Source: Kaistella sp. 97-N-M2
GTDB taxonomy: Bacteria > Bacteroidota > Bacteroidia > Flavobacteriales > Weeksellaceae
Direction of reading: 5' to 3'
Assembly (NCBI RefSeq): GCF_021513235.1
Contig: NZ_CP090976.1
Span: 434,001-498,000 of the forward strand
Length of the DNA: 64,000 bases
In this document: one piece after another, positions 1 to 64,000 of the stretch
Layout: every line of letters begins with the position of its first letter
Position numbering within the stretch: the stretch's first letter is position 1
The notes under the pieces: model-generated
What the model saw: only the letters and a program-made list of their open reading frames with translations
Told to the model about the DNA's origin: nothing
Databases searched by the model: none
Translations under genes and position numbers: made by a program

Positions 1-1
1 T

Positions 2-409
2 TGCGACACCAACGAAGTCCATTTTGCGTGGTTAAATACGGCAAAAGATAATGGCGGCATCGAAGGTGTTACGTATCCGATTCTTGCAGATACGCACAGA
101 CAGCTGGCAAACCTTTTAGGAATTGTAGATCAGGATTTTGATTATGACGAAGAAGGAAACGAATCTTTCACCGGATCCAACGTTACGTACAGAGCGACTT
201 ACCTGATTGATGAAACCGGAAAAATCTTCCACGAATCCGTAAACGATATGCCTTTAGGAAGAAACGTAAAAGAATATTTGCGCTTAATCGATGCGTATAC
301 ACACGTACAAAAACATGGTGAAGTTTGTCCCGCAAACTGGGAAGAAGGTAAAGAAGCCATGCAGGCCAACAGAAAATCCACCGCAGAATATTTAGCCGCT
401 CAAAACTAA
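2..409 (+). CDS. AhpC/Prx-type peroxiredoxin, 3' part
   Basis: The reading frame is open from the window edge and gives 135 residues that match the C-terminal two thirds of a typical 2-Cys peroxiredoxin, which reduces H2O2 and organic peroxides in the cytoplasm. The conserved tail EVCPANW carries the resolving cysteine. The segment VTYPILADTHRQLANLLG and the RATYLID strand are also typical of AhpC. The peroxidatic cysteine lies upstream, outside the window. A thioredoxin-fold gene starts 5 nt after the stop, so the two are probably co-transcribed and the thioredoxin may be the reductant (inference). Only the start is missing; the 3' end is intact. Confidence 0.93.
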   Translation, partial: CDTNEVHFAWLNTAKDNGGIEGVTYPILADTHRQLANLLGIVDQDFDYDEEGNESFTGSNVTYRATYLIDETGKIFHESVNDMPLGRNVKEYLRLIDAYTHVQKHGEVCPANWEEGKEAMQANRKSTAEYLAAQN

Positions 410-414
410 GAATT

Positions 415-723
415 ATGTACACAGAATTAGCAGAAGACACCTTGCAACAGATTGTTGCAGACAATGAAAAAGTAGTGGTACAATACGGTGCAACCTGGTG
501 TGGCAACTGCCGCATCATGAAGCCAAAATTTAAGAAACTGGCGGCGGAAAACGATGCAATTCCTTTTCTGTATGTTGATGCCGAAAAATTACCGGAAAGC
601 CGAAAGTTGGCAAATGTAGATAATTTACCTACGTTTGCGATCTTTCAAAATGGCGAACTGGTGAATCAGGTACAATCCAACCAGGCCGAAAGTCTTATCA
701 ATCTCTTTAATGAACTGAACTAA
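415..723 (+). CDS. Thioredoxin family protein (WCGNC)
   Basis: A 102-residue single-domain thioredoxin. The redox motif WCGNC is at residues 28-32 and the cis-proline is in NLPTF near residue 72. GN replaces the GP of classical thioredoxin, which changes the redox potential in known family members. There is no signal peptide, so it is cytoplasmic. It sits 5 nt behind the peroxiredoxin and its stop codon overlaps the next start (TAATG). It probably supplies electrons to the peroxiredoxin or another thiol target, but its specific partner is inferred from context only. Confidence 0.93.
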   Translation: MYTELAEDTLQQIVADNEKVVVQYGATWCGNCRIMKPKFKKLAAENDAIPFLYVDAEKLPESRKLANVDNLPTFAIFQNGELVNQVQSNQAESLINLFNELN

Positions 724-971
724 TGAAACTACCAATTATAAGACAGTTTTATCAAACTCAAACCGTTGAAACTTTAGAAAAAACTTTAGAGGTTTTAGAA
801 GCCTTCTCGGAGTTTCGCGGAATAACGGAAGAGGATCTAAACGTGGCCGGCGAGTTAATTACGAACATTTGTGGCGCTTTGGAAGTTCACGCTAATGTAG
901 CCAACGGAATGGCAGAAAGAGATGCATTGAATAATTTTGCACAGAAGGTTTTAGGTTCTATCGACCGATAA
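723..971 (+). CDS. DUF6952 family small protein
   Basis: An 82-residue protein (MKLPIIRQFYQTQT...) whose start overlaps the thioredoxin stop by one base, so it is translationally coupled. It resembles the short conserved protein (DUF6952 in my recollection) found next to thioredoxin and peroxiredoxin in Flavobacteria. No cysteine-pair motif, signal peptide or membrane segment is visible apart from one Cys near residue 50. Its function is unknown; the context suggests peroxide or thiol metabolism. It is the last gene of the operon, followed by a hairpin terminator. Confidence 0.8.
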   Translation: MKLPIIRQFYQTQTVETLEKTLEVLEAFSEFRGITEEDLNVAGELITNICGALEVHANVANGMAERDALNNFAQKVLGSIDR

Positions 972-993
972 CGATATCATTACAATTAAAAAA

Positions 994-1016
994 AAGCGGG
1001 AAAATTTTTCCCGCTT
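994..1016. terminator. Bidirectional intrinsic terminator
   Basis: The stem AAGCGGG / CCCGCTT encloses an A/T loop, with an A run on the left and a T-rich run on the right. It lies between the convergent DUF6952 gene and the lipoprotein gene and could serve both. Confidence 0.8.
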
Positions 1017-1038
1017 TCTTTTATTGTTCCAGACTGTT

Positions 1039-1542
1039 TCATTTTCTGAAACCTTCCTTTTTCTCTTCGCCACGTTTATTTTCGGATTTGCGAATCTCAT
1101 TCTTTTTAAAAATTTTTTGATCTTCGTTGCGCTTGGCCTTATTCTTAAAACCACCATTATATGTATTCCCATTTGCATTTGATCGTTTTTTAACCTGTCC
1201 TGGCGCGTAATCTCTCGCATTGCCACCGTATATTTTTTTCGCCTGCCCCGGTGGAAGTTTTCTTTGTCTGTTCTTCGGATAGTAGACATTGTTTGTACCA
1301 CCATTCCTCACAATAACACCTGGTCTGCCGTATGAACCATCTGTTCCGATAACACGGCCGTTCTGGTAAATGTTTCCGTTTCTGTCGCGGTAAATTTCGC
1401 CTTGTCTGTAAACCGTACCGTCTGAACTTCGATACACTCCGTTGTTTGAATTGCTGTTTCCGTAAACATCATTTGCAGATCCACAAGAAGCCATAAAAAA
1501 TGCGAATGAGGAAAGTGCTGCTATTTTAAGTAAATTTTTCAT
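1039..1542 (-). CDS. Hypothetical lipoprotein, paralogue A
   Basis: A 167-residue protein with a lipoprotein signal peptide: Lys-containing N-terminus, hydrophobic stretch and lipobox ending MASC (Cys at about residue 20). The mature part is rich in Asn, Gly, Tyr and Arg, with short repeated units (VYRSSDGTVYRQ, EIYRDRNGNIYQNGRVIG). The C-terminus is strongly basic. The unit YRDRxGxIYxNGxVIG also occurs in the next gene, so the two are tandem paralogues. Probably exported and anchored to a membrane; function not recognised. It converges with the redox operon at a shared terminator. Confidence 0.7.
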   Translation of the reverse strand: MKNLLKIAALSSFAFFMASCGSANDVYGNSNSNNGVYRSSDGTVYRQGEIYRDRNGNIYQNGRVIGTDGSYGRPGVIVRNGGTNNVYYPKNRQRKLPPGQAKKIYGGNARDYAPGQVKKRSNANGNTYNGGFKNKAKRNEDQKIFKKNEIRKSENKRGEEKKEGFRK

Positions 1543-1638
1543 TGTAAACTATTTAAGGTTACAAGCAACATTTCCATTTTGATGCCAAAAAATTTTATTA
1601 AAAAGTTTTTACCATTTTTTTAACATCTTAAAAATGAT

Positions 1639-2115
1639 TTATTTTCTAGTTGATTGATTAAAAGATCCGGGATAAGTATTTGAATTCGAACCGCTTCGTT
1701 TTGTTGGAGTTGAATTTCCCTCTCTACTCATGTTAGTTTGCAAAGGATCATCAAAATCTACGGGTGGTAAAAATCCCATAGGATTTGGAAGAAATCTTGG
1801 CTGTGACTTTCCGATAACGGCGGGTTGATCAAAAACATTGTCTTGACCTATAACATGGCCATTAAAGTAAATTTTTCCTTCACGATCGCGGTAATATTCA
1901 TCTTGTAAATAAGAGCCACCATCAGTGGTTTTGTAATAAAAAGGATTTCTTGTTTCCAATGGATAATGAATTCCAATGGGATTAACGTTATTGGTGTTGG
2001 TAACATAAGTTTGTTCCATTTGATTATAACTTTCATCCAACTCTTGTATAGGAACGCAGGAGTTAAGTAGCAATAAAAATCCGTTGAGTAAAAATATGTT
2101 AAGAATAGTTTTCAT
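1639..2115 (-). CDS. Hypothetical lipoprotein, paralogue B
   Basis: A 158-residue predicted lipoprotein with lipobox LNSC. It shares YRDREGKIYFNGHVIG and a C-terminal KRSGSNSNTYPGSF block with the downstream paralogue (KRSNANGNTYNGGF there). The 96-bp gap to paralogue A contains no clear terminator, so they may be one transcript. No enzymatic motif is visible. The conserved Tyr/Asn/Gly unit looks structural rather than catalytic. Confidence 0.7.
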   Translation of the reverse strand: MKTILNIFLLNGFLLLLNSCVPIQELDESYNQMEQTYVTNTNNVNPIGIHYPLETRNPFYYKTTDGGSYLQDEYYRDREGKIYFNGHVIGQDNVFDQPAVIGKSQPRFLPNPMGFLPPVDFDDPLQTNMSREGNSTPTKRSGSNSNTYPGSFNQSTRK

Positions 2116-2252
2116 TCATTTGTTTTCTGGAATTATTAAATTTAATAATAAAATTTGAAACAAAAAAAAGTAATTTTCATCTAATCTATTATTTATTGAA
2201 ATTAGAACAATCCACAATCAACAATCAACAATCAACCATAAACCGACAACTA

Positions 2253-3821
2253 TCAACTAAAAGTTTTCAAACTCTCCGCCACTTTCAAAGCACATTTCTC
2301 CCCGTCAATGGCCGCAGAAATAATTCCTCCCGCATAACCGGCTCCTTCACCACACGGATACAATCCTTTAATCTGAAGATGTTCCAAAGAAAAATCATCC
2401 CGCGGAATACGAACTGGTGAAGAAGTTCGGGATTCTGGAGCGTGTAAAATGGCGTCGTTGGTTAGATAACCTTTCATCGATTTTTCGAATTCCAGAAAAC
2501 CTTCGCGCATAATCTGCGTAAGAAAGCCCGGCAAAACCTGGCCCATTTCTACGGAAGTCGTTCCGGGAACGTACGAGGTTTTAGGGATATGCTGAGAAAG
2601 TTTGCGCTGGGTGAAATCCACCATCCGCTGCGCCGGAGCTTTCTGAGTTTCGCCGGCGAGATGCCAGGCCTTCTGCTCGATGGCTTTCTGAAATTCCATG
2701 CCGGCCAAGGGTCCAAATTTTTGATAAGCTTTGAAATCTTCCAGCTTCAGTTCAACCACAATTCCGGAATTCGCCGTGGGCTGATCTCTTTTGGAGGGCG
2801 ACCAGCCATTCGTTACCACTTCGCCGGGACTGGTTGCACACGGCGCAATAACGCCGCCGGGGCACATACAAAAGGAATACATTCCGCGACCCTTAATCTG
2901 TTTGACCACCGCATAAGGTGCCGGCGGCAAAAAATCGCCGCGATAATCGCAGGAATACTGAATTTTATCGATCAAAGTTTGCGGATGTTCTGCCCGAACG
3001 CCTAATGCGAAAGCTTTCGCCTCGATAAAAATATTCTTTTGGTGCAGAAGTTCGAAAATATCGCGCGCGGAATGGCCCGTAGCTAATATCACTTTCTGCG
3101 CAGCAACCGCAGTTCCGTTTTGAAGCAGAACGCCTTCAATTTGATTATTTTTAATAGCGAAATCGATGACGCGCGATTCAAATAAAACTTTGCCGCCGCA
3201 TTCGATGATTTTTTCCCGAATATCCTGAATAATTTGAGGCAATTTGTTCGTGCCGATATGCGGATGCGCTTCAACCATAATGTCCGGCGTGGCGCCAAAA
3301 GCCACAAAAAGTTCCAAAATACGATCGATATCGCCGCGCTTTTTGGAACGGGTGTAAAGTTTTCCGTCGGAATAAGTTCCAGCGCCGCCTTCGCCAAAGC
3401 AGTAATTGGAATCTTGGTTAACGATGCCATCAACATTAATGGCTTTCAAATCGCGGCGTCGACCGCGGACGTCCTTACCACGCTCAATAATTATAGGTTT
3501 TAAGCCCAATTCGATCAGTTGCAACGCCGCAAATAAACCAGCCGGACCCGCGCCCACGACAATGACTTCCTGCTTGTTCTCAACATTGGGATAATCGGGC
3601 AATTCGATTTTATCAAGAGTATAATTTTCGCCCCTTAAATAGGCAATTCCTTTCAGATTAACTTTGATGGATTTTTGCCGTGCGTCGACCGACCGTTTTA
3701 AGACGACCACCTTCTGAATTTCGGCCGGATTTATTTTGCAGAATTTCGCAACCTGTTTGGCTAATAATTCGTCCGAGGAAGCCGCTTCCGGCGAGGCTTG
3801 AAATTGAAATTCTTTTGGCAT
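2253..3821 (-). CDS. FAD-dependent dehydrogenase, COG2509 type
   Basis: A 522-residue flavoprotein. A ~80-residue N-terminal region precedes the dinucleotide-binding motif GAGPAG at about residues 90-95, followed by a family block with FGEGGAGTYSDGKL. The C-terminus holds a GEGAGYAGGI FAD-contact motif. The architecture matches the COG2509 uncharacterised FAD-dependent dehydrogenases; the natural substrate is not known. CMCPGG around residue 316 is a conserved cysteine-containing loop of this family. A TAATTTTG -7 element (3833-3826) lies just upstream of the ATG. Transcribed alone; the neighbours are unrelated. Confidence 0.85.
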   Translation of the reverse strand: MPKEFQFQASPEAASSDELLAKQVAKFCKINPAEIQKVVVLKRSVDARQKSIKVNLKGIAYLRGENYTLDKIELPDYPNVENKQEVIVVGAGPAGLFAALQLIELGLKPIIIERGKDVRGRRRDLKAINVDGIVNQDSNYCFGEGGAGTYSDGKLYTRSKKRGDIDRILELFVAFGATPDIMVEAHPHIGTNKLPQIIQDIREKIIECGGKVLFESRVIDFAIKNNQIEGVLLQNGTAVAAQKVILATGHSARDIFELLHQKNIFIEAKAFALGVRAEHPQTLIDKIQYSCDYRGDFLPPAPYAVVKQIKGRGMYSFCMCPGGVIAPCATSPGEVVTNGWSPSKRDQPTANSGIVVELKLEDFKAYQKFGPLAGMEFQKAIEQKAWHLAGETQKAPAQRMVDFTQRKLSQHIPKTSYVPGTTSVEMGQVLPGFLTQIMREGFLEFEKSMKGYLTNDAILHAPESRTSSPVRIPRDDFSLEHLQIKGLYPCGEGAGYAGGIISAAIDGEKCALKVAESLKTFS

Positions 3822-3825
3822 AGCG

Positions 3826-3833
3826 CAAAATTA
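3826..3833 (-). promoter_or_regulatory. TAnnTTTG -7 element before the COG2509 gene
   Basis: TAATTTTG on the minus strand, 5 nt upstream of the start codon, implies a very short leader. No convincing -33 TTG is seen at the expected spacing. Confidence 0.4.
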
Positions 3834-3932
3834 GGGCAAAAAGGTTTAAAAGTAAACGGTCGGCTTCAAATTATTTTATAATGAGCTTTCCTTCTTTTGC
3901 CATTTAAAAATATGAATTGACGTGAAATATCT

Positions 3933-4430
3933 TTAAACGCCCACAATTTTGCTTCGCCTTTCCAGAAAAATAATGTCGCGCCACACGCCATTCATCTCCC
4001 CGATTTTTTCGCGATAACCCACTTCCCTAAACCCATATTTTTTGTGAACGTAAATGCTGGCTTCATTTTCGGGGAAAATCCCGGCCTGCAGCGTCCAGAA
4101 ATCGTGCTCCTCGCTGTCGAGAATTAATTTTTTCAGCAACATCGAACCCAGGCCTTTTCCCTGAACCGAATTTGCCAGATAAATACTCACTTCAGCGACA
4201 CCTTTGAAGCAGTCACGGGTGCTGACGGGTTGCAACGCTGCCCAACCAACGATGTCACCGCTTTCGTTTTCCAAAACAAAACGGCAGATATTAAAATATT
4301 TTTGGTCCCAACCTTCCCAATTCGGTGCGGTGGGATCGAAGGTGGCATTTCCGCCCGCAATTCCTTCCTCAAAAATAGCGATCACCTGATCGCCGTCTGT
4401 TGCTTGCATTTCGCGAATTTCGTAATTCAT
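3933..4430 (-). CDS. GNAT N-acetyltransferase, phosphinothricin-type
   Basis: A 165-residue GNAT-fold acetyltransferase that uses acetyl-CoA. The region VQGKGLGSMLL is the R/QxxGxG/A acetyl-CoA-binding motif A, and IREMQATDGDQVIAIFEEGI plus NATFDP resembles the Pat/Bar (phosphinothricin acetyltransferase-like) subgroup. I chose the ATG at 4430 (MNYEIREMQ); the open frame extends 64 residues further but that part overlaps yetF and reads as its shadow. It lies 16 nt after yetF and is probably in its transcript. The substrate is unknown; homology to Pat does not prove herbicide detoxification. Confidence 0.85.
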   Translation of the reverse strand: MNYEIREMQATDGDQVIAIFEEGIAGGNATFDPTAPNWEGWDQKYFNICRFVLENESGDIVGWAALQPVSTRDCFKGVAEVSIYLANSVQGKGLGSMLLKKLILDSEEHDFWTLQAGIFPENEASIYVHKKYGFREVGYREKIGEMNGVWRDIIFLERRSKIVGV

Positions 4431-4446
4431 TGGTTTTGTAATTAAT

Positions 4447-4965
4447 TTAAATGCGGTGGCTTTTCCGCGGAAATTTTCTTTTGTGGCGCGTAAAATTTGT
4501 TTTATTCGTTCCCGGCTCAAAGGAGACCACACTAATGTTGCCATCAACTTCGAGAACGGCGAGTTTAACATCTTGGATTTTTTCAACGCCATGTTCGCGA
4601 ACCGTTTCCTCCAACTCGTCAAAACTGATCTCTTCGTGGTTCATCTTCACATTATCAACCACGCCGTCTTTGATTAAAATAATGAGATCAGATTCCAAAA
4701 AGCTTTTGATCTTAGGATTTTTAAAAATAACCTTTTTTAAAGCAAAATTGGCCACGAAAAGAACTGACGCCGCCACCAGTCCTCCTTCCAGACTGATGTT
4801 TGATCCCACCATGGCATTTTGTACCGCATTGGAAATCAAAAGCAGCAAAACAATATCTCCCGCGTTGAGTTGCGATAATTGATTTTTTCCAAAAATCCGA
4901 ATGGCCGCAAACATAAAAAGGTACAAGGCAAGACTTCGCAAAGCAACATCAACAAAGGGATTCAT
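4447..4965 (-). CDS. DUF421/YetF-family membrane protein
   Basis: A 172-residue protein with hydrophobic N-terminal helices (about residues 5-80) and a soluble C-terminal domain with ILIKDGVVD and LEVDGNISVV, the usual DUF421 (YetF/YcaP) layout. Located in the inner membrane; function in the family is poorly defined. The C-terminal tail (FTRHKRKFPRKSHR) is very basic. It precedes the GNAT gene on the same strand. Confidence 0.85.
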   Translation of the reverse strand: MNPFVDVALRSLALYLFMFAAIRIFGKNQLSQLNAGDIVLLLLISNAVQNAMVGSNISLEGGLVAASVLFVANFALKKVIFKNPKIKSFLESDLIILIKDGVVDNVKMNHEEISFDELEETVREHGVEKIQDVKLAVLEVDGNISVVSFEPGTNKTNFTRHKRKFPRKSHRI

Positions 4966-4994
4966 GCATTTTAATATGAACGTAAAAGTAAATA

Positions 4995-5021
4995 AAAAAA
5001 CCGAAAAGGATTCGGTTTTTT
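4995..5021 (-). terminator. Intrinsic terminator after uvrA
   Basis: AAAAAACCGAA / TTCGGTTTTTT hairpin with a 5-nt loop. It lies 35 bp past the uvrA stop on the minus strand and ahead of yetF. Confidence 0.8.
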
Positions 5022-5055
5022 AAATCTGGGAAACTTTTTCCTTTAAGTAAGGAGA

Positions 5056-7896
5056 TCAAATATCCTGTTGAAGTTCCTTTTTCAAATATTTTGCTGTTAA
5101 ACTTTTTCTCGATTTTATCAGTTCTTCCGGCGTTCCTTTCGCGATGATTTCACCACCGTGTTTGCCGCCTTCCGGACCCACATCGATGATGTAATCTGCC
5201 AGCTTGATGACATCGAGATTGTGTTCTATGATGATAAAGGAATTTCCCAAATCGACGAGTTTATTAATGGCTTCCATCAAAATTTTCACGTCCTCGAAGT
5301 GGAGACCGGTAGTCGGCTCATCTAAAATATACAGCGTATTTCCGGTTTGTCTTTTCGATAATTCGGTGGCGAGTTTAATGCGCTGCGCTTCGCCCCCACT
5401 CAAAGTTGTAGATTGCTGCCCCATTGTGATATATCCGAGACCGACATCCTGCATGGTTTTCACGCGGGCGTAAATTTTTGGAATTGGCTGGAAAAATTCG
5501 GTCGCCTCGTCAATTGTCATTTCCAGAACATCGGAAATCGATTTTCCTTTGTAGCGGACTTCCAAAGTTTCGCGGTTAAAGCGTTTTCCGTTACACGTTT
5601 CGCAGTGTACGTAAACATCGGGCAGGAAATTCATTTCGATGACCTTCAAGCCGCCGCCCTGACAGGTTTCGCACCGGCCACCTTTCACATTGAAAGAAAA
5701 CCGGCCGGCTTTGTAACCACGGATCTTGGATTCGGGCAACTCTGCAAAAAGATTTCTGATATCCGTAAACATTCCCGTATAAGTTGCGGGATTGGAACGC
5801 GGCGTTCGGCCGATGGGCGTTTGATCGACATCCACAATTTTGTCGATATTGTCGATGCCTTCGATTTTTTTATAAGGCAAAGGTTCCTGAACGCTGCGGT
5901 AGAAGTGACGGTTCAGAATCGGATATAAAGTTCCGTTGATCAACGAAGATTTTCCGCTGCCGGAAATACCCGTAACGACGACGAGTTTTCCCAGGGGAAT
6001 TTCGAGATTGACGTTTTTCAGGTTGTTTCCGGTGGCGCCTTTCAAGACGATGGATTTGCCGTTGCCTTCTCTTCGGGTTTCGGGGATTTCGATTTTGCGT
6101 TTTCCTGTGATATAATCTGCGGTAATTGTATCGGCTTTGAGCAGATCTTCCGGTTTTCCCTGCCACAAGATCTCGCCACCAAATTTTCCGGCGCGTGGCC
6201 CGATATCCAGAACCTCATCCGCTTCCATAATCATGTCTTTGTCGTGTTCGACCACGATCACCGAATTTCCGATGTCGCGTAAATTTTTCAGCGACGCGAT
6301 GAGCCTTTCATTATCTCTTTGGTGCAAACCTATGGAAGGTTCATCTAAAATATACAGTACGTTTACCAACTGAGAACCGATCTGTGTTGCCAACCGGATC
6401 CGTTGGGATTCGCCGCCCGAAAGCGTTCGCGAACTTCGGCTTAAGCTTAAATATTCCAAACCAACATCGAGCAGAAACTGCAGGCGTGTTTTAATTTCCT
6501 TTAGAATTTCGTGGGCGATAATTTTATTTTTATCGCTGAAGGTTTCTTCAACCTCATTCAGCCAGATTTTCAGATCCGACAGGGAAAGTGCGTTGATTTC
6601 CGCAATATTGCGCCCATCGATCTTAAAACTTAAACTTGAAGGCTGAAGCCTTGTTCCTTTACATTCGGGACAGGTTTCTTCCGTAGTGAAATGCCGCTCG
6701 AGCAAAATCGCATCGTAGCTCTCTTTATCTTCGATCATCTCGTTGATAATCGGTACCAGACCGTCGAAATTGACTTTTATTTTTTTCGATATGCCGGCGT
6801 ACTTCAGATCTTTATTGAATTCTTTGTGACAGCCGTGATACATGTATTCCAGTGCTTCTTCGGGGATATCTTTGAAAGGTGTCCCCAAACTCAGGCCGAA
6901 AATCTCCAGAATATTTTTGATCTGACCCAAAACCCACTTGTTGGATTTCATGTCTTCCAAAGGCAGCAAACCGCTTTGGTTGATGGACAGTTTTGGATTT
7001 TCGACAAAGTAATCGGTGTTTACCTTTTTTACGGTGCCTAATCCTTTGCAGTACGGACAGCTGCCTTTCGGGGAATTGAAAGAAAATGTATTCGGCTCCG
7101 GCAAGGCGAGGGACTGGCCACTTTCGGCATCCATTAAATTTTTGGAAAAATAATCGATCTCCGTACTGCCCAATTTTTGAATTCCGATCACGCCTTCGCC
7201 CATGTGCAGCGCGGTTTTCAGCGACTGCTCCATGCGTTTTTCGGAGGCGCTTTCGCCAATGATCCAGCGGTCGATCACGATATCGATATCGTGGGTTTTG
7301 TACCGGTCGAGTTTTAAGTCGTACTCAATATCCAGCAGTTCGCCATCAATTCGGGCCTGGCCGTAGCCTTTTTTGGACATCTGGATAAAAAGTTCGTGGT
7401 AATGTCCTTTTCGGGACCGAACAACGGGCGCCAAAAGCATTACTTTTTCGCCTTTATAATTTTTGGTGATGGCGTCGAGGATTTGATCTTCGGTATAACT
7501 CACGAGTTTTTTTCCCGAGTTTAAGGAATACGCATCTGAAACTCTGGCGAAAAGCAAACGCAGATAATCGTAAAGTTCGGTTACGGTTCCTACGGTGGAA
7601 CGTGGATTTTTGTTCGTGGTCTTCTGCTCGATGGCGATAACGGGAGAAAGTCCGTCGATCTTGTCGACATCCGGACGCTCCAGCCCGCCCAAAAACTGTC
7701 TCGCGTAGGCAGAAAAGGTTTCGATGTATCTTCTTTGGCCTTCTGCAAAAATGGTATCAAAAGCCAGGGAAGATTTGCCGCTGCCGGAAAGTCCCGTAAT
7801 CACAACAAGTTCGTTGCGGGGGATTTTAACGTCAATATTTTTTAAATTGTGTTCACGGGCGCCGTAAACTTCGATATATTCTTTGGAATCTTTCAT
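5056..7896 (-). CDS. uvrA: Excinuclease ABC subunit A
   Basis: A 946-residue UvrA, the damage-recognition ATPase of nucleotide excision repair. The first Walker A is GLSGSGKS at residues 35-42 and the second is GISGSGKSS near residue 630. Both ABC signatures are present ([12 protein letters not shown] and [12 protein letters not shown]). Zinc-binding CxxC pairs are seen in [15 protein letters not shown] and [15 protein letters not shown], so both zinc modules are intact. I prefer the ATG at 7896 ([19 protein letters not shown]), where homology begins, to the more upstream start at 7932. A TATTTTTG -7 element lies at 7937-7930. uvrB and uvrC are not in the window. Confidence 0.97.
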
Positions 7897-7929
7897 TTTT
7901 ATGCTCCGAATCTGAATTTCCGGGATTGG

Positions 7930-7937
7930 CAAAAATA
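7930..7937 (-). promoter_or_regulatory. uvrA -7 promoter element
   Basis: TATTTTTG on the minus strand, 33 nt upstream of the preferred uvrA start. It supports the ATG at 7896 over the one at 7932, which would leave no leader. The -33 element is not obvious. Confidence 0.5.
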
Positions 7938-8062
7938 CGGAATTTTTATAGGATAATAAATTGAGCCTGTAACTTTAATGCGTACATCCACCGTTAATTT
8001 TTTTAACAAAAAGAACGTAAATACACTGGATTGAAGAACTTCTTTTTGAATGATAACTGCCT

Positions 8063-8151
8063 GCGCCCCGGATTGCAACGGAAATCCCGCAGCACGCGAG
8101 GGCAAAGCTGGGGCGCGAGGAATTGGAGTGGAAAGCCGGAAATGTGCGCCC
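8063..8151 (+). ncRNA. Flavo-1-like conserved structured element, copy 1
   Basis: A G+C-rich island inside A+T-rich intergenic DNA. It has the ordered words GCCCCGGATTG, AACGG, GGAGTGGAAAGCCGGA and a closing GCGCCC. The same order of words recurs at 37710-37800 (+) and 44822-44909 (-). This resembles a conserved structured RNA of Flavobacteria; Rfam Flavo-1 is the candidate to test. No ORF explains it. The orientation is set by the CCCGGAT...AGTGGAAAGCCGGA order. Confidence 0.5.
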
Positions 8152-8183
8152 AAAAAAAACCACCTATCCGAAAATAAGTGGTT
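8152..8183 (-). terminator. Terminator of tRNA-Ala
   Basis: On the minus strand, AACCACTTAT pairs with ATAGGTGGTT around a TTTCGG loop and is followed by a run of eight T. It starts directly after the tRNA 3' end. Confidence 0.8.
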
Positions 8184-8184
8184 G

Positions 8185-8258
8185 TGGAGGATATCGGGAT
8201 CGAACCGACCACCTTTAGACTGCCAGTCTAACGCTCTAGCCAGATGAGCTAATCCCCC
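8185..8258 (-). tRNA. tRNA-Ala (anticodon GGC)
   Basis: A 74-nt cloverleaf on the minus strand. The acceptor stem GGGGGAU / AUCCUCC includes the G3:U70 pair that identifies tRNA-Ala. The anticodon stem UUAGA/UCUAA has loop CUGGCAG, giving anticodon GGC. The T arm reads GUCGGUUCGAUCCCGAU. CCA is not encoded. It is followed by a strong terminator and so appears to be a single-gene transcript. Confidence 0.96.
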
Positions 8259-8346
8259 GTTTCTCGAAATCCTGGGTTTTGACCGCTGAATTTTCGATTT
8301 GCAATGATACAAATTTTTGTGATTTAAAAGCAAATTTCGCTGGTTT

Positions 8347-9138
8347 TTATTTTTTTTGTGCGACGAGCGAAAATACGAGCGGAACTTTATTTCCGAAAGG
8401 CGCGAGGCGGTATTTGCCTTTTTCGAATTCTTCGGTGTGGCGAAAGCAGGGATACGGCGACCAGTTGTATTCCTGAAAGAACCTGATTTCGAGGTTTGCC
8501 TGGAGTACGCCCGTTAAAACATCGGCGGTGGGGTGATTCCAGCTAATTTCTTCCTCGGCTATCTCGGCGGTGCGGTCGGCGTAAGTTCCGTCGCTGGTTT
8601 GGGAGATTATTTCGTCGTTAAAATAGCTGTATTTAACAAAAGTAAAATCGTCGTCGTACATCCAGACCACGGGATGAAATTCCACGAGAATGAGTTTTCC
8701 GCCGGGATTCAGGAAATGCGCGATGACGCGACCCCACTTTTCCAGATCCGGTAGCCAACCGATAACGCCGTAAGAAGTATATACGATATCGAATTTTTCG
8801 TGGAGAACATTGGGCAGATCATAAATATCGGAGAGAACAAATTGGGTATCGGTTCCACATTTTTCGGCTAAATCCTGCGCGGCTTCGAGGGCTTTGTCGG
8901 AAAGATCGACGCCCGTAATTTTGGCACCCAAACGCGACAGCGAAATAGAATCCTGCCCGAAATGACATTGCAAATGCAGTATTTTTTTGTCTTTGATGTC
9001 GCCTAAGAGTGCGAGTTCAATTGAATTTAGGGAAGTTCTGCCTTTTAGAAATTCGTCGACGAAGTAAAAATCAGATTTCAGGTGGGAATCTACTTTTGCA
9101 TTCCACAGTTTCCGGTTGATGTCGAGATAATTTTCCAT
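8347..9138 (-). CDS. Class I SAM-dependent methyltransferase
   Basis: A 263-residue methyltransferase with the SAM-binding motif I HLQCHFGQD (residues 55-63), acidic ribose contact GVDLSD, and motif IV-like FDIVYTSYG. It lacks the classical GxGxG, as is common in the HLQCHFGQD subgroup. Cytoplasmic, probably acting on a small molecule; the substrate is not predictable. Monocistronic, between tRNA-Ala and the small secreted Cys protein. Confidence 0.85.
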   Translation of the reverse strand: MENYLDINRKLWNAKVDSHLKSDFYFVDEFLKGRTSLNSIELALLGDIKDKKILHLQCHFGQDSISLSRLGAKITGVDLSDKALEAAQDLAEKCGTDTQFVLSDIYDLPNVLHEKFDIVYTSYGVIGWLPDLEKWGRVIAHFLNPGGKLILVEFHPVVWMYDDDFTFVKYSYFNDEIISQTSDGTYADRTAEIAEEEISWNHPTADVLTGVLQANLEIRFFQEYNWSPYPCFRHTEEFEKGKYRLAPFGNKVPLVFSLVAQKK

Positions 9139-9220
9139 GGCAGATTTTTCTGTAAAATTAGAAATATAAAAACAAATTTGGAAGTAACTATCTGGGTAAA
9201 AACGTTTCCAACGTATTATC

Positions 9221-9228
9221 TATATTTG
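9221..9228 (+). promoter_or_regulatory. TAnnTTTG -7 element
   Basis: TATATTTG, about 59 nt upstream of the ATG at 9287. It matches the Bacteroidota primary-sigma -7 consensus; the -33 match is weak. Confidence 0.5.
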
Positions 9229-9286
9229 CACCAGTAATTTAGAAGAGTAACAATTTAATAAACCCTCGAAATTTAATTCGCTGTCA

Positions 9287-9505
9287 ATGAAAAAACCTTT
9301 ACTGCTCTTTTTAATCGTTATTTTAAATTGGCAGGGAACTGTTGTCACAAAAACCGATGTGTATCTTTGCAACAGCACCGGCGGCAAAAAGTACCATTAT
9401 TCAAAAACCTGTCGGGGACTGTCTAATTGCAAAGCCGACATCATCAAGGTAAGCATTCAAAAAGCAAAGACTTCAGGAAAAGAACTTTGCGGCTGGGAAG
9501 ATTAG
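9287..9505 (+). CDS. Small secreted four-cysteine protein
   Basis: A 72-residue protein with a hydrophobic N-terminal signal (MKKPLLLFLIVILNWQG) and a mature part with four cysteines (C28, C42, C48, C68) in the pattern VYLC...KKYHY...CRGL..C...ELCGWE. Similar short His/Cys proteins are widespread in Bacteroidota; I know no assigned function. The spacing suggests disulfides or metal binding. It has its own TATATTTG promoter and a leader of about 50 nt. Confidence 0.75.
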   Translation: MKKPLLLFLIVILNWQGTVVTKTDVYLCNSTGGKKYHYSKTCRGLSNCKADIIKVSIQKAKTSGKELCGWED

Positions 9506-9512
9506 TTTTCCT

Positions 9513-9929
9513 TTATTTCCCGATTAAAAATAAGGTTCCCGCGATGATTAAAGTGGCACCCACCGCGCTTTTCCAACTTAAACTTTCACCCAGAAATACG
9601 ACCGCAAAAATGATGGTTAAAGCCAGACTGAGTTTATCGACGCCAGCGACTTTGGAAACTTCGCCCATTTGCAAAGCTTTAAAATAAAAGATCCAGGAAA
9701 GTCCGGTTGCAAATCCAGAGATGGTGAGGAAAATCCAGTTTTTTTGGGACAATTCGCCGATCGCTTTGTATTCATTTCGGAAGAAAACAATCATCCAAAT
9801 CATGATTAAAACAACCACCGTCCGAATAGCCGTAGCTAAATTCGAGTTGACATTCTCCACGCCAACTTTTGCAAAAATCGCGGTTAGCGCGGCAAAGAAA
9901 GCTGAAAGCAAAGCGTAAATCCACCACAT
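9513..9929 (-). CDS. Small EamA/DMT-family transporter
   Basis: A 138-residue, very hydrophobic protein with about five predicted membrane helices and the DMT hallmark near the C-terminus (LGESLSWKSAVGATLIIAGTLFL). This is a single EamA repeat, half the length of ten-TM EamA proteins, so it probably works as a dimer. Substrate unknown. Monocistronic; convergent with the four-Cys gene. Confidence 0.85.
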   Translation of the reverse strand: MWWIYALLSAFFAALTAIFAKVGVENVNSNLATAIRTVVVLIMIWMIVFFRNEYKAIGELSQKNWIFLTISGFATGLSWIFYFKALQMGEVSKVAGVDKLSLALTIIFAVVFLGESLSWKSAVGATLIIAGTLFLIGK

Positions 9930-10118
9930 TTTTTGAGTTGTTAATTATGTTACAATGCGACTCTTACTTATATATAATCCGAAATATATTATAACCGGCG
10001 AGACAAAGATTTAATTCCCAACAACCCGTTTTCTCGCTTTTTAGCACGCAAAGGCGGTTGACTTCGTGGAATCTTCGATTTCAATTAGTAAAGTTTAAAA
10101 GGAAATCCTTTTTATCTC

Positions 10119-10151
10119 AACCGTGTCAAGGTTTAGAACCTTGACACGGTT
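10119..10151. repeat. 33-bp palindrome, copy 1 (15-3-15)
   Basis: Perfect 15-bp arms AACCGTGTCAAGGTT and AACCTTGACACGGTT around loop TAG, ending 9 bp beyond the hisS stop. It belongs to a family of four intergenic palindromes with identical 15-3-15 geometry in the window. It lacks a long T run, so it is not a standard terminator, though it could help end the hisS transcript. Confidence 0.8.
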
Positions 10152-10160
10152 AATTCCTGA

Positions 10161-11510
10161 TTAGCCAAGAAACTCTTCAGTTGTCTGAATAATCTGTTCA
10201 CCCGTTTTCAAATCTTTAACCGTAATTTTTCCCTCGGAAATTTCCTGTTCACCATAGAAAACTAAGTTCGGAATTCCTTTCTTTTCAGCGTACGTAAACT
10301 GCTTTTTCAATTTTGCTGATTCGGGATACAGTTCTGCCGAAATTCCTTTTGCCCGCAGCTGAGCAATGACTTTCATAGCGGCGAGAGATTCGGTTTCGCC
10401 GTAATTCGCGAAAAGATAGTGCACAGTTTTTACGGAATCTTCCGGAAACAAACCGAGCTCTTCCATGACGAGATAAATCCGGTCCAAACCGAAAGAAATG
10501 CCTATTCCAGGAATGTTTTTCACGCCGAAAACTTCGGTTAAATTGTCGTAACGTCCGCCACCACCGATGGAACCCATGGCAACGTTGTTGGCTTTGACTT
10601 CGAAAATAGCGCCCGTATAATAATCTAAACCGCGGGCTAAAGTAATATTGAATTTTAAATTTTCCGGCGGAATTCCGAGTTCCAGACTATTGGTTAAAAC
10701 AAACTCCAGCTCTTCTACGCCGCTCGTTCCGACTTCGTTTCCTTTGAATTTTTCTTTCAGCTGCAATACGTTTTCGAGAGCGTCGTCGCTTTGAGAGAAA
10801 AGGAAATCCAACTGATCAATCGAAGCTTGGGAAATATTTTTTTCCAATAATTCTTTTACTACGCCTTCTTTTCCAATTTTGTCGAGCTTGTCCAGCGCAA
10901 CCGTAAAATCGATCAGTTGGTCTGAAATCCCCGCTAATTCTGCCAGGCCGGAAAGAATTTTTCGGTTGTTCAAATGAATCGTGACGGGAATTTTTAATTC
11001 TGAAAAAGATTTTAAATACAACTGCACCAACTCTACTTCCTGCCACAAACTTTCGCTGCCCACCACATCGGCGTCGCATTGGTAGAACTCGCGGAAACGC
11101 CCTTTCTGTGGGCGGTCGGCGCGCCAAACGGGCTGAATCTGATAGCGTTTGAAAGGGAAAGTCATTTGTCCGTGATTCATTGCAACATATCTTGCGAAAG
11201 GCACGGTTAAATCGTAACGAAGGGCTTTTTCAGAAATCTGCGAGATGAGTTTCTGCGAATTTTTAGCGGTCCAGTCATCGTCTTTTGTTTTGGCAGCGTA
11301 ATCCCCCGAATTTAGAATTTTAAATATCAAGCGATCGCCTTCTTCGCCGTACTTTCCCGTTAATGTTGAAAGATTTTCGAAACTCGGCGTTTCCAAAGGC
11401 TGGAAACCAAAAAGTTCAAAATTCTGCTGTAAAATATTCGTGATAAACTTTCTGCGGTAAACTTCTTCCGCGGAAAAATCTCGCGTTCCTTTGGCTAAAC
11501 TGGGCTTCAT
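10161..11510 (-). CDS. hisS: Histidyl-tRNA synthetase
   Basis: A 449-residue class II aminoacyl-tRNA synthetase that charges tRNA-His. Motif 2 appears as [13 protein letters not shown], the histidine-A region as [13 protein letters not shown], and motif 3 as [16 protein letters not shown]. The anticodon-binding domain occupies the last ~95 residues. A TATTTTTG -7 element at 11579-11572 suggests its own promoter, separate from the upstream acetyltransferase. Length is normal for the family. Confidence 0.97.
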
Positions 11511-11571
11511 AAATTGGGATAATGAATAATAAGTAATGGGTAATCGCCGGCAATAAACTTACGGCGGTGCG

Positions 11572-11579
11572 CAAAAATA
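11572..11579 (-). promoter_or_regulatory. hisS -7 promoter element
   Basis: TATTTTTG on the minus strand, about 62 nt upstream of the hisS ATG. Confidence 0.45.
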
Positions 11580-11600
11580 CAAAATTATTCATCGAAATCC

Positions 11601-12083
11601 CTAAAGATGCTTGATCATCCACAGGTTGCAGCCACTGTGCCCCGAATTGCCGAGGGCTTTTTTTAGATACCGGAAACCCTGCCTTTCATAAATGGAAACG
11701 GCCGTAGAAAATTCGGGCAGACTTTCGATATAAATGGATTTGTAGCCGGCACTTTTTGCAAAATCAATACTGGCTTCCATGAGTTTTTTGCCCAAACCTT
11801 GTTCACGAAAATCTTTATGAATATAAAACTTCACGAGTTCTGCGCACTCCTCGGGCAAGCCTTCCGTGGGAAAAATGCCACAGCAGCCGCATAAACTGCC
11901 GTTCGCTTCCGCGACGAAAAGCGCCGCTTTATCGGTGTTAAATAATTCGAACAGCATATCTGTTGTAGGATCTTCGTAAACCGTTCCGGCCGTGGGAACC
12001 TCAAAATCATGAAAGCAACTGCGAATAATGCGTGCTAAAGTTGGGTTATCAGACTTTTTTATTTTTCTAATGATGATTTCCAT
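11601..12083 (-). CDS. GNAT N-acetyltransferase
   Basis: A 160-residue GNAT protein. The acetyl-CoA loop is FREQGLGKKLM (motif A, RxxGxG), preceded by the VKFYIHKDF strand and followed by a motif B helix and strand ending IYERQGFRYL. Substrate unknown. A cysteine pair (CGCCG) near residue 67 is unusual. It lies upstream of hisS on the same strand with a 90-bp gap holding a promoter-like element, so a shared transcript is doubtful. Confidence 0.85.
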   Translation of the reverse strand: MEIIIRKIKKSDNPTLARIIRSCFHDFEVPTAGTVYEDPTTDMLFELFNTDKAALFVAEANGSLCGCCGIFPTEGLPEECAELVKFYIHKDFREQGLGKKLMEASIDFAKSAGYKSIYIESLPEFSTAVSIYERQGFRYLKKALGNSGHSGCNLWMIKHL

Positions 12084-12199
12084 TTTATAAATGTAGAAAA
12101 AAATCTCCGGACCTTTTACCTCAACAGCAATCTGAAGATCGCCGCGGTTCCTGAAAAAAACCGAAGGTTTCTCCGGTTTTCAGATATAAAAGGTTGCAG

Positions 12200-12646
12200 C
12201 TACGCCATTTCCAAGATTTCAATAATCTCCTCGCCGTAGTTTTCGATTTTATATTTGCCGAAACCTTTGATGTCCAGCAGCTCTTCTTTCTTAATCGGTT
12301 TGTATTTCGCAATGGAGAGCAATTCTTTATTCGTCGCGATCAAATAAACGGGCAGGCTTTTTTCTTTGGCTTTTTCCGTGCGCCACAATTTCAGACAATC
12401 TAGAATTTTTATTTCATCAGGGTTCAACTGCTCCTGTTCGGCGCTGTATTTTTCAGGTTTTGCTTCGTTGACCTGCACTTTTAATTCCTCGTAATAAAGG
12501 ATGACGGACCAGTAATTTTCTTCGTCTTTTACGAAAGCAGTTTCGTATTTCAGGATGTTATTTTCCTGCAAAAACCGGTCGAGCAGCTTTTGATCCGCGT
12601 GGATAAATTCCTCCGCAAGGCGTATTTTAAATATTTGTGTTTTCAT
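12200..12646 (-). CDS. HRDC domain-containing protein
   Basis: A 148-residue protein. The C-terminal ~75 residues form an HRDC domain, the nucleic-acid-binding module of RecQ and RNase D (ATNKELLSIAKYKP, followed by DIKGFGKYKIENYGEEII). The N-terminus (MKTQIFKIRLAEEF) matches the small stand-alone HRDC proteins of Flavobacteria. I chose ATG 12646; upstream codons lie inside the preceding terminator. Probably DNA-binding; it follows ssb, so a joint role in DNA metabolism is plausible but not shown. Confidence 0.85.
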   Translation of the reverse strand: MKTQIFKIRLAEEFIHADQKLLDRFLQENNILKYETAFVKDEENYWSVILYYEELKVQVNEAKPEKYSAEQEQLNPDEIKILDCLKLWRTEKAKEKSLPVYLIATNKELLSIAKYKPIKKEELLDIKGFGKYKIENYGEEIIEILEMA

Positions 12647-12673
12647 GATTTGATGTTTTATCATTAATTTTAA

Positions 12674-12716
12674 AAGAAGGAAGCCGAAAATCAACGGAAA
12701 TCCGGCTTCCCTTCTC
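12674..12716 (-). terminator. Intrinsic terminator after ssb
   Basis: GAAGGAAGCCG / CGGCTTCCCTTC stem, starting 2 bp after the ssb stop on the minus strand and followed by CTTTT. It separates ssb from the HRDC gene. Confidence 0.7.
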
Positions 12717-12718
12717 TT

Positions 12719-13048
12719 TTATTTCCCGCTCAAAAGCACGAGCTGATCTACCCGAATATCGGTGGTAAAGCGCTTCACGCCTTCCTTATCTTCGTAATTG
12801 CGGTATACAATTTTGCCTTCCACGGCAATCTCTTTGCCTTTTTCGACATATTTCTCCATAATGTCGGCCAGTTTTCCGTTCACTACCAGGTTGTGCCATT
12901 GCGTTTCCTCCACTTTTTCGCCGAGTGCATTGGTGTAATGATCGGTGGTTGCCAAGCTTACTTTGGCTAATTTTCCGTTGTCGAATTTCACGATTTCGAC
13001 CTCTTTTCCTGTTCTACCGATAAGGGTAACTTTGTTTCTAAGTGACAT
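12719..13048 (-). CDS. ssb: Single-stranded DNA-binding protein
   Basis: A 109-residue OB-fold protein (MSLRNKVTLIGRTGKEVE..., QWHNLVV, KGKEIAVEGKIVYRNYEDKEG) matching SSB. The frame ends at the OB fold: there is no Gln/Gly-rich linker or acidic DDxPF tip that normally recruits partners in full-length SSB. It is therefore probably a short accessory SSB rather than the housekeeping copy. It borders the A+T-rich cassette island. Confidence 0.93.
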   Translation of the reverse strand: MSLRNKVTLIGRTGKEVEIVKFDNGKLAKVSLATTDHYTNALGEKVEETQWHNLVVNGKLADIMEKYVEKGKEIAVEGKIVYRNYEDKEGVKRFTTDIRVDQLVLLSGK

Positions 13049-13160
13049 GACTTTAAATTTTATAGTTAAACATTAGAAACGAGTCTCACTGATTTTCCTC
13101 GAATCTCTGGGACAAAGGTTCATCGGCGATCCAAAATTAGTCGGTACAGAAGTGTTTATT

Positions 13161-13180
13161 TTCGTTTGTATTCGTTTGTA
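13161..13180. repeat. Tandem decamer
   Basis: Two direct copies of TTCGTTTGTA in the gap between ssb and the island. No function is evident. Confidence 0.5.
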
Positions 13181-13261
13181 TCGAATATATCATTGAAAAT
13201 CAAAACATTAAATTTCGAGAAGGAGTGATAAAAAAGAAGTGCAGGGAATGATTGAGTTGCG

Positions 13262-13269
13262 TATATTTG
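13262..13269 (+). promoter_or_regulatory. Promoter-like -7 element at the head of the island
   Basis: TATATTTG just before GTTAGCC (13273-13279) and the first island gene. It faces into the array and could drive its transcription. Confidence 0.45.
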
Positions 13270-13295
13270 AGAGTTAGCCAACATTAAAAAAACAC

Positions 13296-14557
13296 ATGAT
13301 TGAATTAATTTTAAAGTATTTTAATAAATTAACTTTTAGTGCACTAATTGAATTTTTTCAATTTATTATTCCAGTAATCTTAACAATTTGGGCTGTTTTT
13401 TACATTCGTCGATCTTCCTTTTATTACATAGAAAGAAGTAATATTAAGCTTTATGATGATGTGATAAAAAAATTCAAGGAATTTCCATCAAATATAAAGA
13501 AACAGACATTAATGAAAATCTAATTTTATTCAATGGAACAATAATCTTTAAGAGTCATAATGATATTAAAGCAGATGAAATTGACAAAGAATTAACAATA
13601 TTCTCTAAAGACACCAATGCAATTTGGAAACATTTTGAAATTACAAAAACAAGCACCGATTTTACACCTAAATTTAATATTGTAGGAAATAAAGTATTAA
13701 TTGAAAAAAGTTTATTAAAATCGAATGATTTTGTTTCTTTCGCTGGGTTATTAGATTCAAAAAACAATAAATTAACCGTTGGACATAGAATATATAATAT
13801 TATTCCAAGCAGTATTAACTTTAAAGAAAATGACTTAAGTCTATATAGAATTGGTGCAAGTTTTTTGACTTTTTTAATAATTTTTCTTTTTTCATTTACA
13901 TTGTATTCTAATTATAAATCTGATAAGGAAAAAATTGCAAATACAACTTTACAATATGTTGCTAAATCTGAAAAAAAAATTACAGAAAAGGATTCAATAC
14001 TATTTCGAAGTTTCGATTTTAAAACTGATTTCTACTTAGATAACAATAAAATAAATATTGATACTTTATCAAAGCAGTATAAAAAAAAGTGGGATAATAA
14101 AAAAAATTTGGTAGAGAAAACAAATCAAAAACAACTTGATAGTTTAAAAGAGAAATTTAAGAAAAACCGCACTGATAAAAATGAAATTGTCATGCTTAGA
14201 AAGTTTATTGATAATTTTAGTGTATCATTTTCAAATATTGTAAGTCCTTACGAAGAAATTAAACAGTTATCAGAGAAGAAATTATTAGAATTAATTAGTG
14301 ATAATAAAGTTAAATATAATATAAAATACAAAATAAATGATTCAATAAATGTAAAATATACTGATACAACCATAAAAACTCCGGAACGTAAAACTAATTC
14401 CGAAATTAAATTAAAAGAAATAGATTATTTTGCAATTATATTTTCTACACTTGAATATTTGTTTAGTTTATCGATCATTGTTTTAATGATTGTATTGTGG
14501 TATAAATATTTTAGACTTTTAAGATTAAAGAAAATGTATAATAAAAACGTCGGCTAA
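13296..14557 (+). pseudogene. Frameshifted membrane protein, island gene 1
   Basis: Two frames join into one 420-residue protein if one base is restored near the A run at 13500-13502. Frame one gives 75 residues with a hydrophobic helix (FFQFIIPVILTIWAVFYI). The second frame continues from about 13502 (TDINENLILFNGTIIF...) to the stop at 14557 and contains two more membrane helices (FLTFLIIFLFSFTLYS and FSLSIIVLMIVLWYKYF) around a Lys-rich loop. No family recognised. The DNA is much richer in A+T than the flanks, which suggests transfer. The stop codon overlaps the start of an attC-like hairpin. Real decay or a one-base assembly error are both possible. Confidence 0.65.
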
Positions 14558-14608
14558 TAACTAAGCTTTCGTTTTGTCTGCAAGACAAGAAATGAAAGCC
14601 TGTTGAAC
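14555..14608 (+). repeat. attC-like hairpin, site A
   Basis: A 54-bp structure bounded by TAATAAC and GTTGAAC. The arms AAGCTTTCGTTTTGTCT and AGACAAGAAATGAAAGCCT pair over most of their length, with two unpaired bases in one strand. GTTGAAC fits the integron core GTTRRRY. There is no T run, so it is not a plain terminator. It begins in the stop codon of island gene 1, and its right core is also the left end of the IS element. Confidence 0.45.
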
Positions 14609-14630
14609 GGAATCTCCGGTGGCTTTTCCT
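14602..14630. repeat. Left inverted repeat of the IS element
   Basis: Starts GTTGAAC, contains CTCCGGTGGC and ends CTTTTCCT. It matches the reverse complement of 16921-16949 at 25 of 29 positions. Confidence 0.75.
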
Positions 14631-14679
14631 CCCCAGTTGGCAACCTTATGGAGTTATCATTTTTAGAATTTAGGATAGT

Positions 14680-14707
14680 AAAGCAGTTTTTTAGAAGGAC
14701 TGCTTTT
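14680..14707. terminator. Hairpin inside the IS end
   Basis: AAAGCAGT / ACTGCTTT stem with T runs, between the transposase stop and the left end. It could be a terminator or the subterminal hairpin found in IS91-like ter ends. Confidence 0.55.
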
Positions 14708-14789
14708 TTGTGGAACTGAGGTGACGTTTTTCGAAGCACTCACCGGCTTTTTTTTACTTTTAAGATACAAAATCCCTTACCCACAAAAT

Positions 14790-15896
14790 TTATTTTGCAG
14801 ACGAGGCATTAAAAACGGCAAGAAAATCCTGAGGTGGGCCACGCTGTCCGAAAAGCGCTATGGTTATTAAGTTTCCTTCCTTGCAACACCGACATTTTTT
14901 AAGCAAAGTTTTCGGTTTTACTTCTGTAATTTGGATTTTTAAATCTGATTGTAAATCCTGAAGTTTTCCACGTTTCCAGGAGCTGCTTAAAATCCCGTAA
15001 TGCCGTATTCTCACAAACCTTCGAGGCAAAATATGAAGACTAAATCTGCGCACAAATTCAGTATTCGATAAAGTCATTTCCTTTTTCTGACCTTCTTTGC
15101 GATAATCTTTGTACCCAAAACGAACTTCTTTATCCGTAACTTCTTTGATGCGGTGATTGCTGATGGCAACTTTGTGAGTATATCTTCCTAAATATTCGAT
15201 CACTTGTTTCGGACCACCAAAAGGTCTTTTCGCATAAACCACCCAGTTTTTGGTGAAGAGTTTGTCCATTAAATCCTGGTCTTTAATTCCGGAAGCTCTT
15301 AATAAAGCCACGAACTTTGCCCGAAAAACTTTGCTCATCGCTTTTACACAGAAGAGATATTTATCGGTTCTTACTTTCTTTTTCCATTTGCCATTGTGGT
15401 CAATTCCACCACCCGGAACAATGCAGTGCAAATGCGGATGAAGACTTAAATTCTGTCCCCAAGTATGCAAAATCGCAATCATTCCCAACTGGATCTGTTC
15501 TGTTTTACCAAACTGATTTAATGTTGCCCACGCTGCTTCAAATAAGGTTTTATACAACAATGCCGGTTGAGAGATCGCCAAACCATTGAGTTCTTCGGGC
15601 AAAGTAAAAACCAAGTGATAATAACTGCACGGCAATAATTCCTGCTCGCGTTTCTGGATCCATTCTTCTCTTTTATGACCTTGACATTGCGGACAATGCC
15701 GATTACGACACGAGTTGTAACTAATCGAAAGATTTCCACAACCATCACACGCATCGATATGCCCACCCAAAGCAGCAGTCCGGCAATACGACAAAGCGCG
15801 AAGTGTTTTTTCTTGATGAACCGTAAAGTTTTGCGCCGACAAATTGATTTTGCGAAGAACATCAGCTACACTTCCGCCTTTACTTCGGGTTTCCAT
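14790..15896 (-). CDS. IS91-family transposase (HUH, Y2)
   Basis: A 368-residue rolling-circle transposase. An N-terminal zinc module (C50, C53, C63, C68, C71; CRNRHCPQC) is followed by the HUH motif HPHLHC (residues 153-158) and a YxxxY pair, YLGRY, at residues 235-239, which would be the nicking tyrosines. A Cys motif CRCC lies near the C-terminus. The ATG at 15896 (METRSKGG) overlaps the recombinase gene by 17 bp, so translation is probably coupled. The frame extends 64 residues further upstream, but that part is the recombinase in another frame. Appears intact. Confidence 0.93.
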   Translation of the reverse strand: METRSKGGSVADVLRKINLSAQNFTVHQEKTLRALSYCRTAALGGHIDACDGCGNLSISYNSCRNRHCPQCQGHKREEWIQKREQELLPCSYYHLVFTLPEELNGLAISQPALLYKTLFEAAWATLNQFGKTEQIQLGMIAILHTWGQNLSLHPHLHCIVPGGGIDHNGKWKKKVRTDKYLFCVKAMSKVFRAKFVALLRASGIKDQDLMDKLFTKNWVVYAKRPFGGPKQVIEYLGRYTHKVAISNHRIKEVTDKEVRFGYKDYRKEGQKKEMTLSNTEFVRRFSLHILPRRFVRIRHYGILSSSWKRGKLQDLQSDLKIQITEVKPKTLLKKCRCCKEGNLITIALFGQRGPPQDFLAVFNASSAK

Positions 15897-16821
15897 TTTT
15901 ACTGCATAAAGCGAAAACGGTATCCAAAGGGCTGTGCGGTTTTTGATCCGATAACTGACAGACATGAAGATATTCCATGGTCGATTCAATTCTTTCATGT
16001 CCCAGAAGTTTCTGAACCATAATGATCGAAACTCCATCTTCCAACAGATGCGTGGCAAAGCTGTGTCGCAAAGTGTGCGTATGAACAACTTTGGTGATTC
16101 CGGCTTTTTTACTCACCGTTTTGATGACCCATTGAACGCCTCTTTGACTGTATCTGGAATCAAAATCTTTGGTGTGCGTTGTGGAAGTATCAATCTCTTC
16201 AATATTTCTATTTTGATTTCCATTGAATAAATATTGAGTCGGATTTTCCACTGAAATAAAGATTTTCAGTCCCCGAATTAAATGCTCGGATAATGGAACA
16301 TAACGGTCTTTTTGACCTTTACCCTGAACAACATGCAGCATTTGGCGGTCAAAATCAAGGTGATGAAGTTCAATATTTCTTACTTCCATACATCGAAGTC
16401 CGCACCCGTAAATCAAACCGATGAGCAGTTTGTGTTTCAGCAATTGCGCCGTTTGAAGCATCCGCCAAACTTCCTGACGGCTTAAAATAGTGGGCAGTTT
16501 TTTGACTTTTGGAATGGCGGGAAGGTGTAGAAAACTATAGGGTAAACCTTCGGCTTTCAGAAGAAACCGCAGTCCATAAACCGTGTGTTTAAAGTAAGTT
16601 TGGGAAGGTGTTTTGCTGCGTTGTTGAAGTTCGAAGAGATAATCTTTGATGTCTTCCGGATCCAATTCGGTAGGGATTTTACCGAAGTAAAGCGCTACGG
16701 CGGCAACATGCCTGGAGTAATTATCAAAGGTTCTGGGACTTTTTCCCTGGATTGAAATATTTCTTTCAAAACGTTGTATCAGTTCCGAAAAACCATTAAC
16801 TTCGCTTGAAGCACGATTCAA
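15880..16821 (-). CDS. Tyrosine recombinase carried by the IS element
   Basis: A 313-residue phage-integrase family protein. The catalytic residues are in place: R143 (GCGLRCMEVRN), K169 (QGKGQKDR), H249/R252 (HTHTLRHSFATHL), H275 (LLGHERIEST) and the nucleophile Y284 (EYLHV). An N-terminal SAM-like core-binding domain spans about residues 10-95. The C-terminus has an SPLD motif that also occurs at the end of class 1 IntI as I remember it, but the extra IntI-specific helix is not evident, so I do not call it an integron integrase. It precedes and overlaps the transposase gene. Confidence 0.92.
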   Translation of the reverse strand: MNRASSEVNGFSELIQRFERNISIQGKSPRTFDNYSRHVAAVALYFGKIPTELDPEDIKDYLFELQQRSKTPSQTYFKHTVYGLRFLLKAEGLPYSFLHLPAIPKVKKLPTILSRQEVWRMLQTAQLLKHKLLIGLIYGCGLRCMEVRNIELHHLDFDRQMLHVVQGKGQKDRYVPLSEHLIRGLKIFISVENPTQYLFNGNQNRNIEEIDTSTTHTKDFDSRYSQRGVQWVIKTVSKKAGITKVVHTHTLRHSFATHLLEDGVSIIMVQKLLGHERIESTMEYLHVCQLSDQKPHSPLDTVFALCSKNGNPK

Positions 16822-16920
16822 AATTTTGTTCGTTCTTAAATCCTCCGGAGATTTTTTTTTGTAGCCATTTTAGAGATTTTATTTTTGGTTGAATAAAAAC
16901 AAAGTTAATAAAACAGCCTC

Positions 16921-16949
16921 AGGAAAAGCTACCGGAGGTTTAGTTCAAC
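16921..16949. repeat. Right inverted repeat of the IS element
   Basis: Starts AGGAAAAGCTACCGGAGG and ends GTTCAAC, which is also the left core of attC-like site B. Confidence 0.75.
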
Positions 16950-17072
16950 ACGGTATTTCTACAAGCGGGTATGAAGTTTTCATCGAAGATTTTAGCGATT
17001 AATTAAGTTTTTAGCAAGTAGAAAGATTTCGTATTTTTAGCCCGCCTGCAGAAATACCCAACCGTTATCTGC
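16943..17072 (+). repeat. attC-like site B
   Basis: The left arm GGTATTTCTACAAGCGGG (16952-16969) and right arm CCCGCCTGCAGAAATACC (17041-17058) pair at 16 of 18 positions, with the mismatches in the middle. The outer boxes are GTTCAAC (fits RYYYAAC) on the left and CCGTTATCTGC on the right. The ~70-bp interior is variable A+T-rich DNA. This R-spacer-L layout around a variable loop is that of integron attC sites. The gene it would have ended is replaced by the IS element. Confidence 0.5.
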
Positions 17073-17133
17073 TATTCCCCTACTCGAAAACGAAGTTGTT
17101 TTTAGCCGCTAACGAGGAATTTTTACTATTTTG

Positions 17134-17180
17134 GATAATCAAATAGTCAAAAAATGAAAACATATAACTATTTGATTATC
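17134..17180. repeat. 14-bp perfect inverted repeat
   Basis: GATAATCAAATAGT (17134-17147) and its exact complement ACTATTTGATTATC (17167-17180) are separated by 19 nt, immediately upstream of the start region of the next gene. It could be an operator or an RNA hairpin. Confidence 0.7.
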
Positions 17181-17229
17181 AATGATGAAATTTAACGTTA
17201 GTCAGAATATTAAAAAATCACGCCTAAAA

Positions 17230-17811
17230 ATGAAAGGAAAGACTCTGACAATAAAAAAAATCATATTAGTAACTCTAATTTTATCGTTTTCATTTTGCTT
17301 TTCGCAAATTGAAGAAATCAAAAAAATTGATAGTGTTTACGACGTAAAAACTGCACAAATTCCTGTAAAAAATAAAACTTCACAAAAATATTGGAAAGTT
17401 GCGACGGAAATTAATACGCAAAGAATTTCAGAGTATGATAAAATATTGAAAGATGCTTATGAAAATGATTCAAAAGAATTTCCTGAATTTAAATCACAAG
17501 AAGAAGATAAAATAATTGAGTATAAAAATGGAGGAATTGGCAGATTTAGAAACGACATGTCTAATAACATCGACTTATTTGAGCATCCTTTTCTTCCAAA
17601 TTTAGTTGGAATGACATTAAAATCTGAACTTAAATTTGTTATTGACGAAAACGGTAAAATCAAAAATGTCGAAGCAGTTGGTGAAAATGATGCTTTCAAC
17701 ACATTATGCAAAATCGCACTTTATAAAACTGAAGGAAATTGGATTCCGGCACAAAAAGATGGAAAAAATATTAAATCAAGTTTTAAATTTCCTATTGTAA
17801 CCCAAATATAA
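17230..17811 (+). CDS. Secreted TonB-C-like protein, island gene 2
   Basis: A 193-residue protein. From ATG 17230 it has a classical signal peptide (MKGKTLTIKKIILVTLILSF, cut near FCFSQ). An upstream ATG at 17182 is possible but adds 16 residues ahead of the signal. The C-terminal ~80 residues resemble the TonB C-terminal fold: FVIDENGKIKNVEAVG, then W-x-P-A-x-x-x-G-K and a final F-x-x-P strand. It lacks a proline-rich linker or TM anchor, so it is not a working energy transducer. Periplasmic or surface role unknown. A+T-rich, followed by attC-like site C. Confidence 0.7.
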   Translation: MKGKTLTIKKIILVTLILSFSFCFSQIEEIKKIDSVYDVKTAQIPVKNKTSQKYWKVATEINTQRISEYDKILKDAYENDSKEFPEFKSQEEDKIIEYKNGGIGRFRNDMSNNIDLFEHPFLPNLVGMTLKSELKFVIDENGKIKNVEAVGENDAFNTLCKIALYKTEGNWIPAQKDGKNIKSSFKFPIVTQI

Positions 17812-17828
17812 TAAGAAGAAATACAGCA

Positions 17829-17957
17829 GATAACAGGTTTTGGCAATAGTGCGGGAATTTCGCAAGTTTAACCATTCTAGATATTCCGAAATGTAGTTAT
17901 AATAGGAAAAAGTCGGTATTTTTAACCGAACCTTCGCCAATACCCAACCGTTATGCG
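17829..17957 (+). repeat. attC-like site C
   Basis: Starts GATAACAGG after island gene 2 and ends CCAATACCCAACCGTTATGC just before island gene 3. The arms pair only partly (TTGGC / GCCAA, GCGGG / CCGAACC). The right box CAACCGTTATGC resembles that of site B (CAACCGTTATCTGC). Weaker than sites B and D on its own. Confidence 0.4.
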
Positions 17958-17959
17958 TA

Positions 17960-18750
17960 ATGTTAAACCGACAGAAAACACGAATGATACTAACGACTAA
18001 ACAACCACAAGACTGGAAAGATTTACAGAAAAAGGTATCAGAGATTTTGCAACAGTGTGGTTTCAAAGTAGAAAAAGAGTTGACAACTGAGACAGTTAGA
18101 GGCAAAGTCGAATTAGATGTTTACGCAGAAGAAAATATTAAAGGAAGAAAATATTCTATTGTCTGTGAATGCAAGTACTGGAAATCAAATATTCCACAAA
18201 CCGTAATTCACGGTTTTAGGACAGTTGTTAATGATTTGGGATGCAATGTAGGTTATGTTATTACTACCAGTGATTTTCAATCTGGCTCAGTTACTGCTAC
18301 CGAAAATACAAATGTCGAACTCCTGACGTGGGAGAATTTTCAAGCACTTTTTTTTGAGAGTTGGTACGAATCATATTTTTCACCACAAATTGCCAAACGA
18401 CTTGACCCAATTCTTACTTACAGCGAGCCAATTTTGCCAAAATGGTTTGATAAAATGAATGAAGTTGACAAGGATGCATATTTTAATTTAAAGGATAAAT
18501 ACGATTTGTTCGGTTGGATAGTTATGAGTTTTACACCATACGCACGAATGTTGACTAAAGACACAATTCCACCACTTCCTCTTCTTGACAGAGTTAAGGA
18601 AAACAAAGAAGTGATAGAGAGAATTCCAATTGAAATTTTAGAAGAAACTGGTATAATGAGTTTTTAGAAAAATGTTGCGAATTTGGTGACTTTGCAATTT
18701 CTGAATTTAGACAATACGGAGATAAGTATAATCAAACAAGTGATGAATAA
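17960..18750 (+). pseudogene. Mrr-like restriction endonuclease, frameshifted C-terminus
   Basis: The intact frame gives 235 residues (17960-18667). The N-terminal half matches the Mrr/restriction-endonuclease-like fold: helix DWKDLQKKVSEILQQCGF, then VELDVYAEE and YSIVCECKYW, the PD-(D/E)xK-type D...ExK catalytic core. Such proteins cut DNA, often modified DNA. The frame stops at a TAG created in a T5 run near 18660; adding one T continues as LEKCCEFGDFAISEFRQYGD to a stop at 18750, making 263 residues. The nuclease core is unaffected. The start could be ATG 17960 or 17984. Between attC-like sites C and D. Confidence 0.7.
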
Positions 18751-18756
18751 AAACAC

Positions 18757-18893
18757 TACGCATAACGAGGTATTTCTATTCGCGGGGGTTGAAGTTTACA
18801 TCATAAAGATTTTTGCTAATTGTTCATTTTGTGATATTTATCAAGATCAGTTATAATAATCCCCGCCTGCGGAAATACCTAGCCCTTAGCGGT
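18757..18893 (+). repeat. attC-like site D
   Basis: Left box GCATAACGAG; arm GGTATTTCTATTCGCGGGG (18769-18787) pairs with CCCCGCCTGCGGAAATACC (18861-18879) at 14 of 19 positions, and all five mismatches form one central unpaired block. Right box AGCCCTTAGCGG. The right arm nearly repeats that of site B although the adjoining genes are unrelated. Confidence 0.5.
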
Positions 18894-18966
18894 AATTGCG
18901 AAATGACCCCTTTAAAAACGCAAGTATGATAGTGAATTTGGAAATTACTAAATAAAAGTTATACCA

Positions 18967-19447
18967 ATGGGAACTACAGGAAAACTAAAACGACGAAAAA
19001 AACATTCGTTCTCTCTATAAAAAATTATTAGAGAGTTGGAATAATAATCTTTCAAGTGATTTTGCTAACCTTTTTTTAGAGGATGGAAATGCAGTTGGAT
19101 TTGACGGCAGCCAGATGATGGGCAGGCAACAAATTAATAATGCGCTTAATCAAATTTTCGCTAATCATAAAGTCGCTTCGTATGTTGGTATTATAAGAGA
19201 AATCCGGTCTCTTGCTCCCAATATTTTTATTCTGCGGGCGGTTGCAGGAATGGTTCCTCCTGGCAAAAAGGAGATTATTCCCGAAAGAAATGCCATTCAA
19301 ACATTAATTGTCACTAAGGAATTAGAGGAATATTGCATTGCGCTTTATCAAAACACACCTGCCACTTTTGATGGAAGACCAGAACTACGCAAACAACTGA
19401 CAGAAGAGCTTCAGGAACTTTTTAACAGCGGAAATACAATAAAATAA
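18967..19447 (+). pseudogene. SnoaL-like (SgcJ/EcaC) protein, frameshifted near start
   Basis: The SnoaL-like/NTF2-fold body NDEKNIRSLYKKLLESWNN...FANLFLEDGNAVGFDGSQMMGR runs to the stop at 19447 but has no start codon in frame. ATG 18967 (MGTTGKL) joins it exactly if one A is removed from the A4 run at 18987-18990, giving 159 residues. This family contains small ligand-binding or isomerase-like proteins of unknown function in most genomes. A truncated translation from 19115 would lose the first helix. Last gene of the island, directly after site D. Confidence 0.7.
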
Positions 19448-21307
<1,860 letters not shown>

Positions 21308-21493
21308 ATCAAACAAAAACACACCACTACTTTTCAATTTTTGAAGGGTAGTTTTTTTGTACACTTTTTTTACCTGATTTTATTTTGAAGCAACTAAATT
21401 TTGTTCTTCGATATAGAGTTCGCGCTCAGCAATTGTGGCAGTCGCGTTAAAAGTCCGTGCTGAATAAAAGTTCACAGATCACATTATTATAAA

Positions 21494-21501
21494 TATATTT
21501 G
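21494..21501 (+). promoter_or_regulatory. TAnnTTTG -7 element
   Basis: TATATTTG, 15 nt upstream of the ATG at 21517. It favours that start over the TTG at 21499, which lies inside this element. Confidence 0.45.
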
Positions 21502-21516
21502 TTTAAAAATAAACCT

Positions 21517-22581
21517 ATGCAACTTGTAAAAGTCGGTCTTTGTGCTTTTGGAATGAGCGGAAAAGTTTTTCATGCGCCTTTTTTAAAAGAGCATCCAGGA
21601 TTTTTCATGACAGCAGTCGTAGAAAGATCCAAGAACGAATCCCACTCAGATTATCCCGAAAGCCGAATTTATCGATCTGTTGAAGAAATGCTTCAGCAGG
21701 CTGATATTGAAGTCGTTGTCGTGAACACGCCCGTTCAAACTCATTTTGAGTATGCTAAAATAGCTTTGGAAGCCGGCAAAAACGTCATCGTCGAAAAGCC
21801 TTTTACCATAAATGTTCAGGAAGCCCAAGATCTGGTATCATTAGCACAGAAAAAAAACCTTTTCCTCAGCGTTTATCAAAACCGCCGCTTCGACCGCGAT
21901 TATCTGCAGGTTGAAAAAATCTTGTCGGAAGGGAAATTGGGAACCATCAAAGAAGTGGAGATCCGCTTCGACCGATACCGCACGGAACCGAGCACAAAAG
22001 ACCATAAAGAAAATCCAAACCTGCATGGCTCGGGTGCGCTGCACGATTTGGGCGCTCATCTTATCGATCAGGCCACGCAACTTTTTGGTTTTCCCGACAG
22101 ATTGTTCGCCGATATTTTTTCCATGAAAGGTCCGGAATTCGCGAACGATTATTTTGAAATTCTATTATTTTACAGGAACGAAATGCGCCTGCGGTTAAAA
22201 TCGTCCGTTTTTACCAAAGAAGCCCATTATGCCTATATTTTGCAGGGCGAAAAAGGCAGTTTTCTGCAGGAAAGATCGGATCGTCAGGAGGAAGAACTAG
22301 TAGGCGGCGCGATCCCGACCTTCAATGAGAACTGGACGAAACCTTTGGAAGAGAAAGATGGAATTCTAAATTATGTAAGTAAAAATTCAGACTCAGAACG
22401 GATTCTCACGTTAAGCGAACCCGGCAATTACATGGATTATTACCAGAACATTTACGACCATATCGTTTTCGGCGCTGCCTTACCTTCGCCCGGTGAAGAG
22501 ATTATTAAAAATATGCAGATTATAGAAGCTTCACTGCAAAGTTCAGAAAAAGGAAAAATTGTGGATTTGGCTCATTATTAA
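21517..22581 (+). CDS. Gfo/Idh/MocA family oxidoreductase
   Basis: A 354-residue NAD(P)-dependent oxidoreductase. The Rossmann region KVGLCAFGMSGKVFHAPFL is followed by the family signature VIVEKPFTINVQEAQDLV, with the catalytic-type EKP motif, and a C-terminal alpha/beta domain including GSGALHDLGAHLID. This resembles the YdgJ/scyllo-inositol dehydrogenase branch, but the sugar or polyol substrate cannot be read from sequence. Monocistronic. Confidence 0.9.
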   Translation: MQLVKVGLCAFGMSGKVFHAPFLKEHPGFFMTAVVERSKNESHSDYPESRIYRSVEEMLQQADIEVVVVNTPVQTHFEYAKIALEAGKNVIVEKPFTINVQEAQDLVSLAQKKNLFLSVYQNRRFDRDYLQVEKILSEGKLGTIKEVEIRFDRYRTEPSTKDHKENPNLHGSGALHDLGAHLIDQATQLFGFPDRLFADIFSMKGPEFANDYFEILLFYRNEMRLRLKSSVFTKEAHYAYILQGEKGSFLQERSDRQEEELVGGAIPTFNENWTKPLEEKDGILNYVSKNSDSERILTLSEPGNYMDYYQNIYDHIVFGAALPSPGEEIIKNMQIIEASLQSSEKGKIVDLAHY

Positions 22582-22694
22582 GCGTTTTCTCCCATTTTTT
22601 GATTCAAATAATCATCATCACTTTTTTCTATTTTCAGCCAAGCCAATTGGAATGATATTTCTATACCTTGCGTGCAATAAATGCAAGAACGAAA

Positions 22695-23837
22695 ATGACG
22701 AATAAAGAATTAAATTTTGGAAAAGGCTTTATCTTCACCAAACATACGCCCGAAGAAATATCACATTTCGATCGCGTGTTTGATGTCTTCAAAGACTTGC
22801 TCACGCATACTTCCGGCGATATTGAAGAAGCCTTCGAATGGCTGGATATGCTGGATAAGGAATACGATATTTTTACCGATGAGTACAGCCTCGCGGATTT
22901 TGAAGAAGATCTGAAAAAACGCGGCTACATTAAGGAAGAAAAAGATCCGAAAGACGGAAATACCGGTACAGGAAAAGGTAAAAATATTTTAACGGCTAAA
23001 CTGGAAGCCGCTTTGCGCGAATTTGCTTTGGACCAGATCTTTGGGAAACTCAAAAAGAGCGGCATCGGAAACCACACTACGAAAAAAGTGGGTGTCGGGG
23101 ATGAACGCGACGGCGAAAACCGCACCTTCCAGTACGGCGACGATCTTTCTTTGGTGAACATGACCGAAAGCTTGAAAAATGCGCAGATCAACAACGGGAT
23201 CTCTGATCTGCGCTTAACAGAAGACGACCTCATCGTAGAGGAAACCAAACACAAAGCCCAAATGAGTACGGTTTTGATGATCGACATCAGCCACTCTATG
23301 ATCCTGTACGGTGAAGACCGGATTACACCCGCCAAGAAAGTCGCTATGGCTTTGGTGGAACTCATCAAAAGAAAATACCCGAAAGATTCCATCGATATTA
23401 TTGTTTTCGGGAATGAAGCCTGGCCCATCAAAATTAAGGATTTGCCCTATTTACAGGTAGGTCCGTATCACACAAATACCGTGGCAGGTCTCGAACTCGC
23501 CATGGATATTTTGCGCCGTAAAAGAAATACGAACAAGCAAATATTTATGATCACCGACGGAAAACCGAGCTGCATTCAGCTGCCGACGGGCGAATTTTAT
23601 ATGAACAGCAACGGCCTGGACGAAAGAATTGTATCTCAATGTCTTACGAAAGCAGCGCAGGCAAGAAAGCTTAAAATTCCCATTACCACCTTCATGATCG
23701 CGCAGGATCCTTATCTGCGGAAGTTTGTGGAGGTTTTCACCGCCCAAAATCAGGGAAAAGCCTTTTTAACAGGACTCTCCGGCCTCGGACAAATGATTTT
23801 TGAAGATTATGAAAAAAATCGAATCAAAAGAATTTAG
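22695..23837 (+). CDS. vWA-domain protein (BchD/CoxE-like)
   Basis: A 380-residue protein. The N-terminal half is helical and acidic, with a Gly/Lys-rich linker. The C-terminal von Willebrand A domain has the MIDAS motif DISHSM (DxSxS) and the conserved Thr/Asp (MITDGKPS). It lies 96 bp upstream of a MoxR/ChlI-like AAA+ ATPase, and such pairs act together as metal-dependent chaperone- or chelatase-type machines. I chose ATG 22695. Target unknown. Cytoplasmic, no signal peptide. Confidence 0.87.
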   Translation: MTNKELNFGKGFIFTKHTPEEISHFDRVFDVFKDLLTHTSGDIEEAFEWLDMLDKEYDIFTDEYSLADFEEDLKKRGYIKEEKDPKDGNTGTGKGKNILTAKLEAALREFALDQIFGKLKKSGIGNHTTKKVGVGDERDGENRTFQYGDDLSLVNMTESLKNAQINNGISDLRLTEDDLIVEETKHKAQMSTVLMIDISHSMILYGEDRITPAKKVAMALVELIKRKYPKDSIDIIVFGNEAWPIKIKDLPYLQVGPYHTNTVAGLELAMDILRRKRNTNKQIFMITDGKPSCIQLPTGEFYMNSNGLDERIVSQCLTKAAQARKLKIPITTFMIAQDPYLRKFVEVFTAQNQGKAFLTGLSGLGQMIFEDYEKNRIKRI

Positions 23838-23933
23838 GAAGCTGGCGACTTGAAAATCACAGACGCTTAGATATTAGCCTTATCAGAATAGCGAGTTAAA
23901 ATAAATTTAGAAATAAATCTCATCAAAAAATAC

Positions 23934-25388
23934 ATGAAAAACGATATTACATTTAAAGAACTAAAAGATTCCGGTTTCCAGCATAAGACCATCAGTCAGG
24001 AAATTCAGGAAAACTTAATTGCCCGGATCAAAGCTAAAGAACCCGTTTTCGAAGGACTTTGGGGCTACGAAGACACGGTAGTTCCGCAATTGAAAAAGGC
24101 AATTCTAGCCGGACATCACATCAACCTTTTGGGATTACGAGGCCAGGCAAAAACCAAAATCGCGCGAAGCATGGTAAATCTTCTGGACGAATATATGCCC
24201 ATTGTGAAAGGTTCTGAAATTAACGACAGTCCCTTCCACCCCATCTCGAAGTTTGCACGGGATATGATTGAAGAGCAGGGCGACGAAACCATGATTTCCT
24301 GGGTGCACCGCTCCGACCGTTTTTTCGAAAAACTCGCGACTCCAGACGTTAACGTGGCCGATTTAATTGGCGACATCGATCCGATTAAAGCAGCGACTTT
24401 AAAACTTCCTTATTCAGATGAACGCGTTTTGCACTACGGCATGATTCCGCGCGCTAACCGTTCCATTTTTGTGCTGAATGAACTTCCCGATCTGCAGGCG
24501 CGGATTCAGGTTTCCTTGTTCAATATTTTGCAGGAAGGCGATATTCAAATCCGTGGTTTTCAGTTGCGCATGCCGTTGGATATTCAATTTGTCTTTACCG
24601 CAAATCCGGAAGATTACACGAACCGCGGAAGTATTGTAACACCGTTGAAAGACCGCATCGGTTCCCAAATCTTTACCCATTATCCGAAAACCATTTCCCT
24701 GGCGAAACAGATCACGGAGCAGGAAGCGAGAGTTTCTACGGAAGATAAATCCCAGATCACTGTTCCGGATCTTGCCAAAGATCTTCTGGAAGAAGTGGCT
24801 TTTGCTGCGCGCGACAGCGAATATGTAGATGCTAAAAGTGGCGTGAGTGCACGACTGACCATCAGTGCCATGGAAAACTTAATGGCGGCCGCAAAACTGC
24901 GTTTAATTGAATCTGATGCAGATAAAACCACGATTAGACTGGTCGATTTCATGTCCATTATACCGTCTATTACGGGCAAAATAGAACTCGTTTACGAGGG
25001 CGAACAGGAAGGTGCAGATCACGTTGCAAAACTCCTTATCGATCAGGCAGTTCAAACACAGTTTGAAATGATCTTCCCACGAATTCCGAAACTGGAAAAA
25101 GAAGGCATCAAAACGCCTTATACCGATGTGATCAAGTGGTTCAACAAAAACTCCATCGAACTCAATTACAACGATACCGACAAAGATTTTAAGAAAAAAC
25201 TCAACAGCATCACGCCGCTTGCGGCGGTTGTTGAAGAATACGCCGAACGCTTCAGCGAAGAGGATCAAAACTTCTGCAAAGAGCTAGTTTTGTGGGCTTT
25301 AACTATTAATAAGAAATTGGACAAATCGGAGAACGAGGACGCATATACGTTTGATTCTGCGGGCATTGGAAAATATTACAGCAATTAA
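23934..25388 (+). CDS. MoxR/magnesium-chelatase-like AAA+ ATPase
   Basis: A 484-residue AAA+ protein. The P-loop is GLRGQAKT, departing from GxxGxGKT at one Gly. A Walker B-like stretch SIFVLNELPDL has Asn-Glu where Asp-Glu is usual. RDKIGSQI-like sensor (LKDRIGSQIFTHYP) and FTANPEDYTNRG (sensor 1) are visible, as in ChlI/MoxR. It follows the vWA gene and presumably forms a ring that works with it. Some databases call this family sigma-54 activators, but I see no DNA-binding domain. A terminator follows. Confidence 0.88.
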   Translation: MKNDITFKELKDSGFQHKTISQEIQENLIARIKAKEPVFEGLWGYEDTVVPQLKKAILAGHHINLLGLRGQAKTKIARSMVNLLDEYMPIVKGSEINDSPFHPISKFARDMIEEQGDETMISWVHRSDRFFEKLATPDVNVADLIGDIDPIKAATLKLPYSDERVLHYGMIPRANRSIFVLNELPDLQARIQVSLFNILQEGDIQIRGFQLRMPLDIQFVFTANPEDYTNRGSIVTPLKDRIGSQIFTHYPKTISLAKQITEQEARVSTEDKSQITVPDLAKDLLEEVAFAARDSEYVDAKSGVSARLTISAMENLMAAAKLRLIESDADKTTIRLVDFMSIIPSITGKIELVYEGEQEGADHVAKLLIDQAVQTQFEMIFPRIPKLEKEGIKTPYTDVIKWFNKNSIELNYNDTDKDFKKKLNSITPLAAVVEEYAERFSEEDQNFCKELVLWALTINKKLDKSENEDAYTFDSAGIGKYYSN

Positions 25389-25411
25389 AAATTGAAAGTA
25401 CATTTAAATTC

Positions 25412-25444
25412 ACCTCTCTTGATTTAATTTAGGAGAGGTTTTTT
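25412..25444 (+). terminator. Intrinsic terminator
   Basis: ACCTCTC / GAGAGGT stem followed by six T, just after the AAA+ gene. Confidence 0.8.
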
Positions 25445-25522
25445 AGATTCCTTCTTCTTCCTGTTTTGCCCAGAAGAAAAACATGGCCAAAACGCTCAAA
25501 CATTTCTAAAAAAAGAAAAAAA

Positions 25523-25993
25523 ATGGACTTATTCAATACCGTTTCGTGGAACTTTATAGATACAGAATATGAGTCTGCAAAAGATTTTAACGCGAATTTT
25601 TTAAAATACCAAATTAAAACCGGAAAAGAAGCATCGTCCTGGAATCCGGATGAGATCGTAATTGAAAATGAAGCGGTCGACATTGTATTTATGGCCTGGA
25701 TCGAAAAAAATGCTTTGGCAGACAACGAAACCCTTCTGGAGGAGGAAGATTTTTTTGATGATGAAAGCAAGAGCGAATTCGGCTTATTTCAAGCCGACAT
25801 TCAGGCTCGTTTGTTTGCCGATAACGGAGAAAATTTCCCGGCCTCCGAATTAATGTACAAATTAGATAAACAGATTAAACCTAAAGAACTTGGCGATGAA
25901 CATTGTTTTGAAGGTTTGGGCGCCTTGCAAAGTGACACTGCGGTTCCCAAATTCTACTTGTTTTGCGGAACCTCCAATACAAGCAGCAGATAA
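25523..25993 (+). CDS. Hypothetical acidic protein
   Basis: A 156-residue soluble, strongly acidic protein (MDLFNTVSWNFIDTEYESAKDF...). There is no signal peptide or membrane segment, and no family that I recognise. An internal cluster LLEEEDFFDDESKSEFG suggests a flexible segment. ATG 25523 follows an A-rich stretch; the frame extends upstream into the terminator region, so the longer version is unlikely. Stand-alone gene. Confidence 0.65.
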   Translation: MDLFNTVSWNFIDTEYESAKDFNANFLKYQIKTGKEASSWNPDEIVIENEAVDIVFMAWIEKNALADNETLLEEEDFFDDESKSEFGLFQADIQARLFADNGENFPASELMYKLDKQIKPKELGDEHCFEGLGALQSDTAVPKFYLFCGTSNTSSR

Positions 25994-26058
25994 ATTTGAG
26001 GCTTTAAAAATTCAACGAAAAATTTTAAATTTTTAAATTTGAAGGAAATACAAACGTG

Positions 26059-26490
26059 ATGAAAGACGAATTACACCGATTTCTGGAAGCCCAGGAAAAT
26101 ACATACGACACGGCGCTGGCCGAAATAAAATCCGGTAAAAAGCGGAGCCATTGGATGTGGTATATTTTTCCGCAGATTCGCGGTTTGGGTCTCAGCGAAA
26201 CGGCAAAATATTATGCAATTCATAACCGCGCGGAAGCTGAACTTTTCCTGAATCATTCCGTCCTCGGAAAACGGCTGCGTGAAATCTCGGCAGTTCTCCT
26301 CACTTTGAAAGAAAACAACGCCACTTCCGTTTTCGGCAGTCCGGATGACCTCAAACTAAAATCTTCGATGACGTTATTTTCTCTGCTGGAGGAATCCGAC
26401 GAAAATGTATTTTCAAAAATTTTAAAAAAATATTACGGCGGTTCTGACGATGAAAAAACACGCCAGCTCTTAAACAACAACATAAGCTGA
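26059..26490 (+). CDS. DUF1810 family protein
   Basis: A 143-residue protein. The block RFLEAQ...SGKKRSHWMWYIFPQIRGLG is diagnostic of DUF1810, and the family ends with the conserved DxKTRQLL region seen here (DDEKTRQLL). Members are small, soluble, often calpastatin-annotated by mistake, and of unknown function. ATG 26059 is preferred to the GTG just before it. Confidence 0.87.
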   Translation: MKDELHRFLEAQENTYDTALAEIKSGKKRSHWMWYIFPQIRGLGLSETAKYYAIHNRAEAELFLNHSVLGKRLREISAVLLTLKENNATSVFGSPDDLKLKSSMTLFSLLEESDENVFSKILKKYYGGSDDEKTRQLLNNNIS

Positions 26491-26595
26491 CCTGAATAAA
26501 AAGAAATCATCTTTCAATCTTCTTCAACGCAAACCCTTAAAGCTTGCATTTAAAAAGCCTACATTTTAAATTGCAGCCCCAAATTAAATTTAAAA

Positions 26596-27180
26596 ATGAC
26601 CGAAACCTATGTCCGCGATCAGACCTTCGAAAAATTAGATTTTACGCAAAAACCTTTAGCGAAAGGAGAGTATGAAGACTGCACTTTCCGAAACTGCAAT
26701 TTTGAGAACCACAACCTTTCTGGCTTTAAATTTACAACCTGCGAATTTACAGACTGCAACTTAAGTTTGGCACCGCTGAACGGCACGGCGCTGCGCGACA
26801 TCAAATTCAAAGACTGTAAAATGCTCGGCCTCCAGTTCGAGCGCTGCAATGATTTTGGTCTCGCATTTTCTTTCCAAAACTGCCAGCTAAATCTCTCCTC
26901 TTTTTTTCAGCTGAATCTTCGCAAAACCTTGTTCAAAGACTGCCAGTTACGCGAAAGCGATTTTTCCGAAAGCAATCTGACCAGCGCGGTCTTCGCGGAG
27001 TGCGATTTATCTCAGGCCATTTTTCAAAATACCAATCTGGAGAAAGCCGATTTTCGCACGGCGTTTTATTACGTCATCGATCCGGAAAACAACCGTCTAA
27101 AAGGCGCCCGGTTTTCTGCAGCCGGAGTTTCCGGTCTGCTGGAGAAATATCAAATCAAAATTGAACACGAAATGCGGTAA
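26596..27180 (+). CDS. Pentapeptide repeat protein
   Basis: A 194-residue protein built of A(D/N)LxX-type units (YEDCTFRNCNFENHNLSGF..., SESNLTSAVFAECDLSQAIF), predicting a right-handed quadrilateral beta helix. Cys is frequent in the i-2 position. The size and fold resemble Qnr/MfpA gyrase-protecting proteins, but most family members have other or unknown roles, so no resistance function should be inferred. Cytoplasmic. Confidence 0.85.
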   Translation: MTETYVRDQTFEKLDFTQKPLAKGEYEDCTFRNCNFENHNLSGFKFTTCEFTDCNLSLAPLNGTALRDIKFKDCKMLGLQFERCNDFGLAFSFQNCQLNLSSFFQLNLRKTLFKDCQLRESDFSESNLTSAVFAECDLSQAIFQNTNLEKADFRTAFYYVIDPENNRLKGARFSAAGVSGLLEKYQIKIEHEMR

Positions 27181-27310
27181 TGCAAACTCAGAAAAAAATG
27201 AAAAATATGTTAAACTGGTCTTAAATACAGCGATTCTCTGAGGAACTTGCGAAAGAATAATTATCTTTATCCATCAGGGAACATTCCACAAAATTAAATG
27301 TAAAATAAAT

Positions 27311-27625
27311 ATGGAAATCTTAATCAACACGGATAATAACATCACCGGAACCGCAGAAATGATTGCTTACTTTAAAACTTCTATTGCAGAAGATTTCGAC
27401 AGATTCAGCGAGCATTTAACGCGCATCGAAGTAAAAATCAGCGACGAAAATGGCGATAAAAGCACAGGCAACGATAAAAGATGCGTCTTCGAAGGCCGCA
27501 TTAAAGGCATGCAGCCCACTGTCGTTACAGCCTACGCCCCAACCGTGGAAAAAGCCGTGAAAGAAGCCTCAGACAAACTGAAAACCGCGCTCGATACAGT
27601 GATGGGCCGTTTGCGAAATCATTAA
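27311..27625 (+). CDS. HPF/RaiA-like ribosome-associated protein
   Basis: A 104-residue protein with the short HPF/YfiA fold: an early strand-helix block then EVKISDENGDKSTGNDKRCVFEGRIKG, ending in a helix with AVKEASDKLKTALDTVMGRL. Canonical HPF keeps basic residues for 16S rRNA contact; here they are sparse, so ribosome binding is probable but not sure. A strong terminator follows. Confidence 0.75.
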   Translation: MEILINTDNNITGTAEMIAYFKTSIAEDFDRFSEHLTRIEVKISDENGDKSTGNDKRCVFEGRIKGMQPTVVTAYAPTVEKAVKEASDKLKTALDTVMGRLRNH

Positions 27626-27645
27626 AAAAATATAAACTTTTACAG

Positions 27646-27677
27646 AAAAAGGCGTTCAGATTGAGCGCCTTTTTTTA
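27646..27677. terminator. Bidirectional intrinsic terminator
   Basis: AGGCGTTCA / TGAGCGCCT stem with a 3-nt loop, an A5 run before and a T7 run after, between the convergent HPF-like and mscS genes. Confidence 0.85.
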
Positions 27678-27722
27678 TTGAAATTGAAATACATTTCTTT
27701 TGAAATCCAGCGCCGGAAAACT

Positions 27723-28646
27723 TTACCGAACCGCACCTTCCGGAAATTTCACTTTCTCCTGCGCTGCATTCAGTAGCGGCAACGCTATTTTTAAAATCCG
27801 GTTCCGGCGTTCCGTCGTATCCGTAGGTTCCACGGGATAACTGATGACGGCTTCCATCCAGGCGTACACATTATTGCGGAAATAAACGGCCGGCTCCCAC
27901 TGCAAATGTTTTCGCATATCAACGGACGGATATCTTGTTTTAAAATCCTGTCTGGCCGCCTCCAACAGACAATCCTCCACGAACTGAAGGTCGCTCGAAA
28001 AAGCGATCTGAATGGGAATTTCATTCCAGATAAACGGAATCTGCGGTCCCGAATAATTAATGATCTCTTCGCGCAAAATCAAACTGTTCGGAAAACGAAC
28101 GGTACGCCCGCTGCGTCGGTCATTGCCCAAATAATCGCCGCTGCATTCCAGAATAGACGTGTCCAGATAATTGATTTCCACCACATCGCCACGAAATCCT
28201 TTGATCTGAATCCGGTCGCCCACCAAATAGGATCGCCGGAAAACCAGATAAATCCACGCGATAAAAGACGCGATAGGCGCCTGCAGCGCAAAACCTAACA
28301 CCAGAGAGATCAAACCAAAACTCACAGCCGCGGCATAGAGATTTTGAAATAAAAACGACGCTGCCACGATCAGGCTGAAAACGATAGCCAAAAACCGCAC
28401 GATGCGCAGCAGATTGTACCGGTCGCCTTCCAGATGATTCTGGCTGTTCACCAGCCTTTCGACGACTTTACTGAGCAGAAAGATGACGGAGATCAAAAAT
28501 AAACTCAAACACAGTTTCCGGATAAACGGCACATATTCCGCCCAGGTCTTAAAAAGAGGCAACTGAATTAAATAATAAACAGCCACAAGCACCACGGCGA
28601 CCGAAGCGTAGATAATAATCCATTTTTTGTTATGCTGCTTTTCCAT
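27723..28646 (-). CDS. Mechanosensitive channel, MscS family
   Basis: A 307-residue membrane protein with about four N-terminal helices, the pore-lining TM3 region (LISLVLGFALQAPIASFIAWIYLVF) and the beta domain with YLVGDRIQIKGFRGDVVEINYLDTSIL, typical of MscS. It releases solutes when membrane tension rises. ATG 28646 is used; the frame begins 9 nt earlier at a TTG. Monocistronic. Confidence 0.92.
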   Translation of the reverse strand: MEKQHNKKWIIIYASVAVVLVAVYYLIQLPLFKTWAEYVPFIRKLCLSLFLISVIFLLSKVVERLVNSQNHLEGDRYNLLRIVRFLAIVFSLIVAASFLFQNLYAAAVSFGLISLVLGFALQAPIASFIAWIYLVFRRSYLVGDRIQIKGFRGDVVEINYLDTSILECSGDYLGNDRRSGRTVRFPNSLILREEIINYSGPQIPFIWNEIPIQIAFSSDLQFVEDCLLEAARQDFKTRYPSVDMRKHLQWEPAVYFRNNVYAWMEAVISYPVEPTDTTERRNRILKIALPLLNAAQEKVKFPEGAVR

Positions 28647-28863
28647 AAAATTCAAATTAACGAAGCACGTACTTTAAGTGCGGGTTTTAAAGTTCAAAAA
28701 AGATAAGAAAAAAAATGCAGTCCGCGATGTTTCCCGAAATTTTGTTGCGGATTTTTGCACGCTGATTTTTTAAGTTCAAGTCCTTGCAATTCCCTTTTCT
28801 TTTGTTCGTTTGAATTTTCCCGTTCTTCGTACACTGATTTCTTTCAAAATAAACCGTTTTCTG

Positions 28864-28871
28864 TATATTTG
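28864..28871 (+). promoter_or_regulatory. TAnnTTTG -7 element
   Basis: TATATTTG, 63 nt upstream of the monooxygenase ATG, in the 288-bp gap after mscS; nothing else is evident in that gap. Confidence 0.45.
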
Positions 28872-28934
28872 AAATCTTCACGGCGAGGCTTAGACAGCAC
28901 GGTATTTCAGCGAGTTTTGATTTAAATTATCGCC

Positions 28935-30449
28935 ATGAAATCACTTCAAAAAGAAAAACCAAAAAAAATCACGGATCAAGCAGAAATAAAAATGACGGAG
29001 AACGATCAACCTTGCTGGAGTGTTTGCGCCGACTGCCAGGGACTCGGCAAAAAAAAGCGTCGCATCCGGAAAAGTCTGCGCCTGCGCTATCAAAATGATC
29101 TCGCGGCCTTCGAAAAAACCGGCCGTCTGGGACCTGCGCCCGCTCCGCCGTTGGCACAACTGTACATTTGTCCCACGTGTTCCGGCGCCGGCATTGTTCC
29201 TGCCGAAAACTTTCCGCCTCCCGATACCGAAAAATATCCGCACGTTGCCATCATCGGTGGCGGCATTGGCGGTGTCGCGCTTGCCGTGGCGTGTCTGCAC
29301 CGCGGAATTCCGTTTACGCTGTACGAGAGGGATGCGGGCTTCAACGAACGTTCCCAGGGCTACGGCCTCACGCTGCAACAGGCGAGCAAAGCCATCGAAG
29401 GCTTCGGCATTTTTAATTTGGAAAAAGGTGTCATTTCCACGCGGCATCTCGTCCATACGCCCGAGGGAAAAATCGTCGGCGAATGGGGCATGCGAAAATG
29501 GCTCGAATCGGAAAATGAACCGAAAGGCAACCGCAAACGCACCAACATCCACATCGCGCGGCAGGAATTGCGTCTGGCACTGCTCGATCAGCTCGGCGGA
29601 AATAATGCGGTGCAATGGGGACATCAACTCCTTGATTTTAAAGAAAATACCGACGGAAAAATCGATCTCGCCTTTCAGGTTGGAGGAAAAGTAAGAAGTG
29701 CAAAAGCCGATCTTGTTGTGGGCGCGGACGGCATTCGGAGCGCTGTGCGAAACTTTTTGATCGGCGAAGAAATTTCACCTTTGCGCTATCTCGACTGCAT
29801 CGTGATTCTGGGAATTTGCCCGTTGAGCGCGCTTCTTAATTCCGACCATTCTTTGCTCGATTCTGCCACCGTTTTCCAAACGGCGAATGGCAACGAACGA
29901 ATTTATGTAATGCCTTTCGACGCAGACTCGGTGATGTGGCAGCTGAGTTTTCCGATGTTTGAAGACGACGCCAAAGATCTGAGTTTGAAAGGCGCAGCCG
30001 CGCTGAAAGCGGAAGCGCTTCGAAGAACACCGTGGCATGAACCGATTCCGCAAATCCTCGCCGCCACACAGGAAGCCCAGATTTCCGGCTATCCCGTGTA
30101 CGACCGCGCTTTGCTCACCGCCCACTTTTTGGAGAACGCCGGCGCGGCAACATTGCTCGGCGACGCGGCGCACCCGATGAGTCCCTTCAAAGGTCAGGGC
30201 GCCAATCAGGCGCTTTTGGATGCGCTGTCCTTGGCGCGAGAAATTACTAAAGGGGCAAAATCTTTTGCGTCCTGGCGGGAAAATGGTTTGCGCAATACAG
30301 TTTTAACCGCTTACGAAACCGAAATGTTGGCGCGCAGCGCGACGAAAGTCCGCGATTCGGCGGCTGCCGCGCAGTTTTTGCATTCCGACATTGCGCTGTT
30401 TGAAGGCGACGAACCGCGCGGGCGGGTTTTGAAACGCGGAGATCTGTAG
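28935..30449 (+). CDS. FAD monooxygenase with DnaJ-like zinc module
   Basis: A 504-residue protein. Residues ~28-95 contain CADCQGLGKKKRR and, after a helical insert, CPTCSGAG, which are CxxCxGxG repeats like those of the DnaJ zinc finger. The rest is a PHBH-fold flavin hydroxylase: GGGIGG dinucleotide site (near residue 105), GADGIRS, and GDAAHPMSPFKGQGANQAL. It should hydroxylate an aromatic or polyketide-like substrate using NAD(P)H. The zinc module could bind protein or metal; its role is unknown. Higher G+C than its surroundings. Confidence 0.85.
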   Translation: MKSLQKEKPKKITDQAEIKMTENDQPCWSVCADCQGLGKKKRRIRKSLRLRYQNDLAAFEKTGRLGPAPAPPLAQLYICPTCSGAGIVPAENFPPPDTEKYPHVAIIGGGIGGVALAVACLHRGIPFTLYERDAGFNERSQGYGLTLQQASKAIEGFGIFNLEKGVISTRHLVHTPEGKIVGEWGMRKWLESENEPKGNRKRTNIHIARQELRLALLDQLGGNNAVQWGHQLLDFKENTDGKIDLAFQVGGKVRSAKADLVVGADGIRSAVRNFLIGEEISPLRYLDCIVILGICPLSALLNSDHSLLDSATVFQTANGNERIYVMPFDADSVMWQLSFPMFEDDAKDLSLKGAAALKAEALRRTPWHEPIPQILAATQEAQISGYPVYDRALLTAHFLENAGAATLLGDAAHPMSPFKGQGANQALLDALSLAREITKGAKSFASWRENGLRNTVLTAYETEMLARSATKVRDSAAAAQFLHSDIALFEGDEPRGRVLKRGDL

Positions 30450-30492
30450 ATATTTTTTTGGCTTGAATTAAATTTTAATCGAAACTTCGCTT

Positions 30493-30525
30493 AACCTTGA
30501 GAAGGTTTGGAACTTTGACAAGGTT
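30493..30525. repeat. 33-bp palindrome, copy 2
   Basis: Arms AACCTTGAGAAGGTT and AACTTTGACAAGGTT around TGG. The 15-3-15 geometry of copy 1 is kept, with two mismatches between the arms. Confidence 0.7.
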
Positions 30526-30550
30526 GAAACATCACCATTAAACATTTTAA

Positions 30551-31099
30551 ATGAAAAAAATGGCAATATTGTTTTTACTTCTTGGGATCGTCTGTCTCGG
30601 GCTTTCCGTTTATTTTTATACGAAAAAAGAAACACCACACCTCACCACCAATGAAATCATCAAACAGAAAGGCGATGATTTCGAGGATTATATCATTCAG
30701 CTTTTGGGCAAACAGGACGACATCAAATTCGTTGGCAAAGTTTCCGATTATCATAAAGACGGCGTGTCTGCTTTAGAGAATTTCGAACCGGATTTAAAAT
30801 TCAAATTTCACAATACGGCTTTTGCCGTGGAATGTAAGTGGCGCAATTCTTTTAATGCGGGCAAGATCACGTGGGCCAAAGACTATCAGATCAGAAATTA
30901 TAAGGCCTATCAAAAAACGAAAAATGAAAAGGTTTACGTCTCGATAGGCATTGGCGGTGAGCCGGGGGCGCCACACCAATTATTTTTAGTGCCACTTTTT
31001 CGCCTCACTCACAGTTTTGCGACCGAGGAGTACATTAAAGAATTTGAGATCAAAGACAAAAAGCAAATTCCGATGGTTTTAAAGATGGGCCTGCGTTAA
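30551..31099 (+). CDS. Membrane-anchored restriction-endonuclease-like protein
   Basis: A 182-residue protein with one N-terminal membrane helix (MAILFLLLGIVCLGLSVYFY) and a soluble domain holding GDDFEDYIIQLL, EPDLKF and AFAVECKW, the E...PD...ExK arrangement of the PD-(D/E)xK nuclease fold. With one helix and a positive exit loop, the nuclease-like domain is probably cytoplasmic (N-out). No methylase is nearby, so it is not a classical R-M enzyme. Function unknown. Confidence 0.75.
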   Translation: MKKMAILFLLLGIVCLGLSVYFYTKKETPHLTTNEIIKQKGDDFEDYIIQLLGKQDDIKFVGKVSDYHKDGVSALENFEPDLKFKFHNTAFAVECKWRNSFNAGKITWAKDYQIRNYKAYQKTKNEKVYVSIGIGGEPGAPHQLFLVPLFRLTHSFATEEYIKEFEIKDKKQIPMVLKMGLR

Positions 31100-31168
31100 A
31101 ACATTCCGCATAATCAGCGTGAAAAAATATTTTTTTGTATATTTAAACGTACATCAAAAAATATTCTT

Positions 31169-31486
31169 ATGAAAAATCAAAATTTAATTGATGCTTTAAA
31201 CAGTTGCATTGCGGCGTGTAATTACTGCGCCAATGCCTGTTTGGGCGAAGAAAACGTAAAAATGATGGCCGACTGCATCCGCACTGATATTGTGTGTGCC
31301 GAAGTGTGTGCCACCACCGTGAAACTCGTCGCCATGGACGTTTCATCTGCCGCCGAAATGGTTGCGCTTTGCGAAAAAGTTTGCAGAGAATGCGCGGAAG
31401 AATGCGCGAAACACGAGCACGAACACTGCAAACAATGCGCGGAAGCCTGCAGAAAATGCGAGGAAGCGTGTAAAGCTTACGCCTAA
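31169..31486 (+). CDS. Four-helix copper-storage protein (Csp/DUF326)
   Basis: A 105-residue, Cys-rich helical protein with about sixteen cysteines, mostly in CxxxC and CxxC patterns along helices (CIAACNYCANAC, CEKVCRECAEECAKH, CKQCAEACRKCEEAC). This is the DUF326/Csp fold, in which Cys line the core of a four-helix bundle and bind many Cu(I). No signal peptide, so the cytosolic Csp3 type. It may buffer copper; no copper exporter lies beside it. Confidence 0.9.
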   Translation: MKNQNLIDALNSCIAACNYCANACLGEENVKMMADCIRTDIVCAEVCATTVKLVAMDVSSAAEMVALCEKVCRECAEECAKHEHEHCKQCAEACRKCEEACKAYA

Positions 31487-31615
31487 AGTCAAAAAATTAT
31501 TCTCTGTTGACTAGCCAGTGATTTTTTTCGATGCGATCTTGTTAAAATTAGCGTTACCGTAGAGCTTTACCTCATCCAATTTTGAGCACGCAGAAAAGTT
31601 TAACGCGAGCCAAAA

Positions 31616-31647
31616 AAAGCACAATTTTCACGCGAAAATTGTGCTTT
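31616..31647. terminator. Bidirectional terminator
   Basis: A perfect 14-bp stem, AAAGCACAATTTTC / GAAAATTGTGCTTT, around ACGC, with an A run on the left (T run for the minus-strand gene). Confidence 0.85.
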
Positions 31648-31667
31648 CAATTTTAATAATTTCGATA

Positions 31668-32114
31668 TTATTCCGCCATCACTTCTCCATTCTTACGGTA
31701 AATAAACTTGCCGTAGATGTGTCGTCTTGCAAAACGGCTGGGCGAATCGGAGTTCACCATTTTAAGATAAATATTTCTGGGAACACCGATGTATTCGAAC
31801 ATTTTGCCGTTGAAATGCTGCACTTTTAAGATCGATTTCTCCAGATAAAAATCCTGAATAATCGAGTTGGAAATGGTTTCGGTGTATTCTTCTTTGTATT
31901 TTTCCTGCGTTTCGGGATTGATGCTCACCAGAAAGTGGTAGGCTTCGATGACGGATTTGCTTTTCTCCTCCGCCTCGAGTTTTCCGGCTTCGTCGTCCAC
32001 GAATTTATCCGGATGTGCATCTTTCATCGTATTCCGGTAAATTGTTTTGAGGTCTTTTAAAGTCGCGGTTTTATCTACACCCAGAAGTTTTCTGTGTTCG
32101 CCAATTCTTTTCAT
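31668..32114 (-). CDS. J-domain plus KTSC-domain protein
   Basis: A 148-residue protein. The N-terminal J domain has the HPD motif (DAHPDKF) that stimulates DnaK. The C-terminal ~60 residues (ILKVQHFNGKMFEYIGVPRNIYLKMVNSDSPSRFARRHIYGKFIY) match the KTSC domain, a small fold of unknown role. ATG 32114 (MKRIGEHRKLLGVDKT) is chosen, with TAATTTTG at 32156-32149 upstream as its promoter. The fusion suggests a targeted DnaK co-chaperone. Confidence 0.82.
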   Translation of the reverse strand: MKRIGEHRKLLGVDKTATLKDLKTIYRNTMKDAHPDKFVDDEAGKLEAEEKSKSVIEAYHFLVSINPETQEKYKEEYTETISNSIIQDFYLEKSILKVQHFNGKMFEYIGVPRNIYLKMVNSDSPSRFARRHIYGKFIYRKNGEVMAE

Positions 32115-32148
32115 AATCTGTATCTCTTTTTCGGGGTGCAAAATTAGG

Positions 32149-32156
32149 GATTTAAA
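32149..32156 (-). promoter_or_regulatory. TAnnTTTG -7 element of the J-domain gene
   Basis: TAATTTTG on the minus strand, 34 nt upstream of ATG 32114; it supports that start over the upstream frame. Confidence 0.5.
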
Positions 32157-32282
32157 TTTTAACCGCAACGCAACAATTTGATGATTTTCAGAAAGTTAAT
32201 AAAGACGTAGTTTTAGCTATCACGAAGTCGTTAAAAAGCGATCGATCTCAATTTTTATGTAAAAACTTAGCGCTCTTAAAAA

Positions 32283-32315
32283 AACCTTGTCAGAGTTTTA
32301 AATCTTGACCAGGTT
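32283..32315. repeat. 33-bp palindrome, copy 3
   Basis: Arms AACCTTGTCAGAGTT and AATCTTGACCAGGTT around TTA, same 15-3-15 geometry, more degenerate than the others. Confidence 0.65.
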
Positions 32316-32390
32316 CGTGCAGGAATCAAAATAAAATTAATGCAGGAATATAAATGATTCAAATTTTATAGAAATAATTCAAAAAAAACA

Positions 32391-32428
32391 AAAAAAATCC
32401 GCCTCAAAATGAAAGCGGATGATTTTTT
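32391..32428 (-). terminator. Terminator of the reductase gene
   Basis: ATCCGC / GCGGAT stem with a T-rich tail on the minus strand, about 80 bp past the reductase stop. Confidence 0.7.
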
Positions 32429-32509
32429 AAAACAAAATTTTTATTAATAATTCCGTAGCCGTTCACATTGCAAACGGCGCTTTCAAAAGTACTCATCTGC
32501 TCAAACGTT

Positions 32510-33898
32510 TTACTCTTCGAATTCCGAAAACAAAGTGTTCAGCGATTCCGAATACGTGGGGTGCGAAAATATGGCCTGTGCCAAATGTTGCGCGGGAATG
32601 CCGCCTTCCATCGCCATCTGAACGACGGTCGCTATTTCACCACCTTCTGTACACACGATTGCAGCACCGAGAATTTTGCCCGTTTCTTTTTCCACGACGG
32701 CTTTCCATAATCCCTGTGGGCTGCCGGTTTCGAGGCCGCGCGTAATGCGTTTTCCCGGAATGGTGAGGATGGAAACATTCAATCCTTTTTCCCGCGCTTC
32801 CTTTTCAGTTAAACCGATGCGGCCCAATTGCGGATCCGTAAACATGGTGTAGGGAATCATTCGGTCTTTTGTGGAAATGTCTTTTTTCTCGATGATATTT
32901 TTATAAAGCGTAACAAAATCGTTGTAAGCGATATGGGTAAACTGCGGACCGCCGTTGATATCGCCCAGCGCAAAAACGCCTTTGATATTGGTCTCAAGAT
33001 GATCATTGACTTCGATATATCCTTTCTTATCCAGTTTAATTCCGGCTTTTTCGGTGTTCAAACCGTCGGCGTTGGACTCGCGGCCCGTGACCAAAAGCAG
33101 ATGCGTACCCGTCAACGTTTCCTTCTGACCGTCTTTTTCCACCGTTACTTTGATTTCTTTTTCCGCGCCTTCCACTTTTTCCACGGAAGAATTGAGATGA
33201 AACTGAAGACCCTCGTCTTCGAGAAGTTGCTGCAGCGATTCGGCGATATCCGCGTCTTCCCGCGACATGATCTGGCCGGATGTTTCGATGAGCGTAACCT
33301 GGCTGCCGAACCGTTGGTACATTTGTCCCAGCTCCAAACCGATATAACCTGCACCCACGATAATGAGTTTTTCGGGAACTTCCTCCAGACCCAAAATTCC
33401 CGTGGAATCGTACCATTTGACGTTTTCCAGACCTTTAATTTTTGGGACGGCGGGGCGCGATCCTGCATTAATAAAAATATATGGCGCCGTATATTCCTCC
33501 TCTTCACCATTCTGCTTTTTGATGAGCACAGATTTTTCCCCGCTGAAAGAAGCTGTTCCATAAATTAATTCGAGGTTTTCCGCTTTTTCCGTTCTTTCGA
33601 TGAGACCGGTTTTGGAGTCTGCGACAATTTGGTCTTTTCTTTTTTGTGCAATACTAAAATCCAGGGCAAGGCCGGAAACTTTGATGCCGTGCTTTTCTGC
33701 AGTTTTTACCGCCTGCATGGTTTTGGCGGAGGCTATTAAAGTTTTCGTCGGCGTGCAGCCCACATTTAAGCAGACACCGCCGAGATCGGCCTCAGATTTT
33801 TCAATCATAAGTGTTTTCCAGCCGGCTTTGGATAATTTTTGAGAAAGTGGTTTTGCGGCCTGACCCGAACCGATGATGATGGCGTCTTTTTTTATCAT
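32510..33898 (-). CDS. Lpd/MerA/RclA-type FAD disulfide reductase
   Basis: A 462-residue pyridine nucleotide-disulfide oxidoreductase. The redox pair is in GGVCLNVGCTPTK (CxxxxC), the NAD site is GAGYIGLELG and the FAD C-terminal motif is VFALGDI. The N-terminal FAD motif reads GSGQAAKPL, slightly off GxGxxG. The end HPTYSESLNTLF has the His-Glu region of the family. No MerA N-terminal metal domain or C-terminal Cys pair is present, so mercury reductase is unlikely; an RclA/YkgC-like stress role fits better. It is not next to 2-oxoacid dehydrogenase genes. Confidence 0.87.
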   Translation of the reverse strand: MIKKDAIIIGSGQAAKPLSQKLSKAGWKTLMIEKSEADLGGVCLNVGCTPTKTLIASAKTMQAVKTAEKHGIKVSGLALDFSIAQKRKDQIVADSKTGLIERTEKAENLELIYGTASFSGEKSVLIKKQNGEEEEYTAPYIFINAGSRPAVPKIKGLENVKWYDSTGILGLEEVPEKLIIVGAGYIGLELGQMYQRFGSQVTLIETSGQIMSREDADIAESLQQLLEDEGLQFHLNSSVEKVEGAEKEIKVTVEKDGQKETLTGTHLLLVTGRESNADGLNTEKAGIKLDKKGYIEVNDHLETNIKGVFALGDINGGPQFTHIAYNDFVTLYKNIIEKKDISTKDRMIPYTMFTDPQLGRIGLTEKEAREKGLNVSILTIPGKRITRGLETGSPQGLWKAVVEKETGKILGAAIVCTEGGEIATVVQMAMEGGIPAQHLAQAIFSHPTYSESLNTLFSEFEE

Positions 33899-34397
33899 AA
33901 GGCAAAAGATTTTATCGTTTTTAATTCAATTACTTGAAATCAAAAATTTTATTGAAATTTAATTTAAGTTATTGATGAATGTAAAGTTAAGATTTTATAA
34001 AGAAATCTTTTTGCGAGCTATTTTTTTTGAAGACTGCGAGGTTATTTTTATATTAAATTAAAAACACATGAGGTCTCGTTTTATTGATAAAATGAAAAGA
34101 TCAATAAATTTCCCTTTAACTTAAATAAACGCCAGGCGAAACAAAGCTTGAGATAAAACTTTGAGTTAAGGTAAACAAAGGCGTTTCACTTATTAGTGAA
34201 AAACAAGGTTTTTAAATGATTCTAAGGTCTATTTTATATTCTCTTGCAAAGCTGTGATGGTGATCCACTTTAAAAATAAGATCAGACATTTAAAAATCGT
34301 CTATAGTTTTGGCCACAAAACCGGAAAAACTTCTCGCCTTCTACAATATATCATCCCTTCAAAAATCTTATCTTTGCCATTCCAAATTTTTAAGAAA
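33899..34397. other. Divergent intergenic region, reductase/tyrS
   Basis: A 499-bp A+T-rich region between the divergent reductase and tyrS genes. The long frame upstream of tyrS from 34254 lacks homology and begins in this gap. A short CACTTATTAGTG inverted repeat occurs near 34188-34199. No RNA gene or T-box-like element could be recognised. Confidence 0.5.
34369..34376 (+). promoter_or_regulatory. tyrS -7 promoter element
   Basis: TATCTTTG, 21 nt upstream of the tyrS ATG; it shows that the frame upstream of 34398 is not translated. Confidence 0.55.
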
Positions 34398-35693
34398 ATG
34401 AACGCTTTTATTGAAGAACTGAAATGGCGCGGCCTGTTTGCCGACATGATGCCGGGAACGGAAGAACAACTGAATAAAGAAATCACCACGGCGTACATCG
34501 GCTTCGATCCTACGGCCGATTCGCTGCACATCGGGAGCTTAATTCAGATCAAAATACTGGCGCATTTTCAGCAACATGGCCATAAACCAATCGCTTTGGT
34601 GGGTGGCGCCACAGGAATGATTGGCGATCCTTCGGGAAAATCCAGCGAGCGCAATGCTTTGGATGAAGAAACGCTGAACCATTATGTTTCCTGTTTAAAA
34701 GGTCAACTTTCCCAATTTTTGAAATTCGACGGGTCAGAAGCCAACAGCGCCGAACTCGTGAACAATTACGACTGGATGAAGGATTTTTCCTTTCTTGAAT
34801 TTATTCGGGAAATCGGGAAAAACATCACCGTGAATTACATGATGGCGAAAGAATCGGTGAAGAAAAGAATCACCGGCGAAGGCGGCGCGGAAGGAATGAG
34901 TTTTACGGAATTTTCTTACCAACTGCTGCAGGGGTACGATTTTCTGCATTTGTACAAAGCGAAAAACGTAAAACTTCAAATGGGCGGTTCCGATCAGTGG
35001 GGAAACATCACCACGGGCACGGAATTGATCCGCCGGAAAGTTCAGGGCGAAGCGTTTGCTCTAACCGTTCCCTTAATTACGAAAGCCGACGGGTCGAAAT
35101 TTGGAAAATCGGAAGCGGGTGAAAATTACTGGCTCGATGCGAAACGAACTTCTCCGTATAAATTTTACCAATTTTGGGTAAACTCCACGGATGCTGATGC
35201 GGAACGTTTCATTAAGTTCTATACTTTTTTAAGCAAAGAAGAAATTGAAAATTTAATTGAAGACCACCAAACCGCGCCACACGAAAGAAAGTTGCAGAAA
35301 AAACTGGCGGAAGAAGTGACGATTTGGGTGCACAGCCGCGAGGAATATGAAAAAGCCGTGAAGGCCTCAGAAATTTTGTTCGGAAGGTCGACGGCGGAAG
35401 ATCTGGTGAATCTGGATGAAGCCACATTTTTGGAAGTTTTCGAAGGCGTACCTCAAAAAGAAATTGCCAAAGAGGATGTGCTGGAAGGCAATATTATCGA
35501 GCTGATCTCGGAGAAATCGGGTTTCCTGAAATCGAAAGGTGAAGCGAAAAGGGAACTTTCGAGCAACGCAATTTCCATGAACAAAGAAAAAATAAGCGAA
35601 ACTTACGAAGTGGCAGAAAAAGACCTCATCGACGGAAAATTTTTACTCGTACAGAAAGGCAAGAAAAATTATTTCATCATCAAAGCGGTTTAA
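34398..35693 (+). CDS. tyrS: Tyrosyl-tRNA synthetase
   Basis: A 431-residue class I synthetase that charges tRNA-Tyr. The HIGH-type motif is in [12 protein letters not shown], the tyrosine-binding YQLLQGYDF and GGSDQWGNI regions are present, and the KMSKS loop reads KFGKS. A C-terminal S4-like RNA-binding domain covers the last ~70 residues ([17 protein letters not shown]). The start is ATG 34398 ([12 protein letters not shown]); 48 upstream codons in frame are non-homologous and contain the promoter. Confidence 0.97.
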
Positions 35694-35820
35694 CCTTACA
35701 TTTTTAAAACTCAAAAAGCGTTTTCTGCGTATTTTTTAATATGTAAAACAGCGTTAAATTTTCACAAAGGCTGGTTTTAAAAGCGTATTAGCCATATCTT
35801 TACCTTAAATTATTATATTA

Positions 35821-36573
35821 ATGACAATTATCATTTTCATCATCGTCCTGTGGTATTCGGGACTGTTTTTTCAGACTTTCTTTTTGCACCGGTACGCGGC
35901 GCATCAATCCTTTAAAATGTCGAAATTCGGGGAAAAGCTTTGTTTCGTTTTAACCTGGGTAACACAAGGGTCCAACTATCTTTCCGCCTACGGTTACGGC
36001 GTAATGCACAGAATGCACCATGCTTTTGCAGATACTGAAAAGGATCCGCATTCGCCGAAATACGACGACAATTTGTTCTCGATGATGTGGCGCACGAAAA
36101 GAATCTATGCAGATATTAACAGTCAGAAAGCAATTATCGAAGAGAAGTTTACGAAAAACGTTCCGCAGTGGGCAGGTTTCGACAAGTTCGCGAGTTCCTG
36201 GGGATCGCGCTTGGGTTGGGCTATTGCATACACGGCGTTCTTCTACTTTTTCGCGACGGCCTGGTGGCAATGGCTTTTATTGCCGGTTGCTTACATGATG
36301 GCGCCAATTCACGGCGTTATTATCAACTGGTTTGCGCATATTTATGGCTACACCAACTTTAAAGTTTCCGATACTTCTAAAAATCTTTTCCGGTTCGACT
36401 GGTTGATGATGGGCGAAGGTTATCACAACAATCACCACAAACATGGTGGCAGAGCGAATTTCGGCGGCGTAAGATGGCACGAGATCGATGTAACGTATTA
36501 CATTATGATTTTGCTGGATAAAATGAAGCTCATCAAACTGAATCCCATTCCGGTGGTGAGGAGAGAACATTAA
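35821..36573 (+). CDS. Acyl-CoA/fatty acid desaturase
   Basis: A 250-residue membrane desaturase with four helices and His clusters HRYAAHQ, HRMHHAFADTEKDPHS and GEGYHNNHHKHG that bind the di-iron centre. The NWFAHIYG segment supplies another His. It introduces a cis double bond, probably delta-9, into acyl chains and helps set membrane fluidity. It is shorter than typical acyl-CoA desaturases (~300-380) because the cytochrome b5 part is absent. Monocistronic. Confidence 0.9.
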   Translation: MTIIIFIIVLWYSGLFFQTFFLHRYAAHQSFKMSKFGEKLCFVLTWVTQGSNYLSAYGYGVMHRMHHAFADTEKDPHSPKYDDNLFSMMWRTKRIYADINSQKAIIEEKFTKNVPQWAGFDKFASSWGSRLGWAIAYTAFFYFFATAWWQWLLLPVAYMMAPIHGVIINWFAHIYGYTNFKVSDTSKNLFRFDWLMMGEGYHNNHHKHGGRANFGGVRWHEIDVTYYIMILLDKMKLIKLNPIPVVRREH

Positions 36574-37636
36574 AATAGAAACCGAGTTAACGCCCGGTTT
36601 TTTTTTAAAAGTTTTTTTAATGAGAGCGTGTCTTACTGATGAAAAAAGAATCTATCAGAAGTAAATTTTTTTTCCTGTTCTTTGGTCTTGAAACAAAAGA
36701 ATGAAAAATTCAAGGCTGGAAGCTTCGCCTGCGCTTCCAAAGCCGATTAGTTATCTATATTAATTTTTTTTCGCCACTGTCATTCTGACGAAGGAAGAAT
36801 CTCGGTAATAATACATTTTCTTCCTGTTCTTTTGTCTTGAAACAAAAGAACCAAAAGTTCAAGGCCTGGAAGCTTCGGCTAAAAAATTATTCTTCAACCT
36901 AAAATTTCCAAACTTTCGCGGCCGGAAAGGATTTCACGAGTATCTGAATTAGTGCGAGCTTCGGACATGGAAATTTTTTAACGGTTGAAGAATAATTTTT
37001 TTTAACGACTGCGCTTCCGAAGCCGATTAGTTATCCATATTAATTTTTTTTCGCCACTGTCATTCCGACGAAGGAAGAATCTACCAGAAGTATAATTTTG
37101 TTCCTGTTCTTTTATCTTAAAACAAAAGAACCAAAAGTTCAAGGCTGGATGTTTCGGCTAAAAAATTATCCGTCAACCTAAAATTTCCAAACTTGCGCGG
37201 CCGGAAAGTATTTCATGAGTATTTAAAGTAATGCGCGCTTCGGATACGGAAATTTTTTAACGGCTGAAGAATAATTTTTCTTTACGCCTGCCCTTTCGAA
37301 GCCGATTATTTAACCATATTAATTTTTTTGCCACTGTCATTCTGGCAAAAAAAAATCTATCGGAAGTAAAACTTTCTTCCTGTTCTTTTGTCTTAAAACA
37401 AAAGAACCAAAAGTTCAAGGGCTGGAAGCTTCGGCTAAAAAATTATTCCTCAGCCTAAAATTTCAGAACTTGCGCGGCCGGAAAGAGTTTCATGAGTAGT
37501 TAAATTAGTGCGCGCTTCGGACATGGAAATTTTTTAACGGCTGAAGAATAATTTTTCTTGACGCCTGCGTTTCCGAAGCCGACTATTTAACATATTAATT
37601 TTTTCGCCACTGTCATTCTGACGAAGGAAGAATCCC
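36574..37636. repeat. ~280-bp tandem hairpin repeat array
   Basis: About three full units plus partial ones. The landmark CACTGTCATTC recurs near 36776, 37056, 37333 and 37619, so the period is 277-287 bp. Each unit holds an inverted repeat TTCTTTTGT...ACAAAAGAA and a long imperfect hairpin (arms around TAAAAAATTATTCTTCAACC and its complement). The first unit (about 36640-36770) lacks the inner hairpin. No ORF is conserved across units, so the block is non-coding. TGTCATTCTGACGAAGGA resembles palindromic repeats common in Bacteroidota. Confidence 0.85.
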
Positions 37637-37709
37637 GTCGTTTATTTTTGTTCTTAATTTGAAATTGAAGATTCGCCCAAATCTTTCGGGCAAAAAACTT
37701 CCTGTGATT

Positions 37710-37800
37710 CTAGCCCGGATGGGAGCATTTGTCTGAGCTCTCCCGGCTTGCCGGGAAGCGAGTGGGGACAGCCGGACATATTTCGGAGAAGAAACGCCCT
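37710..37800 (+). ncRNA. Flavo-1-like element, copy 2
   Basis: TAGCCCGGATGGGAGC, a CTCCCGGC/GCCGGGAAG hairpin and GAGTGGGGACAGCCGGA occur in the same order as in the copies at 8063 and 44822. It lies directly upstream of an esterase promoter. No protein explains the G+C-rich block. Confidence 0.5.
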
Positions 37801-37831
37801 TTGGTGCTCCTAAAAAAATAGAATATCTTTG
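37800..37831 (+). promoter_or_regulatory. Complete Bacteroidota promoter (-33 and -7)
   Basis: TTTG at 37800-37803 and TATCTTTG at 37824-37831 with a 20-nt spacer, near the consensus TTTG-N19-TAnnTTTG. Only 4 nt separate the -7 box from the ATG, so the transcript is nearly leaderless. Confidence 0.65.
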
Positions 37832-37835
37832 TGCA

Positions 37836-38477
37836 ATGGATTTAAAATACCTCGTTCGCGAGCCTCAAAATATTACACCTTCTACCCCGCTCCTCATATT
37901 ACTGCACGGGTACGGAAGCAATGAACAGGATCTTTTCAGCTTTGCGCCGACGTTGCCGGCAGACTGGCTTATCGTGAGTTTTCGTGCGCCGCTGAACAGC
38001 GCCTACGAAGGCTATTCCTGGTACGACATCGATCTGATGAATGTGGAAAACCGCGTGGACGTGCCGCAAGCGAAAAAGTCGGTGGAAATGATTTTGGAAA
38101 ACATTCTGAAAATCTCCAACCATTACGGTTTAACAGAAAATGAAACCCATTTGGCGGGATTTTCTCAGGGCGGAATTCTGGCGTACTCCCTGGCCCTGCA
38201 CCACCCCGACCTCTTTTCGAAAGTGGCCTGCCTGAGCTGTTATGCGGAAGAAAAGTTGCTGGACGATATTGTACACGACAAAAAAAAGCTGGAACGTTTG
38301 CGTTTCTTTATTTCGCACGGTACCGACGATGCGGTGATTCCGCTGGAATGGGCGCGTAAAGGAGCGGAACTTTTGTATGATCTGAGCTATTTTTTCAGTT
38401 TCCGCGAATACATGAGTGGTCACGGCGTGAACCAGAAAAATTACATGGATCTCATGGAATTTTTTCAAAAAAAATAA
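37836..38477 (+). CDS. Alpha/beta hydrolase, phospholipase/carboxylesterase family
   Basis: A 213-residue serine esterase. The nucleophile is in GFSQGG (~residue 110), the oxyanion-hole region in LLHGYGSNEQDL, the acid in SHGTDDAVIP and the catalytic His in SGHGVNQ. It matches the YpfH/carboxylesterase-2 family that hydrolyses short acyl esters or lysophospholipids. Soluble, no signal peptide. Confidence 0.9.
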   Translation: MDLKYLVREPQNITPSTPLLILLHGYGSNEQDLFSFAPTLPADWLIVSFRAPLNSAYEGYSWYDIDLMNVENRVDVPQAKKSVEMILENILKISNHYGLTENETHLAGFSQGGILAYSLALHHPDLFSKVACLSCYAEEKLLDDIVHDKKKLERLRFFISHGTDDAVIPLEWARKGAELLYDLSYFFSFREYMSGHGVNQKNYMDLMEFFQKK

Positions 38478-38577
38478 TTTCAGGAAGTTCTAAATTTTAC
38501 ATTGCGACGGAAATTACCGTGAAAGTATTTATTTGCGGGTACGTTTCATGGACAAAAGCGCCCATAAAATTCTGAAG

Positions 38578-39756
38578 ATGAAAAAGCTTTTTCTTTTCGT
38601 GTTGATGATTTCTGTGCAGATTAGTGCCCAGATTACGCTGAAAATCACATCGCTCCCCGCCGACACGCCACCCAATCCAACGATTTACGTGGCGGGAAAC
38701 TTCAACAACTGGAATCCGTCTGCTACGCCAATGAAGAATGACGGATCCGGCAATTATATTTTTACGGTTCCCGAAACGGGCGGCGTTTTGGAATATAAAT
38801 TTACGCGCGGAAGCTGGAATACGGCAGAAGGAAATGCGGCGGGAAGTTCGCTGCCGAACCGCACCGCAACTTTCAGGGGCAGTCCGCAAACCTTAAACCT
38901 AACCATTCAGTCCTGGGAAGAGCAAACTGCAAAAAAGCAAAGTACCGCAGCGCCGAATGTTCATGTTTTGAGCGAGTCATTTCCTATTCCGCAACTGAAC
39001 AAAACGCGGAAAATATGGATCTATTTGCCACCTGATTACGAAAAAAGCACAAAAAAATATCCTGTGATTTACATGCAAGACGGACAAAACTTATTCGATG
39101 AAGCCACGTCTTTTTCGGGCGAATGGCAGGTGGATGAAATGCTGAACAGACTTTTTTCGGAAGGTGATCACGGCACAATCGTTATTGGCATCGACAACGG
39201 TGGCGACGACCGGATTGATGAATATACGCCATGGAACAATGAAAAATATGGCGGCGGCGAAGGCGATCTGTACATGCAGTTTGTAGCGGAAACCCTGAAA
39301 CCTTTTGTCGACGCGCATTACCGCACAAAAGCCGGGAAAAAGTTCAATGCTTTGATGGGAAGCTCTTTGGGCGCTTTGATTTCCAGTTACGGCGGCGTTA
39401 AGTACAGCCAGACTTTTTCGAAGATCGGTTCGTTCAGTCCCGCGTACTGGATCGTCGATAAACAATTCAATGATTACATCGCTACTTCTGCGGCAGATTT
39501 ATCCCACACAAGAATTTATCTTGTGGCCGGATCCGGCGAAAGCAAAACCATCGTGAATGAAATTGAAAGAGTGAAAAACAATTTACAGAAGAAAGGTTTG
39601 CGCGGGAAAAACACGTTCGTCAAAATTGATGCTTACGGAAAGCACAATGAAAATTACTGGAAAGGCGAATTTGGTGCGGCTTACCACTGGCTTTTTCAGA
39701 CCTCAAAACTGAAAGGCAGGAAAAGTTCGAAAAAATCTGCAATTCCTCAAAAATAA
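38578..39756 (+). CDS. Secreted esterase with N-terminal CBM48/E-set-like domain
   Basis: A 392-residue protein with a signal peptide (MKKLFLFVLMISVQISAQ). Residues ~25-105 form an E-set/CBM20-48-like starch-binding fold (IYVAGNFNNWNPSATPMKND). The C-terminal esterase-D-like hydrolase has MGSSLGALIS (Ser nucleophile), an Asp region and HNENYW (catalytic His). Probably periplasmic or exported, hydrolysing an ester on a sugar or siderophore. The ATG at 38578 is preferred to the frame start at 38533, which delays the signal. Confidence 0.85.
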   Translation: MKKLFLFVLMISVQISAQITLKITSLPADTPPNPTIYVAGNFNNWNPSATPMKNDGSGNYIFTVPETGGVLEYKFTRGSWNTAEGNAAGSSLPNRTATFRGSPQTLNLTIQSWEEQTAKKQSTAAPNVHVLSESFPIPQLNKTRKIWIYLPPDYEKSTKKYPVIYMQDGQNLFDEATSFSGEWQVDEMLNRLFSEGDHGTIVIGIDNGGDDRIDEYTPWNNEKYGGGEGDLYMQFVAETLKPFVDAHYRTKAGKKFNALMGSSLGALISSYGGVKYSQTFSKIGSFSPAYWIVDKQFNDYIATSAADLSHTRIYLVAGSGESKTIVNEIERVKNNLQKKGLRGKNTFVKIDAYGKHNENYWKGEFGAAYHWLFQTSKLKGRKSSKKSAIPQK

Positions 39757-39767
39757 AGCTGCTTCTT

Positions 39768-40223
39768 CTAAGGTTCGATCACCGTGGAGTTTTTCACTTC
39801 CTTGATCATAAAGGAACTTTGCGTACTGCCAATATGTTGCAGATTCGTGAGTTTGCTTACCATAAATTCGCGGTATTCCTGAATATCGCGCACGCAGATT
39901 TTCAAAATATAATCGTAATCGCCGGATACGTGGAAGCATTCTAAAACTTCGGAAAACTGCGTGATCTCGTTTTCAAACTGAGAAATGTATTCTTTGCGGT
40001 GCCGCGCGAGTTTTACGTGACATAAAACGATAAAATTTTTCTGAATTTTTTCGTGGTTTAGCAACGCCACATATTTTTGAATGACCTGTTGCTTCTCCAG
40101 TTTTTTAATGCGCTCAAAAACGGCGGTGACGGACAAATTTAATTCCTGCGCCAGCTGTTTCGTGGTTTTCTTCGCATCGGTCTGCAGTAAAATCAATAAT
40201 TTTTTGTCTTTCTCGTCGATCAT
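39768..40223 (-). CDS. Lrp/AsnC family regulator
   Basis: A 151-residue protein with an N-terminal winged helix (TTKQLAQELNLSVTAVFERIKKLEKQQVI) and a C-terminal RAM ligand-binding domain (ECFHVSGDYDYILKICVRDIQEY). Lrp-type proteins sense amino acids. It is divergent from the trans-sulfuration enzyme gene, with 153 bp between starts, so it probably controls that gene in response to a sulfur amino acid or its product (inference). Confidence 0.93.
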   Translation of the reverse strand: MIDEKDKKLLILLQTDAKKTTKQLAQELNLSVTAVFERIKKLEKQQVIQKYVALLNHEKIQKNFIVLCHVKLARHRKEYISQFENEITQFSEVLECFHVSGDYDYILKICVRDIQEYREFMVSKLTNLQHIGSTQSSFMIKEVKNSTVIEP

Positions 40224-40376
40224 GAATGAAATATTTTCGGATGAAACCGGTATTATTCCTCAAATATAAATTTAAAATCCAAAGTTATCCACCTTTATAA
40301 ATTTTATTTCTAAATTTTTCGACATCCGTTGTTTTTTAATCTGGAAATCAGTTCATTTATCAAAACAAAAAAAACT

Positions 40377-41579
40377 ATGGAAAAATTTGATGCGGCCAAT
40401 AATATTCAGGATCTGCAGTATTTCGGGGAGTTTGGCGGAGTAAATCCTTCCATTTCCGACAGTTCCACCTACACTTTTCTCTCGGCGAAAACGATGTTCG
40501 ACACGTTCGAAGGAAATACGGAGGGCTGTTACTTGTACTCGCGGCATTCCTCGCCGAGTAATCTTTATCTGGGCGAAGCTTTGGCGCAAATGGAAGGCAC
40601 AGAAAGCGCCAACGTTACCGCGTCGGGAATGGGAGCCATCACTTCTGCGCTGCTTCAACTGTGCAAAAGTGGCGATCATCTTATTTCCAGCCGAACCATT
40701 TACGGAGGGACGTACGCCTTTATGAAAAATTTTCTGCCCGGATTTCAAATTAAAACTTCCTTCGTGGATATTACGGATCTGAACAGTGTGGAAAACGCCC
40801 TCACGGAGCAAACAAAAGTCCTCTTTTGCGAAACCGTGAGCAATCCTCTTTTGGAAATTGCCGATCTGCGGGAACTCGCGAAACTGGCGAAAAAACACAA
40901 TATTAAACTGATCGTCGACAATACTTTTTCTCCGCTTTCCGTTTCGCCCCAAACTTTGGGCACCGATATTACGATCCACAGTTTAACGAAATTCATCAAT
41001 GGCAGCAGCGATGCCGTGGCGGGTGTTGTTTGTGCGTCGTCGGAATTTATTAACGACCTGAAAGATGTGAATTCAGGTGCGTGTATGCTGCTGGGTCCGA
41101 CTTTAGACAGTTTCCGGGCGGCAAGCATTTTGAAAAATTTAAGAACGCTTCACATCCGAATAAAAAAACACAGCGAAAATGCGCAGTATTTGGCGGAGAA
41201 ATTTGAGGAAGATGGCTTGATCGTGAAATATCCGGGACTAAAAAGTCATAAACAGCACAATCTTTTTAAAAGCATGATGAATGTTGAATACGGTTTTGGC
41301 GGGTTGATGACGCTGGACGTGAAAACGGTGGAAAAAGCCAACGAGTTGATGGAATTAATGCAGCGGGAAAATCTCGGTTATCTTGCGGTGAGTCTGGGCT
41401 TTTATAAAACGTTATTTTCCGCGTCCGGAAGTTCTACTTCTTCGGAAATTCCGGAAGAAGAGCAAAAAGAAATGGGTCTTTCGCCGGGCTTAATCCGCAT
41501 GTCCATCGGTTTGGATCACGACATCAAACGAACGTACGAAAAAATGAAGTGGTGCATGCAGCAGGTAAATATTTTGTAA
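40377..41579 (+). CDS. Trans-sulfuration family PLP enzyme (methionine gamma-lyase-like)
   Basis: A 400-residue Cys/Met-metabolism PLP enzyme. Conserved blocks include YLYSRHSSPSN, TASGMGAI (cofactor phosphate), CETVSNPLLEI, VDNTFSPLS and the PLP-binding lysine in HSLTKFINGSSD. The branch could be methionine gamma-lyase, cystathionine lyase/synthase or O-acylhomoserine sulfhydrylase; sequence alone does not decide. ATG 40377 (MEKFDAANNIQ) is the start with homology. Divergent from an Lrp regulator that is its likely controller. Confidence 0.88.
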   Translation: MEKFDAANNIQDLQYFGEFGGVNPSISDSSTYTFLSAKTMFDTFEGNTEGCYLYSRHSSPSNLYLGEALAQMEGTESANVTASGMGAITSALLQLCKSGDHLISSRTIYGGTYAFMKNFLPGFQIKTSFVDITDLNSVENALTEQTKVLFCETVSNPLLEIADLRELAKLAKKHNIKLIVDNTFSPLSVSPQTLGTDITIHSLTKFINGSSDAVAGVVCASSEFINDLKDVNSGACMLLGPTLDSFRAASILKNLRTLHIRIKKHSENAQYLAEKFEEDGLIVKYPGLKSHKQHNLFKSMMNVEYGFGGLMTLDVKTVEKANELMELMQRENLGYLAVSLGFYKTLFSASGSSTSSEIPEEEQKEMGLSPGLIRMSIGLDHDIKRTYEKMKWCMQQVNIL

Positions 41580-41749
41580 AAATATCCTCCAATTTTATGA
41601 ATTAATTAATTGACTAAAAGGGCTTCATTACGAAGTCTTTTTATTTTTTATGATTGAATTATTCTGGTATGCGAAAAACCTTTTTCTTGATTGCGCCCTG
41701 TGAATATTCAAAGTTTACGGAGAAGGGGCAACGCGGAAACAGTTGCTCA

Positions 41750-42170
41750 AAAACCATTAAGAATTCAGGTAATTGCCATTTTTGCAAATAACTGTGCCCT
41801 AATCTTCATCAACCATATTCTAAAAACTGATTTGACCTATGCGTTTAGCAAACGATTTTATTGGTTAAAAATTAACTATTAAGAAATTAAGAAAAATTAA
41901 GGGGTCGAGATTTCTATGCATACAACTGCCGTGCACATTTCCGCCGCAACCATATTCTAAAAACTAATTTGATCTGTGGCATTTACAACCATTTTTTTCA
42001 TCGTAAAAATAAAACATTAAGGAATTAAGAAAAATTAAGAAGTTCAAATTTCTATGCAAAAAACTGATGTGCACTTTTTTTGCCGCAACCGTATTCTAAA
42101 AACTAATATGACGATTTATTGGTTAAAAATTAACCATTAAGAAACTAAGGAAAAATTAAAACAATGTTTC
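41750..42170. repeat. ~138-bp tandem repeat
   Basis: CAACC(A/G)TATTCTAAAAACT recurs at 41810, 41947 and 42086. The units include TTAACCATTAAGAAATTAAG and TTTCTATGCA...GTGCAC. At least two full and two partial copies fill most of the 600-bp gap between the PLP enzyme and purE. No gene is supported there. Confidence 0.8.
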
Positions 42171-42179
42171 CGTCTATCT

Positions 42180-42683
42180 CTACGAATCGAATTGGTTCGG
42201 ATGCTTTTTCTCAATGTCTTTCACGGTTCCCAACACTTTATCTTTTAAAGAATTTTGATAAATATCCAATTTTTTAGAAATACTTTCATCTGAAGTTCCC
42301 AAAATTTTGGCGGCCAAAATCCCGGCGTTCGTCGCACCATTCAAAGCTACGGTAGCAACCGGAATTCCGGACGGCATCTGCAAAATTGAAAGCACCGAAT
42401 CCCATCCGTCGATGGAATTGGAAGATAATATCGGTACGCCAATCACAGGCAGAGTGGTACAGCTTGCGACCATTCCCGGCAGATGTGCGGCGCCGCCGGC
42501 GCCGGCGATGATCACTTTTAAACCGCGGTCTTTTGCAGATTTCGCGTATTCGAACATGCGTTCCGGCGTGCGGTGCGCGGAAACTACTGTCAGTTCGTAA
42601 GGAATTTCGAGTGATTTCAGAAAATCCGCTGCCTGTTCCATTATTGTCAGATCGCTTTGACTGCCCATGATAATTCCGACCAT
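42180..42683 (-). CDS. purE: N5-CAIR mutase
   Basis: A 167-residue class I PurE, which converts N5-carboxyaminoimidazole ribonucleotide to CAIR in purine synthesis. The N-terminal MGSQSD phosphate loop, [10 protein letters not shown] (catalytic His), [11 protein letters not shown] and [13 protein letters not shown] motifs are all present. Its partner purK is in this window but 5.7 kb away on the same strand, so the usual purEK operon is split. Confidence 0.96.
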
Positions 42684-42968
42684 TGATTTGTAAGTTTAAG
42701 GTTTTTTTTGAAGGTTTAAAGTTAAGAAATTTGGAAACAGCCGTTGAAACATTTTTAAATCTGCGAAATCTTTAATTTGGGCGGGAGCAATATCATTTAA
42801 AGTCTGGAAGAAAATGGTTGCGCTCGCAGAGGCAGATGACGCAGATCTTTGTGAAACGTCCGATTTTACTTGCTCGCATTTATAAACAACGGTTCGGCGT
42901 TTCCAGATCCAACATCACATTACAAAAAAATCCGCGGCAATCCGCAAAATCTGCGGGTACCTAAAAAC

Positions 42969-44132
42969 CTACTTTAATATCGAATTCCCCACCCAAAACC
43001 CCGTACTGAAACACGCCTGCAACAAATAACCGCCCGTTGGTGCTTCCCAGTCCATCATTTCGCCGGCACAATAAACATTCGGAAACTTCATCAGTTCCAG
43101 GTTCGACGTAAGTTCCGAAAATGAAACGCCGCCCGCCGTCGAAATAACTTCGTCGATTGGTCTAAAACTTAAAATTTCAACCGGAAACTTTTTAATCAGT
43201 TTCGACAAAATATTTATGTCGGTGTACGTTTCTTTATCCAACGTTTTCAAAAGATGAAGCGCCGTTGTGGAGAGTTTCAGTTTCCTCTTTAAAGTTGAAC
43301 TTATTTTTTCCGGACCCTGCAAGGCTGATAAAATCTCGCTTTCCGAGAGATTAGGTTTAAGATCAAGATGAAGCCTCAGCGGAAAATCATGTTTGCGCGT
43401 AAAACGGTTTAAGTAATAAATCGGGCTGCCTTCAATGCCATATTTCGTAAAAACAATCTCCCCAACTTTATGGTGATTTCCAAAAGAAACCCGAATATTC
43501 TTCAAATACTGACCCTGTAACTGGTGTAGATTTGAAGCCGTGTTGTACCCGGAATTGGCAGATTGCAGCGGCGTAATATCAATGCCTTTTGCAGTCAAAG
43601 TTTCTACCCATTTTGCGTCGGAACCGGTTTTCTGCCAGGAACCGCCACCCATGGCCAAAATTAATTTTGAATACGGAACACCAATTTTTTCTTCGGATTT
43701 TTTAAAATAAACGAAGGATGCGTCAAAACCGACAAACGTGTTTTCATAATGAACGGCGACTCCAAGTTGTTCCAGCCGATCTAACCAGGCTTTCAGCACC
43801 TGAATCGGTTTGAAATTTTTTGTCGGGAAAATTTTACCCGAACTCCCAACGTACGTCGAAATCCCTAAATCACCCAGCCACTGGACGACTCTTTCATTAT
43901 CGAATTCGCGCACCATCTTTTGGATCTCCGCAGACTCATATTTTTCTAAAAAAGCTTCCGGTTCCTCGCTGTGCGTGAGATTGAATCCGCCATTCCCGGC
44001 GACCAGAAACTTTCGTGCGGCGGCTTTATTTTGCTCATAAACATGAACTTTAAAACCTCTTTCGGCTAAAATTTGCGCCGCCATTAATCCGGCCGGACCG
44101 GCGCCCACGATAATGATTTGTTCTTCGTTCAT
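42969..44132 (-). CDS. HI0933/BaiN-like flavoprotein
   Basis: A 387-residue NAD(P)/FAD-dependent oxidoreductase. FAD motif GAGPAG is at the N-terminus, the family stretch KFLVAGNGGFNLTHSE and the ending GEMMDWEAPTGGYLLQACFSTG match the HI0933/YhiN group (TIGR03862-like branch). The in vivo reaction is unknown. The 285-bp gap to purE contains degenerate TCTGCGAAATC-like words but no gene. Confidence 0.88.
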   Translation of the reverse strand: MNEEQIIIVGAGPAGLMAAQILAERGFKVHVYEQNKAAARKFLVAGNGGFNLTHSEEPEAFLEKYESAEIQKMVREFDNERVVQWLGDLGISTYVGSSGKIFPTKNFKPIQVLKAWLDRLEQLGVAVHYENTFVGFDASFVYFKKSEEKIGVPYSKLILAMGGGSWQKTGSDAKWVETLTAKGIDITPLQSANSGYNTASNLHQLQGQYLKNIRVSFGNHHKVGEIVFTKYGIEGSPIYYLNRFTRKHDFPLRLHLDLKPNLSESEILSALQGPEKISSTLKRKLKLSTTALHLLKTLDKETYTDINILSKLIKKFPVEILSFRPIDEVISTAGGVSFSELTSNLELMKFPNVYCAGEMMDWEAPTGGYLLQACFSTGFWVGNSILK

Positions 44133-44182
44133 GATGCGTGCAAAAGTACGGCTTTGTTCTGGAAGAAATTGAGATGTGGAAT

Positions 44183-44656
44183 TTAGGATTTCCAGGTTTT
44201 AAAAGGTTGCATCGTCAAGTTTGAATTATAGTAGCGCTCTTCACCTGTCACCTCACGGGCGATCCAGTCCGGAAGTACTACGGTTTCGTCTTCGCTTTCC
44301 AGTTCAATTTCCGCGATAATCAGGCCTTCGTTCTGCCCTAAAAACGAATCGATTTCCCACACTTTGCCTTCCAACAAAATGGTATAGCGAATCTTTGAAA
44401 GTTCAGCCACCGAAAAGTCATCCAAAAGTTCTTTGGCTTCCGCGAAAGGGATCTCATATTCAAATTCTTTCCTCGCCGCACCAACCGAAATTCCTTTGAT
44501 GGTTAAAAATCCTTTCTCCGGTGTTTGCCGCACGCGAATGGTTTTAGTGGGATCGGTCAGCAAATATCCCTGTCGGAAAAGTTCGCCGGCCGGCTTCGGC
44601 ACTTGCTGCCATTTGGATTGGTGGACTAAAAATTTTCTTTCTATTTCGAGCGGCAT
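44183..44656 (-). CDS. CYTH domain phosphatase-like protein
   Basis: A 157-residue CYTH protein. The signature EIERKFLV (ExExK) sits at residues 3-10, with further acidic strands (IIAEIELESEDE) forming the tunnel that binds metal and triphosphate. Family members hydrolyse inorganic or thiamine triphosphate, or act as class IV adenylate cyclases; the substrate here is not decided. It lies 50 bp upstream of the BaiN-like gene on the same strand, and the two may be co-transcribed. Confidence 0.88.
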   Translation of the reverse strand: MPLEIERKFLVHQSKWQQVPKPAGELFRQGYLLTDPTKTIRVRQTPEKGFLTIKGISVGAARKEFEYEIPFAEAKELLDDFSVAELSKIRYTILLEGKVWEIDSFLGQNEGLIIAEIELESEDETVVLPDWIAREVTGEERYYNSNLTMQPFKTWKS

Positions 44657-44821
44657 TTGGCGTTTTTTAATGAATATTATTTGGGTGCAAACAGGCCATT
44701 TCAGTCAAATCGACACGTCGCAGGGAGGCGCAAATATAGGGACAAATTGTTTGCTGGAATTCCAAAGAAAAAAAATTCGCGGTACTTCGACAGTTAGTTT
44801 CACCAAGGTTTAAATGTTTTT

Positions 44822-44909
44822 GGGCGCCTTCATCCAGCTTCCACTCCCGTTTTTTTCTGCCCGCGCATTGCCGACGCAAGAAAAAGAACTCCGTTCAAGC
44901 TGGGGCGCA
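44822..44909 (-). ncRNA. Flavo-1-like element, copy 3
   Basis: On the minus strand: GCGCCCCAGCTTGAACGGAG, a TTCTTTTTCTTGC/GCAGAAAAAAA region, then GGGAGTGGAAGCTGGA and GGCGCC. This is the same order as in copies 1 and 2, with paired changes (CCCGGAT..AGCCGG becomes CCCAGCT..AGCTGG), which supports a conserved helix. Confidence 0.55.
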
Positions 44910-45010
44910 ACGAGGTTTTTATTCCACAGTTTCAGCTCTTATTAAAATATTTCACAAAAAAAAACTTTTGCAGTTCTTATTTTCATTTCTGCCAATTCCG
45001 TTTTACATCG

Positions 45011-45018
45011 TAACTTTG
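45011..45018 (+). promoter_or_regulatory. TAnnTTTG -7 element of the ypdA gene
   Basis: TAACTTTG, 4 nt upstream of the ATG at 45023; a very short leader, as for the esterase at 37836. Confidence 0.5.
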
Positions 45019-45022
45019 CCCA

Positions 45023-45991
45023 ATGGAAATTTTAGACATTCTCATCATCGGTGCCGGACCCATCGGTTTAAACTGTGCCCTCGAAGCCGAAAAACACAAC
45101 CTCACTTATTTGATCATAGAAAAAGGAACCATTGTCAATTCCCTCTACAATTATCCTTTGTACATGCGGTTTTTTTCCACAGCAGAGAAACTCGAAATTG
45201 CCGAAATTCCTTTCATCTCCACGGCGCCCAAACCCGGCCGGCAGGAAGCGCTGGAATATTATCAGGGCATCACACGCCAAAAAAACCTGAACATCAATCT
45301 GTACGAAACGGTTTTGAACGTCACCAAAACCAATGGTGTTTTCCACGTGCAAACCTCAAAGTCTGCGTACGCTGCAAAAAACGTAATAATCGCGACGGGA
45401 TTTTACGACATCCCGAACATGATGAATATTCCGGGCGAGCAGCTGTCAAAAGTAAAACATTATTATACAGAACCTTATCCATACGCAAAACAGAAAATCG
45501 TCGTGGTCGGCTCCAGCAATTCTGCCGTTGATGCAGCGCTGGAAACTTACCGAAAAGGCGCCGACGTCACCATGATCATCCGTCACGGCGAAATCTCAAA
45601 AAGCGTAAAATATTGGGTAAAACCCGACATCGAAAACCGGATTTTGGAAGGAAGCATCAACGCACATTTCAATTCTGAACTGGTGGAAATTACCGAAAAT
45701 TCGGTTATTTTTAAAGATGAAAACGGTAATACACAGGAAATAGAAAACGATTTTGTTCTGGCGATGACGGGTTATCTGCCCGATTTCGCTTTTCTGACGA
45801 AGATTGGAATCGATCTGCAGGGCGAATGTTTAAATCCTTTTTACGATCCCGAAACTATGGAGACCAACGTTCCCAATCTGTATTTGGCAGGCGTTGTTTG
45901 CGGGGGGAAAGACACGCATCTTTGGTTCATCGAAAACTCCAGAATTCATGCGGAAATCATTGTGAGGAACATCGTCAGTGCAGATACTTAG
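45023..45991 (+). CDS. ypdA: YpdA-type bacillithiol disulfide reductase
   Basis: A 322-residue flavoprotein with FAD motif GAGPIG and NADPH motif GSSNSAVDAALE, ending VVCGGKDTHLWFIENSR as in YpdA proteins. It lacks the CxxC of thioredoxin reductase, which distinguishes YpdA. The family reduces oxidised bacillithiol using NADPH. The bsh biosynthesis genes are not in this window, so the presence of bacillithiol is inferred. Monocistronic, with its own promoter. Confidence 0.87.
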   Translation: MEILDILIIGAGPIGLNCALEAEKHNLTYLIIEKGTIVNSLYNYPLYMRFFSTAEKLEIAEIPFISTAPKPGRQEALEYYQGITRQKNLNINLYETVLNVTKTNGVFHVQTSKSAYAAKNVIIATGFYDIPNMMNIPGEQLSKVKHYYTEPYPYAKQKIVVVGSSNSAVDAALETYRKGADVTMIIRHGEISKSVKYWVKPDIENRILEGSINAHFNSELVEITENSVIFKDENGNTQEIENDFVLAMTGYLPDFAFLTKIGIDLQGECLNPFYDPETMETNVPNLYLAGVVCGGKDTHLWFIENSRIHAEIIVRNIVSADT

Positions 45992-46013
45992 AAACCATTT
46001 TGAAATTTTATTG

Positions 46014-46310
46014 AATTAACCATAAGGTTGTTGAAGGAAAAGGAATTAAGATTTCCTTCGGAAATTTTTTACTGCAAACTTTGTGCACTGTAACTCCTAA
46101 AGAATCGTAAAAGCTCATGTGACTAATGTGTCAAGAAACCTTTTGTGACTTTGTGGTTATATTAACCATTAAGGTGGATGAAGGAATGAAGGGAATTAAG
46201 ATTTCCTTCGGAAATTGTTTCTGCAAACTTTGTGCACTTTTAACCACAAAAGAATCGCAAAAGCTCATGTGACTAATGAGTCAAGAAACTTTGTCACTTT
46301 TGTGGTTAAA
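46014..46310. repeat. ~150-bp tandem duplication
   Basis: Two units: AATTAAGATTTCCTTCGG recurs at 46043 and 46193, and AAGCTCATGTGACTAATG at 46111 and 46261, a 150-bp period. Words (TTAACCATTAAGG, TTTGTGCAC) are shared with the 41.8-kb repeat, suggesting one minisatellite family. It fills the gap between two convergent genes. Confidence 0.85.
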
Positions 46311-46312
46311 AA

Positions 46313-48343
46313 CTAAAACTCGGCTCTTAATCCAAAGTGAAAGTTCCGTTTAGCCGCCGGATTATAAAACCGGTTCCCAAAAGCATTTATGTCGTAGCCC
46401 AAAACATACTCGCTGTTGTACAGATTCTGAATTTGAAACTGCAAATACAATTTAGTTTTTTCAACAAAAACCGGATACCGAAGCTGAAGACTTCCAATCA
46501 AACTCGAGTCAGACCAAACAGAGTTGCTGTCATTTAAAGGCATTTTCGATGTATAAAAGTGGGAATAATCTACCGATAAATTTTTAAAGAAAACAAAATT
46601 CACTAAGCTGTTCAAAGTGGTCGCCGGCACGCCCGTTAGGTCATTGCCCGAAAAATCATTTTCATCCTGGCGATAATCCTCGAATTTAAACCGATAAAAA
46701 CTGCCGGAAAATCTGGCTTTAAACCCGTTGAAAAAAGCCGTATTTACCACGAAGAATTTCGATTCCAAAAGAACCTCCAAACCCTTTTGCACAGTACTTC
46801 CCTGATTGACAAAAAATTCCGCGCCGCTCTCGTTTTGCCGCCTCACGATGGCATCTTTCAACCGAAAATCGAAATAAGTCGCTTCCGCAAAAACGGCGCT
46901 GCCAAACTGTTTTCTGAGGCCGATCTCCTTGTTCCAGCCGTACTCTGGGACCAAATTCACATTAAATTGCTGCGTCGACGAACGGATTTCTTCATTCGTG
47001 GGTGCGGAATTTCCTTTGCCTATTTTCCCGCGAACTGAAAAATCTTTTGCAATCAAATACGTCAGGCCAAAATTCGGGAGGAATTGATCTTTAAACCTCA
47101 CATTTCCACTTTGGCTGACCGGAAAAAGGTTTTCCCACTGGTAGGAATTGGAATTTAAGCTGACGGAAATATCGCTGAACAGTTTTTCCTGCCAGTTCAA
47201 TTTTTGAGACAAAAAGAAAAAGCCGGAATTGTTTTTAAGGTGATCAAAATTCTGCGGATCGCCTTGAATTCCTTTATTGTTATCGAAATTCCTGATTGAA
47301 ATATCATTTGTCCCGCCTTCAAAACCGGCGCGCCATTCGGCATCAAAATTATTCCAGGTTTGCTGGTAGTTGAGATGCGTTCTCAGCGCATAATTATTTT
47401 CAAAACGATTTTCAAAATTCGTGATAAATGGATTTTCGAAATCAACATACGACCCCTGAACCAAAAGAAAATGAGAAAAATGCTTCGTAATTTTAAGATC
47501 GTGAGACAAGCCGGCCAAAATCATTTTATTGCGGATTCCGGCGGACTGTTCAACGGCGCCGGGAAGTGTTTTTGTCGCGGGACGCCCCTGTTTCCGGTCT
47601 GCCTGCATTTGCTCCAAAGTCAGGCCGCCCGGCGTTTCGTAGGCTAAATCCGCAAGCAAAATCATCGCCTTTAAAGACGCACTTTTCGCGTAGTGAAATT
47701 CATCTTTCAGAAAAATTTCTTTACGTTGTACCGCCGACTGGTCGCGGTAAGAATCGGTTTGATAGTAATTCTGGAAAAGCTGAAAAAAATGTTTACCGAA
47801 CTGCCTCGAAAAATCTACACTTTGGTTGAACGTGCCATAACTTCCGACCGCAATGTGGGCAGATAAATTTTCGGAGTTTCGTGTTTTTAAAAGCAGCGTT
47901 CCGCCCGTAACTGCGCCAAAATCGCCACTTTCCGGGCCTTTATAAATCTCAATGCGGTTGATGAGTTCCGGGGAAATTACGTTGAAATACGTATTTCCGG
48001 AAGCATCGGACAAAATAAAATCGTCCAGATAAACCTTAACATTTCGCACACCGAAAGGCGACCGCAACGAACTTCCGCGCACCGCGATGCGGTAACTTCC
48101 CGGGGAACGCTCTTCCATTCGGCTTCCCGCAATTTGATTAATGGATTCGAGCAACCGTTCCGCCGTATTCAATTTTAAAAGATTCGGAGAAATTACAGAT
48201 GCGGATTTCGTAGAACTTATATAGGAAGTGGGTTTCTTGTACGCATCAATTTTAACTTCAGAAATTAAGGCAGCTGAATCCTCTTCCTGCGCGCAAAGAA
48301 AAATAGAAAACGACATGAAAATTAGGAAATAAATCTTTCTCAT
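46313..48343 (-). CDS. TonB-dependent outer-membrane receptor
   Basis: A 676-residue beta-barrel receptor with a signal peptide (MRKIYFLIFMSFSIFLCAQ), an N-terminal plug (SYRIAVRGSSLRSPFGVRNVKVYLDDF, SGDFGAVTGGTLLLKTRN) and a barrel ending in ...FGLRAEF with a terminal Phe. There is no carboxypeptidase-regulatory N-domain or SusD partner, so it is more like siderophore or vitamin receptors than SusC. Its ATG overlaps the purK stop (ATGA), an unusual coupling with purine synthesis. Ligand unknown. Confidence 0.92.
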   Translation of the reverse strand: MRKIYFLIFMSFSIFLCAQEEDSAALISEVKIDAYKKPTSYISSTKSASVISPNLLKLNTAERLLESINQIAGSRMEERSPGSYRIAVRGSSLRSPFGVRNVKVYLDDFILSDASGNTYFNVISPELINRIEIYKGPESGDFGAVTGGTLLLKTRNSENLSAHIAVGSYGTFNQSVDFSRQFGKHFFQLFQNYYQTDSYRDQSAVQRKEIFLKDEFHYAKSASLKAMILLADLAYETPGGLTLEQMQADRKQGRPATKTLPGAVEQSAGIRNKMILAGLSHDLKITKHFSHFLLVQGSYVDFENPFITNFENRFENNYALRTHLNYQQTWNNFDAEWRAGFEGGTNDISIRNFDNNKGIQGDPQNFDHLKNNSGFFFLSQKLNWQEKLFSDISVSLNSNSYQWENLFPVSQSGNVRFKDQFLPNFGLTYLIAKDFSVRGKIGKGNSAPTNEEIRSSTQQFNVNLVPEYGWNKEIGLRKQFGSAVFAEATYFDFRLKDAIVRRQNESGAEFFVNQGSTVQKGLEVLLESKFFVVNTAFFNGFKARFSGSFYRFKFEDYRQDENDFSGNDLTGVPATTLNSLVNFVFFKNLSVDYSHFYTSKMPLNDSNSVWSDSSLIGSLQLRYPVFVEKTKLYLQFQIQNLYNSEYVLGYDINAFGNRFYNPAAKRNFHFGLRAEF

Positions 48344-49455
48344 GGAGCTGCGACCACTTTCACTAATGATTTAATGCTAATTAATTGCTCTAAAAGATCC
48401 TCGCGGGAATTGGCCACCACATTAATGTGACCCATTTTTCGGCCGGGTTTTGTCTGAGTTTTGCCGTACAAATGAACGTAGGTATTGGATAATTGAAGAA
48501 CGTCGGTTAAACCTTCGTATTTTACTTTTCCACTAAAATTTTCTTCGCCCACCAGATTCAACATGCCGGAAAAACCACAACTTTCGGTATTGGCCAAAGG
48601 TAAATTTTTCAACACCCGGTAAAACTGCTCGAATTGAGAATTGACATTACCTTCCTGCGACTGATGTCCGGAATTGTGCAGTCGCGGCGCCGTTTCGTTC
48701 ACCCAAACTTTTCCGTCTTTATCTAAAAAAAGTTCGATGGCAAACAAACCTTCGGAATTGGCAGCATTCATAAATTTTTCCGCAATCGCATCGATTTGAA
48801 TTTGAACTTCTTTCGAAATCTGAGCCGGACAAATATTAAAGTCGAGAAGATTTAATTTCGGATCTGCAACCATTTCGGTGACGGGAAAACTTTTGATCTC
48901 GCCGCTTTCGTTTTTCGCAATAATCAGAGAAAGTTCTTTGTCGATGTCCACTAAATTTTCGAGAACGGAAGGCTCGTCCCACAAATTATTAAAATCGTTT
49001 TCATCGCGAATAATCTGAACGCCTTTTCCGTCGTAACCGCCGGTATTCAATTTCTGAACGAACGGAAAATCCATTATAATTTCCTCTTCTTTGGAAAGAA
49101 TGATCTGGAAAGGCGGACTGGGGATTTGGTGTTCTTCGTAAAACTGTTTCTGCAAAATTTTCTGCTGAATAATTTTAATGATATTTGAAGTCGGAATTAC
49201 TTTTACGCCCTGCTTTTCCAGCGCTTCCAGACCTTCAACATTCACGTGCTCAATCTCGATGGATACGACGTCTTTGTCTTTACCAAAATCGATTACGGTT
49301 TGTTTATCGTTGAAGTTTCCCTGCGTGAAAAAAGAAATATTGGCGCAGGAACAGTCTGCGTTAGGATCGAGGATGTAAAATTCGTCATCATAATTTAAGG
49401 CATCCTGAATTAACATTCTGCCAAGTTGTCCGCCGCCTAAAATTCCAATTTTCAT
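48340..49455 (-). CDS. purK: N5-CAIR synthetase
   Basis: A 371-residue ATP-grasp enzyme that carboxylates AIR to N5-CAIR in purine synthesis. The start MKIGILGGGQLGRMLIQDA, the ATP-grasp block KLNTGGYDGKGVQII and the ending NETAPRLHNSGHQSQEG are diagnostic. It feeds PurE. It lies 3 nt downstream of the DUF1543 gene and overlaps the receptor gene by 4 bp, so all three probably form one transcript. Confidence 0.97.
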   Translation of the reverse strand: MKIGILGGGQLGRMLIQDALNYDDEFYILDPNADCSCANISFFTQGNFNDKQTVIDFGKDKDVVSIEIEHVNVEGLEALEKQGVKVIPTSNIIKIIQQKILQKQFYEEHQIPSPPFQIILSKEEEIIMDFPFVQKLNTGGYDGKGVQIIRDENDFNNLWDEPSVLENLVDIDKELSLIIAKNESGEIKSFPVTEMVADPKLNLLDFNICPAQISKEVQIQIDAIAEKFMNAANSEGLFAIELFLDKDGKVWVNETAPRLHNSGHQSQEGNVNSQFEQFYRVLKNLPLANTESCGFSGMLNLVGEENFSGKVKYEGLTDVLQLSNTYVHLYGKTQTKPGRKMGHINVVANSREDLLEQLISIKSLVKVVAAP

Positions 49456-49458
49456 ATT

Positions 49459-50010
49459 TTATTTTAATTTACTGATTTTTAAATATCCGATGTGCGTAAA
49501 ATTTTCCTGATTTTCAACATCTGTTTTTTCGAGAACGAGGGAAAATTTTTCCTTCATTTCTAAGGGTAGAATGTCATCTACTTTAAAAATATCATCAATG
49601 TCGACCGCGTATTTATCGTCGATGTGGCTTACTGCCTCGGGAAAACCCTTTGTCTTGTAAAATTCGGTTTTTTTTACGCGTTTGATGATTTTAGACATCG
49701 ATTGATCGACCATTAAATACTGTTGATGAAGTTCCTCAAATCTGCCCGCTTCATAGCCGCCCAAATTGATAAAGAAAAGGTGATTGTCTGAAATTTCCGG
49801 CGATTTTTCTACGATTCTGATTTCAAAACCATCCACAAACCGCACTTCCTGATAACAGTCGATATGGATTTTACCTTTCGCTTCCGGCCAAAAGCGCTTC
49901 ATATCGGGAACAAGTTCCTTCAGCGACTCCGCGATGCCGAAGAAAACATCGTGCTGCTCCGTATTTCTGCCTTTCGGCGTGGCGCCGAGAACAACGTAGT
50001 ATAATTTCAT
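49459..50010 (-). CDS. DUF1543 protein
   Basis: A 183-residue soluble protein. MKLYYVVLGATPKGRNTEQHDVFFGIA and the FFINLGGYEAGRFEELH block fit DUF1543, a family of unknown function. The ATG at 50010 begins the homologous part; an ORF start 15 nt upstream is possible. First gene of the DUF1543-purK-receptor unit. Confidence 0.85.
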   Translation of the reverse strand: MKLYYVVLGATPKGRNTEQHDVFFGIAESLKELVPDMKRFWPEAKGKIHIDCYQEVRFVDGFEIRIVEKSPEISDNHLFFINLGGYEAGRFEELHQQYLMVDQSMSKIIKRVKKTEFYKTKGFPEAVSHIDDKYAVDIDDIFKVDDILPLEMKEKFSLVLEKTDVENQENFTHIGYLKISKLK

Positions 50011-50119
50011 TTCTTTAAAAAACAAAAATACGTTTTTAAAAAATATTTACCGTGCGCAATTCGTTTTAAAACCGTCTTTTTTTAAGTCCTTATCGTTTCT
50101 TCACCTGCCGAAAAATTCT

Positions 50120-50127
50120 TAAATTTG
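50120..50127 (+). promoter_or_regulatory. TAnnTTTG -7 element of the tauE gene
   Basis: TAAATTTG, 4 nt upstream of the ATG at 50132. Confidence 0.5.
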
Positions 50128-50131
50128 TGAC

Positions 50132-50962
50132 ATGTCGGAAATATTAATTCTGTTCTTTGGCGCCGTGTCTGCGGGATTGTTAGGATCTTTAACGGGACTT
50201 GGCGGCGGTGTAGTTATCATTCCCTTATTAACTTTAGGTTTCGGTGTACCGATGCATTATGCGATCGGCGCCTCACTCATTTCGGTTATCGGCACATCGT
50301 CGGGGTCGGCAGCGGCCTTTGTGAAGGAGGGATTTACGAACGTCCGCATCGGAATGTTTCTGGAAATCGCAACCACTACCGGCGCAATCGTGGGCGCTTT
50401 AATTTCCGGCCTTCTCAATCCGAACACTATTGGAATTATCTTCGCGAGCATCTTAATCCTTACCGTTATTTTAAATCTGCGAAAAAAGCCGGACCATCAG
50501 GAACCGCTGATTGAAGGAACTTTGGAACACCGTCTGCAGCTTTTCGGGACTTTTCCGGATAAAGGCGTGATGAAGGCCTACTCTGCACGCAACACTGTTT
50601 CGGGATTTTTTATGATGGCGTTTGCGGGCATTATGTCTGGGCTTCTTGGCATTGGATCCGGCGCTTTGAAAGTTTTGGCCATGGATAATTTGATGAAACT
50701 TCCTTTTAAAGTTTCCACGACGACGAGTAATTTTATGATCGGCGTTACGGCCGTGGCGAGTTCGCTTATCTATTTTCAGCGCGGCGAGATTATTCCCGTC
50801 ATCGTTGCACCCGTTTTAATTGGGGTGGTTTTGGGCAGTTTTATCGGGTCGAAAACATTGATGGTTTCGAAGACCAAAAAACTCAAAGTGGTTTTTGCCG
50901 TGGTGGTTTCTATTTTGTCGATCTACATGATGTACAACGGAATTCAACAAAATTTTAAGTAA
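50132..50962 (+). CDS. TauE/SafE family anion exporter
   Basis: A 276-residue membrane protein with about eight helices and the two-repeat TauE/SafE layout: SLTGLGGGVVIIPLLTL in the first half and SGLLGIGSGALKVLAMD in the second. Members move sulfite, sulfonates or related anions. It overlaps the DUF1634 gene by one base (TAATG), an arrangement known for TauE systems. Confidence 0.92.
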   Translation: MSEILILFFGAVSAGLLGSLTGLGGGVVIIPLLTLGFGVPMHYAIGASLISVIGTSSGSAAAFVKEGFTNVRIGMFLEIATTTGAIVGALISGLLNPNTIGIIFASILILTVILNLRKKPDHQEPLIEGTLEHRLQLFGTFPDKGVMKAYSARNTVSGFFMMAFAGIMSGLLGIGSGALKVLAMDNLMKLPFKVSTTTSNFMIGVTAVASSLIYFQRGEIIPVIVAPVLIGVVLGSFIGSKTLMVSKTKKLKVVFAVVVSILSIYMMYNGIQQNFK

Positions 50963-51339
50963 TGAAAAGACATTTTACAGATTTGGATCTCAACCGTTCC
51001 GTCGGAAATCTCCTTCGGTTAGGCGTTATTTTGTCGGTGATTACGTCTTTTGTTGGATTTGTTAAACTCTTTTTGGAAGGTTTCGAAATGCCGAAAGATT
51101 ACGCGGCCCTCGAAATTCCGGAAGGTACGATCTGGCAGTCTTTCTGGACTTCTTTGCTTAAGTTTGAAGGTATGGCCATCATTCAGCTCGGAATTTTACT
51201 GCTGATCCTGACGCCGCTTGTACGACTTCTCTTCGCCCTTGTCGGGTACCTGAAAGAAAAAGATTACACCTACGTCATCGTTTCCGTGATCGTATTGGGG
51301 ATTATGCTTGTAAGTTTCTTAATGGGTTTTGCGCATTAA
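50962..51339 (+). CDS. DUF1634 membrane protein
   Basis: A 125-residue protein with three hydrophobic segments, beginning near NLLRLGVILSVITSFVGF, then a loop and two C-terminal helices. DUF1634 proteins are commonly encoded directly after TauE transporters and probably assist them (inference). Translationally coupled to tauE. Confidence 0.88.
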   Translation: MKRHFTDLDLNRSVGNLLRLGVILSVITSFVGFVKLFLEGFEMPKDYAALEIPEGTIWQSFWTSLLKFEGMAIIQLGILLLILTPLVRLLFALVGYLKEKDYTYVIVSVIVLGIMLVSFLMGFAH

Positions 51340-51410
51340 ATGACCCCTAAATCACCTAATTTTCGTTTAGTTTTCAACTGAAATTCAACGGCGCAGAAAA
51401 AGTTTAAAAT

Positions 51411-52385
51411 TTATTTTGAGAAGGCGATGTTTTTTAAGACAGCATCGGCTTTCAGTTCGGTTTCCTGCCATTCTTTTTGGGGCGAACTTTCGGCCGTAAT
51501 TCCGCCACCCACATAAATTAAAGCTGCATTCCCAAAAAATTCAGCGCAACGCAGATTCACGAAATACTGAATGTAATCGTCTGTTTCCACACGAATATAT
51601 CCTGCGTATAAATTTCTCGGATGAATTTCAAACTTCTCGATTGCATCCCGGCAAAAATCTTTCGGAATACCACACACAGCGGGCGTCGGATGAAGGTCCG
51701 CAATAATCTTTTCCACCTCTTCTGCTTGGATCTTTGCTTTGAAATCGGTTCTTAAATGTTTAATGTTTCCGGAAAAATGATCGCAGGTTTGGGACTTTTC
51801 AATGCTGTCGGAATAATTTTTTAAAATATTCTCAATATAGCCGGTTACAGGTTTTTGCTCGTCGATCTCTTTGTCGGTCCAGACTTCTGCTACCGGTAAC
51901 GTTCCGGCCAGGCTCATGGTTTCGAACTGCGAATTTTTTTTATTGAATTTTCCTAAAACTTCAGAAAAAGCACCGAGCCAACATTGCCCCTTTTTCAGAA
52001 AGAAATACACAAAAGCATTTGGATAGGCCTCACAAAGATTGAGAAAAGTTTGAGATAAATTAATGGAAGAATCCTCATACTTCACCAATTTTCGGCGCGA
52101 AATGACGAGTTTCGAAAGGTCGTTTTCTTTGATAAAACCGATGACATTTTTTAATTTCTGTTCATATTCGACTTGATTTTCCTCTTTAAATTCGAGCACT
52201 TCTGTTGAAAGACCAAGGGTAGAAATTTCTGAAGCTAAAAATTTTTCTTTCGAAATACTGACGATTTTTCCCGAAAAATCAAGGTTTTCCGACTGGTCGA
52301 AAGTAACAAACGAAACCGGAATTTCGGCGGAATTTTCTGTTGTCGTACAGATCTGATCGGAAAAAGGAAACCGGAAATAGAGCAT
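51411..52385 (-). CDS. menF: Isochorismate synthase
   Basis: A 324-residue chorismate-utilising enzyme. It converts chorismate to isochorismate for menaquinone, the usual respiratory quinone of this group. Motifs include the catalytic region MSLAGTLP, HLRTDF, LHPTPAVCGIPKDF and YAGYIRVETDDYIQYFVNLRCAEF, ending YVGGGITAESSP. It is shorter than E. coli MenF because the N-terminal part is reduced. The next gene upstream is a hotdog thioesterase that fits the MenI step. Confidence 0.88.
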   Translation of the reverse strand: MLYFRFPFSDQICTTTENSAEIPVSFVTFDQSENLDFSGKIVSISKEKFLASEISTLGLSTEVLEFKEENQVEYEQKLKNVIGFIKENDLSKLVISRRKLVKYEDSSINLSQTFLNLCEAYPNAFVYFFLKKGQCWLGAFSEVLGKFNKKNSQFETMSLAGTLPVAEVWTDKEIDEQKPVTGYIENILKNYSDSIEKSQTCDHFSGNIKHLRTDFKAKIQAEEVEKIIADLHPTPAVCGIPKDFCRDAIEKFEIHPRNLYAGYIRVETDDYIQYFVNLRCAEFFGNAALIYVGGGITAESSPQKEWQETELKADAVLKNIAFSK

Positions 52386-52429
52386 TCTTCAATTTTTAAA
52401 ATTCAAAAAAAGTTTTGAATAAATTTAAA

Positions 52430-52846
52430 TCAGCGCGGGATAATATTGTTCGTCATCGTCGTATGATTAATGAGTTCGCCTTTTTCGTCGCGAATCTCAA
52501 TCTCCGAAACGTGCATGGTTCTGCCTTTTCTGATAAATTTTGCGGTTCCGGTAACGATACCGCTTTTTTTGCTTCGCAGATGATTCGAATTGATGTTGGT
52601 ACCCACGGGCGCAAATTTCTGTAGATCGACGTGCAAAACCGACAGGCTGGAGCCCAGGGTTTCGGCCAAAACGCAGCTGGCGCCGCCGTGCAAAATCCCG
52701 TAAGGTTGATGAACTTTCGGCGTTACGGGCATGGTTGCCGTCAACGACTCGTCGGTAACATCGGTAAAAATAATATCTAAAGTTTTGCCCAGCGTTTCGC
52801 CACCCCAGGAGTTTAATCGGTCTAAAATCTCTTCTCTGCTTTCCAT
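52430..52846 (-). CDS. Hotdog thioesterase, candidate DHNA-CoA hydrolase
   Basis: A 138-residue PaaI/YdiI-like hotdog-fold thioesterase. The motif HGGASCVLAETLGS holds the catalytic Glu, and NHLRSKKSGIVTGTA follows. YdiI-type enzymes hydrolyse 1,4-dihydroxy-2-naphthoyl-CoA (MenI step). Next to menF this makes it a likely MenI, but other acyl-CoA substrates are possible. Same strand as menF, 44 bp apart. Confidence 0.82.
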   Translation of the reverse strand: MESREEILDRLNSWGGETLGKTLDIIFTDVTDESLTATMPVTPKVHQPYGILHGGASCVLAETLGSSLSVLHVDLQKFAPVGTNINSNHLRSKKSGIVTGTAKFIRKGRTMHVSEIEIRDEKGELINHTTMTNNIIPR

Positions 52847-52859
52847 TATTGGTTGGGAT

Positions 52860-53426
52860 TTAATATATTTTTGGATTCCATTTTTCGGGATATTTCGGTG
52901 TTATTTTTTTGTAATACTCCTCCATTTCCGCCATAATATCCTCGTAGGTGCGCGTTTCCAAATCTTCCACCGAAATTTTATACGCAAGATGAATCTCTTT
53001 CTTTTTAAAGTCTCCGGCGGCCACGACAATCGGAACTTTCGCCGCCAAAGCCATGTGGTAAAAGCCTTTTCGCCATTTCGGCACGCGGCTTCTAGTGCCT
53101 TCGGGCGTGATGACTAAACTGAAACTGTCTTTCTTAAATTCATCAACCACAAATTTCACGAGGTCATTTTTCTTGGAACGGTCGATGCCGATTCCGCCCA
53201 GTGCCTTTACAACAAAGCCGTACCAGGCTCTTGTATGTTCATCTTTGATGATCACTTTCAAAGGTTTGTCCAGTGCCCAGTAAGCGAGATTTCCCAAAAG
53301 ATATTCCTCATTGGCGGTGTGTGGTGCGACAACGAGAATACAGCGGTCGAGATTATCGACGTCGCCTTCCAAAATGATTTTCCAACCGATCAGTTTTAAA
53401 ATTAATTTTCCGAAGAATTTTTTCAT
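52860..53426 (-). CDS. PlsC-like acyltransferase
   Basis: A 188-residue 1-acyl-glycerol-3-phosphate acyltransferase family protein. The catalytic motif reads APHTANEE, with Glu where the HxxxxD Asp is usual; the second conserved motif is TPEGTRSRV, and IDRSKKND lies between. It probably transfers an acyl group in membrane lipid synthesis; the acceptor is uncertain. It lies 13 bp upstream of the thioesterase gene, suggesting a shared transcript with menF. Confidence 0.85.
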   Translation of the reverse strand: MKKFFGKLILKLIGWKIILEGDVDNLDRCILVVAPHTANEEYLLGNLAYWALDKPLKVIIKDEHTRAWYGFVVKALGGIGIDRSKKNDLVKFVVDEFKKDSFSLVITPEGTRSRVPKWRKGFYHMALAAKVPIVVAAGDFKKKEIHLAYKISVEDLETRTYEDIMAEMEEYYKKITPKYPEKWNPKIY

Positions 53427-53473
53427 ATTAAATATTTTGGGGAATAAGGAAGGTTCGTGGGTGCTTCAAATAA

Positions 53474-53505
53474 AAAAGTATAACCAAAAAATCGGTTATA
53501 CTTTT
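53474..53505 (-). terminator. Intrinsic terminator after a 20-codon ORF
   Basis: AAAAGTATAACC / GGTTATACTTTT 12-bp stem with an 8-nt loop and a T run on the minus strand, about 25 bp past the small ORF stop. Confidence 0.85.
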
Positions 53506-53529
53506 ACAAATATATTGAAATTATTCTGT

Positions 53530-53592
53530 CTAAATTAGGCTGCTGATGAAATCCATGATTTTCATTGCGATTTCGAATACGAACTGTACCAT
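53530..53592 (-). CDS. Candidate 20-residue amphipathic peptide
   Basis: A minus-strand ORF of 20 codons plus TAG encodes MVQFVFEIAM followed by KIMDFISSLI: mostly hydrophobic with E7, K11 and D14 spaced along one face. A strong terminator follows 25 bp later. Upstream, a TTG and TAATTTCG pair (22-nt spacer) near 53650-53680 resembles a promoter. That makes a compact promoter-ORF-terminator unit in an otherwise empty 375-bp gap. It could also be a non-coding RNA with a chance ORF. Confidence 0.4.
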   Translation of the reverse strand: MVQFVFEIAMKIMDFISSLI

Positions 53593-53801
53593 GATTTTAT
53601 GTTTTAATTGTTAAAGTGGAGGACTTTTCATTTTAACAGTACGAAATTAACCTATTTTTTTAAGTAGAACGCAATTTGACTGTTAAATTTTCTTTAAAAT
53701 TTCATCTTTAGGGAACAAGCGAAAAGATCCTCGCTCCAAGCCGCTCCCGAAAGAGCGAAACGTTGTGTGGAGTTACTGATCTTTTGCTCGTCCACTCTCA
53801 T

Positions 53802-55496
53802 TTAGTTGGTTTTGATGGAAATTTCCTTTTTACCGTTTTTAATGGAGATGTTCACGTCTTTCAGATCTTTAAAATCAACATCCATGGAATCGACCATTCT
53901 TTGGCCCACTTCTTTGGAAACCTTTTTACCGTTAACGATCATGGAATCTTTATTTCCGGAAGTCGCCACAATGGAGTTTTTCCCAAAGTTCATGCTCACG
54001 CGGTCGCTGTCATCGTCGTCATTATCGCTGTTTCCGTCGCCGTTCAGATCGCCTTCCAAATGCAGAACGTTATCTCTAACTTTAAAAATCTGGGTTTTTT
54101 GCGGCACTACCAGTTCATAATTCACGCGGTAATCCCGGAATCGCTGCTCGTATGGATACTTCATAAAATTTGGAAGCAGGATTCTATTTCCCTGAATTTC
54201 TACCGGAACTTCCAGCTGAACGGGAATATTATATCCTTTTCCTTCTTTTTTAATGATTAAATAAGGCGTGGTAATGTCGGATTTTCTGGTTACGTCTACA
54301 GACGGATAATCTTCTTCGTAAACCATTTTCTTATCGGAAAAAACATCGTCGTCATAAGCCGTGAAATTTTGCGGAATAACCACCTGTTTCATATCGACGT
54401 ACAGACTGTCGGAAGTTGTGTTGATGTCCACATTTTGCGTATCTTCTTTATCACCTTTCAGAAAGGCTTCTTTTCCTGCCATGCGTACCCCAAAATATGC
54501 CCCAAGCGCCATCAGTGTAACAAATAAAGCACCGATCACCCACCCAATATTTCTAAGTTTGGTTTTCGGGGAGAAAATTTTGATGCTTAACAAAGTGAAA
54601 AGGATGGCCGGAATTAACGATCCGATAATGATGAGGGCCGATAAAACGTTGTATAATCCATCGTCATCAAAATAAAATTTCATTTCGTTCGCGCCGGGAA
54701 AATTGGAGTCGATCCCAAACATTCCAAAGAGCACAAACACGCCGATGATGCTGCCTACTGCCATCAGGGCAAAAATTCCACCAATCAGATATTTGATGAC
54801 ATTCCAAAGTCCGCTGCCGGCAGTGTTGATGTAAGGTTTGTTTTCGGTGTAGATTTCGCCGACTCTTTGTGTAGATTCGTTTGCGAACTGAACCAGTTTA
54901 TTGGATTCGTTTTTCAGGTTATCGAAATTCATGGGTTTCCCTTTCATTTTCAAAAAGTCCGTAGCTGTTTCTGCCTGGGGCAAAACCGCCCAAAGAATAA
55001 TGTAAATCAATACGATTAGTGTTGTAGAAATCGCGGCAGTAAATATGCCTAAAATCGCGATGCCTAACCAAATGGCGCGCATGGCACTGATGTCCATTCC
55101 TACATAATGCGCTAAACCTGCGCAAACTCCGGCGATCTTCTGTTTTTCCGGATCGCGGAAAAGCTGTTTGGTGCCGTTATAGTTCGCGGAACTGCGTTGG
55201 TCTTTTTTGGTGGTTTTTTCGGAAAAATAAGCTTCTTCCTGTTCCTCGATCTGTTCGGGCCGTCCTATCTGAGAAATAACTCTTTCCACATCAATGTCGT
55301 TGATGACTTCCCGTTTTCCTAAAGAATCTTTAAAGATTTCCACCATTCGGATTTCGATATCGTGCATTACTTCGTCGGCCTCATTGGCATCCAAAGAGCT
55401 GCGCAGTGCCGCAAGATAATCGCTGAGTTTTATATATGCGTGCTCCTCAATGGTGAATGAGAAACCGGCGAGTCCTATTGAGAGTGTCTTGTTCAT
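53802..55496 (-). CDS. PspC-domain membrane protein
   Basis: A 564-residue protein. Residues ~105-165 carry the PspC domain (KQLFRDPEKQKIAGVCAGLAHYVGMD) with a helix; several more helices follow (about 230-345), then a long soluble C-terminal part with acidic NGDGNSDNDDDDSDR. Flavobacterial PspC proteins of this size are probably envelope-stress sensors. Its start is 4 bp from the PadR stop, so the two form an operon with PadR first. Confidence 0.9.
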   Translation of the reverse strand: MNKTLSIGLAGFSFTIEEHAYIKLSDYLAALRSSLDANEADEVMHDIEIRMVEIFKDSLGKREVINDIDVERVISQIGRPEQIEEQEEAYFSEKTTKKDQRSSANYNGTKQLFRDPEKQKIAGVCAGLAHYVGMDISAMRAIWLGIAILGIFTAAISTTLIVLIYIILWAVLPQAETATDFLKMKGKPMNFDNLKNESNKLVQFANESTQRVGEIYTENKPYINTAGSGLWNVIKYLIGGIFALMAVGSIIGVFVLFGMFGIDSNFPGANEMKFYFDDDGLYNVLSALIIIGSLIPAILFTLLSIKIFSPKTKLRNIGWVIGALFVTLMALGAYFGVRMAGKEAFLKGDKEDTQNVDINTTSDSLYVDMKQVVIPQNFTAYDDDVFSDKKMVYEEDYPSVDVTRKSDITTPYLIIKKEGKGYNIPVQLEVPVEIQGNRILLPNFMKYPYEQRFRDYRVNYELVVPQKTQIFKVRDNVLHLEGDLNGDGNSDNDDDDSDRVSMNFGKNSIVATSGNKDSMIVNGKKVSKEVGQRMVDSMDVDFKDLKDVNISIKNGKKEISIKTN

Positions 55497-55500
55497 GGTA

Positions 55501-55872
55501 TTAAGGATTTGGTTGAAACGTGCTTTCGGGCGCGTTCGAAGGGTTAATGTTTTTAGTTATTTGGTTGACCGAATCGGTAAGCTCGTTCCAGGTGGTGCGA
55601 AGTTCGGCGAGAAACAACTTGCCTTTTTCGGTGATCTGGTAATATTTTCGCGGCGGTCCGCCCGTGGATTCTTCCCAACGGTAAGAAAGGAATTCGCCAT
55701 TTTTCAGTCTGGTGAGGAGCGGATAAAGTGTTCCTTCCACCACATCCAGTTTTCCTTTTTTCAGTTCGTCAATCAGATCCGAAACATACATTTCTCTCTG
55801 CTCAATTAAACTCAAAATACAGAATTCCAGAATGCCTTTTCGCATTTGCGCTTTGGTGTTTTCTGTGTTCAT
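55501..55872 (-). CDS. PadR family transcriptional regulator
   Basis: A 123-residue winged-helix regulator: ILEFCILSLIEQREMYVSDLIDELKKG (helices) and VVEGTLYPLLTRLKNGEFLSYRWEESTGGPPRKYYQIT, the PadR recognition helix and wing. It precedes the PspC gene and likely controls it and itself. A palindrome GTATTATGCAATAC covers its promoter -33 region. Confidence 0.93.
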   Translation of the reverse strand: MNTENTKAQMRKGILEFCILSLIEQREMYVSDLIDELKKGKLDVVEGTLYPLLTRLKNGEFLSYRWEESTGGPPRKYYQITEKGKLFLAELRTTWNELTDSVNQITKNINPSNAPESTFQPNP

Positions 55873-55994
55873 TTTTATGAGGTTATTAATTAGTTAATTG
55901 TTTTGAAGATTAATTTCGAATTTTTCTGAGCAATTTTAGAAGACTAGTATTTCTAAAATGGCATTGAAATCATTCCTTCCTAAATCTTACAATA

Positions 55995-56029
55995 CAAAGA
56001 TATATAATTTATTTAGTATTATGCAATAC
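55995..56029 (-). promoter_or_regulatory. padR-pspC promoter with overlapping palindrome
   Basis: On the minus strand, TTG, a 21-nt spacer and TATCTTTG (56002-55995) form a promoter. The inverted repeat GTATT-ATGC-AATAC (56016-56029) covers the -33 region, so a repressor there would block RNA polymerase. AATACAAAG is also directly repeated. Autoregulation is inference. Confidence 0.5.
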
Positions 56030-56172
56030 AAAGTAGTAGATTTTTATAAAATAGTTCAAACTTTTTTATTCGTTAAAAGTTTAAAAAATATCAAAAACCG
56101 TCTCTACCGCCCAATATCATTACGTTTTAGCCATTTAGAATATTTTTTCCAGCGAACGGATTTTTTATAAAA

Positions 56173-56202
56173 AAAATTCATCTCAATGTTGAAATGAATT
56201 TT
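56173..56202 (-). terminator. Terminator of the cbpA-cbpM operon
   Basis: AAAATTCATCTCAA / TTGAAATGAATTTT, 13-14 bp with one mismatch, and a T-rich run on the minus strand, downstream of cbpM. The rest of the 513-bp gap holds the padR promoter and no gene. Confidence 0.7.
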
Positions 56203-56385
56203 AATCTATCGAAAATTTGGTCTAAAAAATTACTTTGCTAGTGATCCTGAACTAAAAATTATTGAAGATCGGCGCCTTTTTAGCAAAGATAATCTTGTAT
56301 TTCTTTGAAAGCGCTTGTAGAAAAGGATCAGTTCAGTCGTTGCTTTTGCTTCAAAAAAGATCTACGGATCGCGCCGAAAGGCCGG

Positions 56386-56676
56386 TTAAAGATTTCCGCC
56401 GAGCGCCGCAAACCGCGACAGTTTTCGGTTTTCTTCACGCAGAACCTCCATTTTTTCCAAAAGATCATGAATAATTTCCATGCCGGGTAAATTAACCTCT
56501 AAATCGTAATGCCAGTTTGCGAACCGTTCGAAAGCCGGCAGCTCGTCGTAGAGCAGATATTTCACCTCATCGATTTTCTCCGTTTTCAGCAATCCCGATT
56601 CTTCCAGAGAATCGAAAAAAGTGATTTCTATATCGTAAATTTTCACAAGTTCTTCGCGGGATATTCTTTCACTCAT
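56386..56676 (-). CDS. CbpM-like chaperone modulator
   Basis: A 96-residue MerR-like helical protein ([26 protein letters not shown]...) with a C-terminal coiled coil ([15 protein letters not shown]). It overlaps the cbpA stop by 4 bp (ATGA). CbpM binds the J domain of CbpA and inhibits it in other bacteria; the same pairing here supports the role. Confidence 0.88.
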
Positions 56677-57593
56677 CGTCTTAAATCTTTTAATTGTTGA
56701 AACAGTTCTTTTTCTTTCGCCGTTAAATTGGTCGGGATTTTAATTTTATAAGTCACAAACAGATCGCCAAATTCGCCTTCTTTTTTGTAAACGGGGAAAC
56801 CTTTTCCTTTCAGGCGGACTTTGGTGCCGTTCGCGGTTTCCGGCTTTACCTTTAAATTTACACTTCCGTCCAACGTTTTAATGGGAACTTCGCCGCCTAA
56901 AATTGCCGTATAAAAATCGATTTCCACGTCCGACGTAAGATCGTCGCCGCTTCTTTTAAAATGAGCATCATCTTTAATATTAAAAGTGATGAAAAGATCG
57001 CCGTTCGGTCCACCATTAGCACCGGGATTGCCATGTCCTTTCAGTTTAATTTTTTGTCCGTCGGCAACGCCCGCCGGAATTGTAATCCGTACCTTTTTAC
57101 CGTTGATATCAAAAGTTTGTTGATGGGTTTTTGCGGCATCTCTCAAATGCAGGTTCAGTTCCGCGGAAACATCCTGACCCTTAAATTTCCCGGAAGCGCT
57201 GCCCCTGGAACTTTGGCCGAAACCGCCGCCGCCGCCAAACATGCTTTGGAAAAAATCGGAAAAATCCGCGCCTTCGCCAAAATCTGCACCGCCGAAATCG
57301 CTGTAGCTTCCACCTTGCTGACTTTGGTACTGGCGTTGCTGCTGTTGCGCCCTCTCGTATTCTTCGCCATGCTTCCAGTTTTCGCCATATTTGTCGTACT
57401 TCTCCCGATTTTGAGGATGACTCAAAACTTCATTGGCCTCATTAATTTCTTTGAATTTTTTCTCGGCCTGTTTATCGCCGGGATTAACGTCTGGATGATA
57501 TTTGCGGGCGAGTTTGCGATACGCTTTTTTTATTTGATCGGCACTTGATTTCTTATCAATTCCCAAAATTTTATAATAATCGATATAAGCCAT
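56673..57593 (-). CDS. cbpA: CbpA-type DnaJ co-chaperone
   Basis: A 306-residue J protein. The N-terminal J domain contains HPDVNPGD, a Gly/Phe/Gln-rich linker follows ([14 protein letters not shown]...), then two C-terminal substrate-binding beta domains. There is no CxxCxGxG zinc region, which identifies CbpA rather than DnaJ. It partners DnaK, and its activity is likely held in check by the coupled cbpM. Confidence 0.92.
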
Positions 57594-57748
57594 ATAAAAA
57601 ATGATTTATTCAAATTTACCAAAACCTAAGAGGAAACTGTTTTAAAGTTTTGTTAAATATTAAAAAGGCCTGTTTAATCCAGCCGCTGTACTAAGATATT
57701 TGAAGGGTTTTAAATTATAATTGACACGATTTTTGCATTCCAGTCGAA

Positions 57749-58393
57749 ATGAGAAAATCAATCCTTGTTTTAACCATGTTGTGTTTAATCTGCTGTAAAA
57801 AAGAAAATACTGAACAGCAGTCTCTGGTGTTGGACTCCAGTAAAAACAGCATCGATTCTGCAAATATTGTTTTAGATACGGTGCGGATCGAAAGCCAAAG
57901 CCAAAAGTTCAGAAATTTAAATAATGAAATTCTGGATGTTTTAAAAGATAAAAATTACAAAGAATTTGCCACTTACATTCATCCGGAGAAGGGCGTCAAT
58001 TTTTCGATGTATGCCCATCTGAACCCTCAAAAAGACAAACATTTTACGCGCGAAGAATTCAACCTTCACCTGGAAAAAAACACGCAGTTTACGTGGGGCC
58101 AAAAAGACGGCTCGGGCGATCCGCTCGTCTTGCCCATCAAAAATTATTTCCGGGAATGGCTTTTCAAACGGGATTTTACTGCAGCTGAATTCTCCTTCAA
58201 TCAGTTTAAAGGAAAAGGAAACACGCTGAACAACATTCAAAAAATTTATCCTGATGCAGAAGTCACCGAAAATTATATTCCCGGGACCGAAATTTACAGC
58301 GGCATGGACTGGAATTCTTTGATTTTCGTTTTCGAGGAATATAATGGTCTTTATTATCTGGTCGCCGTCGCCAATAATTCCTGGACGGTGTAA
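57749..58393 (+). CDS. Hypothetical lipoprotein
   Basis: A 214-residue predicted lipoprotein with signal MRKSILVLTMLCLICC (lipobox LICC). The mature domain (NNEILDVLKDKNYKEFATYIHPEKGVNFSMYAHL...) resembles small periplasmic or surface lipoproteins of Flavobacteria with no known function. It lies 62 bp upstream of the symporter gene on the same strand and may be co-transcribed with it. Confidence 0.75.
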   Translation: MRKSILVLTMLCLICCKKENTEQQSLVLDSSKNSIDSANIVLDTVRIESQSQKFRNLNNEILDVLKDKNYKEFATYIHPEKGVNFSMYAHLNPQKDKHFTREEFNLHLEKNTQFTWGQKDGSGDPLVLPIKNYFREWLFKRDFTAAEFSFNQFKGKGNTLNNIQKIYPDAEVTENYIPGTEIYSGMDWNSLIFVFEEYNGLYYLVAVANNSWTV

Positions 58394-58455
58394 ACTGCCG
58401 CAATTCTCTCAATTATTTTTAAAAATTCCGTATATCTTTGAGGAAATATTTATTG

Positions 58456-59684
58456 ATGAAAACCATTCTGAAAAATTATTCCGCCATTATTTTGCTTCTG
58501 GGCGGCATCACCATCGGAAGTTTAATAGGAATTTTTGTTCCGGACGCTGTGATTTACCTGAAACCGCTCGGTGATATTTTTCTTAATTTACTTTTCGTCA
58601 GCGTAGTTCCGCTCATTTATTTTGCGGTGGCAAATTCCATCGCGAGTGTAGAACAAGGTGGAAAATTTGGAAAGATCATTTTCTCGATGATCATTACCTT
58701 TCTTTTTTTATCATTGTTGCGGCTCTTTTCACCGTCGCCGTTGTTTACTTTTTTCCGACGGAAGCTTTGCCGTCGACTTCGAAAGAAGTCATTGAAACTT
58801 CGGGCGATGAAACGTGGGGAAACCGCATCGTCAACTTTTTCACGGTCGGGGAATTCACCGATCTTTTTTCGCGGAAGAACATGCTTGCGTTACTCATTTT
58901 TGCTTTTTTAACCGGCGCAGCTGTTCGGAAAAGCGGTGAGGCAGGAAAAACTTTCCACCTTTTTTTGGCTTCGGGTTACGAAGTGATGAAAGAACTCTTA
59001 CTTCTTGTAATGAAAGGTGCGCCGATTGGTTTGGGCGCCTATTTCGCGTATCAGGTCGCGACGATTGGGCCGCAGCTTTTCGGATTCTACGCCAAACCAC
59101 TTGGATTATATTATGTTTCCGGAGTCGTTTATTTCCTCCTTTTCTTTTCGCTGTACGCTTTTTTGGCGAAAGGGAAAAGCGGCGTTCAACAGTTCTGGAC
59201 TGCCAATATTTATCCAACTTTAACGGCGATTTCTACATGCAGCAGCTTCGCGACGATGCCGGCTAATTTGCAGGCCGCAGCAAAAATCGGAATTCCAAGT
59301 TCCATTGCAAATATTGTAATACCCATTGGCAGCACGCTGCATAAAAACGGTTCCTCGATGTCGTCCATCATTAAAATTTACGTCGCCTTTTTAATAATTG
59401 GCGAAGATTTTTTCGATCCGATGAATCTCGTTTTGGCCTTAGGAATCACAATTTTTGTGAGTATCGTTGCAGGTGGAATCCCAAATGGCGGCTATATCGG
59501 CGAAATGCTGATGATCTCTGTATATCAGTTGCCCGTGGAAGCGATTCCGGCGGTGATGATTTTAGGAACCTTGGTCGATCCTTTAGCCACTGTTCTAAAC
59601 GCCACGGGTGATACCGTCGCGGCCATGTTGGTGACGAAAATTTCTGGGGCTAAATTTGAGACGCCACATGAATTCGCGCCTTGA
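58456..59684 (+). pseudogene. Dicarboxylate/amino acid:cation symporter, one-base frameshift
   Basis: Two frames form one DAACS-family (GltP/DctA-like) transporter. The first (from ATG 58456, MKTILKNYSAIILLLGG) covers the early helices; the second resumes as VAALFTVAVVYFFPTEALP and runs to the stop at 59684. Restoring one T in the T7 run at 58703-58709 gives an unbroken 409-residue protein. The family motif region STCSSFATMPANLQAA (serine-rich hairpin) and PIGSTLHKNGSS are intact. As everything after the shift is well conserved, an assembly error is as likely as a recent mutation. Confidence 0.85.
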
Positions 59685-59693
59685 TCTCAATAA

Positions 59694-59723
59694 AAAAGGA
59701 CTTCCGAAAATGGAAGTCCTTTT
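59694..59723. terminator. Bidirectional terminator
   Basis: AAAAGGACTTCC / GGAAGTCCTTTT stem with a 6-nt loop between the convergent symporter and aminopeptidase genes. Confidence 0.85.
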
Positions 59724-59744
59724 AGTATCAATTATTTTTAACGT

Positions 59745-62255
59745 TTATTTATACGCTTCAATGGTTTTGTTGATCAGATCGATTTGCTGATTGATGGTCG
59801 GACTCGAAGGATTAGCTTTTAAAACAAGCATCTTTTTTGCGAGGCCATCTTTCAGGATTTGCACGATCATCATTTTAGCCTGCGGATTTTGACCAATCTG
59901 GCCTTTCACCTGCGTTAAAACTTTCGTTACATTTTCCGTGGATTTCAAATTATCAGAACTCATGATCCAGTTGTAACCTTCTTCGGCAACGGCTCCCAGT
60001 TCAGGTTTCTGAAATTTGATGAACGGGTAAAATGCCGCCGTGGACGCAATTGCGGGCATTTGCTTTTCGATTTTGTTTTTAATGATCGTCGGCATCAATT
60101 CGGCAATTACATCGTCGCTGGCACCTTCCAAATCAATTTTATCAGCTAAAGCCGCGACGCGCGCGGGATCGATCGCCGCAATTGCAGAAAGGGAATTGGC
60201 CTTCACGGAGTTGGAAAGAGCATTCATTCCTTTTTCGAAAAGCTGCAGATATTTTTTGTCTTTTGTTTTTCCTAAGGCCGCAATCGCCGCGCCCTGAACC
60301 AAAGTTTTCGGATCGCCGGAGGCCATTTTTTCAACTTCGGAAAGAGCGGCCTTTGACTGATCTGCTTTAGATAAATCCAATCCATTCAAAGCTTTCATGC
60401 GGATTCTGAAATTTGAATCTTTTAACGCTGCGGCCAAAGTTTTTAAAGCTGCAGGATTTTTAGCTGCGTTCTCCGCCGCATTTTCTACGGCATTATATCG
60501 GCCTAAAAAATCTTTGGACCCAGAATATTGAACGAAATACTGTTCCGGCGTTTTCGTATCGGTAAATTCGGCAAGCAAAACTCCATCTGCGTTGATGTTG
60601 ACCAGTTCCGGATTTTTACCCACGGAGAATGTGAAATCGTTTTTCTCTTTCGCGCTTACCCAAACATTTTTGCGGGAAGGTTTTCCGTTTTCGAAAACAT
60701 CGATCGCTAAAGGAAACTCGAAATTTTTTCCAATTTGAGTTTGTGCCACCGAAACCGTGATCTCCTTTTTAACAGGCTCGAACGTCGTTGTGTAAGAAAT
60801 TTTCGGGTGACCGCTGTCGAAATACCATTGGCTGAAGAACCAGTTGAGATCCTTCCCCGAAACTTTTTCCAGAGAAAGCCGGAGTTGATGCGCTTCGGCG
60901 CTGCCGTATTCGTTAGTTTTCAAATAATAATTAAGGCCGGCGAAAAACGCATCGTCGCCTAAATAATTCCTCAACATATGAAGAATTGCGCCGCCTTTAT
61001 TATAAGAAACACCATCGAACATATCTTCGCGCGAGTGGTAATTGAAACGGACCAGATCTTTTGAAATGTTGGACGGATCCAACATATAACCTTTACTTTC
61101 TTTCATCAACCCGTAATCGGCAAGGTCTTTTCCGTATTTATGCTCATTCCATAAGTACTGAGAATAATTGGCAAAAGATTCATTAACCGTCAGATTGCTC
61201 CAACTTTCTGCAGTGACGAGATCACCAAACCAGTGGTGAAACAACTCGTGCGCGATGGTCTCTTCCCACTTATTTTCGTCGATAAGATCGCCGGGTTTTT
61301 GTTGTGCAGATTCCTGATGCAGCGTCGCCGTGGTGTTTTCCATCGCGCCGGAAACATAATCTCTACCCGTAATTTGGGCGTATTTGGACCACGGATAATC
61401 ATAATTCAATCTTTTGGAAAAGAATTCGATCATTTCCGGCGTGTTGCCGAAGATCTGTTTTGCGTACGGTTCGTACTCTTTTTCCACATAATAATCGACG
61501 TCGATGTTGCGCCATTTATCTTTCACCACCGCGTAATCGCCCACGCCCATGAAAAATAGATAGGGCGAGTGTTTTTTGTCCATCACCCAATGATCGGTGC
61601 GCAAACCATTCGCTTCTTTTGTAGAGGATTTCATTATTCCGTTGGATAAAGTCACGTACTTATCCGGAACGGTCATGTAAATTTCTTCCGTCGTTTTTTG
61701 GTTGGTTTTGTCGATGGTGGGAAACCAGGCAGAACTCGATTCTGTTTCGCCTTGGGTCCAGATCTGCGTAGGTTTATCTTTGTCCGTGCCCTGCGCGTTG
61801 ATGAAATAAAGACCTTTTGCATCGGAAATTGCGGCACTGCCTTTTTGCGTCACCTCGTTCGGACGCGCCGTATATTTAATGTAAACCGTATAATCCTGAT
61901 TTCTGTTGTAGGTTTTATCGAGATTTATTTTGAGCATATCATCCTTATATTCATATTTTAAAGGACTTTTGCTGCCATTTTTATCCAGCGCGACTTCATG
62001 AATTAACATCGATTTCGCATTCAAAACCAAAGAATCCGTGGGGTAAAAGTACGGCGAGGCCGTGAGCCATTCTTCGCCGCCCATCTGTTCTTTTTGGTAA
62101 TCGAAATTGACTTTCAGTTTGGTGTGTTTCAGTTCCGTCATTTTCGTGTGCGAAGCTCGGTAAACTTCGGTGCGGCCGGAGGTTTCGGTTTGGGCAAAAA
62201 CATTTCCGGAAAATAAAATTCCGAGCAAACCGAGAGAGAGAATTATTTTTTTCAT
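59745..62255 (-). CDS. M1 family aminopeptidase
   Basis: An 836-residue zinc peptidase with a signal peptide (MKKIILSLGLLGILFSGNVFA). Motifs: the GAMEN exopeptidase site (SGAMENT), zinc-binding HELFHHWFGD with a distal Glu in VNESFANY, and an N-terminal beta domain. The last ~300 residues are helical HEAT-like repeats. It trims N-terminal residues from peptides outside the cytoplasm, likely for nutrition. No lipobox. Normal length for flavobacterial M1 enzymes. Confidence 0.93.
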   Translation of the reverse strand: MKKIILSLGLLGILFSGNVFAQTETSGRTEVYRASHTKMTELKHTKLKVNFDYQKEQMGGEEWLTASPYFYPTDSLVLNAKSMLIHEVALDKNGSKSPLKYEYKDDMLKINLDKTYNRNQDYTVYIKYTARPNEVTQKGSAAISDAKGLYFINAQGTDKDKPTQIWTQGETESSSAWFPTIDKTNQKTTEEIYMTVPDKYVTLSNGIMKSSTKEANGLRTDHWVMDKKHSPYLFFMGVGDYAVVKDKWRNIDVDYYVEKEYEPYAKQIFGNTPEMIEFFSKRLNYDYPWSKYAQITGRDYVSGAMENTTATLHQESAQQKPGDLIDENKWEETIAHELFHHWFGDLVTAESWSNLTVNESFANYSQYLWNEHKYGKDLADYGLMKESKGYMLDPSNISKDLVRFNYHSREDMFDGVSYNKGGAILHMLRNYLGDDAFFAGLNYYLKTNEYGSAEAHQLRLSLEKVSGKDLNWFFSQWYFDSGHPKISYTTTFEPVKKEITVSVAQTQIGKNFEFPLAIDVFENGKPSRKNVWVSAKEKNDFTFSVGKNPELVNINADGVLLAEFTDTKTPEQYFVQYSGSKDFLGRYNAVENAAENAAKNPAALKTLAAALKDSNFRIRMKALNGLDLSKADQSKAALSEVEKMASGDPKTLVQGAAIAALGKTKDKKYLQLFEKGMNALSNSVKANSLSAIAAIDPARVAALADKIDLEGASDDVIAELMPTIIKNKIEKQMPAIASTAAFYPFIKFQKPELGAVAEEGYNWIMSSDNLKSTENVTKVLTQVKGQIGQNPQAKMMIVQILKDGLAKKMLVLKANPSSPTINQQIDLINKTIEAYK

Positions 62256-62293
62256 GCTTAAAAGAAGAGATTTTTAGGTATGGATATTTATTT

Positions 62294-62518
62294 TTAAGAT
62301 TTCTTATTGACGAAAGTTTCGAAAAGATCGTTGACAAAAGATTCGTAATCGCCGCTTTTCAGTTGCTCTTTGCTTTTCGTCACGGCTTTTTTAAGATCGC
62401 TTTCCTGATTGGCTTCATCGATGATCTCCACGGATTTAATGCCTTTAATCTGAATTAAAAGTTCTGCCAATTTGCCAAGATCTGCGTTATCGTCGATGTT
62501 TATTTTTAAGGATTTCAT
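62294..62518 (-). CDS. Small DUF2683-like protein
   Basis: A 74-residue acidic protein (MKSLKINIDDNADLGKLAELLIQIKGIKSVEI...). The N-terminal strand-helix-strand with a Lys-rich helix behind it resembles DUF2683-type proteins, which are antitoxin-like or unassigned. No toxin gene is adjacent. Probably expressed with thyA or the peptidase, but no promoter could be pinned. Confidence 0.65.
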   Translation of the reverse strand: MKSLKINIDDNADLGKLAELLIQIKGIKSVEIIDEANQESDLKKAVTKSKEQLKSGDYESFVNDLFETFVNKKS

Positions 62519-62594
62519 TGATCGATTGGTAGGTTAATTTGAGGAAAAGTTACAAAAAAAGTGAAGCATCACTGCCTCACCTCGGTATTCTGTT

Positions 62595-63389
62595 TCAAAT
62601 CGCGACCGGCGCTTTTATTCCAGGCTCCGGATTGTAATTTTCCAACGTAAAATCCTCAAAATCAAAATCGAAAATATCTTTAATAGCAGGATTGAGTTTC
62701 ATGGTGGGTAAAGCTTTCGGCGTTCTTCCCAATTGTTTATGAACCTGATCGAAATGATTGTTATAAATATGAACATCGCCGAAAGTATGCACATAATCGC
62801 CCACTTCTAAGTCGCAAACCTGCGCCACCATCATTAAAAGCAAGGCATAACTCGCAATATTAAAGGGAACGCCGAGAAAAACATCGGCACTTCTTTGATA
62901 CAGTTGCAGCGACAATTTGCCGTCGACTACATAAAACTGAAAAAGCGCATGACACGGTGCTAGAGCCATATTCGGGATTTCTGCGGCATTCCAGGCAGAA
63001 ACAATGAGTCTTCGCGAGTCCGGGTTTTTCTTGATCTGATCGATAACATCTGTAATTTGATCGATTATTTTTCCGTTCGCACCCTCCCAGCTTCTCCACT
63101 GCGCGCCGTAAACGGGACCAAGATCACCATTTTCGTCGGCCCATTCGTTCCAAATAGAAACGCCGTTGTCGTTCAGGTATTTAATATTGGTGTCGCCTTT
63201 TAAAAACCACAGCAATTCATAAATAATGGATTTTAAATGTACCTTTTTTGTCGTCACGAGAGGAAAACCTGCCGACAGATTGTACCGCAGCTGATGCCCG
63301 AAAACGCTGCGCGTGCCGGTGCCGGTGCGGTCGGTTTTATCGGTTCCGTTATCCAATATATGTTGAAGAAGATCGAGGTAATTTTGCAT
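62595..63389 (-). CDS. thyA: Thymidylate synthase
   Basis: A 264-residue ThyA that methylates dUMP to dTMP with 5,10-methylene-THF. The catalytic Cys is in [26 protein letters not shown] (phosphate/folate region), [15 protein letters not shown] and [15 protein letters not shown] are present, and the C-terminal PVAI closes the active site. Length equals that of E. coli ThyA. Confidence 0.97.
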
Positions 63390-63457
63390 TTTTGAAATAA
63401 ATAATAAGTGGTGAGCAATTTAAAAAATCATTTAATAATTTGCAAAAATAGAGATTT

Positions 63458-63898
63458 TTACCACACCTCCTGAATCGTTTGTCTGGAATTGTTCAGGAAA
63501 ATTTCTGCGCCCTTCTTTTTTCCGGACAATACTTTTCCTAAAGGACTTTCCATAGAAATCACGAAGATTTTCTTTTCATCCAAAGTAACCTCACCCAAAG
63601 AAACAGCGATAAAAAAGAAACCTTTCTCCGTTTCGACCAAACTTCCCAATCCAACTTTTTGGTGAAGGTTGGTGTTAATAAACTGCAACGAAGTTCTGGC
63701 TTTTATGTTTTCGTTGAGCTGAATCTGGAGGTTGTTGATTTCCTGCTGCACCATTTCGCGCGTGGTTTCGTACTTGTCGCCCATCGAACTTTTTGTTTCG
63801 TTGTTGGAAGCGCGCGTTTCCGAAATCAGGCGTTCCAAATTATCAATTTTTTCGGCTAATTTGTTTTGAATGATGGTGATGAGTTGAGATTTGTTCAT
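63458..63898 (-). CDS. GreA/B C-terminal-like coiled-coil protein
   Basis: A 146-residue protein: a long N-terminal coiled coil (about residues 1-75, with MGDKYETTREMVQQEINNL) and a C-terminal beta domain (LGSLVETEKGFFFIAVSLGEV...SPLGKVLSGKKKGAEIFL) that resembles the C-terminal domain of GreA/GreB. The acidic tip that lets GreA rescue RNA polymerase is not evident. Similar proteins are sometimes mislabelled 3-oxoacyl-ACP synthase. Role unknown, possibly binding RNA polymerase. Confidence 0.8.
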   Translation of the reverse strand: MNKSQLITIIQNKLAEKIDNLERLISETRASNNETKSSMGDKYETTREMVQQEINNLQIQLNENIKARTSLQFINTNLHQKVGLGSLVETEKGFFFIAVSLGEVTLDEKKIFVISMESPLGKVLSGKKKGAEIFLNNSRQTIQEVW

Positions 63899-63910
63899 TT
63901 TGTTTGGGAG

Positions 63911-63943
63911 AACCCTTTCAGCCTTCAGAAGGCTGAAAGGGTT
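63911..63943. repeat. 33-bp palindrome, copy 4
   Basis: Perfect arms AACCCTTTCAGCCTT and AAGGCTGAAAGGGTT around CAG. Same 15-3-15 geometry as the three other copies, with different arm sequence. Confidence 0.8.
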
Positions 63944-63963
63944 GTTTAATTTTAAGAATTTTG

Positions 63964-64000
63964 ATGACAGAAAATAAAATTTTCTTTCCCATCAAAGTAT
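63964..64000 (+). CDS. Possible gene start at window edge
   Basis: ATG followed by an open frame (MTENKIFFPIKV) to the window end, 20 bp after the palindrome. Twelve codons cannot show a family. Confidence 0.3.
   Translation, partial: MTENKIFFPIKV

Follow-up and report, generated by a model that had tools for sequence, protein, structure and literature searches.

The window analysed here, a stretch of 64,000 nucleotides from Kaistella sp. 97-N-M2 (NZ_CP090976.1, 434001-498000), contains a row of unrelated genes that are all read on the + strand and separated by structured repeats, an organization that recalls an integron cassette array with no integron integrase in it. The locus raises the question of what kind of array this is and which enzyme would move its genes. 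A first-pass annotation had offered two answers, attC sites clustered without an IntI or a cassette system following recombination rules of its own, and each of them holds in part: the array is CALIN-like, because it has no adjacent integrase and the genome has no IntI above the curated cut-off, and an integrase of a lineage of its own, here called IntX, is encoded 1.9 Mb away and in many relatives. We consider it very likely that this array belongs, as a satellite CALIN, to a widespread Bacteroidota integron system using IntX, a non-IntI lineage of tyrosine recombinases.

Cassettes of the window and the element inserted among them

A covariance model trained solely on sites from other genomes found exactly three sites in the window, attC B (16942..17073), attC C (17825..17959) and attC D (18757..18894), all on the + strand and each located 3' of a + strand gene; their scores with model R1 were 55.9, 61.0 and 52.3 bits, respectively. 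The first of these consists of the remainder left after an insertion (16950-17064) plus the R' box of the next cassette, GTTATCTGCT, and attC C was also recovered by the chain detector. The arms previously described as common to B and D (GGTATTTCT..GCGGG on the left, CCCGCCTGC(A/G)GAAATACC on the right) are present, with different genes between them. Cassette 2 (17064..17949, + strand) is composed of R' (17064-17073), a gene at 17182-17811 whose 209-aa product has no family match in Pfam, R'' (17825-17834) and attC C. Cassette 3 (17950..18884, + strand) has its R' at 17950-17959, a gene at 17960-18667, R'' at 18757-18766, and attC D; its product contains an Mrr-type restriction endonuclease domain (PF04471, E 2e-12), and this Mrr-type protein was the single, weak match of PADLOC. 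In both cassettes, the initial G|TT and the following 7 nt recur reverse-complemented at the cassette's own end, so that R' GTTATCTGCT pairs 10/10 with R'' AGCAGATAAC across the gene of cassette 2, and R' GTTATGCGTA pairs 10/10 with R'' TACGCATAAC across that of cassette 3. Such R'/R'' pairing across a gene is the footprint left by integron cassettes that were once circularised at G|TT.

The two edges of the array are less regular. On the left (13255..13274, + strand), the junction G|TT lies at 13273|13274, where cassette 1 (13274..14557, + strand) starts with GTTAGCC, which matches GGCTAA at 14552-14557. This cassette has a single gene (13296-14557), frameshifted near 13,510 and with no match in Pfam, and an R'' box, GTCGGCTAA (14549-14557), which is separated from its attC by the inserted element described below. 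The left flank, GTATATTTGAGAG, has a loose likeness to attI, as judged by eye, and may be a secondary integration site. On the right, the junction of attC D (18885) reads C|TTAGCGG and not G|TTAGCGG. The stretch that follows (18885..19447, + strand), beginning with TTAGCGGTAAT, is probably the remnant of a fourth cassette; its gene (19115-19447) is degenerate and SgcJ/EcaC-like (TIGR02246, 41.9 bits), and the covariance model found no attC downstream of it.

The insertion is an IS91-type element on the - strand (about 14558-16949, with end points accurate to ~3 bp) that lies at TAA^C in the R'' box of attC B. It encodes a tyrosine recombinase (15880-16821, - strand) and an HUH transposase (14790-16088, - strand; NF033538 with 424.5 bits against a cut-off of 125, PF04986 Y2_Tnp, and PF14319), and thus has the combination of HUH Y2 transposase and zinc-binding domain by which the IS91 family is defined. 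Its presence alters the map of repeats proposed in the first-pass annotation: structured repeats between the genes are borne out at B, C and D by the covariance model, but not at a fourth place, site A, which is the left end of the element splitting attC B and not a separate repeat, because the GTTGAAC/GTTCAAC outer boxes reported near 14604 and 16943 are the two ends of the element.

The genome contains three further copies of this element, with 99.6-99.8% identity, and all four adjoin an attC, three of them having the same right-hand attC type. This association could suggest that the cassettes are carried by the element, with one-ended rolling-circle transposition taking along flanking genes and an attC-like end. 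We give this explanation very little credence, since many arrays of relatives were formed with no such element nearby, the fourth copy and the copies in other species precede other attC arms, and the cassettes 5' of the element retain their own R'' box up to TAA. Both the different arms and the retained box fit insertion into a pre-existing attC. The related idea that the element brings its own attC was rejected on the same different arms adjoining the fourth copy and those in other species. Mobile elements that insert at a fixed position in attC are familiar from the IS1111-attC elements and the group IIC-attC introns. The window element likewise has a fixed insertion place within attC and differs from both in belonging to the IS91 (HUH Y2) family; group II introns have also been described with integrons (PMC7923331).

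Taken as a CALIN, that is, at least two attC sites less than 4 kb apart without an adjacent integrase, the array is represented by the three sites at 16942-18894, as neither IntX nor IntI is encoded within it and its sole recombinase is that of the IS91-type element. At the corresponding place in relatives, nearly all of the 15 genomes compared have no attC of this type, and in two of the 15 the gap between ssb and the next conserved gene is 259-400 bp.

A recombinase 1.9 Mb away and its relatives across Bacteroidota

A pattern search of the genome found a related site 1.9 Mb from the window, within what we call the parent array (2.348-2.368 Mb, - strand). There, the gene of IntX, a 347-aa tyrosine recombinase, is followed about 100 bp later by an attI-like site with the junction ACATATAAACAAG|TT, and then by cassettes. 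The covariance model identified nine attC in this array, which also holds four copies of a gene-less cassette, three of the IS91-type copies, and a recombinase remnant followed by a second attI-like sequence and a cassette start. Genome-wide, the model recovered 17 sites, of which the window accounts for three, the parent array for nine and a further cluster at 2.574 Mb for three, while the last two stand alone. As the window sites are of the IntX type, the window array is assigned as a CALIN of the IntX system, and it would be served by IntX in trans.

To place this arrangement in a wider context, named genomes were scanned, yielding 80 IntX loci in Flavobacterium, Kaistella, Pedobacter, Pelobium, Chitinophaga-type bacteria, Saprospiraceae, and other Bacteroidota. 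Orthologues with 65-86% identity, in the same genus as well as in other families, precede cassette arrays, and the same arrangement is seen for IntX proteins down to 49% identity. In the 75 of the 80 loci with sufficient sequence, the motif TATAnnn(n)GTT was present 80-118 nt 3' of the IntX stop in 72, versus 1.8% of control windows. Linked cassettes were detected in 32 of the 45 loci with at least 2 kb downstream, versus 2 of 44 upstream controls; the remaining 13 of these 45 long loci have no linked cassette by the strict detector. The recurrent order is the IntX gene, a promoter-like motif, attI and cassettes, in one direction. The system is also found on two Chryseobacterium plasmids, whose array stretches hold IS91, IS110 and group II intron insertions, and no close IntX was found among viral contigs. 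Four recombinases of the same genus with ~45% identity (L069-L072) resemble IntX in domain build and length, unlike it in that neither an attI motif nor an array was found 3' of them; since none has an array behind it, they were rejected as integrases of the same system.

By their footprint in the sequences, the cassettes would appear to move between species. As an example, Kaistella, Flavobacterium denitrificans and Pelobium, which belong to three families, have in common a cassette of 1,434-1,437 bp with 93-94% identity. The homology spans from G|TT to G|TT while the neighbours differ, and the cassette, whose gene was identified by eye as mercury-transport-like, is found at attI in Flavobacterium and within arrays in Kaistella and Pelobium. 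Another gene has 99.8% identity between two species, and in one of the two what resembles a group II intron breaks its R'' box at TAA^C. Relatives therefore contain one whole cassette in common as well as homologous sites with swapped genes, the observation on which the first-pass annotation had made its proposal depend.

The same annotation had called for an IntI search elsewhere in the genome, which returned none above the curated cut-off (TIGR02249). This bears on the possibility that these are ordinary cassettes moved by a canonical IntI, past or present, with IntX as an unrelated neighbour. In its favour, other classes of the phylum often encode canonical IntI (84 of the 296 sampled genomes), some genomes have both IntI and IntX, and the weak matches of a canonical attC model coincide exactly with a few IntX sites. 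Nevertheless, we regard this possibility as improbable, given that a single sampled genome of the window's own class has IntI, that dozens of genomes have the IntX gene ~100 bp ahead of their first cassette, and that the canonical model misses nearly all IntX-type sites, including all three in the window. The preferred candidate for the enzyme acting on the cassettes is therefore IntX.

Architecture of the attC and attI sites

A total of 207 non-overlapping cassettes were obtained from 60 loci, 129 of which are joined directly to the next, and these tandem, mostly single-gene cassettes in one direction with G|TT junctions have the organization by which integrons are recognized. The R'/R'' match across the gene is exactly 10 nt in 125 of the 229 candidate cassettes and 9 nt in 67, figures that, like arm complementarity, are inflated, since the site collection partly required complementary arms and an R-box match of at least 8 nt. 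The attC length (~121 bp, with a peak at 120-122), the pairing register and the extent of the R box, which usually stops at 10 nt, were left free during the collection.

When arm pairing was evaluated without a preset structure, a single register emerged, with left position i pairing with right position i+2. The arms covary strongly: a position pair takes as many as four pair types, and mutual information reaches about 1 bit. In a set of 25 diverse sites with the structure written out, 91.6% of the cells pair, versus 62% after shuffling and 32-40% after sliding, and each of the 18 inner pairs shows changes on both sides. The arms are thus complementary yet free in sequence, as expected for sites in which structure prevails over sequence. 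From the outside inward, the R box is followed by an asymmetric loop (1 nt on one side, 5 nt on the other), then by a first stem of ~10 bp and a second of 6 bp with small internal mismatches between them, among which an A facing a C is conserved; a loop of ~75 nt closes the structure. In one case, a site scored 122.8 bits with the covariance model on one strand and 24.7 on the other, a large gap that indicates a polar attC, as in canonical sites.

Every site being 3' of a gene on the coding strand, folding, and having covarying pairs, the repeats might also belong to transcripts, for example as terminators or regulatory RNA hairpins, with the differences in gene content due to ordinary recombination. 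However, no hairpin accounts for an outer box that pairs with the start of its own cassette across a whole gene, and the recurrent gene-less cassette, the cassette with G|TT edges common to several families, the attI motif at a fixed distance from the recombinase, and the lack of any family match for the window sites in Rfam all make this explanation highly implausible. The repeats are better read as attC sites.

For comparison, a canonical attC model was built from 14 sites at IntI loci of the same phylum; the IntI2 plasmid regions (L158, L230) have too few cassettes to serve as an attC reference. This model performed well on its own kind, whereas of ~150 IntX sites it recovered 8 at E<1, with the three in the window all missed. 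As the rare cross matches fall on true IntX sites, the two attC designs would be either related or convergent.

On the attI side, the site is adjacent to the integrase gene and joined to the first cassette, and would thus correspond to the attI of an integron, placed on the 3' side of IntX. The ~65 bp upstream of TATATACAA|GTT vary between species and are internally symmetric, with an inverted-repeat score of 13.4 within the same locus, 8.1 between loci and 6.4 in shuffles, and a second, partial repeat copy adjoins the attI core. These repeats look like integrase binding sites co-evolving with IntX. In addition, 57 of 75 loci, against an expected 4.2, have a motif of the Bacteroidetes -7 type, TAnnTT(T/A)G, ~14 nt past the IntX stop; identified by consensus match only, this motif would serve as Pc.

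IntX and its relation to known integrases

The IntX protein is intact, with conserved catalytic R, K, H, R, H and Y. Against the integron integrase model TIGR02249 it scores 203.8 bits (cut-off 265) with model positions 180-239 unmatched, and the distance from the first catalytic R to HxxR is 89-90 residues, versus 131 in IntI and 92-96 in Xer-like proteins. The defining feature of IntI is an additional domain (PMC9668308), I2, which has been called necessary for cassette capture and absent from all other proteins, while direct proof that it causes single-strand recombination is said to be missing (PMC7790495). IntX does not have this domain. In a maximum-likelihood tree, IntX and IntI form separate clades, each with support of 100/99; the deeper order of the tree is unsure because of long branches. 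On its integrase, the IntX system is consequently not a member of the canonical family.

The other known group to which IntX can be compared is the XerA/Xer type (NF040815, PDB 4a8e and 5hxy). Here, IntX reaches the NF040815 score (220 of 220), has a similar spacing of catalytic boxes, and its predicted structure (pLDDT 82.6) has XerA and IntI4 as best matches. Unlike Xer, it has an extra N-terminal domain and precedes a cassette array, and housekeeping XerC/XerD-like genes are separately present (L007, L013). The extra N terminus comprises ~60 residues, predicted as strand-strand-helix-strand-strand-helix. The first Foldseek match is 4o66 (SMARCAL1 HARP), weak at E 1.3, and VIA-align gave similarly weak matches to XPB chains (Z 3.2-3.9) and to 4o66 (Z 2.0). 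The domain has no match to Pfam HARP, and by sequence no convincing relative of solved structure was found. Some homologues (L190, L192) seemingly begin after it, which suggests that it may be non-essential.

As far as the sequence can tell, the IntX system functions like an integron, a known principle with a different integrase. It shares with canonical sedentary chromosomal integrons and CALINs an integrase gene adjoining attI, cassettes of one gene each arranged in tandem with a common orientation, R'/R'' boxes at G|TT junctions, a folded attC with an asymmetric loop and a variable terminal part, and the occurrence of integrase-less arrays, cross-species cassettes and plasmid copies. It differs in an integrase outside the IntI clade, in R boxes of mostly 10 bp, in a nearly fixed attC length, in sites scarcely detected by the canonical model, and in an attI located 3' of the integrase and in the same direction, whereas in four canonical loci of the phylum the array is 5' of intI.

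Under the proposed mechanism, IntX would recognise the folded single-strand attC by its structure, cut at G|TT, and insert excised circular cassettes at attI or at another attC site, by which genes could be captured, lost and shuffled, including in arrays without an adjacent integrase. The promoter-like motif just 3' of the IntX stop would drive transcription of the first cassettes. The enzyme would act without the IntI-specific additional domain, the N-terminal domain being a candidate structure-specific DNA binder. Tentatively, and with somewhat less than even confidence, we propose that IntX is a second, independently evolved integron integrase that handles folded single-strand attC without I2, perhaps via its HARP-like N-terminal domain. 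If so, I2 is not the sole route to single-strand cassette recombination, and, since a natural cassette system without I2 is at hand, the causal role of this domain becomes directly testable.

The IntX system thus appears to be an undescribed kind of integron, with a recombinase lacking the part thought to enable integrons. A literature search found no description of it, which is not proof, as most subscription papers and all preprints lay outside that search. It spans Bacteroidota, is present on plasmids, and has cassettes crossing families. For Bacteroidetes proper, the only complete integron named with IntegronFinder 2.0 is that of Salinibacter (PMC9024848); if our assignment is true, surveys based on IntI and canonical attC miss the integrons of Flavobacterium, Chryseobacterium/Kaistella, Pedobacter and many other Bacteroidota. 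Some IntX proteins carry the NCBI label 'site-specific tyrosine recombinase/integron integrase', which is a generic model name.

IS91-type elements and their flanking attC sites

The IS91-type element of the window (14558-16949) has further copies or relatives in the stretches L004, L005, L053, L057, L063, L064, L156 and L157. On the left, the flank of the element ends in xxTAA in all four copies of this genome as well as in the relatives from other species, with the exception of one copy in L064, where it ends in xCAA. On the right, in the copies whose right end was seen, the element is followed by the remainder of an attC. Taken together, the two flanks place the insertion within the R'' box, the outer box at the left edge of the attC, with the break at TAA^C. 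Judged from these sequences, attC appears to be the target of the IS91-type element, and the elements of the window, the same genome and other species look like an IS91-attC group.

Cassettes and additional attC sites

In the parent array of this genome (contig G000:C1), where cassettes follow the tyrosine recombinase IntX and an attI-like site, a gene-less cassette of ~174 bp (GTTGGGAAAAATCGCCC...CCGAGCTGGGC) is present four times, near 2350590, 2357450, 2358600 and 2365700. Both IntX loci of Chryseobacterium sp. SNU WT5 (L053 and L054) have this same cassette in the first position, at attI; it may act as a promoter or spacer cassette. Another parent-array cassette (L005, 16646-17734) encodes a serine hydrolase of the beta-lactamase family, assigned by family match (PF00144, E 3.6e-59) and with no resistance claimed.

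The genome carries a third cluster of IntX-type attC at G000:C1:2573908-2575355 (L231), and two single ones at 1133735 and 1938157. Lone attC of this type were also observed in two other genomes (L069, 97-235; L072, 14176-14312), ~1 kb upstream of a recombinase with 45% identity to IntX and oriented away from it.

Plasmids and genomes with both integrases

IntX integrons are found on plasmids as well (L156, NZ_CP041688.1; L157, NZ_CP094530.1), their arrays interrupted by IS110, IS91 and group II intron insertions; in L157, a multi-gene block (ATPase-methyltransferase-helicase) lies inside the array stretch. The canonical integron integrase IntI and IntX occur together in the genomes G350, G060, G065, G075, G155, G214, G320 and G340, which provide a natural setting to test cassette sharing between the two systems.

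On an Acinetobacter indicus plasmid (L159, 5001-5795), a recombinase 49% identical to IntX adjoins tet(X3), which belongs to a gene family of presumed Bacteroidota origin.
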